Of a stretch of DNA of 48,991 bases, positions 1-48,991 are shown one piece after another. The stretch is from Gracilinema caldarium (GTDB lineage: Bacteria; Spirochaetota; Spirochaetia; Treponematales; Breznakiellaceae). The notes beneath the pieces are model-generated. The model was not told the DNA's origin and did not search any database. It was given only the letters and a program-made list of their open reading frames with translations. Positions within the stretch are counted from its first letter, which is position 1. Every line of letters starts with the position of its first letter. The stretch covers positions 1-48,991 of the forward strand of contig NZ_JAJUHW010000001.1 in the NCBI RefSeq assembly GCF_029265695.1. The letters are read 5' to 3'. The position numbers were made by a program, and so were the translations under genes.

Positions 1-18
1 AATCGGTTGTGCAGGTCG

Positions 19-1230
19 TTAACGTTTTTTTAAAAAAAGGAATTTCCAAATTTCCTGGTCCTCCTGCCCGATCCGCCAAAAAGCAATACTGTTTACTCCC
101 TGGTTATAATAGAGTGCTGCGCGCTGGTGTATGGAACGGTGATCCTCGTAATATACCTGTACCTTTATTAATTCATTGTATTCAAAATACACGCTGCCAT
201 CGACTCGGCGGGTCTCCTGAATACCCTTCTCTTCCATCAATTTGGATAGGCTCGAAAACCGATAAGCTCGAGACGGATTGATCTCTCCCCAGGCACGACC
301 ATAAAAAGGAAGGCCCATAACAAGTTTTTTCCCGCCAATTGATTTGAGCGCGTAGTCTGCAACCCGTTCACACCATTGGAGTGAGGCGATTGAACCAGGT
401 TGGCTGCCGCTCCAGTGTTCATCGTAGGCCATGACGATAATGCGGTCCGCTACGGCGGCAATGCGCTCATAATCATAGGCCTCATTTTCTTTTTTCGTCC
501 TCGCAGGAAGAGCGACACTGAGGGTTTTTTTCCCAATTCTTGTTTTAAGCGCTTTAAGAAAACTAATAAAATATTCTTTGTCTTCGGTGAGTACCGCTTC
601 AAAATCTATATTGATGCCATCATAGGGTTTGGCGGCTTGCACAATTTGTTCTATCAGTTTGGAGCGAAGGGTAAATTCGGGGCTCAGGCAAAAATGGGTG
701 AGCGCATAGTTTGATAGCTCTACGATTGTAAGGTGTACTTTACCTTTAAAGTGGGCAAGTTTGTTCCTATTTGGTACACCGCGCAATTTCCCTGTACTGC
801 TGATGCTCGCGCTGAATAAAGCTACATCTGATATGGGCCAGGACGGATCCAGGGCTGATTCTTCCCCCGCCTGGACATAAGCCCAGATTTCTGAAAACGT
901 GATGGGTTCCGGTTTACCAAGGGTATAGAGCTCTTCACGAATAAGTTTTACCGGGATTATAGTGTCGGGCGGTAAAGACTCCTGCGGTGGCGGTAGAGGA
1001 GCTTCCTGGGTTAACATGGGATCTTGCGATAGTGCTGTGGAATCTTGCTGGTATACCAGGGTGTCCCCAGACTGTTGAGTATTAACCTGCGCAGTGACTA
1101 AAGGCCCACTTACTAGCTCAGTGTTTGCCACGATTGTCTTTGTTGCAGATGTGCATGCAAGGGGAATCATAATGGCAAATAAAAGCATTACTTTAATAAT
1201 CTTTATTTTTAAGAATAATTGTTCTTTCAT
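19..1230 (-). CDS. Glycoside hydrolase family 18 lipoprotein
   Basis: A 403-residue exported protein. The first 26 residues form a signal peptide ending in IPLAC, a spirochaete-type lipobox, so the mature protein is probably anchored to a membrane by an acylated Cys. A low-complexity Ser/Thr/Pro/Gln linker follows, then a TIM-barrel domain. The stretch DGINIDFE near residue 203 is the GH18 signature, with the final Glu as catalytic acid. The nearest relatives by motif are the YaaH/spore-cortex type of GH18, which act on peptidoglycan or chitin-like beta-1,4-GlcNAc bonds; the true substrate cannot be told. An upstream in-frame start would place residues ahead of the signal peptide, so I use the ATG at 1230. 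A TATACT hexamer lies six bases before that ATG and no Shine-Dalgarno sequence is visible. It is divergent from the esterase gene. Confidence 0.85.
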   Translation of the reverse strand: MKEQLFLKIKIIKVMLLFAIMIPLACTSATKTIVANTELVSGPLVTAQVNTQQSGDTLVYQQDSTALSQDPMLTQEAPLPPPQESLPPDTIIPVKLIREELYTLGKPEPITFSEIWAYVQAGEESALDPSWPISDVALFSASISSTGKLRGVPNRNKLAHFKGKVHLTIVELSNYALTHFCLSPEFTLRSKLIEQIVQAAKPYDGINIDFEAVLTEDKEYFISFLKALKTRIGKKTLSVALPARTKKENEAYDYERIAAVADRIIVMAYDEHWSGSQPGSIASLQWCERVADYALKSIGGKKLVMGLPFYGRAWGEINPSRAYRFSSLSKLMEEKGIQETRRVDGSVYFEYNELIKVQVYYEDHRSIHQRAALYYNQGVNSIAFWRIGQEDQEIWKFLFLKKR

Positions 1231-1320
1231 AATTTCAGTATAACACATAGCTGCGGATGAAGCGGGTTGCTTTTTAATAATCAAGAAGAAAAACGGTGTT
1301 ATACTATCCCTATGAAAGAA
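1222..1320. promoter_or_regulatory. Divergent mirror-image promoter/start region
   Basis: The starts of the two divergent lipoprotein genes form an imperfect inverted repeat. Read outward, both arms are GTGTTATACT, six bases, then ATGAAAGAA (1222-1246 and 1296-1320, 20 of 25 positions equal). TATACT is a good -10 hexamer on both strands. No clear -35 is seen 16-18 bases upstream on either strand, and neither ATG has a Shine-Dalgarno sequence. The spacing would put transcription start at or next to the ATG. That both genes are therefore leaderless and co-regulated is an inference. Confidence 0.5.
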
Positions 1321-2667
1321 TTATCTCAACTATTTATTTCGCTTGTAATCGCTAGTCTGGTTTTAAGTGCCTGTCAAAGCCAAGATCCCTTTGTATCAGC
1401 CTCCCGTTCCCTGGTTGTTCCAGAGGCTGCCCAGCCCCGATCCGGCGTGTATGCTTTGGGGTATACCCGTGTTGATGAGGATGCACCGCCCAAGGCTGTA
1501 GTGGATTATTTAGCTGCCGGGGAAGCTTTGATTCGTTTCCCTTACCATGCGGATGGCAAGCTCACCTTTGCCGTTAAAGTGGAAAACGCTATTACTGTTA
1601 GCCTTTGGATGAGTGCCCAGCAGGGTGATGAACCAGATCAAATGAAAAGGTATCCTGGAACAGACTGGTACTGGATTACCTATACGGTACCGTCTGCAGC
1701 GACCTTACAATACCATTATAATGTAAAAACCGCTCAGGATGAGCGGCTCACCCTGCGGGATCCCCTGAACCGGGCAGTCAGCGCAACAGCTCCTTATGAG
1801 AGTCTCTGGTCCGCAGAGCTGGATAAAGGTGCATCACGGTTTGAATATTTAGAAGTGCCTTACGAAATACCCGGCAGAGAAAAACCTGCAGGCTATGCTC
1901 CGCCTGTGCTCCGAAAGGTGCTGGTTTATCTACCGCCAGCCTATGACATGAGCCGTGGCGAAGCCTACTCGGTTCTCTATATGCAGGATGGCCAGAATGC
2001 ATGGGATTCGAGTACAGCCAATTACGGGGGATGGAAAACCGACCGGGTATTGAAGGATCTCATTGGTAGTGGCCGAGTTCACCCGGCTATTGTGGTAAGC
2101 ATTTTTAATTCAAGCTACCGGTCCGAAGAGTACGCCGGTGCAGGTTTTGCTGCAGCAGGGCGTCCGGGGGGCGCACGGGCCGCTGAAATCGCCGCCTATT
2201 ACCGGGATTGGGTTATCATGGTACTGAAACCCCTTATCGACACAACATACAGGACCTTAAGAGATAGAGATCATACGGGGGTAATAGGCTCAAGCTATGG
2301 CGGGACCGTGGCAATATACTGGAGTCTTTCCCGACCCAATGTGTTCGGCTTAGCGGCGGCCCTTTCCTATGCGCCGGGGGATGAACAGAACCTGGATGGC
2401 GGTATGACGAGTCTCTGTCGGGACCAGTATTTGCCAGCTATTGCTGCGCAAAAGATCGCCTATCCCCGTATTTGGCTCGATTGCGGCCAAAGCGGGATCG
2501 ATAAAACCCTCGCTCCCTTTGTTTCAGCCTTAGATGGGGTCCTAAGGGATGCCCATTATGAAGCAGGCCCGGACTACCATTTTGAGCTGTTTCCCGGCGC
2601 GGATCACAACGAAGCGGCATGGTACCGGAGGCTGCCGGCGATACTGGAGTTTTTGCTGCACCTCTAG
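1312..2667 (+). CDS. Enterochelin-esterase-like lipoprotein (alpha/beta hydrolase)
   Basis: A 451-residue protein. The signal peptide ends in VLSAC, a lipobox. Residues of about 75-150 look like an N-terminal beta-sandwich (E-set/CBM48-like, with WYWITYTVP), as in Fes/IroE-type and xylan-esterase-like enzymes. From about residue 185 comes a putative-esterase (EstD/Fes) alpha/beta hydrolase domain with LVYLPPAYD and YMQDGQNAW. The nucleophile elbow GSSYGG is near residue 325, and a late GADHNEAAW supplies the likely catalytic His. Family members hydrolyse esters of siderophores, glucans or plant polymers; the substrate here is unknown. The ATG at 1312 is chosen because it gives a proper signal peptide; an in-frame TTG at 1267 would add 15 hydrophilic residues. 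TATACT lies six bases before the ATG. Confidence 0.85.
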   Translation: MKELSQLFISLVIASLVLSACQSQDPFVSASRSLVVPEAAQPRSGVYALGYTRVDEDAPPKAVVDYLAAGEALIRFPYHADGKLTFAVKVENAITVSLWMSAQQGDEPDQMKRYPGTDWYWITYTVPSAATLQYHYNVKTAQDERLTLRDPLNRAVSATAPYESLWSAELDKGASRFEYLEVPYEIPGREKPAGYAPPVLRKVLVYLPPAYDMSRGEAYSVLYMQDGQNAWDSSTANYGGWKTDRVLKDLIGSGRVHPAIVVSIFNSSYRSEEYAGAGFAAAGRPGGARAAEIAAYYRDWVIMVLKPLIDTTYRTLRDRDHTGVIGSSYGGTVAIYWSLSRPNVFGLAAALSYAPGDEQNLDGGMTSLCRDQYLPAIAAQKIAYPRIWLDCGQSGIDKTLAPFVSALDGVLRDAHYEAGPDYHFELFPGADHNEAAWYRRLPAILEFLLHL

Positions 2668-2679
2668 GTTCGTGGCGAA

Positions 2680-2720
2680 GCTGGCGGCCATAGGCTGCAG
2701 GCGTAGCTCGCGGCCGCAGA
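2680..2720. repeat. GC-rich hairpin between convergent genes
   Basis: The short gap between the convergent esterase and HD genes holds a GC-rich imperfect palindrome with arms GCGGCC and GGCCGC. No T-run follows on either strand, so it is not a classic terminator, though it could end transcription both ways. The 12-mer TAGCTCGCGGCC at 2704 recurs at 34749. Confidence 0.35.
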
Positions 2721-2727
2721 TTGTAAC

Positions 2728-3543
2728 TTACAGGTATCGTTTGGGTTCGCCTCCAATTACCGAAGCGTAGAGCTCTACATAGCCCTTGGCAGTGCTGGAG
2801 GCAATTTTGCCGAGAAGAACTTCTTCCACCTGGAAAAAGCCCACCTCCGCCGACATGGCTACATCGATGCGGATGGGTTTTTCGGTGCCTGCGGAAAGTC
2901 TGACCGTTTCTATAGAGTTGGCCGAATATTTGTGGATATCCCCCACCCGGGGTTCGTGTGCCAGTGCCATGGGGATCCGGGCTCGGCCCTTTTCCATATC
3001 GCAGCCATCAGCAATGAGGATAATGCCCGCTTCGAGGGAATGGATCCGTCGGCCTGCCATGTGTCCCACAATGCCTTCGATAGCTAAAGACCTAGTAACA
3101 ACCCGTTTTTGTATATCCTGGGGATAAAGGACCTGTAAAAGCCGATCAATGATAGGGTAAGCGAGGTAGCAGCTGTGCAGCTCGTGGTCTTGTCTCCCGA
3201 TAGTCATGCCGAGGTCATGTAGGAATGAAGCCAAGAGCACCGATACAAGGCTTTCTTCAAAGGTGCCCGCTTCTTCTGCTTCAAGGCTCGTTTTTATTCC
3301 ATCTTCTTTAAGAAGCCCCATCATGATGACCGCATTTAATGCAACGGTCCGCATATGGACTGGCCCATGATCATTATATCCAAGCCGTTTTATGGATACC
3401 GTATTGGCATATTCCTGCATGGCATGGATTTCTTCATCTTCCAGGAGGAGCTTAGTGGCCTGCACCGGTATGTCGCTTTCCGCTAGTTCCTCCACAGCGG
3501 CCAGGAGTTTTTTATCCATGGCCAATTCTTTTGGTGATTTCAT
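2728..3543 (-). CDS. HD-domain phosphohydrolase
   Basis: A 271-residue cytoplasmic protein. It carries an HD metal-dependent phosphohydrolase core: an upstream His pair (NDHGPVHMRTV, residues of about 56-66), then FLHDLGM at about 107-113, then H-L-H-S spacing typical of the superfamily, and a later ADGCDME. HD proteins remove phosphate from nucleotides or cyclic nucleotides; no subfamily with known substrate is recognised. It follows the SorE-like gene by 12 bases in the same direction and may be read through from that operon. However, a TATATT hexamer (3550-3555) lies six bases before its ATG with no Shine-Dalgarno sequence, which suggests its own leaderless transcript. An inner ATG at 3519 is the alternative start. 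Confidence 0.75.
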   Translation of the reverse strand: MKSPKELAMDKKLLAAVEELAESDIPVQATKLLLEDEEIHAMQEYANTVSIKRLGYNDHGPVHMRTVALNAVIMMGLLKEDGIKTSLEAEEAGTFEESLVSVLLASFLHDLGMTIGRQDHELHSCYLAYPIIDRLLQVLYPQDIQKRVVTRSLAIEGIVGHMAGRRIHSLEAGIILIADGCDMEKGRARIPMALAHEPRVGDIHKYSANSIETVRLSAGTEKPIRIDVAMSAEVGFFQVEEVLLGKIASSTAKGYVELYASVIGGEPKRYL

Positions 3544-3555
3544 GGATTAAATATA

Positions 3556-4818
3556 CTAAACATCCGGTGCATGGGCCAGAATATAATCCTCTGCTTCTTT
3601 ACTCCATAGATTATCGTGACGTTTGCAGATACGGTCTAGTTCCGCATAGAACGGATCTGTTTTGCCCTTTTCTGCAAAATCAGCAATAGCTACTAAATCC
3701 AATTTTTTATTGGTATAGATAAGTTTTTTCCCCCCCGGAATTTTATCCAGATTGATGACTGTATCGGCCACCGCATTAAGTCCACCAACGTGGGTAATCA
3801 TAAAGACTGGGTTTAGTTTGCCCCGGGCCATCATGTCCAGGGATTCAATCATATCCTCTGTATTACCTCCGCTTGTGCCAACTAAGTGATGGGATTCGTA
3901 GTGAACATTGTAAAAATTAAGCGAAGCCTGAAAAGCCGGGTCTGTAGGGCCCGCAAAAAAGTTTAAACATCCATCGTGACCCAAGAGCCGATCCCCCATT
4001 TCTATTACCGGCTTGACCGGTGCAAAAACAAAGACGTCGTCGTAGAGTTGGCCTCCATTCAGTTCTTTGAGGTAGGCAACCGGGTCCGCCATATCTTTGG
4101 TATTCACATAGTGGAGCTTTACTCCCTGTTTTTGAGCTTCCTCAACCGAAATAAGCTCTTTAGCTCGTGCTATGCGCGCCTCATCAATATCGGTAACAAC
4201 AAGAAGCGATGGCCGGTGATCGCTATGGAGTGCATAATCGATGGCCCCCAGTCCCATGGGGCCGACTCCAGCTAGAAGAGCCAAAGCTCCCCCTTCCTTA
4301 ATGCCCATTTCATGAACATATGAGCCGGCTTTGGTGTGGTACTGGGCATGAAAGGCCCCCACAATACAGGAGACCGGTTCAGATAAGGAGCCCATAAAAA
4401 AATTATCCGCCTTATATTCCAAAAGGCAATCCATTTCCATTACTTCCCGTGGTATTATGATATACGTTGCATCTCCTCCAATGTATTCATAAGAATAGCC
4501 AGGAGCCCAAAGTGTACCTTGGTAGTTTAAAGCAGGCTGTATGGCAAATTTGCTACCCTCTTTATATTTTCCTGCCCATTTTTTACCTACCTTTTCTATA
4601 ATCCCACAGAATTCGTGTCCCACAATAACTGGATTGCTTGCAAGTTTATGCCTGACCCGTTTGTGTTTTTCGCCCTGCATAGCGAGCTTATGGGTAGACA
4701 TACAAATGGAGTCAGATATCACCCGGGCGAGAATTTCATCATCCCTTAGTTCTGGAAGCTCAAAGGTTTCCATCCGTAAATCATTTACGCCATAGATGCG
4801 AACCGCCGTCGTTTTCAT
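3556..4818 (-). CDS. L-sorbose-1-phosphate reductase-like zinc dehydrogenase (SorE family)
   Basis: A 420-residue medium-chain dehydrogenase. The N-terminal domain has VGHEFCGIIEKVGKKW and a catalytic-domain layout like that of SorE. The nucleotide-binding glycine motif GVGPMGLG is near residue 185, followed by VVTDIDEAR. The C-terminal part NVHYESHHLVGTSGGNT and GGKKLIYT resembles SorE proteins as I remember them. SorE reduces L-sorbose 1-phosphate to D-glucitol 6-phosphate with NAD(P)H. The gene is the last core gene of the operon that begins with the DeoR regulator, with a good ribosome binding site (AGGAGG, four to five bases before the ATG). With the SrlD-like SDR and FGGY kinase of the same operon it could convert a ketose phosphate to fructose 6-phosphate. 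The exact substrate is inferred. Confidence 0.75.
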   Translation of the reverse strand: MKTTAVRIYGVNDLRMETFELPELRDDEILARVISDSICMSTHKLAMQGEKHKRVRHKLASNPVIVGHEFCGIIEKVGKKWAGKYKEGSKFAIQPALNYQGTLWAPGYSYEYIGGDATYIIIPREVMEMDCLLEYKADNFFMGSLSEPVSCIVGAFHAQYHTKAGSYVHEMGIKEGGALALLAGVGPMGLGAIDYALHSDHRPSLLVVTDIDEARIARAKELISVEEAQKQGVKLHYVNTKDMADPVAYLKELNGGQLYDDVFVFAPVKPVIEMGDRLLGHDGCLNFFAGPTDPAFQASLNFYNVHYESHHLVGTSGGNTEDMIESLDMMARGKLNPVFMITHVGGLNAVADTVINLDKIPGGKKLIYTNKKLDLVAIADFAEKGKTDPFYAELDRICKRHDNLWSKEAEDYILAHAPDV

Positions 4819-4845
4819 AGTACCTCCTGAAATTAGCTCAATTGT

Positions 4846-6354
4846 TTAGTCTTCCTTCTCAGCAAAGGTGCACCACATTTCTCGGTAAGGTATAAGATCT
4901 GGAAACGAAGCTTTAGGAACCTGCTGATATTCAACGGTAAAATCATTTTTAAGGTCCTCAAGACTGTTCCCAGTCAAAGCCATTTTTGCTGTCATAGCTG
5001 CTCCAAAGGCGGTAGCCTCTGCAATGTCAGTAAGAGCTAGGGGATTGTCTTGCAGGGCCGCCGAGAGCAGGCTGTTATAGGCTTCGTTTTTCCTGAAGCC
5101 CCCTTCGGTATAAACTTCTTGTCCTGGTTCAAGCCCCGTTCGTTCCAAGGCGGTAAGAGTTTGCATAACCAGGGAAATTCTAAGAACTGCAAAAGCCTTT
5201 TCATAGTCAGAAAAGCAAGGGGGAACACACTTTCCGGCCATTATGTCGTGGTAAGAATATGCTACCCCATCTTCAACAATCCGTGGTTTTGATCTGGGAA
5301 ACTGACCAGAACCGGTGGTTAGTTCCGGTAGTAAAAATACTTTTCGTTCCGCCAGGATTGATCGGTACAATTCACTCCGATATGGGGGCAGGTCTTGTCG
5401 GCGGTGTAATTTCTGAATGAGTTTGTACCAGGTTTCGTACTCATAACCACCGAGAAAAATCGCTGTTTTTACTGGTGTTCCAAAGGCAGATTGGTTAAAA
5501 AAGACTACTTTACCCAGTTCATCCTTTTTAAAGCCATAGTGTTCTACAGGATTCATAATGACACACCAGGTCCCAGTAGAGTTAAGTACAAAACCTTGTT
5601 GACCTTTTTTTGCAAAGTGAGGGAGAAGCGACGCATTAGAATCATGGATCCCCATGGTAACCAGTGTGTCTGGTACAAGTCCTGTTGCTTTAGCAAAGCT
5701 ATCACTGATGGGTCCCAGCACATCCCAAGAATGTTTAAGTTCTGCTGGTAAGAGATGAGTAATATTCAGTCCCTTTGCGACATTTGACCATGTCCCTCGG
5801 TTCCAGTCCCAAAGATAACTATGACAGCCCACATAGGTGTTTTCTGCCCCAATCTGACCTGTAAAACGGTAACCCCAGTATTGAGGATAATTGAGGATAT
5901 ATTTTGTCCGTCGGAATCCTTCGGGAAATTGTTCTTGGGCAAAGAGTATCCCCTTAGCTGGGTTAATAAGGGCTTTGAAATAGGGTGTCCCCGTTTCTTC
6001 TTGGAGTGTTTCGGGGTTACCAAAACGGGCATAAAAAGCATTGTGAAATGCATCCCCAGGCTCATGAGTATAGTAGACGCAGGGGACTGAAGGCATTCCA
6101 TCTTCCCCCACACAAACAAAGGTAGCCCCATGGGTGCTAATTGTAATGGCCCGAATCGGATACATTGCAGCTGTCTGGCGAAGCTCATCAATAAACCAGG
6201 ATTCCATGGCTGCCAGATCGTGGGTTTGACAGTTCTTAACTGGAACAGGATCAAAGGTTTGATACCGCGCTTCTAGCTGTTTAAGGTTTTCATCGTAAAT
6301 TGCGACTTTTTTATTGGTCATTCCGATATCGATAACCGCAATGGCATCTTTCAT
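4846..6354 (-). CDS. FGGY-family carbohydrate kinase
   Basis: A 502-residue cytoplasmic kinase, the usual length of the FGGY family. It begins with the phosphate-1 loop AVIDIGMTNKKVAIYD. The second ATP-binding segment includes LNSTGTWCVIMNP (around residue 258), and the C-terminal lobe has YTEGGFRKNEAYNSLLS and ATAFGAAMTAK. The pattern is closest to rhamnulokinase/fuculokinase-like members, which phosphorylate C1 of a ketose, but the substrate cannot be fixed from sequence. The start has AGGAG six bases upstream. It sits nine bases after the SDR gene and 27 before the SorE-like gene, in one transcription unit. Neighbours suggest that it makes the ketose 1-phosphate that the SorE-like enzyme reduces. 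Confidence 0.85.
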   Translation of the reverse strand: MKDAIAVIDIGMTNKKVAIYDENLKQLEARYQTFDPVPVKNCQTHDLAAMESWFIDELRQTAAMYPIRAITISTHGATFVCVGEDGMPSVPCVYYTHEPGDAFHNAFYARFGNPETLQEETGTPYFKALINPAKGILFAQEQFPEGFRRTKYILNYPQYWGYRFTGQIGAENTYVGCHSYLWDWNRGTWSNVAKGLNITHLLPAELKHSWDVLGPISDSFAKATGLVPDTLVTMGIHDSNASLLPHFAKKGQQGFVLNSTGTWCVIMNPVEHYGFKKDELGKVVFFNQSAFGTPVKTAIFLGGYEYETWYKLIQKLHRRQDLPPYRSELYRSILAERKVFLLPELTTGSGQFPRSKPRIVEDGVAYSYHDIMAGKCVPPCFSDYEKAFAVLRISLVMQTLTALERTGLEPGQEVYTEGGFRKNEAYNSLLSAALQDNPLALTDIAEATAFGAAMTAKMALTGNSLEDLKNDFTVEYQQVPKASFPDLIPYREMWCTFAEKED

Positions 6355-6363
6355 GGCTAACTC

Positions 6364-7644
6364 CTAATGAAGCATTACCTGGCCCCCTGTCACTGGGACT
6401 GCTTGGCCCGTCTCATATTCCTGCTCAATGATATAAAAAAGGGCTTTGAGCACATCTGGTCCAGTACAGCCCCGTTTCATGGGCACCTTAGCTTCGTAAA
6501 AAGCTCGGACATCTGCCACCGTTTTAGCTCCCGGTACCTTTCCTGCCGCAAGGTACTGTACAAAAAGGCCCTTTTCCGGATCCGACCATAGGGGCCCATC
6601 AAAAAAGTTACCCGGGCAGATGGCATTTACCTTGATCCGATAATCTACTAGTTCCATAGCAAAACTCTGCACAAGCCCTATACCGCCGAATTTGCTCCCC
6701 GCGTAGGCTCCGTTTTTGTTAGAACCTTCCAGTCCCGATTTTGAATTTATTTGGACAATATCTGTGTACCAATCTCCGGCAGTCATCGCCTGGAGCCGCA
6801 TAAGGCGGGCTGCATATTTGGTTACCAGAAAAAAGGCGGTATAATTAACATCGGTTACCAGTTTAAAAGCTCCGAGGTCCTGATCCAGGACACTGCCAGC
6901 TTTAAGTACACCCGCGTTGCTTATGCAGATATCAAGGCCGCCAACCTGCTGTTCTATGTGGGAAAAAAGGTCCCGTACCGATTCTTCATCGGCTACATTG
7001 CAAACCGCAGGCAAGGCAACAGTTTTCCCGTATTGGGTATTAAGCCGCTCAGCCAACGCTGCAGCCCCTTCACCATTTAAGTCCGCTATAAAAACGAGGG
7101 CTCTTGCTGCGATGAGTCCCCTCACTAGTTCTTCCCCGAAGCCCTGGGCCCCTCCAGTTACAAGAGCTATTTTCCCTTCCGCAAACCGGGACCGGTCCTG
7201 TACTAATGCTTGGTAGGTATCAGTCGCAGCACCAATCGTTCTTATTTTAGTCCCATTTTTCTTGATCGGTACTTCCAAAGTTCCCGTATCCCCTGCTTGC
7301 ATCCGTCTCCGACAGCTGTCTAAATCCCAGTCTACCCAATATGTTTCTAATTCAGAGTCTGTTTGTACATTCAGGCAGGAGGGTAAAGTGATCGGCTTTT
7401 GGTTCCCCTGTACGGCACCTGCGCCTGATGGTCCATGTTCAAACAACCAGGACGCACAGGCTTCTGCCCCGATTTTAGCAGCCAGACCTTCGTTATAGGT
7501 GCCGTCTGCAAAGGCTGGCCGTACATCAATCTGGCAGTCGGTGTTTATCTGCTGTTCTCCCCGGAGCACCACAACGCTCCGGCCTGCGTTGTGCAAGTAT
7601 AAACCCCGCAGAAGGGGAGCCATAGACAATTCATGATTTTCCAT
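6364..7644 (-). CDS. Sorbitol-6-phosphate-dehydrogenase-like SDR with N-terminal extension
   Basis: A 426-residue protein. The C-terminal 270 residues are a short-chain dehydrogenase: cofactor loop TGGAQGFGEE near residue 165, SNAG around 243, catalytic Ser in NSKSG and YAGSK around 315. The end has VPMKRGCTGPDV and TGQAVPVTGGQVM, which recalls SrlD (sorbitol-6-phosphate 2-dehydrogenase). SrlD itself is about 260 residues, so the first 150 residues are an extra domain. That domain contains ASWLFEHGPSG and TYWVDWDLDSC and resembles the front part of fused aldolase/dehydrogenase sugar enzymes, but I do not recognise it firmly. GGAGG lies nine bases before the ATG. The gene overlaps the 3' end of the PHP gene by 14 bases, showing tight translational coupling. 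Confidence 0.75.
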   Translation of the reverse strand: MENHELSMAPLLRGLYLHNAGRSVVVLRGEQQINTDCQIDVRPAFADGTYNEGLAAKIGAEACASWLFEHGPSGAGAVQGNQKPITLPSCLNVQTDSELETYWVDWDLDSCRRRMQAGDTGTLEVPIKKNGTKIRTIGAATDTYQALVQDRSRFAEGKIALVTGGAQGFGEELVRGLIAARALVFIADLNGEGAAALAERLNTQYGKTVALPAVCNVADEESVRDLFSHIEQQVGGLDICISNAGVLKAGSVLDQDLGAFKLVTDVNYTAFFLVTKYAARLMRLQAMTAGDWYTDIVQINSKSGLEGSNKNGAYAGSKFGGIGLVQSFAMELVDYRIKVNAICPGNFFDGPLWSDPEKGLFVQYLAAGKVPGAKTVADVRAFYEAKVPMKRGCTGPDVLKALFYIIEQEYETGQAVPVTGGQVMLH

Positions 7645-8989
7645 TTTGATAGGCCTCCAAAACCTTTTGACGAATCATTTTCCGGCAGCTTGTCTCGCTA
7701 TGCTTTGGATCTATTTGTCTGCCGACCTGAGCATAGGCGGCAATTCGGTCTGATAAATCTAATTGTGCTAGAGGATTGTCTGGATGAAAGAGAGAATATT
7801 GTAAGTTGATAGATGCAAGCCGCTCATGGGCAATGAGCGCCCAGGTAGTGTCCACCAAATGCCGAAAATCCGGCTCCAGCACCTCGGGGCAATGAAAGGA
7901 TTGGCGAGAGCTGTTAATATCCACGCCTGAAATTTCCATAAAGCCGTATTGAAAGCAAAGCTGCTGGACCCGCTTAAGCTGTTCACGGCTGTTCCGGGGC
8001 GGCATATAGGTGACCGCCTGGTAACCAATCCTTTTCAGCTCAGCAAAGAGCTCTTCCAGGAATGCATCTTCAAAATGCTCCGCTTTTTTATCTCCTGTAG
8101 GCGAGTCGGCCACGTCTCCCAGGTATGCATAAGCAGGAATTGCTCCGATAGAGCGGGCAAAAGTAACTACCTTTTCGGCGGGAATACATTCGTCTTCTCC
8201 CGGCTGGATAAATACTTCTGGGAGAAAGTCGGTTTTTAATAGTCCTAAGAGATCAAACAGATAGTGGGGATTTGCTTCATTTGTAAGAAGTGGTACGAGT
8301 TTAGGAGGTATGACAATGCCGAACTGTGATCCAAGGGCTTCTGCAAGAGCAGAGCCTTTACCATATTCAGTTATGAGCCGTTGGGCTACTGCAGCCATAA
8401 GATGCCGTTCGGTAATGCTTCCCCCCTCAGCCGCCTTAGAATGGTTTACAATATCTGTCTCATAGGAAAGGGGATCAAATCCTGCTCGGGAGAGCTTCTG
8501 ATTTATCTTTTCTGTCATGGCTCGGTTCCGCCGGTTTCGGGCTTCCTGCAGGGGTTCAAGGAAGCTGTGTACTTTGCTATAAAAATGCCGCGGAATTCCC
8601 TGGACAGTCATATAGACCAAGCCTGGCGAATCGGGATTGTTAATTTTCCGGTCTGCAAAAGGACTTAGTTTGCCATCAGACCCGGACTTAAAACTCACCC
8701 GGACTTCAAAACCAACACAGCCTCCGATACCCAGTATTTCGCAGGCCAAGAGCATCTCCTCTGCGGCTCCCAAAGAGTCGTGATCTACCGATCCTGCTGC
8801 CTCAAGTCCCGCCCGCCACGCTTGCAGGGCTGCCATGGCAGGTGTATAGGGGCTAAAACTGTAAATCGTATGGATGTGGTTGTTAACCTCCCCAGTTTTT
8901 TGTGCCCCTGGTTGGTTCGCAACATAGTGGGCAAGGGCTTTAAGCCGCTCATGGGATGTCCGGTTTGGATCGTTAATAATATCGAACAC
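7631..8989 (-). CDS. PHP-domain metal-dependent hydrolase-like protein
   Basis: A 452-residue protein starting at a GTG that is preceded by AGGGG nine bases upstream. The PHP fold is shown by NNHIHTIYSFSPYTP (HxH motif, residues of about 37-51), VDHDS near 68, CVGFEVRV near 92, and late EISGVDINSS. These motifs supply the metal ligands of the polymerase and histidinol phosphatase superfamily, whose members split phosphoesters. Length is well above that of stand-alone PHP phosphatases (about 270), so there is a long insertion in the middle. Its place between the E1 gene and the SDR gene, with a three-base gap and a 14-base overlap, makes a role in the same sugar pathway likely. A sugar-phosphate phosphatase is one guess; an unusual lactonase or hydrolase is another. 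Confidence 0.7.
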   Translation of the reverse strand: MFDIINDPNRTSHERLKALAHYVANQPGAQKTGEVNNHIHTIYSFSPYTPAMAALQAWRAGLEAAGSVDHDSLGAAEEMLLACEILGIGGCVGFEVRVSFKSGSDGKLSPFADRKINNPDSPGLVYMTVQGIPRHFYSKVHSFLEPLQEARNRRNRAMTEKINQKLSRAGFDPLSYETDIVNHSKAAEGGSITERHLMAAVAQRLITEYGKGSALAEALGSQFGIVIPPKLVPLLTNEANPHYLFDLLGLLKTDFLPEVFIQPGEDECIPAEKVVTFARSIGAIPAYAYLGDVADSPTGDKKAEHFEDAFLEELFAELKRIGYQAVTYMPPRNSREQLKRVQQLCFQYGFMEISGVDINSSRQSFHCPEVLEPDFRHLVDTTWALIAHERLASINLQYSLFHPDNPLAQLDLSDRIAAYAQVGRQIDPKHSETSCRKMIRQKVLEAYQNGKS

Positions 8990-8992
8990 GAT

Positions 8993-11449
8993 TTATACCC
9001 CTAACCGAGCACGGCGCAGAATGTCCCCCATGGTCTGTACTGTACTTGGTACATGACCTGCCAACGGCAGTATGCGTTCGTGAATAGTATCGATGATCCA
9101 CTCCTTCTGGGGGAAATAAAGACTTTCCATTTCCGCCGCTGGAGTTATCCAGTTCCGGCTTCCCACCACCGCCACAGGGCCATCAAGGTAATCAAAGGCA
9201 AGGGTCTGAACTGTACTAGCTACGGTGTGCAAAAAGGAACCCCGTTCTACCGCATCGCTGGCTAGAACCAGCTTTCCCGTCTTCTTTACCGATTCTATAA
9301 TTTTTTCATAGTTCAATGGATTGATGAATCTGAGGTCGATCACTTCCGCTTCGAGTCCCCAGGTATGCTTCAGTGTTTCTGCCGCTTCCATAGCCTTATA
9401 CAAAGTTGCACCGAGGGTTGCAATAGTGAGGTCCTTACCGAGGCGCCGAACCGCTGGTTCTCCTTCGGGAACCTCGTAATAGCCCTCGGGGACTCCTCCT
9501 TTTTCAAATTGTTCACTCATGTCGTAAAGAAGCTGGCTTTCAAAGAAAATAACCGGGTCCGTTCCCCGCAGTGCCAGGTTCAGCATGCCTTTTGCGTCGT
9601 AGGGTGTTGCAGGGAACATGACTTTAAGACCTGGAATGTGGGCTACCAGGGCAGACCAATCCTGGCTGTGCTGGGCACCGTATTTGTTACCCACCGAGAC
9701 CCGGACTACCAACGGCATTTTAAGAAGCCCCGCTGACATAGCTTGCCATTTAGATGCTTGGTTAAAGAGTTCGTCTCCCGCCCGTCCCATAAAGTCGCAG
9801 TACATAAGCTCTACTACCGCCCGGCCTCCTGATAGGGCATAGCCTACACCAGCTCCAACAATGGCAGCTTCGGAAATTGGACTATTAAAGAGCCGGTAAT
9901 AGGGAAGCAGTTCCGTAAGTCCCCTGTAAACTGCAAAGGCACCACCCCAATCTCGATTTTCTTCTCCCCAGGCTGCCATGGTGGGGTCCTGGGTAAACCG
10001 ATATGCCAGGGCTTCAAAAAGAGCATCCCGGTATTGGAATGCCTTGTTTTTCGATACCGGTTTTCCTTCACTGTCGTAGCCATACCGAGCCTTTCCCTGC
10101 AGCGCCTTTACCCGTGGGTTGTCTTCCAGCTTCTGGAGCAATTCCGTTGGTCGGTCTTCCATTTTTTCAACCTTACCGTTAGAGTACATAACCGATTCGA
10201 TAAATTGGCCCTGCACCCGTTCGGAAATGTTATCATCTGTGGCGAGTTTTACGATTTCCCGCAGCTTGGCATCGATGGCGGTCCGTAGGGTTTCTAATTC
10301 TGCCTTTGTTACAAGGCCGTTTTCCATCAGGTATGTTCCATAATTCTCAATAGCATCTGATTCCTGCCAGAGTTTAATTTCTTCCTGAGTGCGGTAACTT
10401 GAAGCGTCCGAAGGAGAGTGGCCAGATATTCGGTAAGTCAGGGTATCCAGCAATACAGGCCCCTTGCCTGCTAAAAGCAGTTCTTTTTTCCGGCTTATTG
10501 CCTCTGCCACGGCGAGGGGATTGTAACCATCCACCCGTTCACTGTGCATATTGTCTGGGTTTACCCCTGCGCCGACCCGAGCAAGTACCTGGTAACCCAT
10601 GGTTTCACCCATGGTTTGGCCACCCATACCGTAAAAATTGTTAAAGAAGTTAAAGAGAATCGGTGGAGCCCCTCCCGCTTCTTTTGGCCAGAGGGTCCGG
10701 TACTGATCCATGGAAGCCAGCATCATGGCTTCCCAAACAGGACCGCAGCCCATGGAAGCGTCGCCAATATTGGCGATAACAATACCTGGCTTCCGGTTTA
10801 TCCGTTTGTACAGGGCCGAGCCGGTCGCTATATCCGCCGACCCCCCGACAATGGCGTTGTTCGGCATGGAACCAAAGGGGGTAAAGAATGCATGCATAGA
10901 GCCCCCAAGCCCTCGGTTAAAGCCCGCTCTACGGGCAAAAATTTCTGCCAAAGTTCCGTAGAGAACAAAATTCTCAGCCAGGTCTTTTATATTGTTGTAG
11001 GGCGCTTTTTCGGCAATTCCTAGGGTTTCTCCGTGCAGAAAACCCTTCATAATAGTTTCGAGATCCTTTTCATCCAGTTGCCAAATGGCAGAATAGCATT
11101 TGGCGAGAATCTCTCCGTGGCTCCGGTGGCTTCCAAAGATAAAGTCATCTATGTTTAGATTGATGCATTGTCCTACCGCGGCAGCTTCTTGGCCGATGGA
11201 CAAATGGGCTGGTCCCTTGTGGTTATACTCAATACCATTCCAGGATCCCATAGTCTTAATAGAATTGAGCATGCTCTCAAATTCCCGGATGGTAACCATA
11301 TCGTACCAGACCCGGATAAGCCGCTCTTTGCCATAGATAGCGAGTTCTTTCTTAATGTCCGGCTTGTATTGGTTAACCGGAATATCCTTTATTTTTATGA
11401 TTTGGGCTTTACGTACTTCCGCGGGATTTACTAAAAGTGATTTGGGCAT
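8993..11449 (-). CDS. Fused E1 alpha-beta component of a 2-oxoacid dehydrogenase-like complex
   Basis: An 818-residue thiamine-diphosphate enzyme. Residues of about 45-470 are E1-alpha-like: [35 protein letters not shown], and a GDA...NN thiamine-diphosphate motif from about 228 with an insertion before the NN. Residues of about 490-818 are E1-beta-like: [49 protein letters not shown] and [11 protein letters not shown]. Separate alpha (about 330) and beta (about 325) genes are usual, so this is a natural fusion with a linker of more than 100 residues. It decarboxylates a 2-oxoacid, or cleaves an acetoin-like ketol, and passes the acyl group to the lipoyl arm of E2. The donor is not known. AAGGAG lies ten bases before the ATG. 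Pyruvate is the default guess. Confidence 0.85.
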
Positions 11450-11476
11450 ATTATATAACTCCTTTTTAGAAAAAAA

Positions 11477-12886
11477 TTACATTGTCCATACGACGTCTCT
11501 GATTATTTCGCTTACCGTAGGGTGGGGGAAAATGATTTCCCGAACATCCTGAATGCGCAGCTCCTGTTCTATTAGGACCGCTGAACCCCAGATAAATTCC
11601 GAAGCATAAGACCCAATCGCGTGAACTCCGAGGATCCGATCGTTAGAGTTGCTGACAATTACTTTGCAGGAACCGGGGGCGGCAAAGCCGTTTTCCGCCA
11701 AAAAGCGGCCGGAAATCCGCATGGGGAGACTTCCTTTTTTAACGGCCAATCCCCGCTGTTCTGCTTCTTGTTCAGTAAGTCCCACACCGGCCGCTTCGGG
11801 AATACCGTACACCGCCCATGGAACCGCGTCGTACCGCATCCGGTCTGTGGGCACTGTCGGCTGCTTTCCCTCCAGCCGGTCTAGGTAAGCAAGAATATCG
11901 GTTACCGCTACTTCCCCCATCCGGTACGCAGAATGGGCAAGGAGGCTTTTGCCGGTCACGTCACCGGCGGCCCAGATACCGCTCAGATTGGTTCGCATAC
12001 GATCATCCACGGCAATTCCCTGCCGGGTTAAATCAAGGCCAAGTCGTTCTGCTCCCCAGCCCTGGAGTTCGGGCTGTCGGCCCGCCGCCATGAGAATCAA
12101 GTCCGCATCAACGTGCTGGGCCTCTCCTGCCTTGTCTCTATAAAAGACTCTTCCCCCATCGATTTGTTCTACCCGGCAGCCAAGCTTAAAGTTCACAGTC
12201 TTCATTGCCCGCCGCATAAGCGGTGCCTGTTCACGGTCCATAAAGGGGAGGATTTCATCCAGCATTTCAATAACTGTTACTTTGCTACCCAGGGCCGAAA
12301 AAAGGGATGCAAATTCTACACCAATGACCCCGCCACCGATCACGGTTAATGCTGTGGGCACCTCTTGAACCGAAAGGATGGCTGTAGAGTCTACAAGCTT
12401 TTCATTGCCCGCACTCCCGGGAATGGGTGGCATGGTTGGAACGGAACCGGTAGAAATAAGTACAGTCCGGCCTTCAGCTTCTTGGACTTCATCCTTTGTA
12501 TTGCTGATGCGAACTCTGGCGCCATCTCTGCCCCCGGGCGGTGCGATAAGTTCAGCTCTGCCTTCTTTGACTGTTACTTTGTATTTTTCTAGCATCCCTG
12601 AGATGCCCGAATGTAATTTTTCCACCACCTCGGTTTTCCAAGCTTGTATAGCCTTCCAGTCATAGGAAACCTTGTCGCAGTGAATACCGAATTGATCTCC
12701 CTCGAGTACATGGCTATATAGTTTTGCCGAGTTGAGTAGTGTTTTCGTAGGAATGCAGCCCACGTTAAGGCATGTACCACCAAGGAAACTTTTTTCTATT
12801 ATGAGAACCTTTTTCCCATGGTGACCAAGCCGCTCTGCTGCCAGGTACCCTGCAGGCCCACCACCTAAAATAATAACATCATACAT
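11477..12886 (-). CDS. lpdA: Dihydrolipoyl dehydrogenase (E3)
   Basis: A 469-residue FAD/NAD disulfide oxidoreductase that reoxidises the dihydrolipoyl arm of E2. It begins MYDVIILGGGPAGYLAAE (FAD binding), has the redox pair in GGTCLNVGCIPTK near residue 40, an NAD-binding GGGVIGVEFASLF near 180, the FAD segment GIWAAGDVTGKSLLAH near 305, and the catalytic His-Glu pair in HPTVSEI close to the C-terminus. The ATG at 12886 is preferred: AAAGGAAG sits about ten bases upstream and the protein then starts directly with the FAD motif. A start at 12925 would overlap the E2 gene. It lies between the E2 and E1 genes in the same operon. Confidence 0.92.
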   Translation of the reverse strand: MYDVIILGGGPAGYLAAERLGHHGKKVLIIEKSFLGGTCLNVGCIPTKTLLNSAKLYSHVLEGDQFGIHCDKVSYDWKAIQAWKTEVVEKLHSGISGMLEKYKVTVKEGRAELIAPPGGRDGARVRISNTKDEVQEAEGRTVLISTGSVPTMPPIPGSAGNEKLVDSTAILSVQEVPTALTVIGGGVIGVEFASLFSALGSKVTVIEMLDEILPFMDREQAPLMRRAMKTVNFKLGCRVEQIDGGRVFYRDKAGEAQHVDADLILMAAGRQPELQGWGAERLGLDLTRQGIAVDDRMRTNLSGIWAAGDVTGKSLLAHSAYRMGEVAVTDILAYLDRLEGKQPTVPTDRMRYDAVPWAVYGIPEAAGVGLTEQEAEQRGLAVKKGSLPMRISGRFLAENGFAAPGSCKVIVSNSNDRILGVHAIGSYASEFIWGSAVLIEQELRIQDVREIIFPHPTVSEIIRDVVWTM

Positions 12887-12914
12887 AGTTGATTCGCTTC
12901 CTTTGCTAACATTC

Positions 12915-14330
12915 TTAGTGTGCAAGCCAAAGATCTATCTGGCTAATTGCGTCACAAAGGGCCTTTAAAAACCGGGCAGCCGGCGCTCCGTCTACAACCT
13001 GATGGTTAATGGTAAGGCTCAAGCCAATATGGGGTACAAACTCGATGCCATCTGGGTCTCCTTGAGCTTTCGCTATTGGTTTAAGCTCGATGTTACAGAC
13101 CCCCAGGATTGCGACTTCCGGTATATTGATGACCGGTGTAAAGCTTTCGATGCCCAAAGATCCCAGATTTGTAACTGTAAAGGTAGAACCATTCAGTTCA
13201 TCCGCCATAATAGTGCCATTTTGGCAGGCCGCAGCAAGCCGTTTTGCTTCTGATGAAATTTGTACTAGACTCAGCCTGTCTGCATTTCGTATCACCGGCA
13301 CCATAAGACCCCGTTCTGTATCCACCGCAAGCCCCAGATGAACTGACCGATAGGTGATAATGCGATCATCTATTTTATGTGCATTCATGAAGGGGTAATG
13401 AGACAGAACACGGGAAACAGCAAAAAGCACGAGATCATTAATGGTAATCCCCGATAATCCAAGATCTTGATTTGATGTCTTAAAGCGCTGCCGCAGTTCT
13501 AGCAGTTTGTCTGCCCTGGCACGGCTATTCAAGGTAAATTGAGCAGTTGAGGAAAGGGACTGGAGCATCCTGTCGGATATTATTTTTCTAATGCCCTTTA
13601 AGGGAGTTTCAATCTGTTCTGGTGTTCCTAAGGCTGCAGCTTGCGATGATGCCGATGCTGCAATAGAGCTATCCACTTTTTCTTTTGTGATTCCCAGGTC
13701 TGCTTCTCGGAGTCTACCTCCAATACCGGTGCCAGCATCTGCCAGGTTCGCAGCCCCGGCGCCCTCACTGGACAGGGCGGCCCGGGCAGCGGCTGTCAAA
13801 GCCGGGCGATGTTCCAAGGTCGCTTGCACATCCCTCTCGATAATTCTGCCACCCGGCCCGGTACCGGCTACGCTTGAAATGTCCACCGCTGCCCGGGCCG
13901 CCAGTTGCCGCGCCCGTGGAGACACGGCAGCCGCCGAAGACAGCGAATTTGTCGGAACCGAAGCAGCCGCTGTTGACACGGGTGAAAGCGGTTCACTTTT
14001 AAGGCCCGAAGATGCCATCTCGGTATGGCCGGCAGATGCACTGCTTCCGCTAGATGGTCCATGGGCTGCTAATGCATCCTGCCAATTTTCGCCGATCTTT
14101 CCAATAACAGCTATTGGTTCCAGTACCGGAACATCATCCCCAGCTTCGTGCAGTATTTTTAATACTATTCCTTCAGCACCTGCTACTATTTCAAAAGTTG
14201 CTTTGTCCGTTTCTACATCACAGAGTGGGCTATCTGCTTGGACCGTATCTCCCTCTTTTTTGTTCCATCCAACAATTACACAGGATTCAACCGTGTTTCC
14301 CTGCCGTGGCATAATCACAATATGTGCCAT
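12915..14330 (-). CDS. Dihydrolipoamide acyltransferase (E2) with two peripheral-subunit-binding repeats
   Basis: A 471-residue core subunit. Residues 1-80 are a lipoyl domain with the modified Lys in VETDKATFE. A Ser/Ala-rich linker follows. Residues of about 135-175 are a peripheral subunit-binding domain (SPRARQLAARAAVDISSV, GTGPGGRIIERDV). Directly after it is a second, weaker copy (LTAAARAALSSEG, GTGIGGRLREADL). From about 235 comes the acyltransferase domain, with NHQVVDGAPAARFL near 445 carrying the catalytic His and Asp. The acyl group could be acetyl or another short chain. Two ATGs stand in tandem (14333 and 14330). The second is chosen because GGGAGG is only one base from the first. 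The gene starts ten bases after the DeoR gene. Confidence 0.88.
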   Translation of the reverse strand: MAHIVIMPRQGNTVESCVIVGWNKKEGDTVQADSPLCDVETDKATFEIVAGAEGIVLKILHEAGDDVPVLEPIAVIGKIGENWQDALAAHGPSSGSSASAGHTEMASSGLKSEPLSPVSTAAASVPTNSLSSAAAVSPRARQLAARAAVDISSVAGTGPGGRIIERDVQATLEHRPALTAAARAALSSEGAGAANLADAGTGIGGRLREADLGITKEKVDSSIAASASSQAAALGTPEQIETPLKGIRKIISDRMLQSLSSTAQFTLNSRARADKLLELRQRFKTSNQDLGLSGITINDLVLFAVSRVLSHYPFMNAHKIDDRIITYRSVHLGLAVDTERGLMVPVIRNADRLSLVQISSEAKRLAAACQNGTIMADELNGSTFTVTNLGSLGIESFTPVINIPEVAILGVCNIELKPIAKAQGDPDGIEFVPHIGLSLTINHQVVDGAPAARFLKALCDAISQIDLWLAH

Positions 14331-14340
14331 CATACCTCCC

Positions 14341-15096
14341 TTATATTATCCGTACCGAAATAGCAGATTCTTTTAATTCCTCCGTTGCTTGGGGGCTCAG
14401 TTTATTATCTGTAATAATCATGGCGACTTCTCTCAGGGGCAGGACGCTTACAAAGCCAATCTTTCCATATTTACTGGAATCGGCTACGAGGATAGTCTGT
14501 TCTGCATGGGCTTTCATGGCCTTGACTATTTCCCCCCCCTCTACAAGGTGGGTTGTCATGCCCCGGTTAAGGCTAAAACCATCGGTTCCAACAAAGGCAA
14601 GCCGCACGTTAAGCTTATTAATCGTTTCTAGCGCGATAGGCCCTACTAATGATTCGGTGGTTCTGCGGAATTCTCCGCCAGTCATGGTGATCTGAAGGGC
14701 AGGATTCATGCGGGCATAGGAAAATACCAGGGTCGAGTTAGTAACTATATGTATATCTCGTTTTCCTGTGAGATAGCGGGCTATAAGAGCAGTGGTGGTA
14801 CCTGCCTCTATCATGATCACGTCCCCATCTTGCACAAGTTCAGCTGCGGCTCGTGCAATAGTATGTTTTTCATCAATATGGAGTCGCTGTCTTTCCAGAA
14901 TATCCCGGTGAAATGCCGGAGCCGCACCTCCTCTGGTTCGCTGCAGCCAACCTTTTTCTTCTAATGTTTTTAAATCCGATCGAATGGTTACCTCAGACAG
15001 TTCCAGTTCCTCTGCCAATTCGCTTACCAAAATTGTCCCTCGCTGGGATAATTTATCTAAAATGAGTCGTTCTCTTTCACTTAGGCTTTCGTTCAA
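14341..15096 (-). CDS. DeoR/GlpR-family transcriptional regulator
   Basis: A 251-residue regulator of the usual DeoR length. The N-terminal winged helix-turn-helix (residues of about 5-57) includes LILDKLSQRGTILVSELAEE and SEVTIRSDLKTLEEKGW. The C-terminal sugar-phosphate-sensing domain has MIEAGTTTALIARYL, VTNS, GGEFRRTTESLVGP, FVGTDGFSLNRGMTT and ADSSKYGK, the typical effector-pocket residues. The start codon is TTG, with AGAGG eight bases upstream. It is the first gene of the operon and lies just downstream of a promoter and palindrome, so it probably represses its own operon until a sugar phosphate binds. The effector is unknown; a phosphorylated intermediate of the downstream pathway is expected. 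Confidence 0.88.
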   Translation of the reverse strand: MNESLSERERLILDKLSQRGTILVSELAEELELSEVTIRSDLKTLEEKGWLQRTRGGAAPAFHRDILERQRLHIDEKHTIARAAAELVQDGDVIMIEAGTTTALIARYLTGKRDIHIVTNSTLVFSYARMNPALQITMTGGEFRRTTESLVGPIALETINKLNVRLAFVGTDGFSLNRGMTTHLVEGGEIVKAMKAHAEQTILVADSSKYGKIGFVSVLPLREVAMIITDNKLSPQATEELKESAISVRII

Positions 15097-15110
15097 TTTT
15101 CGTACCTCTT

Positions 15111-15125
15111 TCGTAATATTTACGA
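15111..15125 (-). promoter_or_regulatory. Candidate operator for the DeoR-type regulator
   Basis: A perfect inverted repeat TCGTAA-TAT-TTACGA, ten bases downstream of the predicted -10 hexamer and about 15 bases ahead of the regulator start codon. Its position over the early transcribed region suits repression. That the DeoR-type protein binds here is inferred. Confidence 0.45.
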
Positions 15126-15135
15126 TAGTATTTCA

Positions 15136-15164
15136 AATATAAGCCTATTTTATTAAATGCGCAA
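15136..15164 (-). promoter_or_regulatory. Promoter of the DeoR-E2-E3-E1 sugar operon
   Basis: On the minus strand TTGCGC (15159-15164) and TATATT (15136-15141) are separated by 17 bases. TATATT matches the -10 consensus in five of six positions; the -35 match is partial. It is the only good promoter seen ahead of the operon. Confidence 0.5.
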
Positions 15165-15267
15165 GGGGGGAAATTAAAAAAAGTCTCATTTGACAATCCT
15201 ACAATACGGGAGTACCCTCATTTGTAATGATTAACTAACTTAAAATAAGAGATTAAAAATCGGGAGA

Positions 15268-17070
15268 ATGGATAATATGGAACGGAAACGGATAACTATT
15301 CTTTTGGTTCAAAACAGCGCTCCTCCCATCGAAGGTGAAAAACAACAGCTGGAAAGCTATGGATATCGGGTGCTGCAGGTTCAAGGTAATGAGAAAACTC
15401 TGCATACACTCGCCGAAAGCAGCGAACCTGTACATCTTATCATCATCGATATGGATTCCTGTTCCGAAGCTCAGGGAATAGAATTGGCGGAACGCCTTGT
15501 GTCAAGCCTATCACTGCCCTTGATATGGATATCTTCCCATGTCGATAAAGACTTTGTTGCAAAGACTGAGCATATAGAAGCCTATGGCTTTGTGGATAAA
15601 CAGAGCGGTATCGCTGTTTTGGACGCTGCCATCCAGGTTGCGCTTAAACTGTTCCATGCAAAACTGAAAGAAATGCGCATTGAACAGGAACTCCTTGATC
15701 GCAATCAGAACCTACAGAAGCTTTTAGAAAGTCTTCCCTATCCGGGATGGCTCATCGATCGGGATAAGAATATTGTCTCCCAGAATAAAAAAGCAGAGGA
15801 GTTGTTTCATTCCCAGTCAGGTAAACTTTGCTGGGCTGCTATTCATGATGGCAAATGGCTAAAGCCTGCACAGTACAGCGAATACAAAGAAACTGGCACC
15901 TGTCCCCCAGATGGGGCATGCCGGTTCTGCCGGGCTGCCGAAGCGCTGGAAAACCAAAAACCGGTCACCGATATAGTCGAAATGGATAGACACTTTTACA
16001 AAGTTTGGTGGATCCCCATATCTAAAGATCTCTTCCTTGATTTTGTAGAAGATGTAACCGATCTAAAAAGGGCAGAACTCCGGCTTGCAAACATTATCGA
16101 AGGAACCCAGACAGCCACCTGGGAGTGGAATGTTCAAACTGGAGAAACAATTTTAAATGAACGATGGGCTGAGATGGTAGGTTATACACTGGATGAACTA
16201 GCTCCTACCAGCATAGATACCTGGAACAACTTTTTGCACCCAGAAGACAGGGATAAAAGTGAACGTGCTCTGGATAAACACTTTTCAGGTGAATTGCCTT
16301 ATTATGAAGCTGAGGTCCGCTTGCGCCATAAAAACGGTTCCTGGGTGTGGATCCTCGACCGAGGCAAAGTGACTGAATGGACAAGCGATGGCAAGCCTCT
16401 CATCATGATGGGCACCCATCAGGATATTACCCATTTAAAGAATATTTCAGAAAAGCTGCAAAAGGAGCTTCTTGTTAAAGAAACACTGCTCAGGGAAGTG
16501 CATCATCGGGTTAAAAATAATCTAGCTACGCTGGAAACGCTTCTGAGTTTTCAGGCGGAGGGAACGGATAATCCTGAGGTTCGGCAGGGTCTCCAGAACG
16601 CCATTGCGCGGACCGCAAGCATGCAGACCCTCTACGAAAAACTGCTGGTAACCGACAATTATTCAGAAATTTCGGTTAAAAACTATTTGGAAGATTTGGC
16701 AGACTCAATTCTTTCGGTTTTTGTACTACCCCACTATATAACAATAGAAATAGAAATAGCAGATTTCTTGCTTAATTCCAAAAAAATCGTACCACTGGGG
16801 CTCATTTTTAACGAACTCCTTACCAATGTCCTTAAATATGCTTTTGCAGGTTTTGAAAAGGGCAAAATCACGATTAATATGGAAAAACAGGAAGCTGCAG
16901 CTATACTTCGCATAAAAGATACCGGCATAGGAATCGATGAACAGATTCTGAAAAACGGTTCTGCTGGCTTTGGGTTAACGATAGTAAAAATGTTAGCAGA
17001 AGAATTAAAAGGTACATTTACCGTTAAGGTAGACAGGGGAACCGAAAGTATACTTCGATTCCCCATATAA
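15268..17070 (+). CDS. Sensor histidine kinase (receiver-like, PAS-PAS, HisKA_2)
   Basis: A 600-residue soluble kinase with no membrane segment. Residues 1-125 look like a receiver domain (ILLVQNSAP, LIIIDMDS, GFVDKQSG), with a phospho-acceptor-type Asp present. A coiled coil follows. PAS 1 (about 140-245) carries a Cys group, TCPPDGACRFC near 211-221, that could bind metal or sense redox. PAS 2 (about 275-390) is of the PAS_3 type with the WVWILDRGKV and HQDIT ending. The phosphotransfer segment LREVHHRVKNNLATLETLLSF (H near 411) marks the HisKA_2 class. An ATPase domain with NELLTNVLKYAF and DTGIGID completes it. The partner regulator is not in the window. Two ATGs (15268, 15277) are possible; the second is better spaced from GGGAG. 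Confidence 0.85.
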   Translation: MDNMERKRITILLVQNSAPPIEGEKQQLESYGYRVLQVQGNEKTLHTLAESSEPVHLIIIDMDSCSEAQGIELAERLVSSLSLPLIWISSHVDKDFVAKTEHIEAYGFVDKQSGIAVLDAAIQVALKLFHAKLKEMRIEQELLDRNQNLQKLLESLPYPGWLIDRDKNIVSQNKKAEELFHSQSGKLCWAAIHDGKWLKPAQYSEYKETGTCPPDGACRFCRAAEALENQKPVTDIVEMDRHFYKVWWIPISKDLFLDFVEDVTDLKRAELRLANIIEGTQTATWEWNVQTGETILNERWAEMVGYTLDELAPTSIDTWNNFLHPEDRDKSERALDKHFSGELPYYEAEVRLRHKNGSWVWILDRGKVTEWTSDGKPLIMMGTHQDITHLKNISEKLQKELLVKETLLREVHHRVKNNLATLETLLSFQAEGTDNPEVRQGLQNAIARTASMQTLYEKLLVTDNYSEISVKNYLEDLADSILSVFVLPHYITIEIEIADFLLNSKKIVPLGLIFNELLTNVLKYAFAGFEKGKITINMEKQEAAAILRIKDTGIGIDEQILKNGSAGFGLTIVKMLAEELKGTFTVKVDRGTESILRFPI

Positions 17071-17079
17071 CGACTTTAT

Positions 17080-17961
17080 TTATACTTTTCGCCTGATATA
17101 CGAAACGCTGTATAAAAGTACTCCGGCCCAGACAAATGCAAAGGCGATAATATTACGGGTTGGAAAAGCTTCTCCAAAAACAAGTACCCCCAGGGCAAGC
17201 TGCAGGGTAGGGGATAAAAATTGAATAAAGCCCAGGGTAGACAAGGGAAGCAGTTTTGCCGCCCTTGCAAACCAGAGCAGGGGTAAAGCGGTTATGACCC
17301 CAGAGGAAACCAGCAGTGTGATTTGTATACTCCCTCCGGAGAAGGCTCCGTTCCCATGGCTCTGGCGGAACAACAGAAAACCGATAGCGAGCGGAGCAAG
17401 GAGCAACGTTTCCGACGCGAGCCCTTCCAGCGAAGTAAGGTCAATTTTCTTTTTCGCATAGCCGTATAATCCAAAACTCAAGGCGAGGGCCAGTGAAATC
17501 CAGGGAAAAACCCCGGAAAATATGGTCATAAGGAGAACCCCGCTCGCCGCAAGGGCCACCGCACCCCATTGCAGCGGCGAGAGCCGCTCCCGGAAAAAGA
17601 GGAGCCCCAGCAGCACGTTTACCAGTGGGTTGATATAATAGCCCAGCGAGGCTTCCACGGTGTGGGCGCTATTTACCGCCCAGATGTATAGCCCCCAGTT
17701 TAGGGAAATAAAAAGAGCAGAGAGCGCCAGAGCCTTAAGATTTTGCATATTGAGCAAGAGGGTCCACCAACGGGCCTTTCCCCGCAGAGCTAAAATAAAC
17801 CACACAAATACCAGGGAAAAAACAACCCGGCATGATAGAATTTGGGTGGATTCCACAGAAGAAAGCAGTTTCCAAAAAAGAGGCAAGAGACCCCAGGAAC
17901 CGTAGGCCGCAAAGGCAAACAAGGCGCCCCGCTGCAAGGATTTTTCATCATGCTGTATCAT
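17080..17961 (-). CDS. rarD: RarD-type EamA family permease
   Basis: A 293-residue integral membrane protein with about ten hydrophobic helices in two EamA halves. AAYGSWGLLPLFWKLL, SCRVVFSLVFVW, NWGLYIWAVNS and LGYYINPLVNVLLG are typical of RarD proteins. The name comes from a chloramphenicol-sensitivity annotation; the transported solute is unknown and is likely a small metabolite. It is convergent with the sensor kinase (nine-base gap) and divergent from the VWA gene. Upstream on its strand are TTGTAT and TAGAGT with a 17-base spacer and no Shine-Dalgarno sequence, a weak promoter close to the ATG. Confidence 0.85.
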   Translation of the reverse strand: MIQHDEKSLQRGALFAFAAYGSWGLLPLFWKLLSSVESTQILSCRVVFSLVFVWFILALRGKARWWTLLLNMQNLKALALSALFISLNWGLYIWAVNSAHTVEASLGYYINPLVNVLLGLLFFRERLSPLQWGAVALAASGVLLMTIFSGVFPWISLALALSFGLYGYAKKKIDLTSLEGLASETLLLAPLAIGFLLFRQSHGNGAFSGGSIQITLLVSSGVITALPLLWFARAAKLLPLSTLGFIQFLSPTLQLALGVLVFGEAFPTRNIIAFAFVWAGVLLYSVSYIRRKV

Positions 17962-18025
17962 AGAGGTAGTACTCTACTTGGCTATTTCTTTTTATACAAG
18001 AAGTGAATGTGCCGATAGTCTAAAT

Positions 18026-19141
18026 ATGGATAAGAAATGTTCCGTTATCCTACTGTTTCAGATCTGTGTTCTTCTCTTACCCCTTGGGGCTCTTGATTTA
18101 ACCATAGGACCCGGGGACCTCAGGATAGAACAGCGGGTGGACGGAGGCTATCACCTTTTTATCCGTAAAAAGCCCGACATTGCTTCAGTACTGCTTACCG
18201 AATCCACCCGGGATCCGGCCTTAAAGGCAGATAACTATGCCTACCGGGCTCCCGACTGGAACCCGATCAACGGCGATGAAATCCGTTATTTAGACGGAAA
18301 ACCGATTCCCAGGGAAAGCAAAATTTGGTCCCTCATCGATTCAAGTCCGGAGCCGGACAGACAATTTGGAGAGGCTTTCCACATTTATATCCCCTATATC
18401 CTTAACTATGGTTACAGCTGGACCCGGCATGGAGAAGTGTATGTGGTGGACGGCACCTATTTAAATCTCCGGGCATTCCAAAAACCCTATGGAGACTATG
18501 CCGGATCTTTTAAGGATAATCCCTTTGTGCTTCGGGTCATCCAAAAACCCCTCGAAGGCCCTCCGGAAGGCAACTTTATGAAGGATACGGTAGAAAGTTT
18601 TACCGAAATTGCCGCGGCCGCAAAGGGCCAGGTCCTCTATTCTACCGGTGTGGAAGATATAGTGCCAAAGATTAAAAAGGTGCTCGAGACGGTACGGGGC
18701 CGGTCGGTGGACCTGGTAATAGCCTTGGATACGACCGCCAGCATGCGGGACGATATAGATGCGGTCCGGGCCATGCTGATCCCCATGCTCCAAGATATTA
18801 TCCGGGAATTTGTGTCCTTCCGTATCGGTATGGTACTCTATAAGGATTATTTCGAAGAATACCTCAACAAGATTATTCCCTTTACAAGCGATTTTGCAAG
18901 CTTCCAGAAGACCCTCAACGCGATCCGGGTAGGCGGCGGAAGGGACATCCCCGAAGCGGTTTATGAAGCCCTCCATGCGGCCTGTACAAAATTCCCCTGG
19001 TCTGCAGAAGAAAAGCTTGTCATATTGATTGGGGACGCGCCGCCCCATCCGCGGCCCCGGGGAGACATTACTAAAGAAATGGTGGATAAGGCTACGGCAG
19101 AACGGGAACTGAAAATCAACGTTATGATTCTGCCGCAATGA
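18026..19141 (+). CDS. Exported von Willebrand factor A domain protein
   Basis: A 371-residue protein. Starting at the ATG at 18026 gives a signal peptide (MDKKCSVILLFQICVLLLP, cleavage near GAL), while the longer reading frame would add a hydrophilic leader. Residues of about 25-215 are a beta-rich region I do not recognise. From about 228 comes a VWA domain: LVIALDTTASMRDD holds a MIDAS-type DxTxS site, followed by GMVLYKDYF, GGGRDIPEAVYEALHAA and LVILIGDAPPHPRP. VWA domains bind protein partners through a divalent metal. The protein ends soon after the VWA domain. It is probably periplasmic or attached to the cell surface; its partner is unknown. Confidence 0.75.
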   Translation: MDKKCSVILLFQICVLLLPLGALDLTIGPGDLRIEQRVDGGYHLFIRKKPDIASVLLTESTRDPALKADNYAYRAPDWNPINGDEIRYLDGKPIPRESKIWSLIDSSPEPDRQFGEAFHIYIPYILNYGYSWTRHGEVYVVDGTYLNLRAFQKPYGDYAGSFKDNPFVLRVIQKPLEGPPEGNFMKDTVESFTEIAAAAKGQVLYSTGVEDIVPKIKKVLETVRGRSVDLVIALDTTASMRDDIDAVRAMLIPMLQDIIREFVSFRIGMVLYKDYFEEYLNKIIPFTSDFASFQKTLNAIRVGGGRDIPEAVYEALHAACTKFPWSAEEKLVILIGDAPPHPRPRGDITKEMVDKATAERELKINVMILPQ

Positions 19142-19200
19142 GAGAACAGGCTCATCGCCGGGTAATCCCTGGCTGATTCAAACAGAGCTTGGTCTACTAT

Positions 19201-19599
19201 TTATTTCTTTTCCAGCTCAATTTTGGCCAACACTTTTTCGGCCAAAATTTTATACTGGGCGGGCAGGAATTCCGCATCTACCTGTTTATACCGATCCAAA
19301 AGGGCATAAAAACCAGCCTTGGCTTCGGCGTATTTCTTTTGTTTGTATTTAATAAAGGCAATTTCATATTCAGCGGCGCACACCATTTCCTCGTCATCGG
19401 GATAACGGTCAAGAATCGCCTGGTAATACTGGATCGCCACATTATACTGGTTTTTGTCCGTAGCATCCTGGGCCCGCTGGATAAGCTCCATGGGTGTAAG
19501 TCCCTCAGGAACCGCTGCAGGGGCGGAGGCGCAGGATACAAGCAGGCTTGCCGATAAGAGAAGGGCCGCACAAAGTAATCTCTCGATTGTTTTACGCAT
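19201..19599 (-). CDS. Small TPR-like lipoprotein
   Basis: A 132-residue lipoprotein. The start at 19599 gives a signal peptide ending in LLVSC. The mature part has two or three helical repeats of the tetratricopeptide type (NQYNVAIQYYQAILDRYPDD, EYEIAFIKYKQKKYAEAKAGF), a protein-binding scaffold as in YbgF/BamD-like envelope proteins. A TATATC hexamer lies seven bases upstream of the ATG, with TTGTAT 17 bases further up, and there is no Shine-Dalgarno sequence, so a leaderless mRNA is possible. Function beyond protein binding cannot be stated. Confidence 0.7.
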   Translation of the reverse strand: MRKTIERLLCAALLLSASLLVSCASAPAAVPEGLTPMELIQRAQDATDKNQYNVAIQYYQAILDRYPDDEEMVCAAEYEIAFIKYKQKKYAEAKAGFYALLDRYKQVDAEFLPAQYKILAEKVLAKIELEKK

Positions 19600-19663
19600 A
19601 GCTAAGGATATACCACGACTACAGGAGAAATACAAGTTCATGCCTTCCGCATGCTCACAACAA

Positions 19664-19712
19664 TATAAAAAAAGGCCAGTTGAGAAGTCCACGAGGGCTT
19701 CTACAACTGGCC
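19664..19712 (-). terminator. Rho-independent terminator
   Basis: On the minus strand GGCCAGTTG pairs with CAACTGGCC and an inner GAAG pairs with CTTC. The stem is followed by a run of seven T. It starts eight bases after the stop of the small Cys-containing gene. Confidence 0.85.
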
Positions 19713-19719
19713 GATTATG

Positions 19720-20058
19720 TTACCGGACGTATAATTCATCCTTTACCGGCAAGGTTTTCTTTAATTCCCGCAAAAACTCCCGGGGGTCTCCCATCTCTTC
19801 ATAGGCATCACAGTGGTCAAGGCTCCGGCGCGCAACGGTACAGTACTTGTATACCTTTTCTTCGCCAAGCTTTTTGCGCCATTTACCCGCATCGCAGCGT
19901 ACCCGCAGGAAATACCGTTCATCCCCATCGGGACTGGAGGGCACAACCTTGCAGTGAATGCAGTTTGCGCAGTAGATTTTGCCGCTCAGAGCTGTGTCAT
20001 CGTCAAAGTCCGCACCCAGCGGTTCGACCTCAACTTCCGATATCATGGTGTCCAGCAT
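19720..20058 (-). CDS. Small conserved-looking Cys-containing protein
   Basis: A 112-residue cytoplasmic protein of unknown function. It holds CANCIHCK near residues 30-37 and further Cys residues (RCDAGKW, YKYCTVA, HCDAY), six in all, which suggests a zinc or iron-sulfur site. The N-terminus is acidic. The start is supported by GGGGAAGG just upstream, a full promoter (TTGACT, 17 bases, TATACT at 20086-20114) and a terminator right after the stop, so it is a real single-gene unit. I do not recognise the family; a zinc-ribbon-like binding protein is one possibility. Confidence 0.65.
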   Translation of the reverse strand: MLDTMISEVEVEPLGADFDDDTALSGKIYCANCIHCKVVPSSPDGDERYFLRVRCDAGKWRKKLGEEKVYKYCTVARRSLDHCDAYEEMGDPREFLRELKKTLPVKDELYVR

Positions 20059-20085
20059 AGCCTTCCCCCTTTTATTAATGTTGGA

Positions 20086-20114
20086 AGTATAACCCCCTTT
20101 AGCGGAACAGTCAA
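20086..20114 (-). promoter_or_regulatory. Promoter of the small Cys-containing gene
   Basis: On the minus strand TTGACT (20109-20114) and TATACT (20086-20091) are 17 bases apart. Both hexamers match the consensus in five of six positions. Confidence 0.7.
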
Positions 20115-20308
20115 ATTTTAGCTGCTGCTGTCTTGCTAAAGTTGCTGTATAAATATGCTAAAATTGATGAAAGGTCAAGGGGAACCTGGGGCCAAAATGA
20201 TAAAAAAATGATGAGAATTGTTTGTATTTAATGATATTATTCCTTATAAGATAAAAATATGTCATATTTCTCCAATTTCAAGGCTCTTTTTAATGTTCTT
20301 AAACAGCG
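20115..20308. other. AT-rich intergenic region upstream of the arginine operon
   Basis: No gene is seen. TTTAGC (20117-20122) and GCTAAA (20135-20140) form an inverted repeat, with further copies at 20098 (TTTAGC) and 20157 (GCTAAA). The rest is very AT-rich. It could hold regulator sites for either flanking gene. I see no tRNA and no known riboswitch. Confidence 0.4.
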
Positions 20309-20336
20309 TTGACAGAAATTTATATTTATGCATATT
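20309..20336 (+). promoter_or_regulatory. Promoter of the arginine operon
   Basis: TTGACA (20309-20314), a perfect -35, is followed after 16 bases by CATATT (20331-20336), a four of six match to the -10. The spacer is AT-rich and contains TTTATATTTATGCA, loosely like an ARG box, so ArgR could also act here. The predicted start of transcription is about 20343-20344. Confidence 0.55.
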
Positions 20337-20343
20337 TATACCT

Positions 20344-20379
20344 ATGAACCTAAGGCATCGACGCCTCCGTAGACCCTAA
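20344..20379 (+). CDS. Possible arginine-rich leader peptide
   Basis: An ORF of 11 codons and a stop between the promoter and argJ reads MNLRHRRLRRP. Five residues are Arg, using five different codons (AGG, CGA, CGC, CGT, AGA). The ATG falls at the predicted transcription start, so it would be translated without a leader. Leader peptides rich in the end-product amino acid are the classic sensor of transcription or translation attenuation. CCGTAG inside the Arg codons can pair with CTGCGG (20409-20414), and CTCCGT with ACGGAG (20451-20456), so ribosome stalling could change folding ahead of argJ. No strong terminator is seen. That the peptide is made, and that it regulates, is inference. Confidence 0.4.
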   Translation: MNLRHRRLRRP

Positions 20380-20486
20380 CCCATCTCTATGCACCGCTTC
20401 AGGATAGACTGCGGCGGATCTTTTCTCGTCTGAGCAATGACTTTAGCACAACGGAGTTATATAAATAAACTTAATAAGGAGCGGAT
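20380..20486 (+). promoter_or_regulatory. Putative structured 5' leader of argJ
   Basis: Between the possible leader peptide and argJ lies a weak hairpin (CCG, CAG paired with CTG, CGG; 20394-20414) followed by a short T-rich stretch. Then come ACGGAG, an AT-rich segment and the ribosome binding site AAGGAG (20476-20481). Function as an attenuator is a suggestion only. Confidence 0.3.
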
Positions 20487-21713
20487 ATGAAACAGATTGA
20501 TGGCGGCCTGTGCGCACCCAAGGGCTTTCGAGCCGGAGGTGTGTGGTGCGGGATTCGTAAAAAGAATGATAAGAGGGATCTTGCGCTGATCGTTTCCGAC
20601 CGCCTTTGTACCGCCGCTGGCATGTATACGACCAATAAAGTAAAAGCAGCCAGTGTTCTCGTGACCCGCGAACACCTTGCATCAGGCCGCTGTCAGGCGG
20701 TGATCTGCAATTCGGGAAATGCCAACGCCTGCACCGGCGAGGCGGGGCTCGACGCCGCCCGCCGCATGGCCCGTGCCGCAGCCGCAGCCCTTTCCATCGA
20801 TCCAGCCCTGGTGGCCGTCGGGTCAACCGGCGTTATCGGTGTCCCCCTCCCGGTAGAAAAGGTAGAGGCTGCCATGCCGGACCTGGTCTGTTCCCTCTCC
20901 GCAGATTACAAGGGCCATGCGGCGGCCCTGGAAGCCATTATGACCACCGACACGCGCAAAAAAGAAATCGCCCTGGAAATTGAGCTGGACGGCAAGCCTG
21001 TCCGAATCGGCGCCATCGCCAAGGGCGCGGGTATGATACACCCTAATATGGCAACCATGCTGAGCTTTATTACCACCGACGCGGCCATTGCGCCGGCCCT
21101 CCTCGATAGCGCCCTCCGCCTCGCCGTGAGCCGCTCCTTTAACCGCGTTACTGTGGACGGAGACACCAGCACCAACGATATGGTCGTCATCCTTGCCAAC
21201 GGTATGGCCGAAAATGCTCCTATAGAAAAGGACGACGCCAACTATCTCCGCTTCTGCGCAGCCCTGGAACAGGTGTGCATCAACCTGGCCCGTGCGATTG
21301 CCCGGGATGGGGAAGGGGCGACGCGGCTCGTTTCGTGTACTGTAAGCGGCGCTATAGATGAAAAAAACGCAGAAACCCTGGCTAAAGCGATTGTGGGCTC
21401 CAGCCTCGTCAAGGCCGCCTGTTTCGGCGCCGATGCCAACTGGGGCCGGATTCTCTGTGCCATGGGATATTCGGGCGCTGACTTTGAACCGGAAACCGTT
21501 TCGGTTCGTTTCCGCAGCAAAGCCGGGGAAGTCCTCGTATGTAAGGGCGGCTCCTCCATTCCCTTTTCGGAGGGCCTTGCAAAGGCAGTGCTTTCCGAGG
21601 AAGAAATTGACATTCTCGTGGACTTTGAACATGCCGGGGCTGCCAGCGCTACCTGCTGGGGCTGTGACCTGACCTACGACTATGTTAAAATAAACGGCGA
21701 TTACCGGTCCTGA
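20487..21713 (+). CDS. argJ: Bifunctional ornithine acetyltransferase / N-acetylglutamate synthase
   Basis: A 408-residue enzyme of the usual ArgJ length. It transfers the acetyl group from N-acetylornithine to glutamate and so recycles it in arginine synthesis; many members can also use acetyl-CoA. The self-cleavage site HPNMATMLSFITTDA lies around residue 185-199, where the Thr becomes the N-terminal nucleophile of the beta chain. Other family marks are NSGNANACTG, GSTGVIGVPLP, TVDGDTSTNDM and a C-terminal LTYDYVKINGDYR. It is first in the operon, followed by argB after 36 bases. argA and argE would not be needed with it. argC and argF are not in the window. Confidence 0.96.
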   Translation: MKQIDGGLCAPKGFRAGGVWCGIRKKNDKRDLALIVSDRLCTAAGMYTTNKVKAASVLVTREHLASGRCQAVICNSGNANACTGEAGLDAARRMARAAAAALSIDPALVAVGSTGVIGVPLPVEKVEAAMPDLVCSLSADYKGHAAALEAIMTTDTRKKEIALEIELDGKPVRIGAIAKGAGMIHPNMATMLSFITTDAAIAPALLDSALRLAVSRSFNRVTVDGDTSTNDMVVILANGMAENAPIEKDDANYLRFCAALEQVCINLARAIARDGEGATRLVSCTVSGAIDEKNAETLAKAIVGSSLVKAACFGADANWGRILCAMGYSGADFEPETVSVRFRSKAGEVLVCKGGSSIPFSEGLAKAVLSEEEIDILVDFEHAGAASATCWGCDLTYDYVKINGDYRS

Positions 21714-21749
21714 GCGGGCACGCAAGACTAAAAATAAGGAGCATAAATT

Positions 21750-22646
21750 GTGAAGGATTTTACCATAGGAAACGAAGACCGGGCAAAGGTACTTATTCAA
21801 GCCTTGCCCTATATCCAGAAATTTATGGGCAAGACCATTGTGGTCAAATACGGCGGCAACGCCATGATCAACGAGGAGCTTAAGTCCGCGGTTATCCAGG
21901 ATGTGGTTCTCATGGCCTGTGTGGGCATCCGCACTGTTTTGGTTCACGGCGGCGGCCCTGAAATTGAATTTATGCTCCGTAAAATTGGTAAGGAGAGCCG
22001 TTTTGTTAAGGGTCTGCGCTATACCGATGAAGAAACCATGGAAATTGTCCAAATGGTCTTGGCGGGTAAGGTAAACAAGGATATTGTTTCATTAATACAG
22101 CAGGCCGGCGGCCAGGCCCTGGGCCTCTGCGGGCTTGATGGAGGGCTTTTGCAGGCCCGCAAACTAAGGACCGACGGAGAAGACCTGGGTCTTGTGGGTG
22201 AAATTATCGCAGTGCGGACCGCGGTCCTGGAGGATGTACTTAACCGGGGTTATATCCCCGTGGTATCCACCGTCGCCCAGGGGACTGAAGACGCTATGGG
22301 CCAGGCCCTTAACATTAATGCGGACACCGCGGCAGCCCAGATTGCCGCTGCTTTGGGGGCGGAAAAGCTTATCCTCATGACCGATGTCCGGGGCATACTA
22401 AAGGATGTAAACGATCCAGAATCTCTCCTCCAGGAAATCCGGCGGGGTGAACTGGATGGTCTTATAAAAGAAGGCATCGTGAGCAAGGGGATGATCCCCA
22501 AGGTAGACTGCTGCCGCCTTGCCCTAGATGCGGGGGTCCGGAAGGCCCATATCATCGACGGCCGGATTCCCCATGGGCTGCTTCTTGAGCTTTTTACCGA
22601 CGAAGGCATCGGCACCCAGGTGGTTTCCGATGTGGATAAAGGATAA
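21750..22646 (+). CDS. argB: Acetylglutamate kinase
   Basis: A 298-residue amino acid kinase that phosphorylates N-acetylglutamate, the second step of arginine synthesis and the usual target of arginine feedback. It shows VVKYGGNAM near residue 31, LVHGGGPEIEFML near 65 and LMTDVRGIL near 209, the nucleotide and substrate loops. The N-terminal helix before the kinase fold (KVLIQALPYIQKF) is the kind that forms the hexamer in arginine-inhibited members, so feedback inhibition is likely. The start is GTG with AAGGAG nine bases upstream. The stop is three bases from the argD start. Confidence 0.96.
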   Translation: MKDFTIGNEDRAKVLIQALPYIQKFMGKTIVVKYGGNAMINEELKSAVIQDVVLMACVGIRTVLVHGGGPEIEFMLRKIGKESRFVKGLRYTDEETMEIVQMVLAGKVNKDIVSLIQQAGGQALGLCGLDGGLLQARKLRTDGEDLGLVGEIIAVRTAVLEDVLNRGYIPVVSTVAQGTEDAMGQALNINADTAAAQIAAALGAEKLILMTDVRGILKDVNDPESLLQEIRRGELDGLIKEGIVSKGMIPKVDCCRLALDAGVRKAHIIDGRIPHGLLLELFTDEGIGTQVVSDVDKG

Positions 22647-22649
22647 GCA

Positions 22650-23828
22650 ATGAACGATTGTTTTATGAATACCTACCACCGGCTGCCGGTGGTATTTACC
22701 GAGGGGAGGGGAGCCCAGCTTACAGACCAGGCTGGCAAAACCTACCTGGACTTTACCTCAGGCATTGCGGTGAACTGCCTTGGCCATAACCATCCGGCCC
22801 TGGTCAGGGCTGTTAGCAGCCAGGCTGCAAAGCTCATCCATACATCAAACTATTTTTTAAGCGATACCTCCCTTGTTTTTGCTGACCGGCTCGTGGCGGC
22901 CTGCAAAGCCCTCGGCATGGAGCGGGTCTTTTTAAGCAACTCAGGGGCTGAAGCCAACGAAGGGGCTATCAAAATAGCCCGCAAATATTCCCAGACAAGG
23001 TACGGCAATGGCCGGCACCGGATCGTCACCCTGAAAGGGAGCTTTCATGGCCGAACCTTGACCACCCTATCGGCCACGGGGCAGGACCGCTTTCATCCTG
23101 ACAGTTTTGCTCCCTATACGGAGGGCTTTATCTTTGTGGAGCGGAATGACCTTGCAGCCATGGAAAAAGCGCTGGACGGAACCGTTGCGGCGGTGCTTAT
23201 GGAACCCATTCAGGGCGAAAGCGGCATCCGGCCCCTGGATAGGGCCTACGTTCAGGCTGTAGCCCAGCTTTGCCGGGAGCGGGATGTACTTCTCATGTTC
23301 GATGAGGTCCAGTCCGGCGTGGGCAGAACCGGCACTTTCCTTGCCTCGGAACTGTTCCAGGTAGAGGCTGATGTGATTACCCTGGCAAAAGGGCTAGCAG
23401 GGGGCGTGCCGGTGGGGGCCGTGCTGGCAGGGGGCCGGACAGCGGAGGTCCTCGGCGTGGGGGACCATGGGAGTACCTTCGGCGGGAATCCCCTGGCAGC
23501 CGCAGCGGGGCTTGCGGTCCTGGATACGGTGAATAGGCCTGAAATGCTGGCGGAGATCAGGCGGAAAGGAGACCTTATTATGGAAACGGTCCGCTCCTGG
23601 CAGCATCCCCAGGTCGGGGAAATCCGGGGCCGGGGCCTTATGATCGGCATCGATATCGTTTCCGATGCCTGGCCGGTGCTGGAGGCTGCCCTCGCAAAGG
23701 GGCTACTCCTCCTTTCAGCGGGCCAGAAAACCTTAAGGCTCCTCCCGCCCTATATCATAAGCGATGCGGAAATTAAAGAAGGACTTGGAATCCTCAAATC
23801 AGTCTTGGACAATTTGCCACCCCAATAA
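22650..23828 (+). CDS. argD: Acetylornithine aminotransferase
   Basis: A 392-residue class III PLP-dependent aminotransferase that makes N-acetylornithine from the semialdehyde and glutamate. It has [17 protein letters not shown] near the N-terminus, [14 protein letters not shown] (phosphate loop), [20 protein letters not shown] near 212, and the PLP Lys in [13 protein letters not shown] around residue 247. The family also includes ornithine and succinyldiaminopimelate aminotransferases, but the operon settles the role. It follows argB closely and precedes argG by 25 bases. Confidence 0.95.
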
Positions 23829-23853
23829 GGGCGGCTATATAAGGAGAACATTG

Positions 23854-25113
23854 ATGAAAAAGAAAATTGTGCTTGCCTATTCGGGCGGTCTGGATACCAC
23901 GGTAATCATTCCCTGGCTCAAGGAAAACTACGATTGTGAAATCATTGCTGTCTGCGTGGACGTAGGCCAGGAGGCGGATTGGGAAACTATAAAACAGCGG
24001 GCCCTTACCACCGGAGCCGAAAAATGCTATGTGGCGGACGTTAAAAAAGAATATGTGGAAGACTATGTATGGCCCGCCCTCAAAGCCGGTGCGGTCTACG
24101 AGGATAAGTACCTTTTGGGGACCAGCACAGCCCGGCCCCTCATCGCCAAGGTCCTTGTGGACTATGCCCGCAAGGAAAAGGCCGTCGCCATCGCCCACGG
24201 TGCTACCGGCAAGGGCAACGACCAGGTTCGCTTTGATCTGGGCATCATGGCCTTTGCGCCGGACCTGGAAATCATCGCCCCCTGGCGGACCTGGAACATT
24301 AAGAGCCGGGAAGAAGAAATCGAATACCTCGAAAAACGGGGCATTCCGGTGCCCATGAAAAAGAGCGATTCCTACAGCCGGGACGACAACCTGTGGCATA
24401 TTTCCCACGAAGGGTTAGAACTGGAGGACCCGGCCAACGAGCCCAATCTGGAGCGGATGCTTAAAATGACCGTTCCGCCCGAAAAGGCTCCCGACCAGGC
24501 TGAATATGTGGAAGTAGATTTTGAAAAAGGCATCCCCGTGGCGGTCAACGGCAAAAAAATGGACGGTGTGAGCCTCATCAAAACCCTGAATAAAATCGGC
24601 GGCGCCCATGGGGTCGGCATCGTTGACCTGGTAGAAAACCGGGTCGTGGGTATGAAGAGCCGCGGGGTCTACGAAACACCCGGCGGTGCCATCCTGTACT
24701 ACGCCCACCAGGAACTGGAGCACCTGTGCCTGGACCGGCAGACCTATGCGTTCAAGCAAATGGTGAGCCAGAAAATGGCGGAAGTCATTTACGGCGGCCT
24801 CTGGTTTACCCCCCTCCGGGAAGCCCTGAGCGCCTTTGTGGATTCCACCCAGCGGACCGTGAGCGGCACCGTGCGGCTCAAGCTGTACAAGGGCTCCATT
24901 AGCGCCGCGGGCTCCCGCTCTCCCTATTCACTGTACAATACGAGTATCGCAAGCTTTACCACCGGCGAACTCTATAACCATGCGGATGCCAAGGGCTTTA
25001 TCCGGCTCTATGGGCTTCCCATCCTGGTTCGCTCCCTCATGGAGCAGGGATTTGTAAAGGGAACCCAGCATATTGATGGAACTGAAGCCAAGTCGAGCGG
25101 CGTGGCGGGGTAA
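23854..25113 (+). CDS. argG: Argininosuccinate synthase
   Basis: A 419-residue enzyme that joins citrulline and aspartate using ATP. The P-loop-like pyrophosphatase motif [10 protein letters not shown] is at residues 7-16. [13 protein letters not shown] and [14 protein letters not shown] are further family signatures. The start is the ATG at 23854 with AAGGAG (23841-23846) seven bases upstream. A longer reading frame into argD has no support. The stop is three bases ahead of argH. Confidence 0.96.
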
Positions 25114-25116
25114 TAG

Positions 25117-26496
25117 ATGGCACAGGTCTTGTGGTCCGGCAGGCTGGAAGAAAAACCCGAAGCAGAAGCCTTTGCCTTTGAATCATCCATTTCGGTAGAT
25201 TCCCGGCTTGCCCAGGAAGATATAGCCGGGAGCCGCGCCCATGTGGCCATGCTCGTGGAGCGGGGCATAATCCCCGCCGAGGCTGCCCGGGCTATCGATG
25301 AAGAACTCAAGCGGATTTCTGCTGAACTAGAAAGCGGGAAGCTCGCCATTGACCAGAATGCGGAGGATATTCACTCCTTTATAGAGGGGGTCCTCACGGA
25401 ACGACTCGGTGACGCGGGCCGCATGATTCATGCCGGCCGCAGCCGGAACGACCAGGTTGCGGTGGACCTGCGCCTGTACCTTAAGCGGGTGGTCCCCGAA
25501 ATCGCCGAGGAAATCCGGGACACCTGCGAAACCCTCCTTACAGTGGCGGAACAGCACCTGGAAACAGTCATGCCGGGCTACACTCACCTGCAGCGAGCCC
25601 AACCCGTGAGCCTTGCTCATCATCTTACCGCCTGGACCGCTGGCCTTGTTCGGGATCGGGAACGCTTCCTCGATGCCCTTTCCCGGCTTGATGAATGTCC
25701 CCTCGGTTCGGGGGCCCTTGCGACGACCACACTTGCCCTGGACCGTGAGGCGGTTGCCCGGTCCCTCGGTTTCCCCCGGCCGACGGTGAATTCTATGGAT
25801 TCTGTGGCTGACCGGGACTTTGCCCTGGAACTGGCCGGGGCAGCTGCCATACTGGCCACCCACCTTTCCCGGTTTTGCGAAGATATCATCATTTGGGCTA
25901 CGGAAGAATTTGGCTTTATCGATCTGGCAGAGCAGTGGAGTACCGGGTCCTCGATTATGCCTCAAAAGAAAAACCCCGACTTTGCGGAACTTATCCGGGG
26001 TAAGGCGGGGCGCCAGATTGGGAACCTGGTGAGTCTCCTTACCCTGCTTAAGGGGCTTCCCTATGCCTATGACCGGGATCTCCAGGAAGATAAGGAAGCA
26101 TTGTTTGATGCCCTGGACACTTCCCGTGCTACCCTCAGGATGTTCCGTCCCATGATAGCCACCGCCCGGTTCCGTAAGGACCGGATGGAAGCAGCCTGCG
26201 TCGGCGGCTTCCTGGAAGCCACCGATGTGGCCGAATACCTGGTGCGTAAGGGGCTCCCCTTCCGGAAAGCCCATGAGGTAGCCGCCCAGGTCGTGCGGGA
26301 CTGCGTGGCCGCCGGACAACGGAGTATCGCCGAGCGGACCCTGGCGGACCTCCGCAGCCGGAGCGACCTCTTCGACGCGGACCTCTACGAGGTCATCCGC
26401 CCCGCCGCGGCGCTCCGCAACCGCTCTCGGTCCGGCGGCCCCGCCCCGCAAGCAGTTACAGCCCAAATCGCCGAGCTCCGCCGCCGTCTGGGGTAA
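25117..26496 (+). CDS. argH: Argininosuccinate lyase
   Basis: A 459-residue member of the fumarase/aspartase family that splits argininosuccinate to arginine and fumarate. The signature loop GSSIMPQKKNPDFAEL is near residue 278. Family residues also include HAGRSRNDQVAVDLRLY around 107 and PGYTHLQRAQPVSLAHH around 158 with the catalytic His. It is the last gene of the arg operon. The C-terminal 40 residues are rich in Arg and Ala, following local high GC. It is convergent with a lipoprotein gene and followed by a hairpin. Confidence 0.96.
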   Translation: MAQVLWSGRLEEKPEAEAFAFESSISVDSRLAQEDIAGSRAHVAMLVERGIIPAEAARAIDEELKRISAELESGKLAIDQNAEDIHSFIEGVLTERLGDAGRMIHAGRSRNDQVAVDLRLYLKRVVPEIAEEIRDTCETLLTVAEQHLETVMPGYTHLQRAQPVSLAHHLTAWTAGLVRDRERFLDALSRLDECPLGSGALATTTLALDREAVARSLGFPRPTVNSMDSVADRDFALELAGAAAILATHLSRFCEDIIIWATEEFGFIDLAEQWSTGSSIMPQKKNPDFAELIRGKAGRQIGNLVSLLTLLKGLPYAYDRDLQEDKEALFDALDTSRATLRMFRPMIATARFRKDRMEAACVGGFLEATDVAEYLVRKGLPFRKAHEVAAQVVRDCVAAGQRSIAERTLADLRSRSDLFDADLYEVIRPAAALRNRSRSGGPAPQAVTAQIAELRRRLG

Positions 26497-26519
26497 AAGC
26501 CGGCATAGAGGGGCTTTTA
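26494..26519. terminator. Bidirectional hairpin terminator candidate
   Basis: TAAAAGCC (26494-26501) and GGCTTTTA (26512-26519) form a perfect eight-base stem with a ten-base loop, directly at the stop of argH. The A and T runs inside the stem allow it to end transcription from both the arg operon and the convergent lipoprotein gene. Confidence 0.6.
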
Positions 26520-26584
26520 CTGGACCACGATTGCGTGGGCACCGACACCGTCATAGTTATATACTTCTGTGCCCCCTTCGGGGC

Positions 26585-26974
26585 TCATTTATATGCCATG
26601 ACGGTCAGCTTACAGTTGTGTACCCAGTCCCTAAAGGCAATGACTGGGTGCCCAGAGCTGTCCGCAGCTATCTGAACATATTGGGCTTCCCCGTCCGAGA
26701 CGGCTCCAGCTCCCAGGAGGCCCCAGACCGTCCCATCAAAGCGCATGACCGTGGCTTTGGTTCCATTTATGGAATCCTGAACCCCTACTACGGGTAATCC
26801 GTTTGCGTCTAACGCCAAGGCGACCGCGTTCGCAATGACAACACCGGTTCCCTTGCTGCCAAGAACCTGCCAGGTGGCGTTTTCTGTCTCGGTAATTTCG
26901 TTGTTGGAACACGAAGGGATGCAAAGAATCGCAGCGGCATATACAAAAAAACCGAGAGGAGACCACTTTTTCAT
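26585..26974 (-). CDS. Lipoprotein with beta-propeller-like repeats, possibly frameshifted at the end
   Basis: A 129-residue lipoprotein with a signal peptide ending in IPSC and a good ribosome binding site (GGAGGG seven bases upstream of the ATG at 26974). The mature part has two and a half repeats of the kind ANAVALALDANGLPVVGVQD ... TVMRFDGTVWGLLG, which recur in spirochaete and Bacteroidetes surface lipoproteins and look like blades of a propeller. Such proteins usually have more repeats. After the stop, the -1 frame stays open for about 22 codons (to 26517) with sensible residues such as TEVYNYDGVGAHAIVV, so the end may be frameshifted. Function is unknown. Confidence 0.6.
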   Translation of the reverse strand: MKKWSPLGFFVYAAAILCIPSCSNNEITETENATWQVLGSKGTGVVIANAVALALDANGLPVVGVQDSINGTKATVMRFDGTVWGLLGAGAVSDGEAQYVQIAADSSGHPVIAFRDWVHNCKLTVMAYK

Positions 26975-27079
26975 GTCCGTACCCTCCGTTTTTTTAATTA
27001 TAGCCCGGTAAAAAAAAAATTCAAAATACATGATGAACCGATTTCAAAAGCCCCGGCTACATTGATATATACTTAAATT

Positions 27080-27351
27080 GTGACCAACGCTGATTTAGTG
27101 AACTTTGTACGCAGGCGGGTTCCCTATGATCTGGATACAGAGGGCCGCTCTGCCCAGGTAATAAATGCTATGCTCAATGTAGACCTGGCTGTGTTTTATT
27201 ATGATGAGCCCCTCCCTATCGGTTATGGGCAGACCTGCAGCGAGCCCCGCATGGCAGCCTGTTTGTAAGTGCCGAGCAGGGCCGCAGGACAATTACCGAT
27301 ACCTACTACGGCGTTGCCTTTGTGCCCCTTAGTCAAGGCCGATTAGCCTAG
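27080..27351 (+). pseudogene. Decayed small ORF with probable frameshift
   Basis: A GTG-started frame codes for 62 residues (RRRVPYDLDTEGRSAQVI, VFYYDEPLPIGYG) and stops at 27268. An overlapping -1 frame then carries on with HGSLFVSAEQGRRTITDTYY to a TAG at 27349-27351. The two halves read like one protein broken by a frameshift near 27225-27240. I do not recognise the family. A TATATA is present just upstream, but no Shine-Dalgarno sequence. It could be a remnant of a longer gene or pure chance. Confidence 0.35.
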
Positions 27352-27356
27352 GCTCT

Positions 27357-28379
27357 TCAATCGAGGCTCAACACCACCTTGCCGCTCTGGCCGCTCAGCA
27401 TGGCGTCAAAGCCCTTCTGGAACTGGTCAAAGGGGAGCCGATGGGTAATGATGGGGGCAATATTGAGGCCGCTTAAAAGCATGGCTTGCATTTTGTACCA
27501 GGTTTCAAAGATTTCCCGGCCATAAATACCCTTGAGGTGGAGGCCCTTAAAAATAACCTGGTCCCAGTCTATCTTTGTCTCCGGTGGCAGGATCCCCAGG
27601 AGGGCAATACGGCCTCCGGGATACATGCCTTCCAGCATGGACTCAAAGGCAGCTCCTGAACCGGACATTTCTAGCCCTATATCAAAGCCCTTCATGCCTT
27701 CCCGTTCGATAAAGGCTTTCACCGAGTCTTCATTGACATTAATAGTATGGGTCGCCCCGAGCTTGCAGGCCAGCTCAAGCCGCCAGGAGTTTACATCGGT
27801 CACCACAACCCGCCGGGCCCCCACATGGCGGCTGATTGCGGCGGCCATGCAGCCAATGGGGCCTGCGCCGGTAATGAGTACATCCTCGCCGATCATCTCA
27901 AAAGAAAGGGCCGTATGGGTCGCATTTCCGTAGGGGTCGAAAATGGCCGCCACATCATCGGGAATAGCCGGATGCACCCGCCATGCGTTCGTTGCCGGCA
28001 ACGCAAGGTACTCTGCAAAGCAGCCATCCCGGTTTACCCCCACACCGATCGTATTGGGGCACAGGTGCCGTCGGCCTGCAAGACAGGACCGGCAGGTTCC
28101 GCAGACAATGTGCCCTTCGCCGGAGACCCGCTCACCTACCTGCCATCCCGTGACCGAGGAGCCCAGTTCTACAATTTCACCCACAAATTCGTGGCCAATC
28201 ACCATGGGTGGCCGTATATGTTTTTGGGACCAGGCGTCCCATTTATAGATATGTACATCGGTGCCGCAAATCGCTACCTTTTTTACTTTAATAAGGAGGT
28301 CGTTGGGCCCCACCTGCGGCATGGGAACATCCATCATTTTAACTCCCACGCCAGCTTCATGTTTCACAATTGCTTTCAT
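27357..28379 (-). CDS. tdh: L-threonine 3-dehydrogenase
   Basis: A 340-residue zinc enzyme that oxidises threonine to 2-amino-3-oxobutyrate with NAD+. The match to E. coli Tdh as I know it runs through the whole length: [27 protein letters not shown], structural zinc Cys in [53 protein letters not shown], and the ending [26 protein letters not shown]. The partner kbl gene (glycine C-acetyltransferase) is not next to it. GGAGG lies eight bases upstream of the ATG, and a TATACT farther up (near 28400-28405) could be its -10. It is convergent with the decayed ORF and divergent from gltX. Confidence 0.95.
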
Positions 28380-28461
28380 ACTAAAGCCTCCAATAGCAAA
28401 GTATAATCCCAGTGAAAGAAAAAGAAAACACTGAGCGGAGACGGGCTTTGCTACCCATTCC

Positions 28462-28529
28462 TTAAGGTGTATCCGCTACTCTTGCTGCACACCCCATAAG
28501 GTGAATCCTTCGCTCTTGCGGCGTACCCC
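28462..28529. repeat. Degenerate 34-base tandem repeat upstream of gltX
   Basis: Two adjoining 34-base units (28462-28495 and 28496-28529) match at 25 positions, sharing TAAGGTG, ATCC, CTCTTGC, GC and ACCCC. The second unit runs into the gltX promoter. No ORF crosses it. Confidence 0.55.
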
Positions 28530-28545
28530 GCAGGTCCGGTATAAT
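28516..28545 (+). promoter_or_regulatory. Promoter of gltX
   Basis: TTGCGG (28516-28521) and TATAAT (28540-28545) are separated by 18 bases. The -10 is a perfect match. Confidence 0.65.
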
Positions 28546-28591
28546 AAACCCTCTTAAATATAATCACTGCATCATAATCCAGGAGAAACCC

Positions 28592-30070
28592 ATGGAAGTT
28601 CGTGTTCGCTACGCTCCCTCGCCGACGGGGCTTCAGCATATCGGCGGTGTCAGGACCGCCCTTTTTAACTACCTTTTTGCCCGGTCTAAGGGCGGTAAGT
28701 TTATTCTCCGCCTGGAGGATACGGACCAGACCCGCTATGACCCTGCATATGTACAGAACCTCTACGACACCTTTGACTGGCTTGGCCTTCATTGGGACGA
28801 AGGCCCCGACGTAGGCGGCCCCGCAGCCCCCTATATTCAGTCCCAGCGTTTTGCGCTGTACAAGGAATACGCAGAAAAGCTTGTTGCCATGGGCCAGGCC
28901 TATTACTGCTTCTGCACCGAAGAACGGCTCGAAAAAATCCGAAAAGAGCGGGAAGAGTCTAAATCGAGCGAGACCGGCTACGACCGGCACTGCCGTTCCC
29001 TGTCACCGGAAGAGGCAGCCAAAAGGGCCAAAGCAGGGGAACCCCATGTGATCCGCCTTAAAATACCCCTCGGCGAAGTGACCCGCTTCCATGATCACCT
29101 CCTGGGTGACATTGAGTGGAAAAACGACGACGTAAACCCCGATCCGGTGCTGCTTAAATCCGACGGCTTCCCCACCTATCACCTGGCCAACGTGGTAGAT
29201 GACCACCTGATGCAGGTTACCCATGTGCTCCGCGCCCAGGAATGGATACCCTCTACGCCGCTCCATGTCATAATGTACAAGGCCTTTGGCTGGGAGCACC
29301 CCGAATACTGCCATCTTCCCATGGTTATGGGCCAGGACGGTAAAAAATTAAGCAAGCGCCACGGAGCTACCAGTATTGATGAATTCCGCCGCCAGGGCTA
29401 CCTGCCGGAGGCGCTCATCAACTATGTGGCCCTCCTTGGTGCGTCTTATGAAGAAGGGAAGGAAATCTACACCGTGGCAGAACTGGCAGAACGCTTTAGC
29501 CTGGACAAGCTCAACAAGGCTCCTGCCATTTTTGACTATAAGAAGCTCGAGTGGTATAACGGCCAATATATCCGGATGAAAAGCGATGAAGATTTGGCGT
29601 TCCTCATAGAGCCCTATGCGGTAACATCGGGCCTCTTTGGCACAGCAGGCGCACCGCCCACAGCAGAGCAGCGGGCTCTCTTTGTAGCTTCTATGCCATT
29701 AATCAAGGAGCGGCTCAGTTTCCTCCATGAAGCCCCCGCCAAGCTTGGCTACCTTTTTGCCGAACCGGAACTGCCGCAAAAGGAAGAGTTCTTGCCGAAA
29801 AAGGCGGACCTGGCAACGGCCATTAATCTGCTTACCCTGGTTCGCGAACTTGTACCAGCCATGGCATGTCAGTCCGACGAGGCTTCCGAGGCTCTTGTAA
29901 AGCAGTTTGCCGAAGAAAAACAGGTGAAAATGGGGGATCTTATGATGCCCCTCCGGGTTGCCATTACCGGAAGCCGGGTCAGTCCGCCCCTGTTTGGTTC
30001 CATACGGCTTCTGGGCGAAACAAAATCCCTCGCCAGGGTAGACCGGGCCTTGGAGTATTTAAAATCATAG
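28592..30070 (+). CDS. gltX: Glutamyl-tRNA synthetase
   Basis: A 492-residue class I aminoacyl-tRNA synthetase that charges tRNA-Glu. The HIGH-type motif is in PSPTGLQHIGG (residues 8-18), and the KMSKS-type motif is GKKLSKRHGA near 250. RLEDTDQTRY is the usual family segment. AGGAGA lies about six bases before the ATG. It is the first gene of a unit with a secreted protein (seven-base gap) and arginase. If the organism lacks glutaminyl-tRNA synthetase, the enzyme may also charge tRNA-Gln; this cannot be told here. Confidence 0.96.
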   Translation: MEVRVRYAPSPTGLQHIGGVRTALFNYLFARSKGGKFILRLEDTDQTRYDPAYVQNLYDTFDWLGLHWDEGPDVGGPAAPYIQSQRFALYKEYAEKLVAMGQAYYCFCTEERLEKIRKEREESKSSETGYDRHCRSLSPEEAAKRAKAGEPHVIRLKIPLGEVTRFHDHLLGDIEWKNDDVNPDPVLLKSDGFPTYHLANVVDDHLMQVTHVLRAQEWIPSTPLHVIMYKAFGWEHPEYCHLPMVMGQDGKKLSKRHGATSIDEFRRQGYLPEALINYVALLGASYEEGKEIYTVAELAERFSLDKLNKAPAIFDYKKLEWYNGQYIRMKSDEDLAFLIEPYAVTSGLFGTAGAPPTAEQRALFVASMPLIKERLSFLHEAPAKLGYLFAEPELPQKEEFLPKKADLATAINLLTLVRELVPAMACQSDEASEALVKQFAEEKQVKMGDLMMPLRVAITGSRVSPPLFGSIRLLGETKSLARVDRALEYLKS

Positions 30071-30077
30071 GTTTTCC

Positions 30078-30830
30078 ATGAAGCGTAGTCTGGCTTGTAT
30101 TAGTCTGTGTTTTCTCATGTTTCCCAGGCTCTTCAGCCAGACGAATATGGCTTCTGGATCTAAGCCCAGCCTTGATGTGTCTTTTTTATCTCCCACCTAT
30201 CAAAAGGAATTAAAAGAATCGGGCTTTGTCACTTCTTTTCGGATGAAGCCACAGACCCTAGACCTGGTACCCTATTTTTCAGGCCGCGAAGCCTTTATCC
30301 GCCGCCATGAAAAACTCCAGCCCCACGCCGTGCAGGAAGCCCTGTTTGTCTTGCCCGCCCGGCGCATATCAACCGAAAAAAAACACCTTTATCAGCTTTT
30401 ACAGCAAGCGCCGACCCTTGCTGGTTTAAGCTACAACCGTAAACGGGGCGGTCCGGTGCTGTTATTTAAAAGTGTCCAATTTGTGACGCCACCGGACCCT
30501 GGAACGCTGGAAACAGTTATTCAGGTAGAGGATACCGAGTTTGGCACTATCAAATTTAAAACCCAGCTGGAATATGATGATGCTAAAATTGTGCTTAAAA
30601 TGATTAATCTGGATCCCCTCTCATATCTGGTTTTTCCCGCGGTGCCTCCGGGGCAGGCACTGGTCGATATTGTCTATGGGATGGAGCGGAATGCTTCATT
30701 TGTGTACACCGCCTGGAGTGTCCGTTCTTACCTTTTCATACCCTCCGCCGCTGCTGTGGAGACCCCGCTGTATCGGCGGGCTATAAGCCTTAAAAACTGG
30801 TTTGTCAATTTATTGGAGACCTTACCATGA
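30078..30830 (+). CDS. Secreted protein of unknown function
   Basis: A 250-residue protein with an N-terminal signal peptide (MKRSLACISLCFLMFPRLFS, cleavage near FSQ). No lipobox Cys is present at the right place. The mature part is mixed alpha/beta (YLVFPAVPPGQALVDIVYG), with a central YNRKRGGPVLLF. It resembles conserved exported treponemal proteins of unknown role, but I cannot name a family firmly. It lies seven bases after gltX and overlaps the arginase start by four bases (ATGA), so it is translated together with both. Confidence 0.6.
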   Translation: MKRSLACISLCFLMFPRLFSQTNMASGSKPSLDVSFLSPTYQKELKESGFVTSFRMKPQTLDLVPYFSGREAFIRRHEKLQPHAVQEALFVLPARRISTEKKHLYQLLQQAPTLAGLSYNRKRGGPVLLFKSVQFVTPPDPGTLETVIQVEDTEFGTIKFKTQLEYDDAKIVLKMINLDPLSYLVFPAVPPGQALVDIVYGMERNASFVYTAWSVRSYLFIPSAAAVETPLYRRAISLKNWFVNLLETLP

Positions 30831-31735
30831 ACATCCGTGTGATAGAACTGCCTTTGGATTTTGGCGCAAGCCGCCGCGGAAGCGATATGGGCCCTTCGGC
30901 CATGCGGCTTGCAGGTCTTAAGCAGGTCCTGACCGAACTGGGCCACACCTGCGAGGAGTCTTTTCCCGGTATACCGGTTCCCGCCCAGGAATTCCTGGAA
31001 GAGGGGGACCCGCGGGTCCGTTTTATGGCTCCTATTGCGGAAGCCTGCAGCGCCCTTGCGGAACGGGTCGAACAGGCGGTGGATGCCGGCGCTTTTCCCC
31101 TGGTATTGGGCGGGGACCACTCTATTGCTATCGGTACCCTTGCGGGGCTTGGAGCGGCGTATAAAAAACGGAATCTTCGCTGGGGTACCCTGTGGGTGGA
31201 TGCCCATGGAGACTTTAATACCCCTAACTCGACCCCTTCAGGGAACATCCACGGCATGTCCCTGGCTATCGCCTGCGGCTACGGTCATGAGTCCCTTGTA
31301 AACCTGTACGGCTCTTTCCGCAAGCTTGACCCTGCCAATGTGGCCCTCGTGGGCGTGCGGGATTTGGATGCCCTGGAAAAGGTAAATATGCGCACAGCGG
31401 GCCTTACGGTCTATACCATGACCGAGGTTGACCGGCTTGGTATTGCAGAGACAGCCCGCAGGATTGTGGCCTTCTTTAGGGAGCGGGTCGACCGGCTCCA
31501 TGTGAGCGTTGATATGGACGTCATGGATCCCATGATCGCTCCCGGCGTCGGCATTCCGCTTCCCGGCGGCTTCTCCTATCGGGAGGTACTCCTTCTGGCC
31601 GAAGAGCTCTCTGCGTCCGGCCTGCTTGCTTCTGCGGAACTTGTGGAAGTGAATCCCGTGCTGGATGTGCGGAACCAGACTGCTCGAATGGCTGTGGAAA
31701 TCGCAGGCCGTCTTTTGGGCGCTAAATTGTATTAA
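30827..31735 (+). CDS. rocF: Arginase
   Basis: A 302-residue ureohydrolase of arginase length. Manganese ligands are in LGGDHSIAIG (near 97), VDAHGDFNTPNSTPSGNIHG (near 124) and SVDMDVMDP (near 229). The TPNSTPSGNIHG segment is typical of arginase rather than agmatinase. It would split arginine to ornithine and urea. It is the third gene of the gltX unit and starts inside the stop of the previous gene. Having arginase a few kilobases from the arginine synthesis operon implies that opposing control must exist. Confidence 0.88.
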   Translation: MNIRVIELPLDFGASRRGSDMGPSAMRLAGLKQVLTELGHTCEESFPGIPVPAQEFLEEGDPRVRFMAPIAEACSALAERVEQAVDAGAFPLVLGGDHSIAIGTLAGLGAAYKKRNLRWGTLWVDAHGDFNTPNSTPSGNIHGMSLAIACGYGHESLVNLYGSFRKLDPANVALVGVRDLDALEKVNMRTAGLTVYTMTEVDRLGIAETARRIVAFFRERVDRLHVSVDMDVMDPMIAPGVGIPLPGGFSYREVLLLAEELSASGLLASAELVEVNPVLDVRNQTARMAVEIAGRLLGAKLY

Positions 31736-31781
31736 AAACTGGAAAATGATTGGAATTATTCTCAAAAAATAATTATGATTA

Positions 31782-31813
31782 TTGATAAACGTACCGTGGG
31801 TACAAACTATAAT
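31782..31813 (+). promoter_or_regulatory. Weak promoter of the outer-membrane protein gene
   Basis: A perfect TATAAT (31808-31813) lies 18 bases before the ATG. TTGATA (31782-31787) is 20 bases upstream of it, a spacer longer than usual, so the -35 assignment is weak. Confidence 0.4.
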
Positions 31814-31831
31814 GTAAGTTCTGGAGGCTCT

Positions 31832-32317
31832 ATGAAACGTTTTGGAATACTTGCAGTATTATTAGCTGCGCTCTCTACGGGAACCCTGGTGTTTGCCGCA
31901 TCAGGTCCGGCGGGACTCACCGGTCTCGGTGTGTACGGCAGCCTGGGCTCTACCGCAGGCACCCTCGGCGGCGGCATTGGCCTTTCCTTAAAATGGGGAA
32001 GCTTCCCGGTAGTCGGGCTCAAATATGATTTTAACGCCAGCCGCTTTAATGCATCCCTTGATTACTATGTAATCGATGCCGAAGGCCTGGCTTCTAATCT
32101 GAGCTACTTCCTCGGCGTTGGTGCCTATGCAGGCATTGCCGGCGGATCAAACGGCGGAAACGCAGCTTTTGACATGGGGCTCCGCATGCCGATTGGCCTT
32201 CAGTTCTGGCCGGTCAAGAAGTTTGAGCTTTTTTTTGCTCCGGTTATCGCCATTCCGCTTTATCCGTCCCCCAGTTTCGGCTTTGGTGCTGAGTTTGGCG
32301 CCCGAGTACGGTTCTAA
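31832..32317 (+). CDS. Small outer-membrane beta-barrel protein
   Basis: A 161-residue exported protein. Signal peptide MKRFGILAVLLAALSTGTLVFA is followed by Gly-rich alternating strands (GLGVYGSLGSTAG, GIGLSLKWGSFP, GLKYDFNASRFNASLDYYV) and ends with FGARVRF, a terminal Phe typical of outer-membrane barrels. The size suits an eight-stranded barrel, similar to the BAPKO_0422-type proteins of spirochaetes. The start at 31832 has GGAGG four bases upstream; the longer frame adds a hydrophilic leader. Whether it acts as a pore or as an adhesin is not known. Confidence 0.7.
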   Translation: MKRFGILAVLLAALSTGTLVFAASGPAGLTGLGVYGSLGSTAGTLGGGIGLSLKWGSFPVVGLKYDFNASRFNASLDYYVIDAEGLASNLSYFLGVGAYAGIAGGSNGGNAAFDMGLRMPIGLQFWPVKKFELFFAPVIAIPLYPSPSFGFGAEFGARVRF

Positions 32318-32374
32318 GTTTATTGATCAGTTCTTATTTTAGCTCTCATTCAGTGAGCACCCCCCTTGCAAGGT

Positions 32375-32402
32375 TCATCCCCCTTGCAGGGGGCTTTTTT
32401 TG
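32375..32402 (+). terminator. Rho-independent terminator
   Basis: CCCCC, loop TTGCA, GGGGG, then C and seven T (32379-32401). It ends the outer-membrane protein unit. The 10-mer CCCCCTTGCA also occurs once just upstream. Confidence 0.85.
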
Positions 32403-32417
32403 TATTAGACTGGTAGG

Positions 32418-32978
32418 GTGAGCAAAGAACCCTGCTGGCGCGAGCTTAACCGCCGTCACCTCATTGACTGTCGCATCTTTTCCGTACAGGAAGCTATCCG
32501 GCAATGCGACGATCACAAGCCTGGTACATTTTACCTCATCGATGCCCCCGATTGGGCTGGAGTTATTCCGGTGGTAAATACCCCTGAGGGCAGAAAATTT
32601 GTCATGATCCAGCAGTTCCGTCATGGTACGGGCCGCCGCTCTATCGAATTCCCCGGCGGTATTATCGATGCAGGCGAAGACCCTGTTTTGGCCATTTCCC
32701 GGGAATTGCTGGAAGAAACTGGTTATGCGGCGGACATGATTATTCCCTTAGGCTCCCTTTCCCCTAATCCTGCCATGATGACTAACCACTTTCATGCCTT
32801 TGTAGCCGAAGACTGTCATCTCGTACGGGAGCCCCATCTGGATGAACATGAGGATATCCAGGTCCTCCTTGTTCCGGAGGACGAAGCAATTAACTTTGTG
32901 GGTGGCGAAGAGATGGGCCACGCCCTCATGACCGCAGCCCTCTTTCTATATTCCCGCTATTTAGGCCGCTGTCTGTGA
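32418..32978 (+). CDS. NUDIX hydrolase
   Basis: A 186-residue hydrolase of the ADP-ribose-pyrophosphatase-like size. The full Nudix box is present at residues of about 77-99: GGIIDAGEDP followed by ISRELLEETGY, with the metal-binding Glu residues. FVMIQQFRHGTGRRSIEFPGG before it and SLSPNPAMMTNHFHAFVAE after it match nucleotide-sugar or ADP-ribose hydrolases. The start is GTG with no clear Shine-Dalgarno sequence (GGTAGG abuts it), and TAGACT lies six bases before it, 16 bases after TTGCAG. That arrangement resembles the other leaderless candidates. It removes unwanted nucleoside diphosphate derivatives; the substrate is not determined. Confidence 0.85.
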   Translation: MSKEPCWRELNRRHLIDCRIFSVQEAIRQCDDHKPGTFYLIDAPDWAGVIPVVNTPEGRKFVMIQQFRHGTGRRSIEFPGGIIDAGEDPVLAISRELLEETGYAADMIIPLGSLSPNPAMMTNHFHAFVAEDCHLVREPHLDEHEDIQVLLVPEDEAINFVGGEEMGHALMTAALFLYSRYLGRCL

Positions 32979-32985
32979 TGCGCCG

Positions 32986-33025
32986 CTCGGCGGGGCGCCG
33001 GGGCCTAGCGCCCCGGTATGCCGAG
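32986..33025. repeat. Long GC-rich hairpin after the NUDIX gene
   Basis: A nested inverted repeat: CTCGGC directly followed by GGGGCGC, nine-base loop, GCGCCCC, five bases, GCCGAG. It begins eight bases after the NUDIX stop and is stable enough to block transcription or protect the mRNA end, although no T-run follows. Confidence 0.6.
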
Positions 33026-33079
33026 CACTCCGCTGCCTTAATCCTTAATCCGCTGCACTCAGCTTTTTCGCCGCCACCC

Positions 33080-33108
33080 TTGCCAGGCCCGTTCTGCTTT
33101 ACTATAAT
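33080..33108 (+). promoter_or_regulatory. Promoter of glyS
   Basis: TTGCCA (33080-33085) and TATAAT (33103-33108) with a 17-base spacer. The transcript would carry a leader of about 115 bases with a CCCCC/GGGGG hairpin (near 33175-33190) before the ATG; no known riboswitch or T-box sequence is seen in it. Confidence 0.7.
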
Positions 33109-33229
33109 TCCGCCCATGTCCGGGGCACGGTGCATCCCGCATCTATGACCGCCGGACCATACACAACCAAGGGCCCCCACACCAAGGGGGTCTAGCCGTC
33201 GGCAGGACCGGCGGCGCTAGGAGTATTTC

Positions 33230-34603
33230 ATGGCTGAACAGCAGAACGACTATCAAGGTCCCGCAACAATGGAGAAAATCACGTCCCTCGCCAAGCGGCG
33301 TGGTTTTGTGTTTCAATCGTCGGAAATCTACGGCGGCCAGGCCGGCGCCTGGGATTACGGCCCCCTGGGCATAGAGCTTAAAAATCGCATCGCCCAGGCC
33401 TGGTGGAAGGAAATGACCCAGCTCCACGACGACATCGTCGGCCTTGATGCGGCAATCCTTATGCATCCCCGGGTTTGGGAAGCCTCGGGCCATGTGGAAA
33501 ACTTTACCGACCCATTGGTGGACTGCAAAAAGTGTAAAGCCCGTTTCCGGGCGGACCAGATTGACCCAGAAAAGCTCGCCAAAAAAGAATGCCCCGAATG
33601 CGGCGGCCAGCTCACTGACACCCGCAAGTTTAACCTCATGTTCAAGACCAACATCGGAGCCGTAGAGGACAGCTCCAGTGTTATTTATCTTCGCCCCGAA
33701 ACTGCCCAGGGCATCTATGTAAACTATAAAAACATCATCCAGTCCAACCGGATGAAAATTCCCTTCGGCATCGCCCAGATCGGCAAGGCCTTCCGGAACG
33801 AAATTGTTACCAAAAACTTTATTTTCCGCACCTGCGAATTTGAGCAGATGGAAATGCAGTTCTTTGTAAAACCCGGCACCGACGAAGAATGGTTCAACAC
33901 CTGGCGGGAACGCCGCTGGGCCTACTACCAGAAACTGGGCGTTAAAATGGACCACCTCCGCTGGCACCGCCACGGTCCGGATGAACTGGCCCACTATGCC
34001 AAGGACGCCTACGACATCGAGTACCTCTTCCCCATGGGCTGGAAGGAGCTGGAAGGGGTTCACAACCGGTCCAACTACGACCTTTCCCGGCACATGCAGT
34101 ACTCCGGCAAGGACCTGCAGTATATCGACCAGGACAACGGCAACGAACGGTACATCCCCTTCATCATCGAAACCTCCGCGGGTCTCACCCGGAGCCTCCT
34201 CATGCTCCTCTGCGACGCCTACGACGAAGAAAAAGTCGCCGACAACGGCAACGATGACGACATCCGCACGGTCCTCCGCTTCCACCCGAACCTGGCCCCC
34301 GTCACCGTGGCAGTACTCCCCCTCATGAAAAAGGACGGCCTCGCGGAACTCGCCCAGGACATCCGCACCGAGCTCAAGGAAGATTTTGCCACCGACTACG
34401 ACCAGTCAGGCGCCATCGGCCGCCGTTACCGCCGCCAGGACGAAGCGGGCACCCCCTTCTGCATCACCATCGACTACCAGACCAAGGAAGACAACACCGT
34501 TACCCTCCGGTTCCGGGATTCCATGGAACAGGTCCGCGTACCCCGCGCTCAGCTTGCCGAGCGGATCCGCACCGAGATTAAGAACTACAAACGCATCAAA
34601 TAG
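33230..34603 (+). CDS. glyS: Glycyl-tRNA synthetase (homodimeric type)
   Basis: A 457-residue class II synthetase of the single-chain alpha2 type. It starts with KRRGFVFQSSEIYGG and WDYGPLGIELKNRI, the family N-terminus. A zinc-binding pair CKKC (near 100) and CPEC (near 121) is present. Class II motif residues are in YLRPETAQGIYVN and FRNEIVTKNFIFRTCEFEQMEMQ, and GLTRSLLMLL is motif 3. The C-terminal anticodon-binding domain begins near 355 (LAPVTVAVLPLM). Third codon positions are very GC-rich, so long open frames on the opposite strand are by-products. Confidence 0.96.
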   Translation: MAEQQNDYQGPATMEKITSLAKRRGFVFQSSEIYGGQAGAWDYGPLGIELKNRIAQAWWKEMTQLHDDIVGLDAAILMHPRVWEASGHVENFTDPLVDCKKCKARFRADQIDPEKLAKKECPECGGQLTDTRKFNLMFKTNIGAVEDSSSVIYLRPETAQGIYVNYKNIIQSNRMKIPFGIAQIGKAFRNEIVTKNFIFRTCEFEQMEMQFFVKPGTDEEWFNTWRERRWAYYQKLGVKMDHLRWHRHGPDELAHYAKDAYDIEYLFPMGWKELEGVHNRSNYDLSRHMQYSGKDLQYIDQDNGNERYIPFIIETSAGLTRSLLMLLCDAYDEEKVADNGNDDDIRTVLRFHPNLAPVTVAVLPLMKKDGLAELAQDIRTELKEDFATDYDQSGAIGRRYRRQDEAGTPFCITIDYQTKEDNTVTLRFRDSMEQVRVPRAQLAERIRTEIKNYKRIK

Positions 34604-34833
34604 GATCTCAAAAAGTAGGGGAGGGGGGAAGCCCTTCCCCCTGGGCCGGGCCGCGGTCCCGGCGCCGGGCCGCAGTCCCGGCCCACCCCCTTCTCCGGGG
34701 GCACCTCTTTTGCAGAATGCCACCACGCAGCCCATGTTCATTGCCAAATAGCTCGCGGCCCCCAAGCCCCCGGCCCGCCGCAGGCTTGTCAAGCCCTTTG
34801 GACTTTTCATGTCATTTCATAACTATTGTTAAG
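34604..34833. other. GC-rich intergenic stretch with tandem motif
   Basis: No gene is seen. GGGCCGCGGTCCCGGC is followed at once by the near copy GGGCCGCAGTCCCGGC (about 34650-34685). GGGGGAAG and CTTCCCCC (around 34625-34641) form a hairpin after the glyS stop that may end transcription. TAGCTCGCGGCC at 34749 repeats a motif from 2704. It looks like degenerate, repeat-rich spacer. Confidence 0.4.
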
Positions 34834-34863
34834 TTGACTTCTGATCTATTGTGTTATTATATT
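34834..34863 (+). promoter_or_regulatory. Promoter of the low-GC unknown gene
   Basis: TTGACT (34834-34839) followed after 18 bases by TATATT (34858-34863), or after 17 by TTATAT. Transcription would start at about 34870, exactly at the stem-loop described next. Confidence 0.6.
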
Positions 34864-34869
34864 TAAGAA

Positions 34870-34939
34870 AATTTCAAAGGTTACCGACCTTTGAAATTGA
34901 TTCCATCGCCGATTTATTAACCAACTTGCGGGCGATTCA
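34870..34939 (+). promoter_or_regulatory. Two stem-loops in a 5' leader
   Basis: AATTTCAAAGG (34870-34880) and CCTTTGAAATT (34888-34898) form a perfect 11-base stem with loop TTACCGA. A second inverted repeat ATCGCC / GGCGAT lies between 34905 and 34939. The first stem would be the very 5' end of the mRNA. No T-run follows, so it is not a terminator; mRNA protection or control of translation is possible. Confidence 0.5.
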
Positions 34940-34965
34940 ACAAATACTGCTAAAAGGAGTTTTTT

Positions 34966-35601
34966 ATGAACCTCTCTTTACTACAAATCCCTCAGTATGA
35001 TCCCCAAAAAAATTTCTGCGATTACTTCGATTATCCTTTAGAAATCGAAGTGGAATACGATGGCGTTTTGTTAAAAGGACATTTCACCTATCTCTGTCCT
35101 TCAGATTACTGTGTTATGATAGATTCGCCCTTTTCGGGAATAGAGGTAGGGTTACATACACCTGCTTTTGCGATGTACAAAAGAAATCAGAACGTCATCG
35201 ATGGCAAAATTACCGAAAAGGGCTTAGAGGCCAGTAAAGATGCTTTGATTACCGCCTATGAACAGGCAGAGTTTCTATTCCGCAATAAAGAGGCCATTTA
35301 TCAGAAAATACGTGCTGTGGATCCTAAGATTGCAGAGTCTGTTGCTCAGAGAGCTAAACTTCGCACCGAATTCTTAGAAAAAAAGAAACGGCTTAAAGCA
35401 TTATTAAAGTCCGGGGAACTTTCTTCCCGTGAATATTCCCAGTTTATCGGTAAATATAAACGTCAACAGGTAGAAGCTGAACTTAACGAATGGGAGTTAA
35501 AGAAAGATATATTCAAAGACTTTCCTGACCTATTTGTCTCTTATGGGAGTGAAGACCAATTTATTGCCTTTGTACGGAAGTATTTTGAGAACAATTCATA
35601 G
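34966..35601 (+). CDS. Unknown protein with coiled-coil part, low GC
   Basis: A 211-residue cytoplasmic protein. The first 70 residues are beta-rich (YPLEIEVEYDGVLLKGHFTY). The middle and C-terminal parts are helical and charged (EFLEKKKRLKALLKSGELSS, WELKKDIFKDFPDLF). There is no signal peptide or membrane segment. The ribosome binding site AAGGAG is eight bases before the ATG. Its base composition is clearly more AT-rich than that of glyS before it, which may mean transfer. I do not recognise the family. It is a single-gene unit with its own promoter and structured leader. Confidence 0.6.
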   Translation: MNLSLLQIPQYDPQKNFCDYFDYPLEIEVEYDGVLLKGHFTYLCPSDYCVMIDSPFSGIEVGLHTPAFAMYKRNQNVIDGKITEKGLEASKDALITAYEQAEFLFRNKEAIYQKIRAVDPKIAESVAQRAKLRTEFLEKKKRLKALLKSGELSSREYSQFIGKYKRQQVEAELNEWELKKDIFKDFPDLFVSYGSEDQFIAFVRKYFENNS

Positions 35602-35653
35602 GTCTTACCCATAAGCCTAATCACCTATAATAAAAATAGGTCTTATTACCTAT
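35598..35653. promoter_or_regulatory. Candidate promoter/operator of the carbohydrate ABC operon
   Basis: Four hexamers, ATAGGT, ACCTAT, ATAGGT, ACCTAT, lie at 35598, 35623, 35636 and 35648, in alternating orientation, around a perfect TATAAT (35626-35631). ATAGGTCTTA occurs twice. The -35 is weak. The array could bind a regulator of the importer genes; none is encoded next to it. Confidence 0.4.
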
Positions 35654-35746
35654 GCGCAATCCTCCATAAGCGGTTTACAGTTACTCAAATCATCGTTTTT
35701 GGTGAAAGGGCTGTAAGCCCGTTAAAAACAAATGGAGGGATGAAGC

Positions 35747-37405
35747 ATGAAAAGATCTATTCGCTTAGCGGGTCTTTTGTCCGCCCTGGTAGTGCTGTCA
35801 CTAGCCACAGGATGCGCTCAAAAGAAAAATACCGGCTCTGCTATTCCGGCGCGGAAACCGATTAAGATATCGGTGTTTACAATCCAGCCGCGGCAGCAGC
35901 CAAATCCGGACAACAAGGCATACAAGTACCTGAAAGAGAAGCTTGGTGTCACCTTTGAATGGGATATTCTGGTCGGCGAAGTAGCTCAGAAACGGGGCGT
36001 TATGATCGCCGGCGAAGACTATCCTGATATGATTGAAATCAACGAAACCCAGTTTATCGATGCGGGAGCCCTCATTCCTCTGGAAGATCTGGTGGAAAAA
36101 TACGGCCCCAATATCAAAGCCCATTTCGGCGAACATTGGGATAAACTCCGTTCCCCCGACGGCCACATCTATTACCTGACTAACTGGGGTATTATCCGGA
36201 ACAAGGACCAGAGCCCCTACTACGGCGCCTCCGCCATGTGGGTGCAGAAAGAAGTCCTTAAAGAAGCAGGATACCCCAAGGTTGTTACCATGGATCAGTA
36301 TTTTGATCTTTTGGTCAACTATGCTAAAAAACACCCCACCATTAACGGCCAGAAAACTATTCCCTTTACCATTCTTACCTATGACTGGCACGCATTCTGT
36401 ATGTGGAATCCGCCCAACTTCCTCGCGGGCAATCCGAACGACGGAAACGGTATTGTAGATCCTAATACATTGCAATACAAGACCTTCTTTACCATGGATA
36501 TTTCCAAAAGATGGTTCAAGAAGCTGAACGAATTGAATGCTCAAGGGTATATTGACCGGGCCGCCTTTACCGATAACTACGATCAGTATCTTGCAAAACT
36601 CGCTTCCGGCCGTGTCCTTGGTATGCACGATCAGCGCTGGCAGTTCCAGAACGCCGATGATTCTCTCCGTGATGCAGGCATGTACAACCGCACTTTTGCA
36701 CCGCTCCCCGTTGTGTTTGATGAATCCATTCGGCCCCATTACCGGGATTATCCCATTCCCAACCTGGGCCGCGGCGTAGGTATCAGCAAGAAGGCAAAAG
36801 ATCCAGTCCGGATTATCCAGTTCATCAACGACCTTCTGAGCGAAGAAGTACAGCGGATGATGCAGTGGGGTATCGAAGGAGAAGACTGGCAACGGAACGA
36901 AAAGGGCGAACCCTACCGGACTCCCGAACAGCGGAAGAATTGGGAAAATGTAACCTGGCAGGAACAGAACCGGGCGCTTTTAGTCCGGGATATTTTCCCG
37001 AACTGGGAAGGTTCCTTTAACGACGGTTATCCCTGGGATCTCTCTTACTACTATCCTGAACGGGAAGCCCTGACCCGGCCTGAAGATAAGGAACTCTGGG
37101 CAGCCTATGGGGTAACAAGTTACGCTGAACTTATGGATAAGAATCCTCCGCCAAACCCGATCTGGTATCCCACCTGGACCCTACCGAATCCTCCTGATGG
37201 TTCGGACGCCCAGATTGCCCTGCAGCGCTGTGACCAAACTATGCGGAAGTATCTGCCAAAGATTATCCTTTCCGCCCCTGCGGACTTCGAAAAGGTCTGG
37301 GCCGAATATGTGGACCAGATGAAGGCCAACGGTATTTCAATCTATGAAGCCTATATGGAAGACCAGGTAAAGAAGCGGGTCGCAGCCTGGAGCAAGAAAA
37401 AATAG
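35747..37405 (+). CDS. Extracellular solute-binding lipoprotein (LipO/YtcQ-like)
   Basis: A 552-residue lipoprotein. The signal peptide ends in LATGC. Length and sequence (DYPDMIEINETQFIDAGALI, LEDLVEKYGPNIKAHFGEHW) fit the large family-1 solute-binding proteins that work with YteP/YtcP-type permeases. These carry oligosaccharides such as plant-polymer fragments. A C-terminal region rich in Trp and Tyr (NWEGSFNDGYPWDLSYYYP) may line the sugar site. It is the first gene of the importer operon. GGAGG lies ten bases before the ATG. The two permease genes follow after a strong hairpin. Confidence 0.85.
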   Translation: MKRSIRLAGLLSALVVLSLATGCAQKKNTGSAIPARKPIKISVFTIQPRQQPNPDNKAYKYLKEKLGVTFEWDILVGEVAQKRGVMIAGEDYPDMIEINETQFIDAGALIPLEDLVEKYGPNIKAHFGEHWDKLRSPDGHIYYLTNWGIIRNKDQSPYYGASAMWVQKEVLKEAGYPKVVTMDQYFDLLVNYAKKHPTINGQKTIPFTILTYDWHAFCMWNPPNFLAGNPNDGNGIVDPNTLQYKTFFTMDISKRWFKKLNELNAQGYIDRAAFTDNYDQYLAKLASGRVLGMHDQRWQFQNADDSLRDAGMYNRTFAPLPVVFDESIRPHYRDYPIPNLGRGVGISKKAKDPVRIIQFINDLLSEEVQRMMQWGIEGEDWQRNEKGEPYRTPEQRKNWENVTWQEQNRALLVRDIFPNWEGSFNDGYPWDLSYYYPEREALTRPEDKELWAAYGVTSYAELMDKNPPPNPIWYPTWTLPNPPDGSDAQIALQRCDQTMRKYLPKIILSAPADFEKVWAEYVDQMKANGISIYEAYMEDQVKKRVAAWSKKK

Positions 37406-37422
37406 TTAGAAGTTAATCATTC

Positions 37423-37501
37423 ACCCCGGTACCTTCCAATCGGGGCTAAATCAAAACTTTCTGAGTTTTGATTTAGCTTCGATGGTAATCGGGGTTTTTT
37501 A
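37423..37501 (+). terminator. Strong hairpin/attenuator between binding-protein and permease genes
   Basis: GCTAAATCAAAACT (37445-37458) and its complement (37464-37477) make a perfect 14-base stem with a five-base loop. An outer pair, ACCCCG (37423-37428) with CGGGGT (37490-37495), is followed by six T. Together they look like a Rho-independent terminator that some transcripts pass. It would lower permease relative to binding protein. Confidence 0.75.
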
Positions 37502-37520
37502 GCCCAATCCCGGAGGTTGT

Positions 37521-38462
37521 ATGTACGACGGTACCCAACGCCTTGTACGGCGCGGTAAGCTTATAAAAACCATGGTGACGCAGCGGCAAATGCTCATCAT
37601 GTCGGTCCCCATAATTCTCTATGTCATTCTTTTTAGCTATGTTCCGCTTTGGGGCTGGACCATGGCATTCCAGAATTTCCGGCCTTCTAAAAGCTTTTTT
37701 CAGCAAGAATGGGTTGGGCTTAAGTGGTTCAAGTTCCTTTTTTCTGATCCCGTGTTCCTCAGGACAGTTCGCAATACATTGATGATGAGTATCATCAACA
37801 CAACCTTAGGTTTTGTGTCTGCCATAGGTTTTGCGCTTCTCTTGAATGAAATTAAAAGTGTTGCCTTTAAACGTGTTACCCAAACGATCTCCTATTTGCC
37901 CCACTTCCTTTCATGGGTTATTGTTACCGGTCTTGTGGCTACCATGCTTTCTGTCGAAGACGGAGCCGTCAACAACGTACTTATGTTCTTGGGGCTTATT
38001 AAAGAGCCGGTGCTCTGGCTGTCGGAACCAAAATATTTTTGGGGTGTCGTCGGAGCAACCTATGTGTGGAAGGAATTAGGCTGGAATACCATCATCTATC
38101 TGGCTGCAATTGCTGGTGTTGATCCGACCCTTTACGAAGCGGCGGAGATAGACGGCTGCGGACGATGGCGAAAAATGTGGTATATTACGCTGCCCAGTAT
38201 TAAACCGACCATAGTCATTTTGCTTATCCTCAGTATTGGCCATATCCTCGATGCAGGATTTGAAATGCAGTACCTCCTGCGCAACGGATTGGTTCAAGAC
38301 GTTTCAGATACTATCGATATTTATGTTCTCATGTTCGGACTTCAGCGTTCCAACTATTCCCTGGCAACCGCTGCGGGACTGTTCAAAAATGTGGTGAACA
38401 TGACCCTCATCTTCGCGGCAAACGAACTGGTCAAACGGACCGGAGAGGAGCGCCTGATATGA
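37521..38462 (+). CDS. Carbohydrate ABC transporter permease (LplB/YteP-like)
   Basis: A 313-residue inner-membrane protein with six predicted helices. The N-terminal MSVPIILYVILFSYVPLWGWTMAF and the EAA loop DPTLYEAAEIDGCGRWRKMWYITLPSIKPT (coupling to an ATPase) are characteristic of the YteP/LplB group. It pairs with the next gene and the solute-binding protein. The start has GGAGG four bases before the ATG. Its last four bases overlap the next gene. Confidence 0.9.
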   Translation: MYDGTQRLVRRGKLIKTMVTQRQMLIMSVPIILYVILFSYVPLWGWTMAFQNFRPSKSFFQQEWVGLKWFKFLFSDPVFLRTVRNTLMMSIINTTLGFVSAIGFALLLNEIKSVAFKRVTQTISYLPHFLSWVIVTGLVATMLSVEDGAVNNVLMFLGLIKEPVLWLSEPKYFWGVVGATYVWKELGWNTIIYLAAIAGVDPTLYEAAEIDGCGRWRKMWYITLPSIKPTIVILLILSIGHILDAGFEMQYLLRNGLVQDVSDTIDIYVLMFGLQRSNYSLATAAGLFKNVVNMTLIFAANELVKRTGEERLI

Positions 38463-39358
38463 AAAGAAGAATAAATTACAACGAGATAGTCTTTAACAGT
38501 TTTAACACGACACTCATGGTTCTATTCTCTGTGGTAATGCTCTATCCCTTTTGGAATACAATTGCTGTGTCATTTAACGAGGCGGTCGATACTATCCGGG
38601 GCGGCATTACCCTGTTCCCCCGGCGTTTTACATTGCAGAACTACCGTCTCGTCTTTTCTACCGGTACAATTTTTAACGCCTTCTTTGTATCCGTAGCCCG
38701 TACGGTTATTAATGTGGTGACCAATGTCTTCTTTACTTCCATGATCGCCTATGTATTGTCCCGGCCTAATTTTGTATTCCGGAAATCCTTTACGGTAATC
38801 CTGGTCATTTCCATGTACATCAACGCAGGTCTTATTCCAACCTATTTTTTGATTAAAAACCTGCGGCTCCTTAATACATTCTGGGTCTATATTATTCCCA
38901 GCATGGTAAGTGCCTTTAATTTCCTTGTCATTCGTACCTTCCTGAAAAGCATTCCCGAAAGCATTATTGAATCGGTCCGGATCGATGGGGGAAGCGATTT
39001 TGTTATTTTTTTCAAAATCATTCTGCCCCTGAGTAAGCCCGTTTTGGCAACGGTGGCTCTCTTTGTGGCCGTTGGCGCATGGAACTCCTGGTTTGATACC
39101 CTGATTTATGCATCCAGCAAGGTGAACCTGCACACCCTGCAATACAAGTTGATGGAATTCCTTCAGTCGAGCCAGGCCCAGTCCCGAGGTGCCGGAGACA
39201 TTGGGGCCATGGCGCTTTCAAAGTCTTCTAATATGGTAACCCCGGTAAGTATTCGGGCGGCCATAACGGTCATTGCGGCCACCCCAATAATCCTCGTGTA
39301 TCCCTTTATTCAGCGGTACTTTGTCATCGGTATGAACCTGGGCGGAGTTAAAGAGTAG
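38459..39358 (+). CDS. Carbohydrate ABC transporter permease (LplC/YtcP-like)
   Basis: A 299-residue inner-membrane protein, second half of the permease pair. The helices are clear (VLFSVVMLYPFWNTIAVSF, FTVILVISMYINAGLIPTYF). The coupling loop is IPESIIESVRIDGGSDFVIF and KIILPLSKPVLATV. It starts within the stop of the first permease gene (ATGA). No ATPase gene follows, so the importer probably uses an MsmK-like ATPase from elsewhere. Its last 11 bases overlap the end of a gene on the other strand. Confidence 0.9.
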   Translation: MKRRINYNEIVFNSFNTTLMVLFSVVMLYPFWNTIAVSFNEAVDTIRGGITLFPRRFTLQNYRLVFSTGTIFNAFFVSVARTVINVVTNVFFTSMIAYVLSRPNFVFRKSFTVILVISMYINAGLIPTYFLIKNLRLLNTFWVYIIPSMVSAFNFLVIRTFLKSIPESIIESVRIDGGSDFVIFFKIILPLSKPVLATVALFVAVGAWNSWFDTLIYASSKVNLHTLQYKLMEFLQSSQAQSRGAGDIGAMALSKSSNMVTPVSIRAAITVIAATPIILVYPFIQRYFVIGMNLGGVKE

Positions 39359-40148
39359 TATTCTTCTTTATAAACTCCGCCGCACGGCGAAACACCTCCT
39401 GTCGTTGAGCGTCCCTGGTCAGTACATGGCCGGACCCCGACAGGAGGATTTTTTCTTTTTTGGGGCTGCCCAGCGCTCCATAAATGGATTCCAGGCAGAA
39501 CTCGCTGCCCAAAGGAAGGGCGTTATCGTCTTTGGAGTATATGAGCAGGGTCGGTACCGAAAGCCGCGGCAGGGCGTCCCGCAATGTGCCTAAAAGCAGG
39601 TTGAGCTCTCCAATAGACCGCAGGGGGTTGTGGCTGTAACAAATATGGTCCCGGGCTGCTTCCTTATCGAACCAGCCCCTTTCTGGATCCGCATGCTCCT
39701 TAGTCATAAGGGGCTGAAACTTGCTGAGAATCTTTGTGTACTTTAGCCGCCAGTCGTCGGGAAGGGCGTAGGGGGACGCCATAGCGATTACCCCCTGTAC
39801 CGGTAATAGGCTGCCAAAAAGGAGCGCCAGGGCAGCCCCCATAGAAAGTCCCGCGAGATATATGGTGTTTGTCCTGTCCCGCAGAAGATAATAGGCTTCC
39901 TCCACCGACGCCATCCAGTCCCGGTGGGTAGACCTGATCATGTCATCCAGGTTTGTTGCATGTCCTGCAAGTCGGGGTCCAAGACAGGAAAATCCCTCTG
40001 TTTTATTAAGGTATTCTCCCATCCAGCGCATCTCCTTAGGGGTTCCTGTAAACCCGTGAATCAGGAGCACCCCTGGTGCATTTTTTTCGCCTACAAAATA
40101 AAAGGGCTCAGCGCCCGGTATGATTTGTGTTTGTGCTGTATCTTTCAT
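39348..40148 (-). CDS. Alpha/beta hydrolase (Est30-like carboxylesterase)
   Basis: A 266-residue cytoplasmic hydrolase. It shows the oxyanion-hole motif GVLLIHGFTGTP near residue 27, the nucleophile elbow YLAGLSMGAAL near 98, the Asp in YSKDDNALP near 205, and the His in SGSGHVLTRD near 240. The family cleaves short acyl esters or monoacylglycerols. The gene is convergent with the sugar permease gene and overlaps it by 11 bases. TACACT lies six bases before the ATG with TTGCCA 17 bases upstream, and no Shine-Dalgarno sequence, so the mRNA may be leaderless. Confidence 0.85.
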   Translation of the reverse strand: MKDTAQTQIIPGAEPFYFVGEKNAPGVLLIHGFTGTPKEMRWMGEYLNKTEGFSCLGPRLAGHATNLDDMIRSTHRDWMASVEEAYYLLRDRTNTIYLAGLSMGAALALLFGSLLPVQGVIAMASPYALPDDWRLKYTKILSKFQPLMTKEHADPERGWFDKEAARDHICYSHNPLRSIGELNLLLGTLRDALPRLSVPTLLIYSKDDNALPLGSEFCLESIYGALGSPKKEKILLSGSGHVLTRDAQRQEVFRRAAEFIKKNTTL

Positions 40149-40154
40149 ACATCC

Positions 40155-40201
40155 AGTGTAGACCGGAAATTCCTTGCTGGCAATAAAAAATAACCTATAC
40201 T
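40155..40201. promoter_or_regulatory. Overlapping divergent promoters
   Basis: Minus strand: TTGCCA (40178-40183) and TACACT (40155-40160), spacer 17. Plus strand: TTGCTG (40174-40179) and TATACT (40196-40201), spacer 16. The two -35 boxes overlap, so RNA polymerase can serve only one side at a time. Confidence 0.6.
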
Positions 40202-40224
40202 AGTATCATGCGAGGAGGTGAGCC

Positions 40225-40614
40225 ATGGGTAATGATAAGGAGAATAACATTGTGGATTCCCGGATGCTGGAAGAGATTAACAACTTTTACCGCGAACGGG
40301 AGCGGATACGGGATGCAATCGGCAAAATCGGAGGCATTCAGTATTCTAAGGCAGACACGGTGGTGAATATTCTTTTTATTATTTTGGTGGTGGGTTTTTT
40401 CAGTGTGGAGCTTGTGTTTAAACCCCTGCCGACCACGGTTTCCATAGAAATCGGTGTGTTCCTAGTTTCCATGAAAATTGTCTGGATGATTCACGCGAAC
40501 CAAAAGTTCAACCATTTTGTGTTCTGGGTTCTCAATTCTCTGGAATTCAGGATGAATACGGCGACCCATATGCTTGAGGATCTGGAAAAAAAGATAGATT
40601 TACTGCAAAAATAA
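40225..40614 (+). CDS. Small membrane protein of unknown function
   Basis: A 129-residue protein with a charged N-terminal helix (RMLEEINNFYRERERIRDAI), two membrane helices (VNILFIILVVGFFSVELVF and VSIEIGVFLVSMKIVWMIH) and a C-terminal helix (MLEDLEKKIDLLQK). Both ends are probably in the cytoplasm. The GGAGGTG ribosome binding site is close to the ATG. It is 31 bases ahead of the AAA+ gene in the same unit, so the two may act together at the membrane. No known family is recognised. Confidence 0.65.
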   Translation: MGNDKENNIVDSRMLEEINNFYRERERIRDAIGKIGGIQYSKADTVVNILFIILVVGFFSVELVFKPLPTTVSIEIGVFLVSMKIVWMIHANQKFNHFVFWVLNSLEFRMNTATHMLEDLEKKIDLLQK

Positions 40615-40645
40615 GTGCAGAACCGGAGTGCAAGGAGTAGTATTC

Positions 40646-42397
40646 ATGGCTGAACAGCTTATAGTTAAAAACTTGGGGTTTATAAAAATTCTTCCTTCTT
40701 GGGCCCAGGAGCTTTCTTATAAGTACTGTTCCAAGACAGCGAACCTGTACCTGATTCACGGCAATATCCGGGACTTTCTGCCCCACAAGATGAACGAAGG
40801 AGAGTTTATCTTTGTCCGCATTCAGGAGTATATCGCTGAGGTTCTCTTCGGTAACCGGGATATTATTGCTTTTTATGACCGGTCAAGCGGTGTTTCCTTT
40901 TGTACGAAGGAAATGGCCCGGGATTATCAGAAGGCTATGACGGCCCGTTTTCCCGATGTCGATGTGGCGGACTTTGTGTCTGCGGACCCGGAAAAGAGTT
41001 TTTTTTATCTGGAAAAATACTTTTTAATGAACATCCCCGAAAAGCGGCGGATTGTGCTCATTATCGATTACGCCGAAACGATGGTGCCTTCCAGCGATAT
41101 TGCCCGGCTTAGCGAAGAAGACCGGTATTGCCTGGTGACATTAAACCGCTGGTCCCATGACCCCATTTTTACCAAAGGGGATGTGTCGGTGCTTTTGCTC
41201 ACGGAAAACCTGGCAGACCTGTCGCCCCGGCTCGTGGGGTCCCCTTCTACCGTAAAGGTGGGTATCCCTATTCCAGACCAGGAGGTACGCCAGCAGTTTC
41301 TTGAGTTCTTAGAGAAACAGGGGACCCTGCTCCTTGACCGGGGGCTGGACTGCCGGCGGGTGGCGGCTGTAACGAGTGGTCTTAACCTCATGAATCTGAA
41401 CCGCCTTGCTTCGGAAAGTTACCAGGAGGATATGCCCCTTTCCCTTGAATATATTCGGCAGAAAAAAAAGGAAATTATCGAAAACGAGGCGGCGGGGCTC
41501 CTGGAATTTATGGAAACAAACCATGATCTTTCCTATGTGTCGGGTCATGATTTTGTAAAAAAGCGCTTTAAAAATGCCGCTCGGGCGATAAAACAGGGCA
41601 GGCTCGATGTTCTCCCTATGGGGTACCTTATTGCGGGGCCGGTGGGGACGGGAAAAAGCTTTATGGTGAGCGCCTTTGCAGGGGAAATCGGTATTCCTAT
41701 GGTAAAGTTCCGTAATTTCCGTTCCAAGTGGCAGGGGGTTACCGAATCGAATCTGGAAAAGGTCTTGAATATTTTAAAGGCCATGGCCCCCGTGGCGGTC
41801 ATGATCGACGAGGCTGACGCGTTTCTCGGCGACCGGGATCAGGAGGGCGATTCGGGTACCAGCAACCGGGTGTTTGCCCAGATTGCCAGTTTTATGGGCA
41901 ATACGGAGTACCGGGGTAAAATCATCTGGTTCCTTATTACCTGCCGGCCGGACCTGATTCCTATTGACCTTAAGCGGCAGGGCCGGGCAGAAGAGCACCT
42001 TGCGCTGTTTTATCCTGAAACGGAGGCAGAAAAGATTGCCCTCTTTGATACCCTGGTACGCAAGCTGGATCTTTCCATCCGGAAATTTCCTATTACCGAT
42101 GTGTTGCGGCGATTTAAATACGAATTTTCCGGGGCAGACCTGGAGGCTGTCCTCATCCGGGCCAAGTTCAGGGCCGCTATGGACGAACGGTCCTTCGTTA
42201 CCCGGGAAGACCTGGAAGAGGCCATGGCGGACTTTGTGCCTCCCGCGTACCCCTACGAAATAGAACTGCAAAACCTGGTGGCGGTGCTGGAATGCACCTC
42301 CAAAGAAATGGTTCCTAAGCGGTTTCAGAACCTGGACCGGACCAAGCTCGTGCGGGATATCCGAGAGCTTAAGTCCCTTATCGGCGAACGGGAATAG
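40646..42397 (+). CDS. AAA+ ATPase of unknown role
   Basis: A 583-residue protein. The C-terminal half is an AAA+ module: Walker A GPVGTGKS near 332, Walker B VAVMIDEADAF near 386, sensor 1 in IIWFLITCRPDLI near 432, an Arg-rich RQGRAEEH, and a C-terminal helical domain (FSGADLEAVLIRAKFRAA). It looks like a FtsH/Cdc48-type AAA core. The N-terminal half (residues 1-300) is a second nucleotide-binding-like fold without a Walker A (YLIHGNIRDFLPHK, RIVLIIDYAETMVPS). The start at 40646 has AAGGAG eight bases upstream. It is paired with the small membrane protein. Remodelling of a protein complex is likely; the target is unknown. Confidence 0.75.
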   Translation: MAEQLIVKNLGFIKILPSWAQELSYKYCSKTANLYLIHGNIRDFLPHKMNEGEFIFVRIQEYIAEVLFGNRDIIAFYDRSSGVSFCTKEMARDYQKAMTARFPDVDVADFVSADPEKSFFYLEKYFLMNIPEKRRIVLIIDYAETMVPSSDIARLSEEDRYCLVTLNRWSHDPIFTKGDVSVLLLTENLADLSPRLVGSPSTVKVGIPIPDQEVRQQFLEFLEKQGTLLLDRGLDCRRVAAVTSGLNLMNLNRLASESYQEDMPLSLEYIRQKKKEIIENEAAGLLEFMETNHDLSYVSGHDFVKKRFKNAARAIKQGRLDVLPMGYLIAGPVGTGKSFMVSAFAGEIGIPMVKFRNFRSKWQGVTESNLEKVLNILKAMAPVAVMIDEADAFLGDRDQEGDSGTSNRVFAQIASFMGNTEYRGKIIWFLITCRPDLIPIDLKRQGRAEEHLALFYPETEAEKIALFDTLVRKLDLSIRKFPITDVLRRFKYEFSGADLEAVLIRAKFRAAMDERSFVTREDLEEAMADFVPPAYPYEIELQNLVAVLECTSKEMVPKRFQNLDRTKLVRDIRELKSLIGERE

Positions 42398-42415
42398 TAC
42401 CGCAGGCGTTCAGAG

Positions 42416-42444
42416 TTGGCAAAGCCTTTGCTATTGTATATGAT
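42416..42444 (+). promoter_or_regulatory. Promoter of deoC
   Basis: TTGGCA (42416-42421) and TATGAT (42439-42444), spacer 17. Each matches five of six consensus positions. Confidence 0.7.
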
Positions 42445-42474
42445 AGTAGCCCCTACAAGAGGAAGGAGTAAATT

Positions 42475-43146
42475 ATGTCGAAAGAATGGACGAAAGCTTC
42501 AATAGCCAAGACTATTGATCATACCCTCTTAAAATCTACCGCTACTGCAGAGCAGATCCGCGAACTGTGTGCGGAAGCCCGGGCAAACCATTTTGCCTCG
42601 GTCTGCGTAAATCCCCGGTGGGTTCCCCTGGTTGCCAAGGAACTGAACAACAGCGATGTGCTGGTGTGTACCGTCATCGGTTTTCCCCTGGGTGCCAATC
42701 CAACGGATATAAAAGTGGAAGAGACCAAATGGGCTGTTAAAAATGGGGCCCAGGAAGTGGACATGGTCATTGATCTGGGTGCCATGAAGGGCGGTGACTA
42801 TAAAGCGGTGGAAGAAGATATCCGGGCGGTGGTTAAGGCCGCCGGCAAAGCAACGGTTAAGGTAATAATCGAAACCTGCTTCCTTTCCAACGATGAAAAA
42901 CGGATAGCCTGCGAAGCGGCTATGAAGGCCGGCGCCCACTTTGTAAAAACCTCTACCGGTTTTGGTACCGGCGGTGCGACGGTTGAGGATGTTAAGCTCA
43001 TGCGGAAAACCGTGGGGGATACCATGAAGGTGAAGGCCTCTGGCGGCGTACGGTCCTACCACGATGCGATTGCCATGCTCGAAGCGGGGGCTGACCGTAT
43101 CGGAACATCCTCCGGTGTGGCTATCGTTGCGGAACTTCCGGAATAA
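42475..43146 (+). CDS. deoC: Deoxyribose-phosphate aldolase
   Basis: A 223-residue class I aldolase that splits 2-deoxyribose 5-phosphate into glyceraldehyde 3-phosphate and acetaldehyde. The Schiff-base Lys is in [15 protein letters not shown] near residue 157. [38 protein letters not shown] and [10 protein letters not shown] are family segments. AAGGAG lies just upstream of the ATG. It stands before the nucleoside-type importer, in line with deoxynucleoside use, but a separate promoter precedes that importer. Confidence 0.96.
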
Positions 43147-43155
43147 TTGGCTGTT

Positions 43156-43200
43156 TCTGGTATAGTCCGCACTTAACTGATTATACCAGATTGTATACAA
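43156..43200. promoter_or_regulatory. Palindromes upstream of the nucleoside-importer promoter
   Basis: TCTGGTATA (43156-43164) and TATACCAGA (43182-43190) form a nine-base inverted repeat. Next to it is the perfect palindrome TTGTATACAA (43191-43200), six bases before the -35. The latter has the look of a GntR-type operator. The first could also be a stem at the end of the deoC mRNA. Confidence 0.5.
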
Positions 43201-43205
43201 TTTTC

Positions 43206-43234
43206 TTGACGCACTTATTTAAAGCGCGTATAAT
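43206..43234 (+). promoter_or_regulatory. Promoter of the nucleoside-type importer operon
   Basis: TTGACG (43206-43211) and a perfect TATAAT (43229-43234) with a 17-base spacer. It is the best promoter in the window. Confidence 0.85.
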
Positions 43235-43279
43235 ACTAGTCCGGCTCAAAAAAGCCCTACAAGTTTTTTAGGAGGAACT

Positions 43280-44329
43280 ATGAAACGTGTACTCGTTGCT
43301 GCTATTGCAACCCTCGCTGTGATTTCTATGGCTTTTGTGTCCTGTACACAGAAGAAGCCCGCTGCTGCTGCCGCTCCTGCCTTCCGGGTTGGCCTCGTAA
43401 CCGACATCGGCGGTATCGATGACAAGTCCTTTAACCAGGGCACCTGGGAAGGTATTGTCCGCTTTGCAAAAGAAGCAGGGCTTAAGGAAGGGGATTACAA
43501 GTATCTCCAGTCCGCTGCAGAAGCCGACTATATCCCCAACCTGTCCACCTTCTCTGACGAGAAACTCGATCTTATCGCCGCTCCCGGCTTCCTCTTCGAA
43601 AAATCCATGACCGAAGTGGCCGACAAGTATCCGAACAACAAATACCTGATTATCGACTCTGTAGTCGCCAAGCCGAATGTTGCCTCCGCTGTGTTTGCTG
43701 AGCATGAAGGCTCCTTCCTGGTCGGTGTTGCTGCGGGTCTCAAGGCAAAGGCTGACGGCAAGAAGATCGTCGGCTTCCTGGGTGGTATGCAGTTCCCCCT
43801 GATCGAAAAATTCCAGGCCGGTTTTGAACAGGGTGTTAAGGCCGTATATCCCGAATGCAAGATCCTCGTGGACTATGCCGGTGATTTCGGCGCTCCCGAT
43901 AAGGGCCAGGCTATCGCCCAGAAACAGTTCAATGCGGGCGCCTATATCATTTTCCATGCCGCTGGCGGCACCGGAAACGGTATGATCAAAGAAGCTAAGG
44001 AACGGACCGCTAAGGGCGATGTTCGCTGGGCTATCGGTGTTGATAAGGATCAGTATGCCGATGGTATCTATGACGAAGCCAACAAGAAGTCCGCGGTTCT
44101 CACTTCCATGATGAAGCGGGTTGACGTTGCTGCCCATGACGTAGCCAAAATGACCATGGAAGGCAAATTCCCCGGCGGACAGACCCTGGTCTTCTCTGTA
44201 GCTAACCAGGGTGTTGGCATCCCCGAGACCAATCCTAACCTGTCCGACGACATTGTCGCTAAAGTAAAAGAATTCGAAGCCAAGATCGCTTCCGGCGAGC
44301 TCAAGGTTTCTGAAACTCCTGCAAAATAA
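43280..44329 (+). CDS. BMP-family (PnrA/TmpC-like) nucleoside-binding lipoprotein
   Basis: A 349-residue substrate-binding lipoprotein. The signal peptide ends in AFVSC. It has the BMP family start VGLVTDIGGIDDKSFNQGTW, then AAPGFLFEKSM, VGFLGGMQFPLIEKFQAGF, FHAAGGTGNGMIKEA and AIGVDKDQY. Treponema pallidum PnrA (TmpC) of this family binds purine nucleosides, with the same Phe, Asp and Asn positions. It is the first gene of the operon, with GGAGG four bases before the ATG. The high-expression layout (strong promoter, hairpin after the gene) suits a binding protein made in excess. The exact nucleoside set is inferred. Confidence 0.9.
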   Translation: MKRVLVAAIATLAVISMAFVSCTQKKPAAAAAPAFRVGLVTDIGGIDDKSFNQGTWEGIVRFAKEAGLKEGDYKYLQSAAEADYIPNLSTFSDEKLDLIAAPGFLFEKSMTEVADKYPNNKYLIIDSVVAKPNVASAVFAEHEGSFLVGVAAGLKAKADGKKIVGFLGGMQFPLIEKFQAGFEQGVKAVYPECKILVDYAGDFGAPDKGQAIAQKQFNAGAYIIFHAAGGTGNGMIKEAKERTAKGDVRWAIGVDKDQYADGIYDEANKKSAVLTSMMKRVDVAAHDVAKMTMEGKFPGGQTLVFSVANQGVGIPETNPNLSDDIVAKVKEFEAKIASGELKVSETPAK

Positions 44330-44350
44330 GTTCGTGTAGGATGCAAACAG

Positions 44351-44399
44351 ACGGGGTGTTCTGGATTATTTCGTTCCGGAACACCCCGTTTTGTTCTTG
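44351..44399 (+). terminator. Hairpin terminator/attenuator after the binding-protein gene
   Basis: ACGGGGTGTTC (44351-44361) pairs perfectly with GAACACCCCGT (44379-44389), extended inward with a wobble, and is followed by a T-rich tail. It lies between the lipoprotein and the ABC genes. It probably reduces read-through, so the lipoprotein is made in excess. Confidence 0.8.
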
Positions 44400-44463
44400 A
44401 GCTCCTTACCCCCGGTAGCTGCATGAATGACAGGGGGCTAATTTTTTTATAAAGGGGAAGTCG

Positions 44464-45984
44464 ATGGCTTATATCATCGAAATGCTTAATATTGTAAAAA
44501 CCTTCCCGGGTATTCGTGCAAACGATGATGTTACCCTCCAGGTAGAAGAGGGTTCTATTCATGCGCTGTTGGGCGAAAATGGCGCGGGCAAATCCACCTT
44601 AATGAGCATTCTTTTTGGTTTGTATCAGCCCGACTCTGGTGTTATTAAGGTGCGCGGAAAAGAGGTGCGCATAACCGATCCGAATGCGGCCAATGATTTG
44701 GGGATCGGTATGGTGCATCAGCATTTTAAACTGGTGCATAATTTTACAGTGGCCGAAAACATCGTACTGGGGCTGGAGCCTCGGAAGGGCCCCCTGATCG
44801 ATATTGCCAGTGCGGAAAAACGGGTCGCCGACATTTCAAAGCGTTATGGCCTTGAGGTAGATCCCAAGGCAAAGATTGAAGATATTACGGTCGGTATGCA
44901 GCAGCGGGTAGAAATCCTTAAAATGCTGTACCGGAATGCGGATATACTTATTTTTGATGAACCCACAGCGGTGCTTACGCCGCAGGAAATCAACGAACTT
45001 ATGGAAATTATGCGCCGCCTTACTAAAGAAGGAAAGACGGTGTTGCTCATAACCCACAAACTTAAGGAAATTAAAGCCGTAGCGGATGTTTGTACCGTCC
45101 TGCGGCGGGGTCGCCTTGTCGGAACCGTTCCGGTCAAGACTGCCACCGAAGCCCAGCTCGCAGAAATGATGGTCGGCCGGGCGGTCAGTTTTTCCGTGGA
45201 CAAGAAACCTGCGGTTCCCGGCGAGGTCCTTTTAGACATCCAGGACCTTAAGGTAAAGAATTCGAAAGGGGTTCTAGGCGTTAAAGGCGTGTCCCTTAAA
45301 GTGCGGCGGGGTGAAATTCTTGGCCTCTGTGGCATCGACGGCAACGGCCAGACCGAACTCGTCTATGCCCTCACTGGCCTCGCCCCGGTGGAAGGGGGTA
45401 AAATCATCCTGGACGGTAAGGATATAACCCACCTGCCGGTTCGTGAACGCCTTGAGGCGGGGCTCGGCCATATTCCTGAAGACCGGCACAAGCACGGCCT
45501 TGTTCTGGACTTCCGCCTGGACGAAAATATGGTGGTACACAATTTCCAAAAACGGCCCTTTTCTAAATTTGGCGTTCTGAACTATAACTCTATTCGCTCA
45601 AACGCCGAACGGCTCATAAAAGAGTTCGATGTTCGCTCAGGAGAAGGTCCAGCTACCCCGTCCCGCAGCCTCTCAGGCGGTAACCAGCAAAAGGCTATCG
45701 TGGCTCGCGAAATTGACCGGTCACCTGAAGTGCTGATCGTAGCCCAGCCAACCCGAGGCCTCGATGTAGGCGCCATAGAGTATATTCATCAGCGAATTGT
45801 GGAAGAGCGGGACAAGGGTAAAGCCATACTGCTCGTCTCCCTTGAGTTGGATGAAATTCTGGACCTTTCCGACCGTATCGCCGTTATTTTTAACGGCGAA
45901 ATCGTAGCGGAAGTGGATGCTGATAAAACAAATGAAAACGAACTGGGGCTTTATATGGCCGGTTCGGTACGGAAGGCGGTGTAA
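44464..45984 (+). CDS. ABC transporter ATPase, double domain (nucleoside type)
   Basis: A 506-residue protein with two fused ABC domains, as in BMP-linked and RbsA-type importers. Domain 1: Walker A GENGAGKST near 37, degenerate signature TVGMQQRVEILKML near 139 and Walker B ILIFDEPTAVL. Domain 2: degenerate P-loop GIDGNGQTE near 289, where the usual Lys is missing, complete signature LSGGNQQKAIVARE near 400, and LIVAQPTRGLD. Such asymmetry, one intact catalytic site, is normal in the family. It follows the lipoprotein gene after a hairpin and precedes the permease by two bases. Confidence 0.9.
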   Translation: MAYIIEMLNIVKTFPGIRANDDVTLQVEEGSIHALLGENGAGKSTLMSILFGLYQPDSGVIKVRGKEVRITDPNAANDLGIGMVHQHFKLVHNFTVAENIVLGLEPRKGPLIDIASAEKRVADISKRYGLEVDPKAKIEDITVGMQQRVEILKMLYRNADILIFDEPTAVLTPQEINELMEIMRRLTKEGKTVLLITHKLKEIKAVADVCTVLRRGRLVGTVPVKTATEAQLAEMMVGRAVSFSVDKKPAVPGEVLLDIQDLKVKNSKGVLGVKGVSLKVRRGEILGLCGIDGNGQTELVYALTGLAPVEGGKIILDGKDITHLPVRERLEAGLGHIPEDRHKHGLVLDFRLDENMVVHNFQKRPFSKFGVLNYNSIRSNAERLIKEFDVRSGEGPATPSRSLSGGNQQKAIVAREIDRSPEVLIVAQPTRGLDVGAIEYIHQRIVEERDKGKAILLVSLELDEILDLSDRIAVIFNGEIVAEVDADKTNENELGLYMAGSVRKAV

Positions 45985-45986
45985 AA

Positions 45987-47096
45987 GTGAAAAGCAGCCA
46001 ACGGCTTCAGCTCATTGTACCCCTCATTGCGGTTCTGCTCGGTTTTGTTCTCGGTTCGATTATTATTGTCATTACCGGAAAATCGCCGGGAGGAATGTTT
46101 TTAGCCCTCGGCCGAACCTTGACGGGTATCGATTTTACCGGCCGCACAGACATTAACTTGCGTTATGTGGGCGAGTTTATCCTGCAAGCTCTGCCCATTA
46201 CCCTGACAGGCCTCGCGGTTGCTTTTGCCTTCAGGACTGGGCTTTTTAACATCGGTGCTGAAGGGCAGCTTATGGTGGGCTCTTTGGCAGCCGTGGCGGT
46301 TGCCCTCTTGGTTAAAGCGCCGCCCTTTGTTCATCCTATCTTGGGAATACTCGCCGCCATGGCGGCAGGGGCCCTTTGGGCTTCCATTCCGGGTATTCTC
46401 AAAGCCCGCTTTAATGTCCATGAAGTGGTTGTATCGATTATGATGAACTATACGGCCCTTCATTTTGTAAACTGGAGTTTACTCCAGTTTGGTTCCGTAG
46501 ACAGGGTTAAGACCCCCGAGTTTCCCCCATCTGCTACACTGAAAAGCGAATTCCTTGCCCAGCTTACCAATGGTTCCCGGCTTAACTGGGGCATCATACC
46601 GGTTATCCTTGCGGTTATCGTGTTTTGGTTTGTGGTAGAAAAGACCACCTTCGGATACCGGCTGCGGGCCGTGGGCTTTAATAAGGATGCCGCCCGGTAT
46701 GCGGGTATGAAGGTAGAACAGAACATCGTCCTTTCCATGATGATATCCGGCGCTTTTGCGGGGCTTGCAGGGGCGGTTATTACCCTGGGGACCTTTAATT
46801 TTGGCCGGGTGCTTCCTTCTTTCGAAGGCTACGGCATGGACGGCATTGCGGTTGCCCTGGTCGGCGGCAACCATGCGCTGGGTGTTTTCCTATCGGGCCT
46901 GCTTTTTGGTTTGCTTAAGGCAGCCCAGCCGCTCATGCAATCCCAGGGAATACCGAGAGAAATTGCTTCCATTATTCAGGCTTCTATTGTCCTCTTTGTC
47001 GCGATGAAGCTGGGTATAGAAGCCGCTCTGAATTATATGAGCCGGAGCAATGGAGGCCGCAAGGCTGGCATACGAAAAACCGGAGGCAACAAATGA
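45987..47096 (+). CDS. ABC transporter permease (BMP/nucleoside type), first
   Basis: A 369-residue inner-membrane protein with about nine helices. It starts at GTG, two bases after the stop of the ATPase gene, with GGAAGGCGG upstream. GLAVAFAFRTGLFNIGAEGQ is the coupling segment of the BPD_transp_2 permeases, and the end of the core has GYGMDGIAVALVGG. The long loop of residues of about 170-190 is probably periplasmic. It forms a heterodimer with the next permease. Its last four bases overlap the next gene. Confidence 0.9.
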   Translation: MKSSQRLQLIVPLIAVLLGFVLGSIIIVITGKSPGGMFLALGRTLTGIDFTGRTDINLRYVGEFILQALPITLTGLAVAFAFRTGLFNIGAEGQLMVGSLAAVAVALLVKAPPFVHPILGILAAMAAGALWASIPGILKARFNVHEVVVSIMMNYTALHFVNWSLLQFGSVDRVKTPEFPPSATLKSEFLAQLTNGSRLNWGIIPVILAVIVFWFVVEKTTFGYRLRAVGFNKDAARYAGMKVEQNIVLSMMISGAFAGLAGAVITLGTFNFGRVLPSFEGYGMDGIAVALVGGNHALGVFLSGLLFGLLKAAQPLMQSQGIPREIASIIQASIVLFVAMKLGIEAALNYMSRSNGGRKAGIRKTGGNK

Positions 47097-48043
47097 ATTT
47101 GCTCATCAACATGTTTCCCATCGCATTGATGTTTTCTGCCCCCATTATTATCGCGGCCTTAGGCGGGCTTTTCAGCGAGCGTTCTGGCATCGTTAACGTG
47201 GCTTTGGAGGGTATTATGATGGTGGGCGGTTTTGCGGCCGCCACTGTCACAGTTATGCTGGAACCGGTACTACCCGGTTGGGCTCCCTGGATAGGCATGC
47301 TGGTAGGTGTTGTCTCTGGAATGGCCTTTTCACTTCTTCATGCCCTGGCTTCTGTGAACTTTAAGGCCGATCAGGTGGTGTCCGGTACTGCCCTCAATAT
47401 TTTAGCTGGAGGACTTACGGTGTATCTGGCCCAAATCATTTTTCGCCAGCAGCGGACCAAGGCTTTTACCACAGGTCTTGCTAAAATCACCATTCCGTGT
47501 CTCAAGGATATTCCGATTCTTGGGCCAACCCTCTTTGACCATGTGTATCCTACCTTTTATGTTGCCCTTGCTTTGGTATTGCTTACCTGGTTCCTGGTGT
47601 ATAAGACACCCTTTGGATTGCGGCTCAGGGCCTGCGGAGAGCATCCTCAGGCGGCGGCCTCTATGGGTATAAACGTGTACCGCATGCGCTATATGGGAGT
47701 CATGGCATCGGGGATTTTGGCAGGACTCGCGGGGGGTGTTATGGTATTGACCCAGGATATTCAGTATACCCTGACTTCCATTCATGGTACGGGCTTTATT
47801 GCCCTGGGTTCTCTCATCTTCGGAAAATGGAGTCCCTGGGGAGTGCTCGGCGCGGGGCTGTTTTTCGGATTTTCCCAGGCCCTTTCTTATTATGCCAAGG
47901 ATATACCCTTTATGGCTTCCTGGCCCTTGGAATTCTTTTATCTCTTTCCCTATGTGCTGACCATCATTGCCCTGATTCTCTTCTCGGGCAAGGCGGTGGG
48001 TCCCAAGGCGGCTGGCGAGATTTACGACGCGGGCAAGCGATAA
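47093..48043 (+). CDS. ABC transporter permease (BMP/nucleoside type), second
   Basis: A 316-residue inner-membrane protein with about eight to nine helices. PIIIAALGGLFSERSGIVNV and ALEGIMMVGGF are the usual start of the second BMP-linked permease. FKADQVVSGTALNILAGGLT and GTGFIALGSLIFGKWSPWG are further family segments. It begins within the stop of the previous gene (ATGA). It is the last gene of the importer operon and is followed by a terminator. Confidence 0.9.
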   Translation: MNLLINMFPIALMFSAPIIIAALGGLFSERSGIVNVALEGIMMVGGFAAATVTVMLEPVLPGWAPWIGMLVGVVSGMAFSLLHALASVNFKADQVVSGTALNILAGGLTVYLAQIIFRQQRTKAFTTGLAKITIPCLKDIPILGPTLFDHVYPTFYVALALVLLTWFLVYKTPFGLRLRACGEHPQAAASMGINVYRMRYMGVMASGILAGLAGGVMVLTQDIQYTLTSIHGTGFIALGSLIFGKWSPWGVLGAGLFFGFSQALSYYAKDIPFMASWPLEFFYLFPYVLTIIALILFSGKAVGPKAAGEIYDAGKR

Positions 48044-48070
48044 AAAGTTGATAGACACTTAAAATAAAAG

Positions 48071-48102
48071 GCTGGCGGACTTAGCTTTCGCCAGCTTTTT
48101 TT
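48071..48102 (+). terminator. Rho-independent terminator
   Basis: GCTGGCG (48071-48077) pairs with CGCCAGC (48089-48095), followed by seven T. It ends the importer operon. Confidence 0.9.
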
Positions 48103-48135
48103 ATGAGGCTTCTCACTGTTCCCTGTCCGGGTCTC

Positions 48136-48164
48136 TTGACGAGCTTCTTACAGTCCCCTACTAT
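48136..48164 (+). promoter_or_regulatory. Promoter of alaS
   Basis: TTGACG (48136-48141), 17 bases, TACTAT (48159-48164). The ATG follows eight bases later with no Shine-Dalgarno sequence, so transcription may start one or two bases ahead of it. Confidence 0.5.
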
Positions 48165-48172
48165 GGTTCACC

Positions 48173-48991
48173 ATGGACGCTAATGAATTAAGATCGAAAT
48201 ATATCGAATTTTTTAAATCCAAGGGTCATGCCCAGATCCAGGGGAAATCCCTGATCCCCGATAATGACCCCACAGTTCTGTTTACCACCGCCGGAATGCA
48301 CCCCCTGGTGCCCTACCTTTTAGGAGAACCCCATCCTGCAGGCAACAGATTAACGGACTATCAAAAGTGTATCCGCACCGGCGATATTGATGCGGTAGGG
48401 GATCCCAGCCATTTGACCTGTTTTGAAATGCTTGGAAACTGGTCTTTGGGAGACTATTTTAAGGAAGGGGCTATAACCATGAGTTTCGAGTTCCTAACGG
48501 ATCCGAAATGGCTTGGAATACCCCTGGAAAAAATTGGTGTTACAGTCTTTGCTGGTGAAGAAGGCATTCCCCGGGATGAAGAATCGGCGGCAATTTGGAA
48601 ACGGCTTGGTATCCCGGAAGAACGGATCCGGTTCCTCCCCCGGGAGGACAACTGGTGGGGACCTGCAGGTACCACTGGCCCCTGCGGTCCCGATACGGAA
48701 ATGTTTATCGATACGGGGCGGCCCTCCTGCGGTCCCGATTGCGGGCCGGGCTGTAAATGCGGAAAATGGCTCGAGATTTGGAACGACGTGTTCATGCAGT
48801 ATAACAAGACCGCAGAGGGTACCTATGAGCCCCTGGCAAGAAAGTGCGTGGATACGGGTATGGGCATCGAGCGGACCGTTACCATTCTGAATGGTAAGAA
48901 GTCTGTCTATGATACGGAAATTTTTGCGCCCCTTATTGCGGCGGTGGAACGGATTTCTGGATATACCTACGGTACCGATTCTGAAAAAGAC
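48173..48991 (+). CDS. alaS: Alanyl-tRNA synthetase, 5' part (runs off the window)
   Basis: The first 273 codons, open to the end of the window. The class II catalytic domain is clear: [37 protein letters not shown] (motif 1 region), [20 protein letters not shown] (motif 2), [20 protein letters not shown] and WNDVFMQYN. The [15 protein letters not shown] form is typical of the shorter spirochaete AlaS. A Cys-rich insert ([15 protein letters not shown], around residue 188-202) may bind zinc. The start ATG at 48173 gives the normal family N-terminus. Translation was read directly from the sequence. Confidence 0.95.

What the first reader, a model, noticed from the sequence alone, without database searches (positions are those of the whole stretch)
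20309..20486. Arginine-rich leader peptide ahead of argJBDGH: a possible attenuator that senses arginyl-tRNA
Between a TTGACA promoter and argJ is a short ORF reading MNLRHRRLRRP then stop. Five of eleven residues are Arg, with five different Arg codons, directly upstream of an arginine biosynthesis operon. Its ATG coincides with the predicted transcription start. CCGTAG within the Arg codons can pair with CTGCGG downstream, and CTCCGT with ACGGAG near the argJ ribosome binding site, so ribosome stalling could alter folding. Arginine genes are normally controlled by ArgR; an Arg leader peptide of this type would be unusual. I found no strong intrinsic terminator, so control of translation is at least as likely as transcription attenuation.
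Basis: partly seen in the sequence, partly recalled or inferred. Interest (0 to 1): 0.75.

Follow-up and report, generated by a model that had tools for sequence, protein, structure and literature searches.

The report
Arginine-rich leader peptide before arginine operon
Just ahead of an arginine-making operon in a spirochaete lies a tiny gene, beginning at the predicted first base of the message, that spells an arginine-rich 11-residue peptide; relatives in 13 genera of the family keep such a peptide, so it very probably lets the ribosome sense arginine supply and tune the operon on top of the usual ArgR repressor.

Summary
The ORF is real: MNLRHRRLRRP* at 20344-20379, between a TTGACA promoter and argJBDGH, and the only one of its kind among 472 short ATG ORFs in the window. 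In 23 of 24 its ATG lies 34-36 nt after TTGACA, at the predicted transcription start, so it is probably translated leaderless. Forty upstream regions outside the family lack it. ArgR is encoded and an ArgR-box-like operator overlaps the promoter; genus g19 has apparently lost both but keeps the leader. The same genome has a leaderless-type His6 leader with a terminator before hisG. The proposed pairings are not conserved, and this leader has no terminator and folds no better than shuffles, so how stalling changes expression is open; CU-biased codons in relatives hint at Rho or anti-Shine-Dalgarno control. Best reading: an Arg-sensing leader-peptide attenuator layered on ArgR, a new variant of a known kind. 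No transcript or ribosome data were available.

The parts
20309..20314 (+). -35 hexamer TTGACA
   Evidence: conserved in all five close leaders
20327..20342 (+). TATGCATATTTATACC, ArgR-box-like operator overlapping the -10 (CATATT 20331-20336)
   Evidence: identical in 5 genomes of 2 genera and at a single site in each; a related box next to TTGACA in other genera is associated with presence of ArgR; similarity to the ARG box consensus is from general knowledge
20344..20379 (+). leader ORF MNLRHRRLRRP*, probably translated from a 5'-terminal AUG
20353..20376 (+). Arg codon segment AGG CAT CGA CGC CTC CGT AGA CCC (regulatory codons)
   Evidence: C-terminal Arg cluster kept in 13 genera
20380..20475 (+). 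untranslated spacer; no terminator; not conserved between species of the genus
20476..20481 (+). Shine-Dalgarno AAGGAG of argJ
20487..21713 (+). argJ
   Evidence: Pfam PF01960
21750..22646 (+). argB
   Evidence: AA_kinase PF00696; place in operon
22650..23828 (+). argD
   Evidence: Aminotran_3 PF00202; place in operon
23854..25113 (+). argG
   Evidence: PF00764/PF20979
25117..26496 (+). argH
   Evidence: PF00206/PF14698

Best explanation
A ribosome-dependent attenuator specific for arginine. RNA polymerase starts at or within a few bases of the AUG of an 11-codon leader gene, so the message begins with the leader AUG and ribosomes load leaderless (inferred). Near its end the leader runs through a cluster of Arg codons. 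When arginyl-tRNA is plentiful the ribosome reaches the stop and leaves; when it is scarce the ribosome stalls on the Arg codons and masks this stretch and the bases just after it, which raises expression of argJBDGH (inferred). In this genome the output is probably not an intrinsic terminator; translation control or Rho-dependent termination fits better (weakly supported). ArgR acting on the overlapping operator gives the first, promoter-level layer. Shown: the ORF, its position, its recurrence with Arg codons ahead of the arg operon in 13 genera, the ArgR gene and the operator-like sequence. Inferred: translation, stalling, the direction of the effect and the RNA step.
For: Same-genus leaders MNLRHRRLRRP, MKLNHRRLRRP, MKLHHRRLRKI and, in another genus, MYYKHLRLRRPS, all right after an identical operator, with synonymous changes in His, Arg and Leu codons. 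Model and region searches: 24 genomes, 13 genera, ORF ahead of argJ or argC, e.g. MKLFFSRLHRLR*, MTLYAKNIFSRFRRFR*, and endings SARRLRRR*, SRRLRRPC*, FVRRLRRTF*. ATG 34-36 nt after the start of TTGACA in 23 of 24. Promoter-blind count of Arg-tailed ORFs upstream of the operon: 24 of 107 against 6.3 expected from shuffles (about 5 of the 24 look like chance). Arg codons almost only in frame 0: 3.9 against 0.27 and 0.44 in the last 12 codons (partly biased by how leaders were chosen). Genus g19 has no ArgR match in its genomes and no box, yet keeps the leader. The same genome has a His6 leader with the same promoter geometry, a 12-bp terminator and hisG, so such leaders appear to be in use in this organism. 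Rho is present.
Against: No 5'-end, ribosome-profiling or reporter data. The own leader RNA folds no better than shuffles; no conserved partner structure; masking the Arg segment does not free the Shine-Dalgarno in models (p=0.24); pairing with the Shine-Dalgarno is only weakly better than for synonymous codings (mean z -0.54). Leader absent from many ArgR-positive relatives (36 of 55) and patchy on the ArgC tree (8 changes). The pyrimidine codon bias seen in other genera is absent in this genus.
Confidence: 0.75

Rival explanations
1. Plain ArgR repression only: the conserved part is promoter plus operator, and the ORF behind it is incidental.
For: ArgR is encoded; the box is the most conserved stretch; several relatives have promoter and box without a leader.
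Against: Arg codons recur in frame at the end of ORFs of 11 to 44 codons in 13 genera; g19 keeps the leader without ArgR and box; the ORF lies downstream of the operator.
Confidence: 0.1
2. The conserved feature is a CU-rich RNA element (Rho loading site or anti-Shine-Dalgarno) and the Arg residues are its by-product.
For: Codon before Arg ends in C in 51 of 61 cases, 23.5 expected; pyrimidine fraction above synonymous expectation, mean z 2.3 over genera, mainly in the Arg end; C/G ratio 2.0 there against 1.0 in spacer and genes. Salmonella speF has a CU-rich rut/anti-SD segment inside its Arg-sensing ORF (PMC6386406).
Against: In this genus the bias is absent and Arg codons include AGG, CGA, AGA; Arg is confined to the frame set by the ATG. 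More likely a second feature of the same device than an alternative.
Confidence: 0.08
3. A nascent-chain arrest peptide that senses free arginine (or ornithine/polyamines) in the exit tunnel, like the fungal arginine attenuator peptide or SpeFL, rather than arginyl-tRNA.
For: A loose common ending, R-[LF]-x-R or RLRRP, recurs in distant genera.
Against: N-termini and lengths vary freely and even the ending varies (LTRFR, FFRR, SRRR, RLRKI), which fits codon sensing better than a defined arrest sequence.
Confidence: 0.05
4. The leader only recruits ribosomes to the message 5' end (leaderless loading, reinitiation) and raises basal expression without sensing arginine.
For: ATG fixed at the predicted start; leader genes raising expression by reinitiation have been proposed, with a distance peak at 10-11 bp (PMC4833913).
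Against: Stop-to-start distance of 43-195 nt is too long for that kind of local reinitiation; it does not explain Arg enrichment.
Confidence: 0.02

Closest known systems
Leaderless polycysteine short-ORF attenuators of mycobacteria (Canestrari et al. 2020, cited in PMC13236596 and PMC9031893; candidates in PMC1262725)
   Same: short ORF at the message 5' end, codons of the pathway's amino acid next to the stop, no conserved terminator
   Different: arginine instead of cysteine, spirochaete, ArgR-box-like operator in the promoter; no experimental proof here
Salmonella speF leader orf34 (SpeFL, PF10940; PMC6386406)
   Same: Arg codons in a leader ORF report arginine; CU-rich rut/anti-SD sequence in the ORF
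   Different: controls ornithine decarboxylase, not arginine synthesis; 34 codons with its own SD; the conserved HIRRT core is absent here
Classical ribosome-mediated transcription attenuators (trp, his, leu, ilv leaders)
   Same: regulatory codons at the end of a short leader ORF ahead of the matching biosynthesis operon
   Different: no terminator/antiterminator in this leader; the hisG leader of the same genome does have a terminator
Actinobacterial LEU element (PMC1262725)
   Same: leader codon run that can pair with the Shine-Dalgarno; no terminator needed
   Different: has a conserved pseudoknot; nothing like it found here
ArgR/ARG-box repression and arginine T-boxes
   Same: ArgR and a box-like operator are present
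   Different: these act at the promoter, or by binding tRNA directly; Rfam finds no T-box in the window

Membership tests
Amino-acid leader-peptide attenuator (broad class) | short ORF between promoter and biosynthesis operon | tested here: met
Amino-acid leader-peptide attenuator (broad class) | enriched in codons of the pathway's amino acid, kept in relatives | tested here: met
Amino-acid leader-peptide attenuator (broad class) | leader is translated and the ribosome stalls on shortage | not testable with these tools
   needs ribosome profiling or toeprinting
Classical transcription attenuator with intrinsic terminator | terminator hairpin plus U-tract and alternative antiterminator between leader and gene | tested here: not met
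   none in the window (fold z +0.49); terminator-like structures in a few relatives only, e.g. G006, G046
Leaderless short-ORF attenuator | leader AUG at the transcript 5' end | tested here: inconclusive
   ATG 34-36 nt after the start of TTGACA in 23 of 24 leaders; start not mapped; G142 has its own SD instead
Translational attenuator with SD sequestration | leader segment pairs with the downstream SD and is removed from it by stalling | tested here: inconclusive
   SD window ranks on average in the best 12% of targets, but no effect in the partition-function test, weak against synonymous codings
SpeFL / PF10940 leader | HIRRT core ahead of speF | tested here: not met
   sequence MNLRHRRLRRP ahead of argJ; core described in PMC6386406
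ArgR-regulated promoter | ArgR encoded and ARG-box-like operator at the promoter | tested here: met
   ArgR at G000:C37:13976; box at 20327-20342; box-ArgR association p=2e-4 over the family; binding itself not tested
T-box riboswitch | T-box covariance model match | tested here: not met
   no Rfam match in the window

The most novel reading that the evidence does not exclude
A family-wide, leaderless, arginine-specific leader-peptide attenuator in spirochaetes: arginyl-tRNA shortage is read by a message that starts with the leader AUG, stacked on ArgR in the same promoter, with Arg codons (CU-rich in most genera) serving at the same time as sensor and as Rho-loading or anti-SD element so that no terminator is needed; part of a general leaderless-attenuator habit in these bacteria that includes hisG.
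Probability: 0.4. Interest if true: 0.82.

Novelty: new variant of a known kind. Interest (0 to 1): 0.7.

Why it matters
Arginine biosynthesis is a textbook ArgR system, and leader-peptide attenuation is documented mainly in Proteobacteria, Actinobacteria and some Firmicutes (PMC2965389, PMC1262725). In the papers searched I found no Arg-codon leader on a bacterial arginine biosynthesis operon and no leader-peptide attenuator in spirochaetes (open-access library only). Two sensors on one promoter, ArgR for free arginine and a leader for charged tRNA, make a clean test of why cells layer them, and genus g19, which has apparently lost ArgR but kept the leader, is a natural experiment. Gracilinema caldarium is cultured, so it can be tested directly.

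Tried and rejected
Intrinsic terminator in this leader: none. SD sequestration by the Arg segment: synonymous-codon duplex test weak, partition-function masking test negative. Known RNA family: none. Leader before argC in this genus: argC is elsewhere, a different type behind a transporter gene, with no leader seen. Repeated TATGAATATTTATACC palindromes in other genera first looked like an ArgR regulon; many seem to be a multi-copy palindromic element, so I do not use them as regulon evidence. Leader outside the family: 40 upstream regions, only three ORFs that look like chance. L083 and several '-' strand loci were first read in the wrong orientation and redone. The careful ArgC tree did not finish; the quick tree was used.

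Full report
Observation. The sequence reads as described: TTGACA at 20309, ATG at 20344, MNLRHRRLRRP and TAA ending at 20379, argJ starting at 20487. The five downstream genes are argJ, argB, argD, argG and argH by Pfam and order. Among 472 ATG ORFs of 8 to 25 codons in the window this is the only one with at least five Arg making up 40 percent, and a shuffled leader behind a fixed ATG gives an ORF of at most 15 residues with five Arg in 0.075 percent of trials.

Close relatives. The window lies in a 3.04 Mb genome whose genus-mate G001 is a single contig of 3,239,340 bases; I take it to be Gracilinema caldarium from memory of that genome's size, hence family Breznakiellaceae (family described in PMC13067680). 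All four genomes of the genus have the leader, and so does G017 of another genus: MNLRHRRLRRP (own, G003), MKLNHRRLRRP (G002), MKLHHRRLRKI (G001), MYYKHLRLRRPS (G017), each behind TTGACA and an identical TATGCATATTTATACC. Changes include synonymous ones in His, Arg and Leu codons (CAT/CAC, CGA/CGG, CGC/CGT, CTA/TTG).

Wider family. A sequence-only model of the five leaders searched over 200 genomes of the family hit upstream of argC in other genera. Reading those regions and then the upstream regions of more than 100 arg operons gave 24 genomes in 13 genera with a short ORF ending in an Arg cluster: for example MKLFFSRLHRLR, MTLYAKNIFSRFRRFR, MKAYYCRSFSVPSLTRLR, MNGNTFPSGLAGVFVSSSRFFRRPF, MEIYIMNRFQSPVVFSILSRRR, MKIFSPARRYSFLRRF, and longer ones ending FVRRLRRTF, SRRLRRPC, SARRLRRR and RLRLRRR. 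The N-termini are unrelated and lengths run from 11 to 44 codons, while the Arg ending stays. In 23 of 24 the ATG is 34 to 36 nt after the first T of TTGACA; the exception, G142, has its own Shine-Dalgarno. A promoter-blind count of Arg-tailed ORFs gives 24 of 107 upstream regions against 6.3 in shuffles; about five of those 24 look like chance and five leaders with a looser ending are missed by it. Forty upstream regions from outside the family gave only three ORFs, which look like chance.

Is it Arg or just CU-rich RNA? Arg codons occur in frame 0 (3.9 of the last 12 codons) and hardly in the other frames (0.27, 0.44), in 13 of 13 genera; the leaders were partly chosen by Arg content, so this is not an unbiased test, but it shows the frame is set by the ATG. 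Independently, codon choice in the Arg end is biased: the codon before an Arg ends in C in 51 of 61 cases against 23.5 expected from codon usage, and pyrimidine content exceeds synonymous expectation (mean z 2.3 over genera), mainly in the C-terminal part. So there is also an RNA-level constraint, except in the window's own genus, where the bias is absent.

ArgR. The genome encodes ArgR. The conserved sequence over the -10 resembles the ARG box (general knowledge). Across the family a box next to TTGACA is found in 21 of 55 genomes with an ArgR match and 4 of 52 without (p 0.0002); the leader in 19 of 55 and 5 of 52 (p 0.002). Many genomes are incomplete, so some ArgR absences are not real. 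Genera vary: several ArgR-positive genera have the box without a leader; genus g19 has no ArgR match and no box but keeps an Arg leader. On a quick ArgC tree the leader needs 8 changes against 13.9 for shuffled labels: clustered but gained or lost several times.

RNA step. Only a few relatives show terminator-like hairpins (G006, G046). The Arg segment pairs well with the purine-rich Shine-Dalgarno (on average the best 12 percent of windows), but neither synonymous controls nor a masking test shows a designed switch. Rho is present. I therefore leave the output open, with translational or Rho-dependent control ahead of intrinsic termination for this genome.

A second leader in the same genome. 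Scanning the genome for TTGACA-N28-30-ATG returned, besides this leader, MKRITMNHHHHHHGYSCWGA at G000:C15:21131, with -10 TAGTAT at spacing 17 and the ATG 7 nt after it, a 12-bp hairpin followed by a T run, RNA fold z -4.5, and a HisG-like reading frame downstream. G003, and G031 of another genus, have the equivalent. This bacterium thus carries a textbook-like his attenuator whose leader AUG sits at the predicted transcript start, which makes the arg reading more credible.

Known systems. Leaderless Cys-codon ORFs act as attenuators in mycobacteria (cited in PMC13236596 and PMC9031893); orf34 of Salmonella speF senses arginine through Arg codons and contains a CU-rich Rho/anti-SD segment (PMC6386406); actinobacterial leaders without terminators include one whose codons pair with the SD (PMC1262725). 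A 2010 survey knew leader-peptide systems in Proteobacteria, Actinobacteria and, newly, Firmicutes (PMC2965389). I found no paper on an Arg-codon leader for a bacterial arginine biosynthesis operon, or on leader-peptide attenuators in spirochaetes, in the open-access library; subscription literature was not searched.

Verdict. The ORF and its conservation are established by sequence; that it works as an arginine-sensing attenuator is the best inference (0.75); how stalling is converted into expression is not known.

Noticed in passing
L371 1501-1663 (G000:C15:21131 onward), same genome outside the window: Leaderless-type histidine leader MKRITMNHHHHHHGYSCWGA* with TTGACA-17-TAGTAT promoter, 12-bp terminator plus T run and hisG downstream; also in G003 (L412) and G031 (L415).
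   Followed up: partly
L211 about 805-842 (G000:C70:62104-62141): Two ArgR-box-like sites just upstream of an amino-acid ABC transporter substrate-binding-protein-like gene, a possible further ArgR target.
   Followed up: no
L212 about 874-942 (G000:C49:3573-3641): Three ArgR-box-like sites in and beside the gap between a citrate-synthase-like gene and a divergent asparaginyl-tRNA-synthetase-like gene.
   Followed up: no
genomes G116 and G104; similar palindromes at L133 and L136 about 1501: Dozens of model hits per genome to an AT-rich palindrome like TATAAATATTCATTTTATGAATATTTATACC, resembling doubled ARG boxes; possibly a multi-copy intergenic element.
   Followed up: no
L226 (G008, upstream of argC): The ATG at about the expected distance from TTGACA opens MRRK*, whose AGG AGA codons are also the Shine-Dalgarno of argC and whose stop overlaps the argC start (TAATG); may be chance.
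   Followed up: no
L311-L314: In this genus the argC-like gene found is of another type (MSYRVFVDGNAGTTGLQIGERL...), away from the arg operon, behind a transporter gene.
   Followed up: partly
genera g54 and g10 of the family: These two large genera almost all lack an ArgR match, and no Arg leader was found in them, although most keep argJ.
   Followed up: partly
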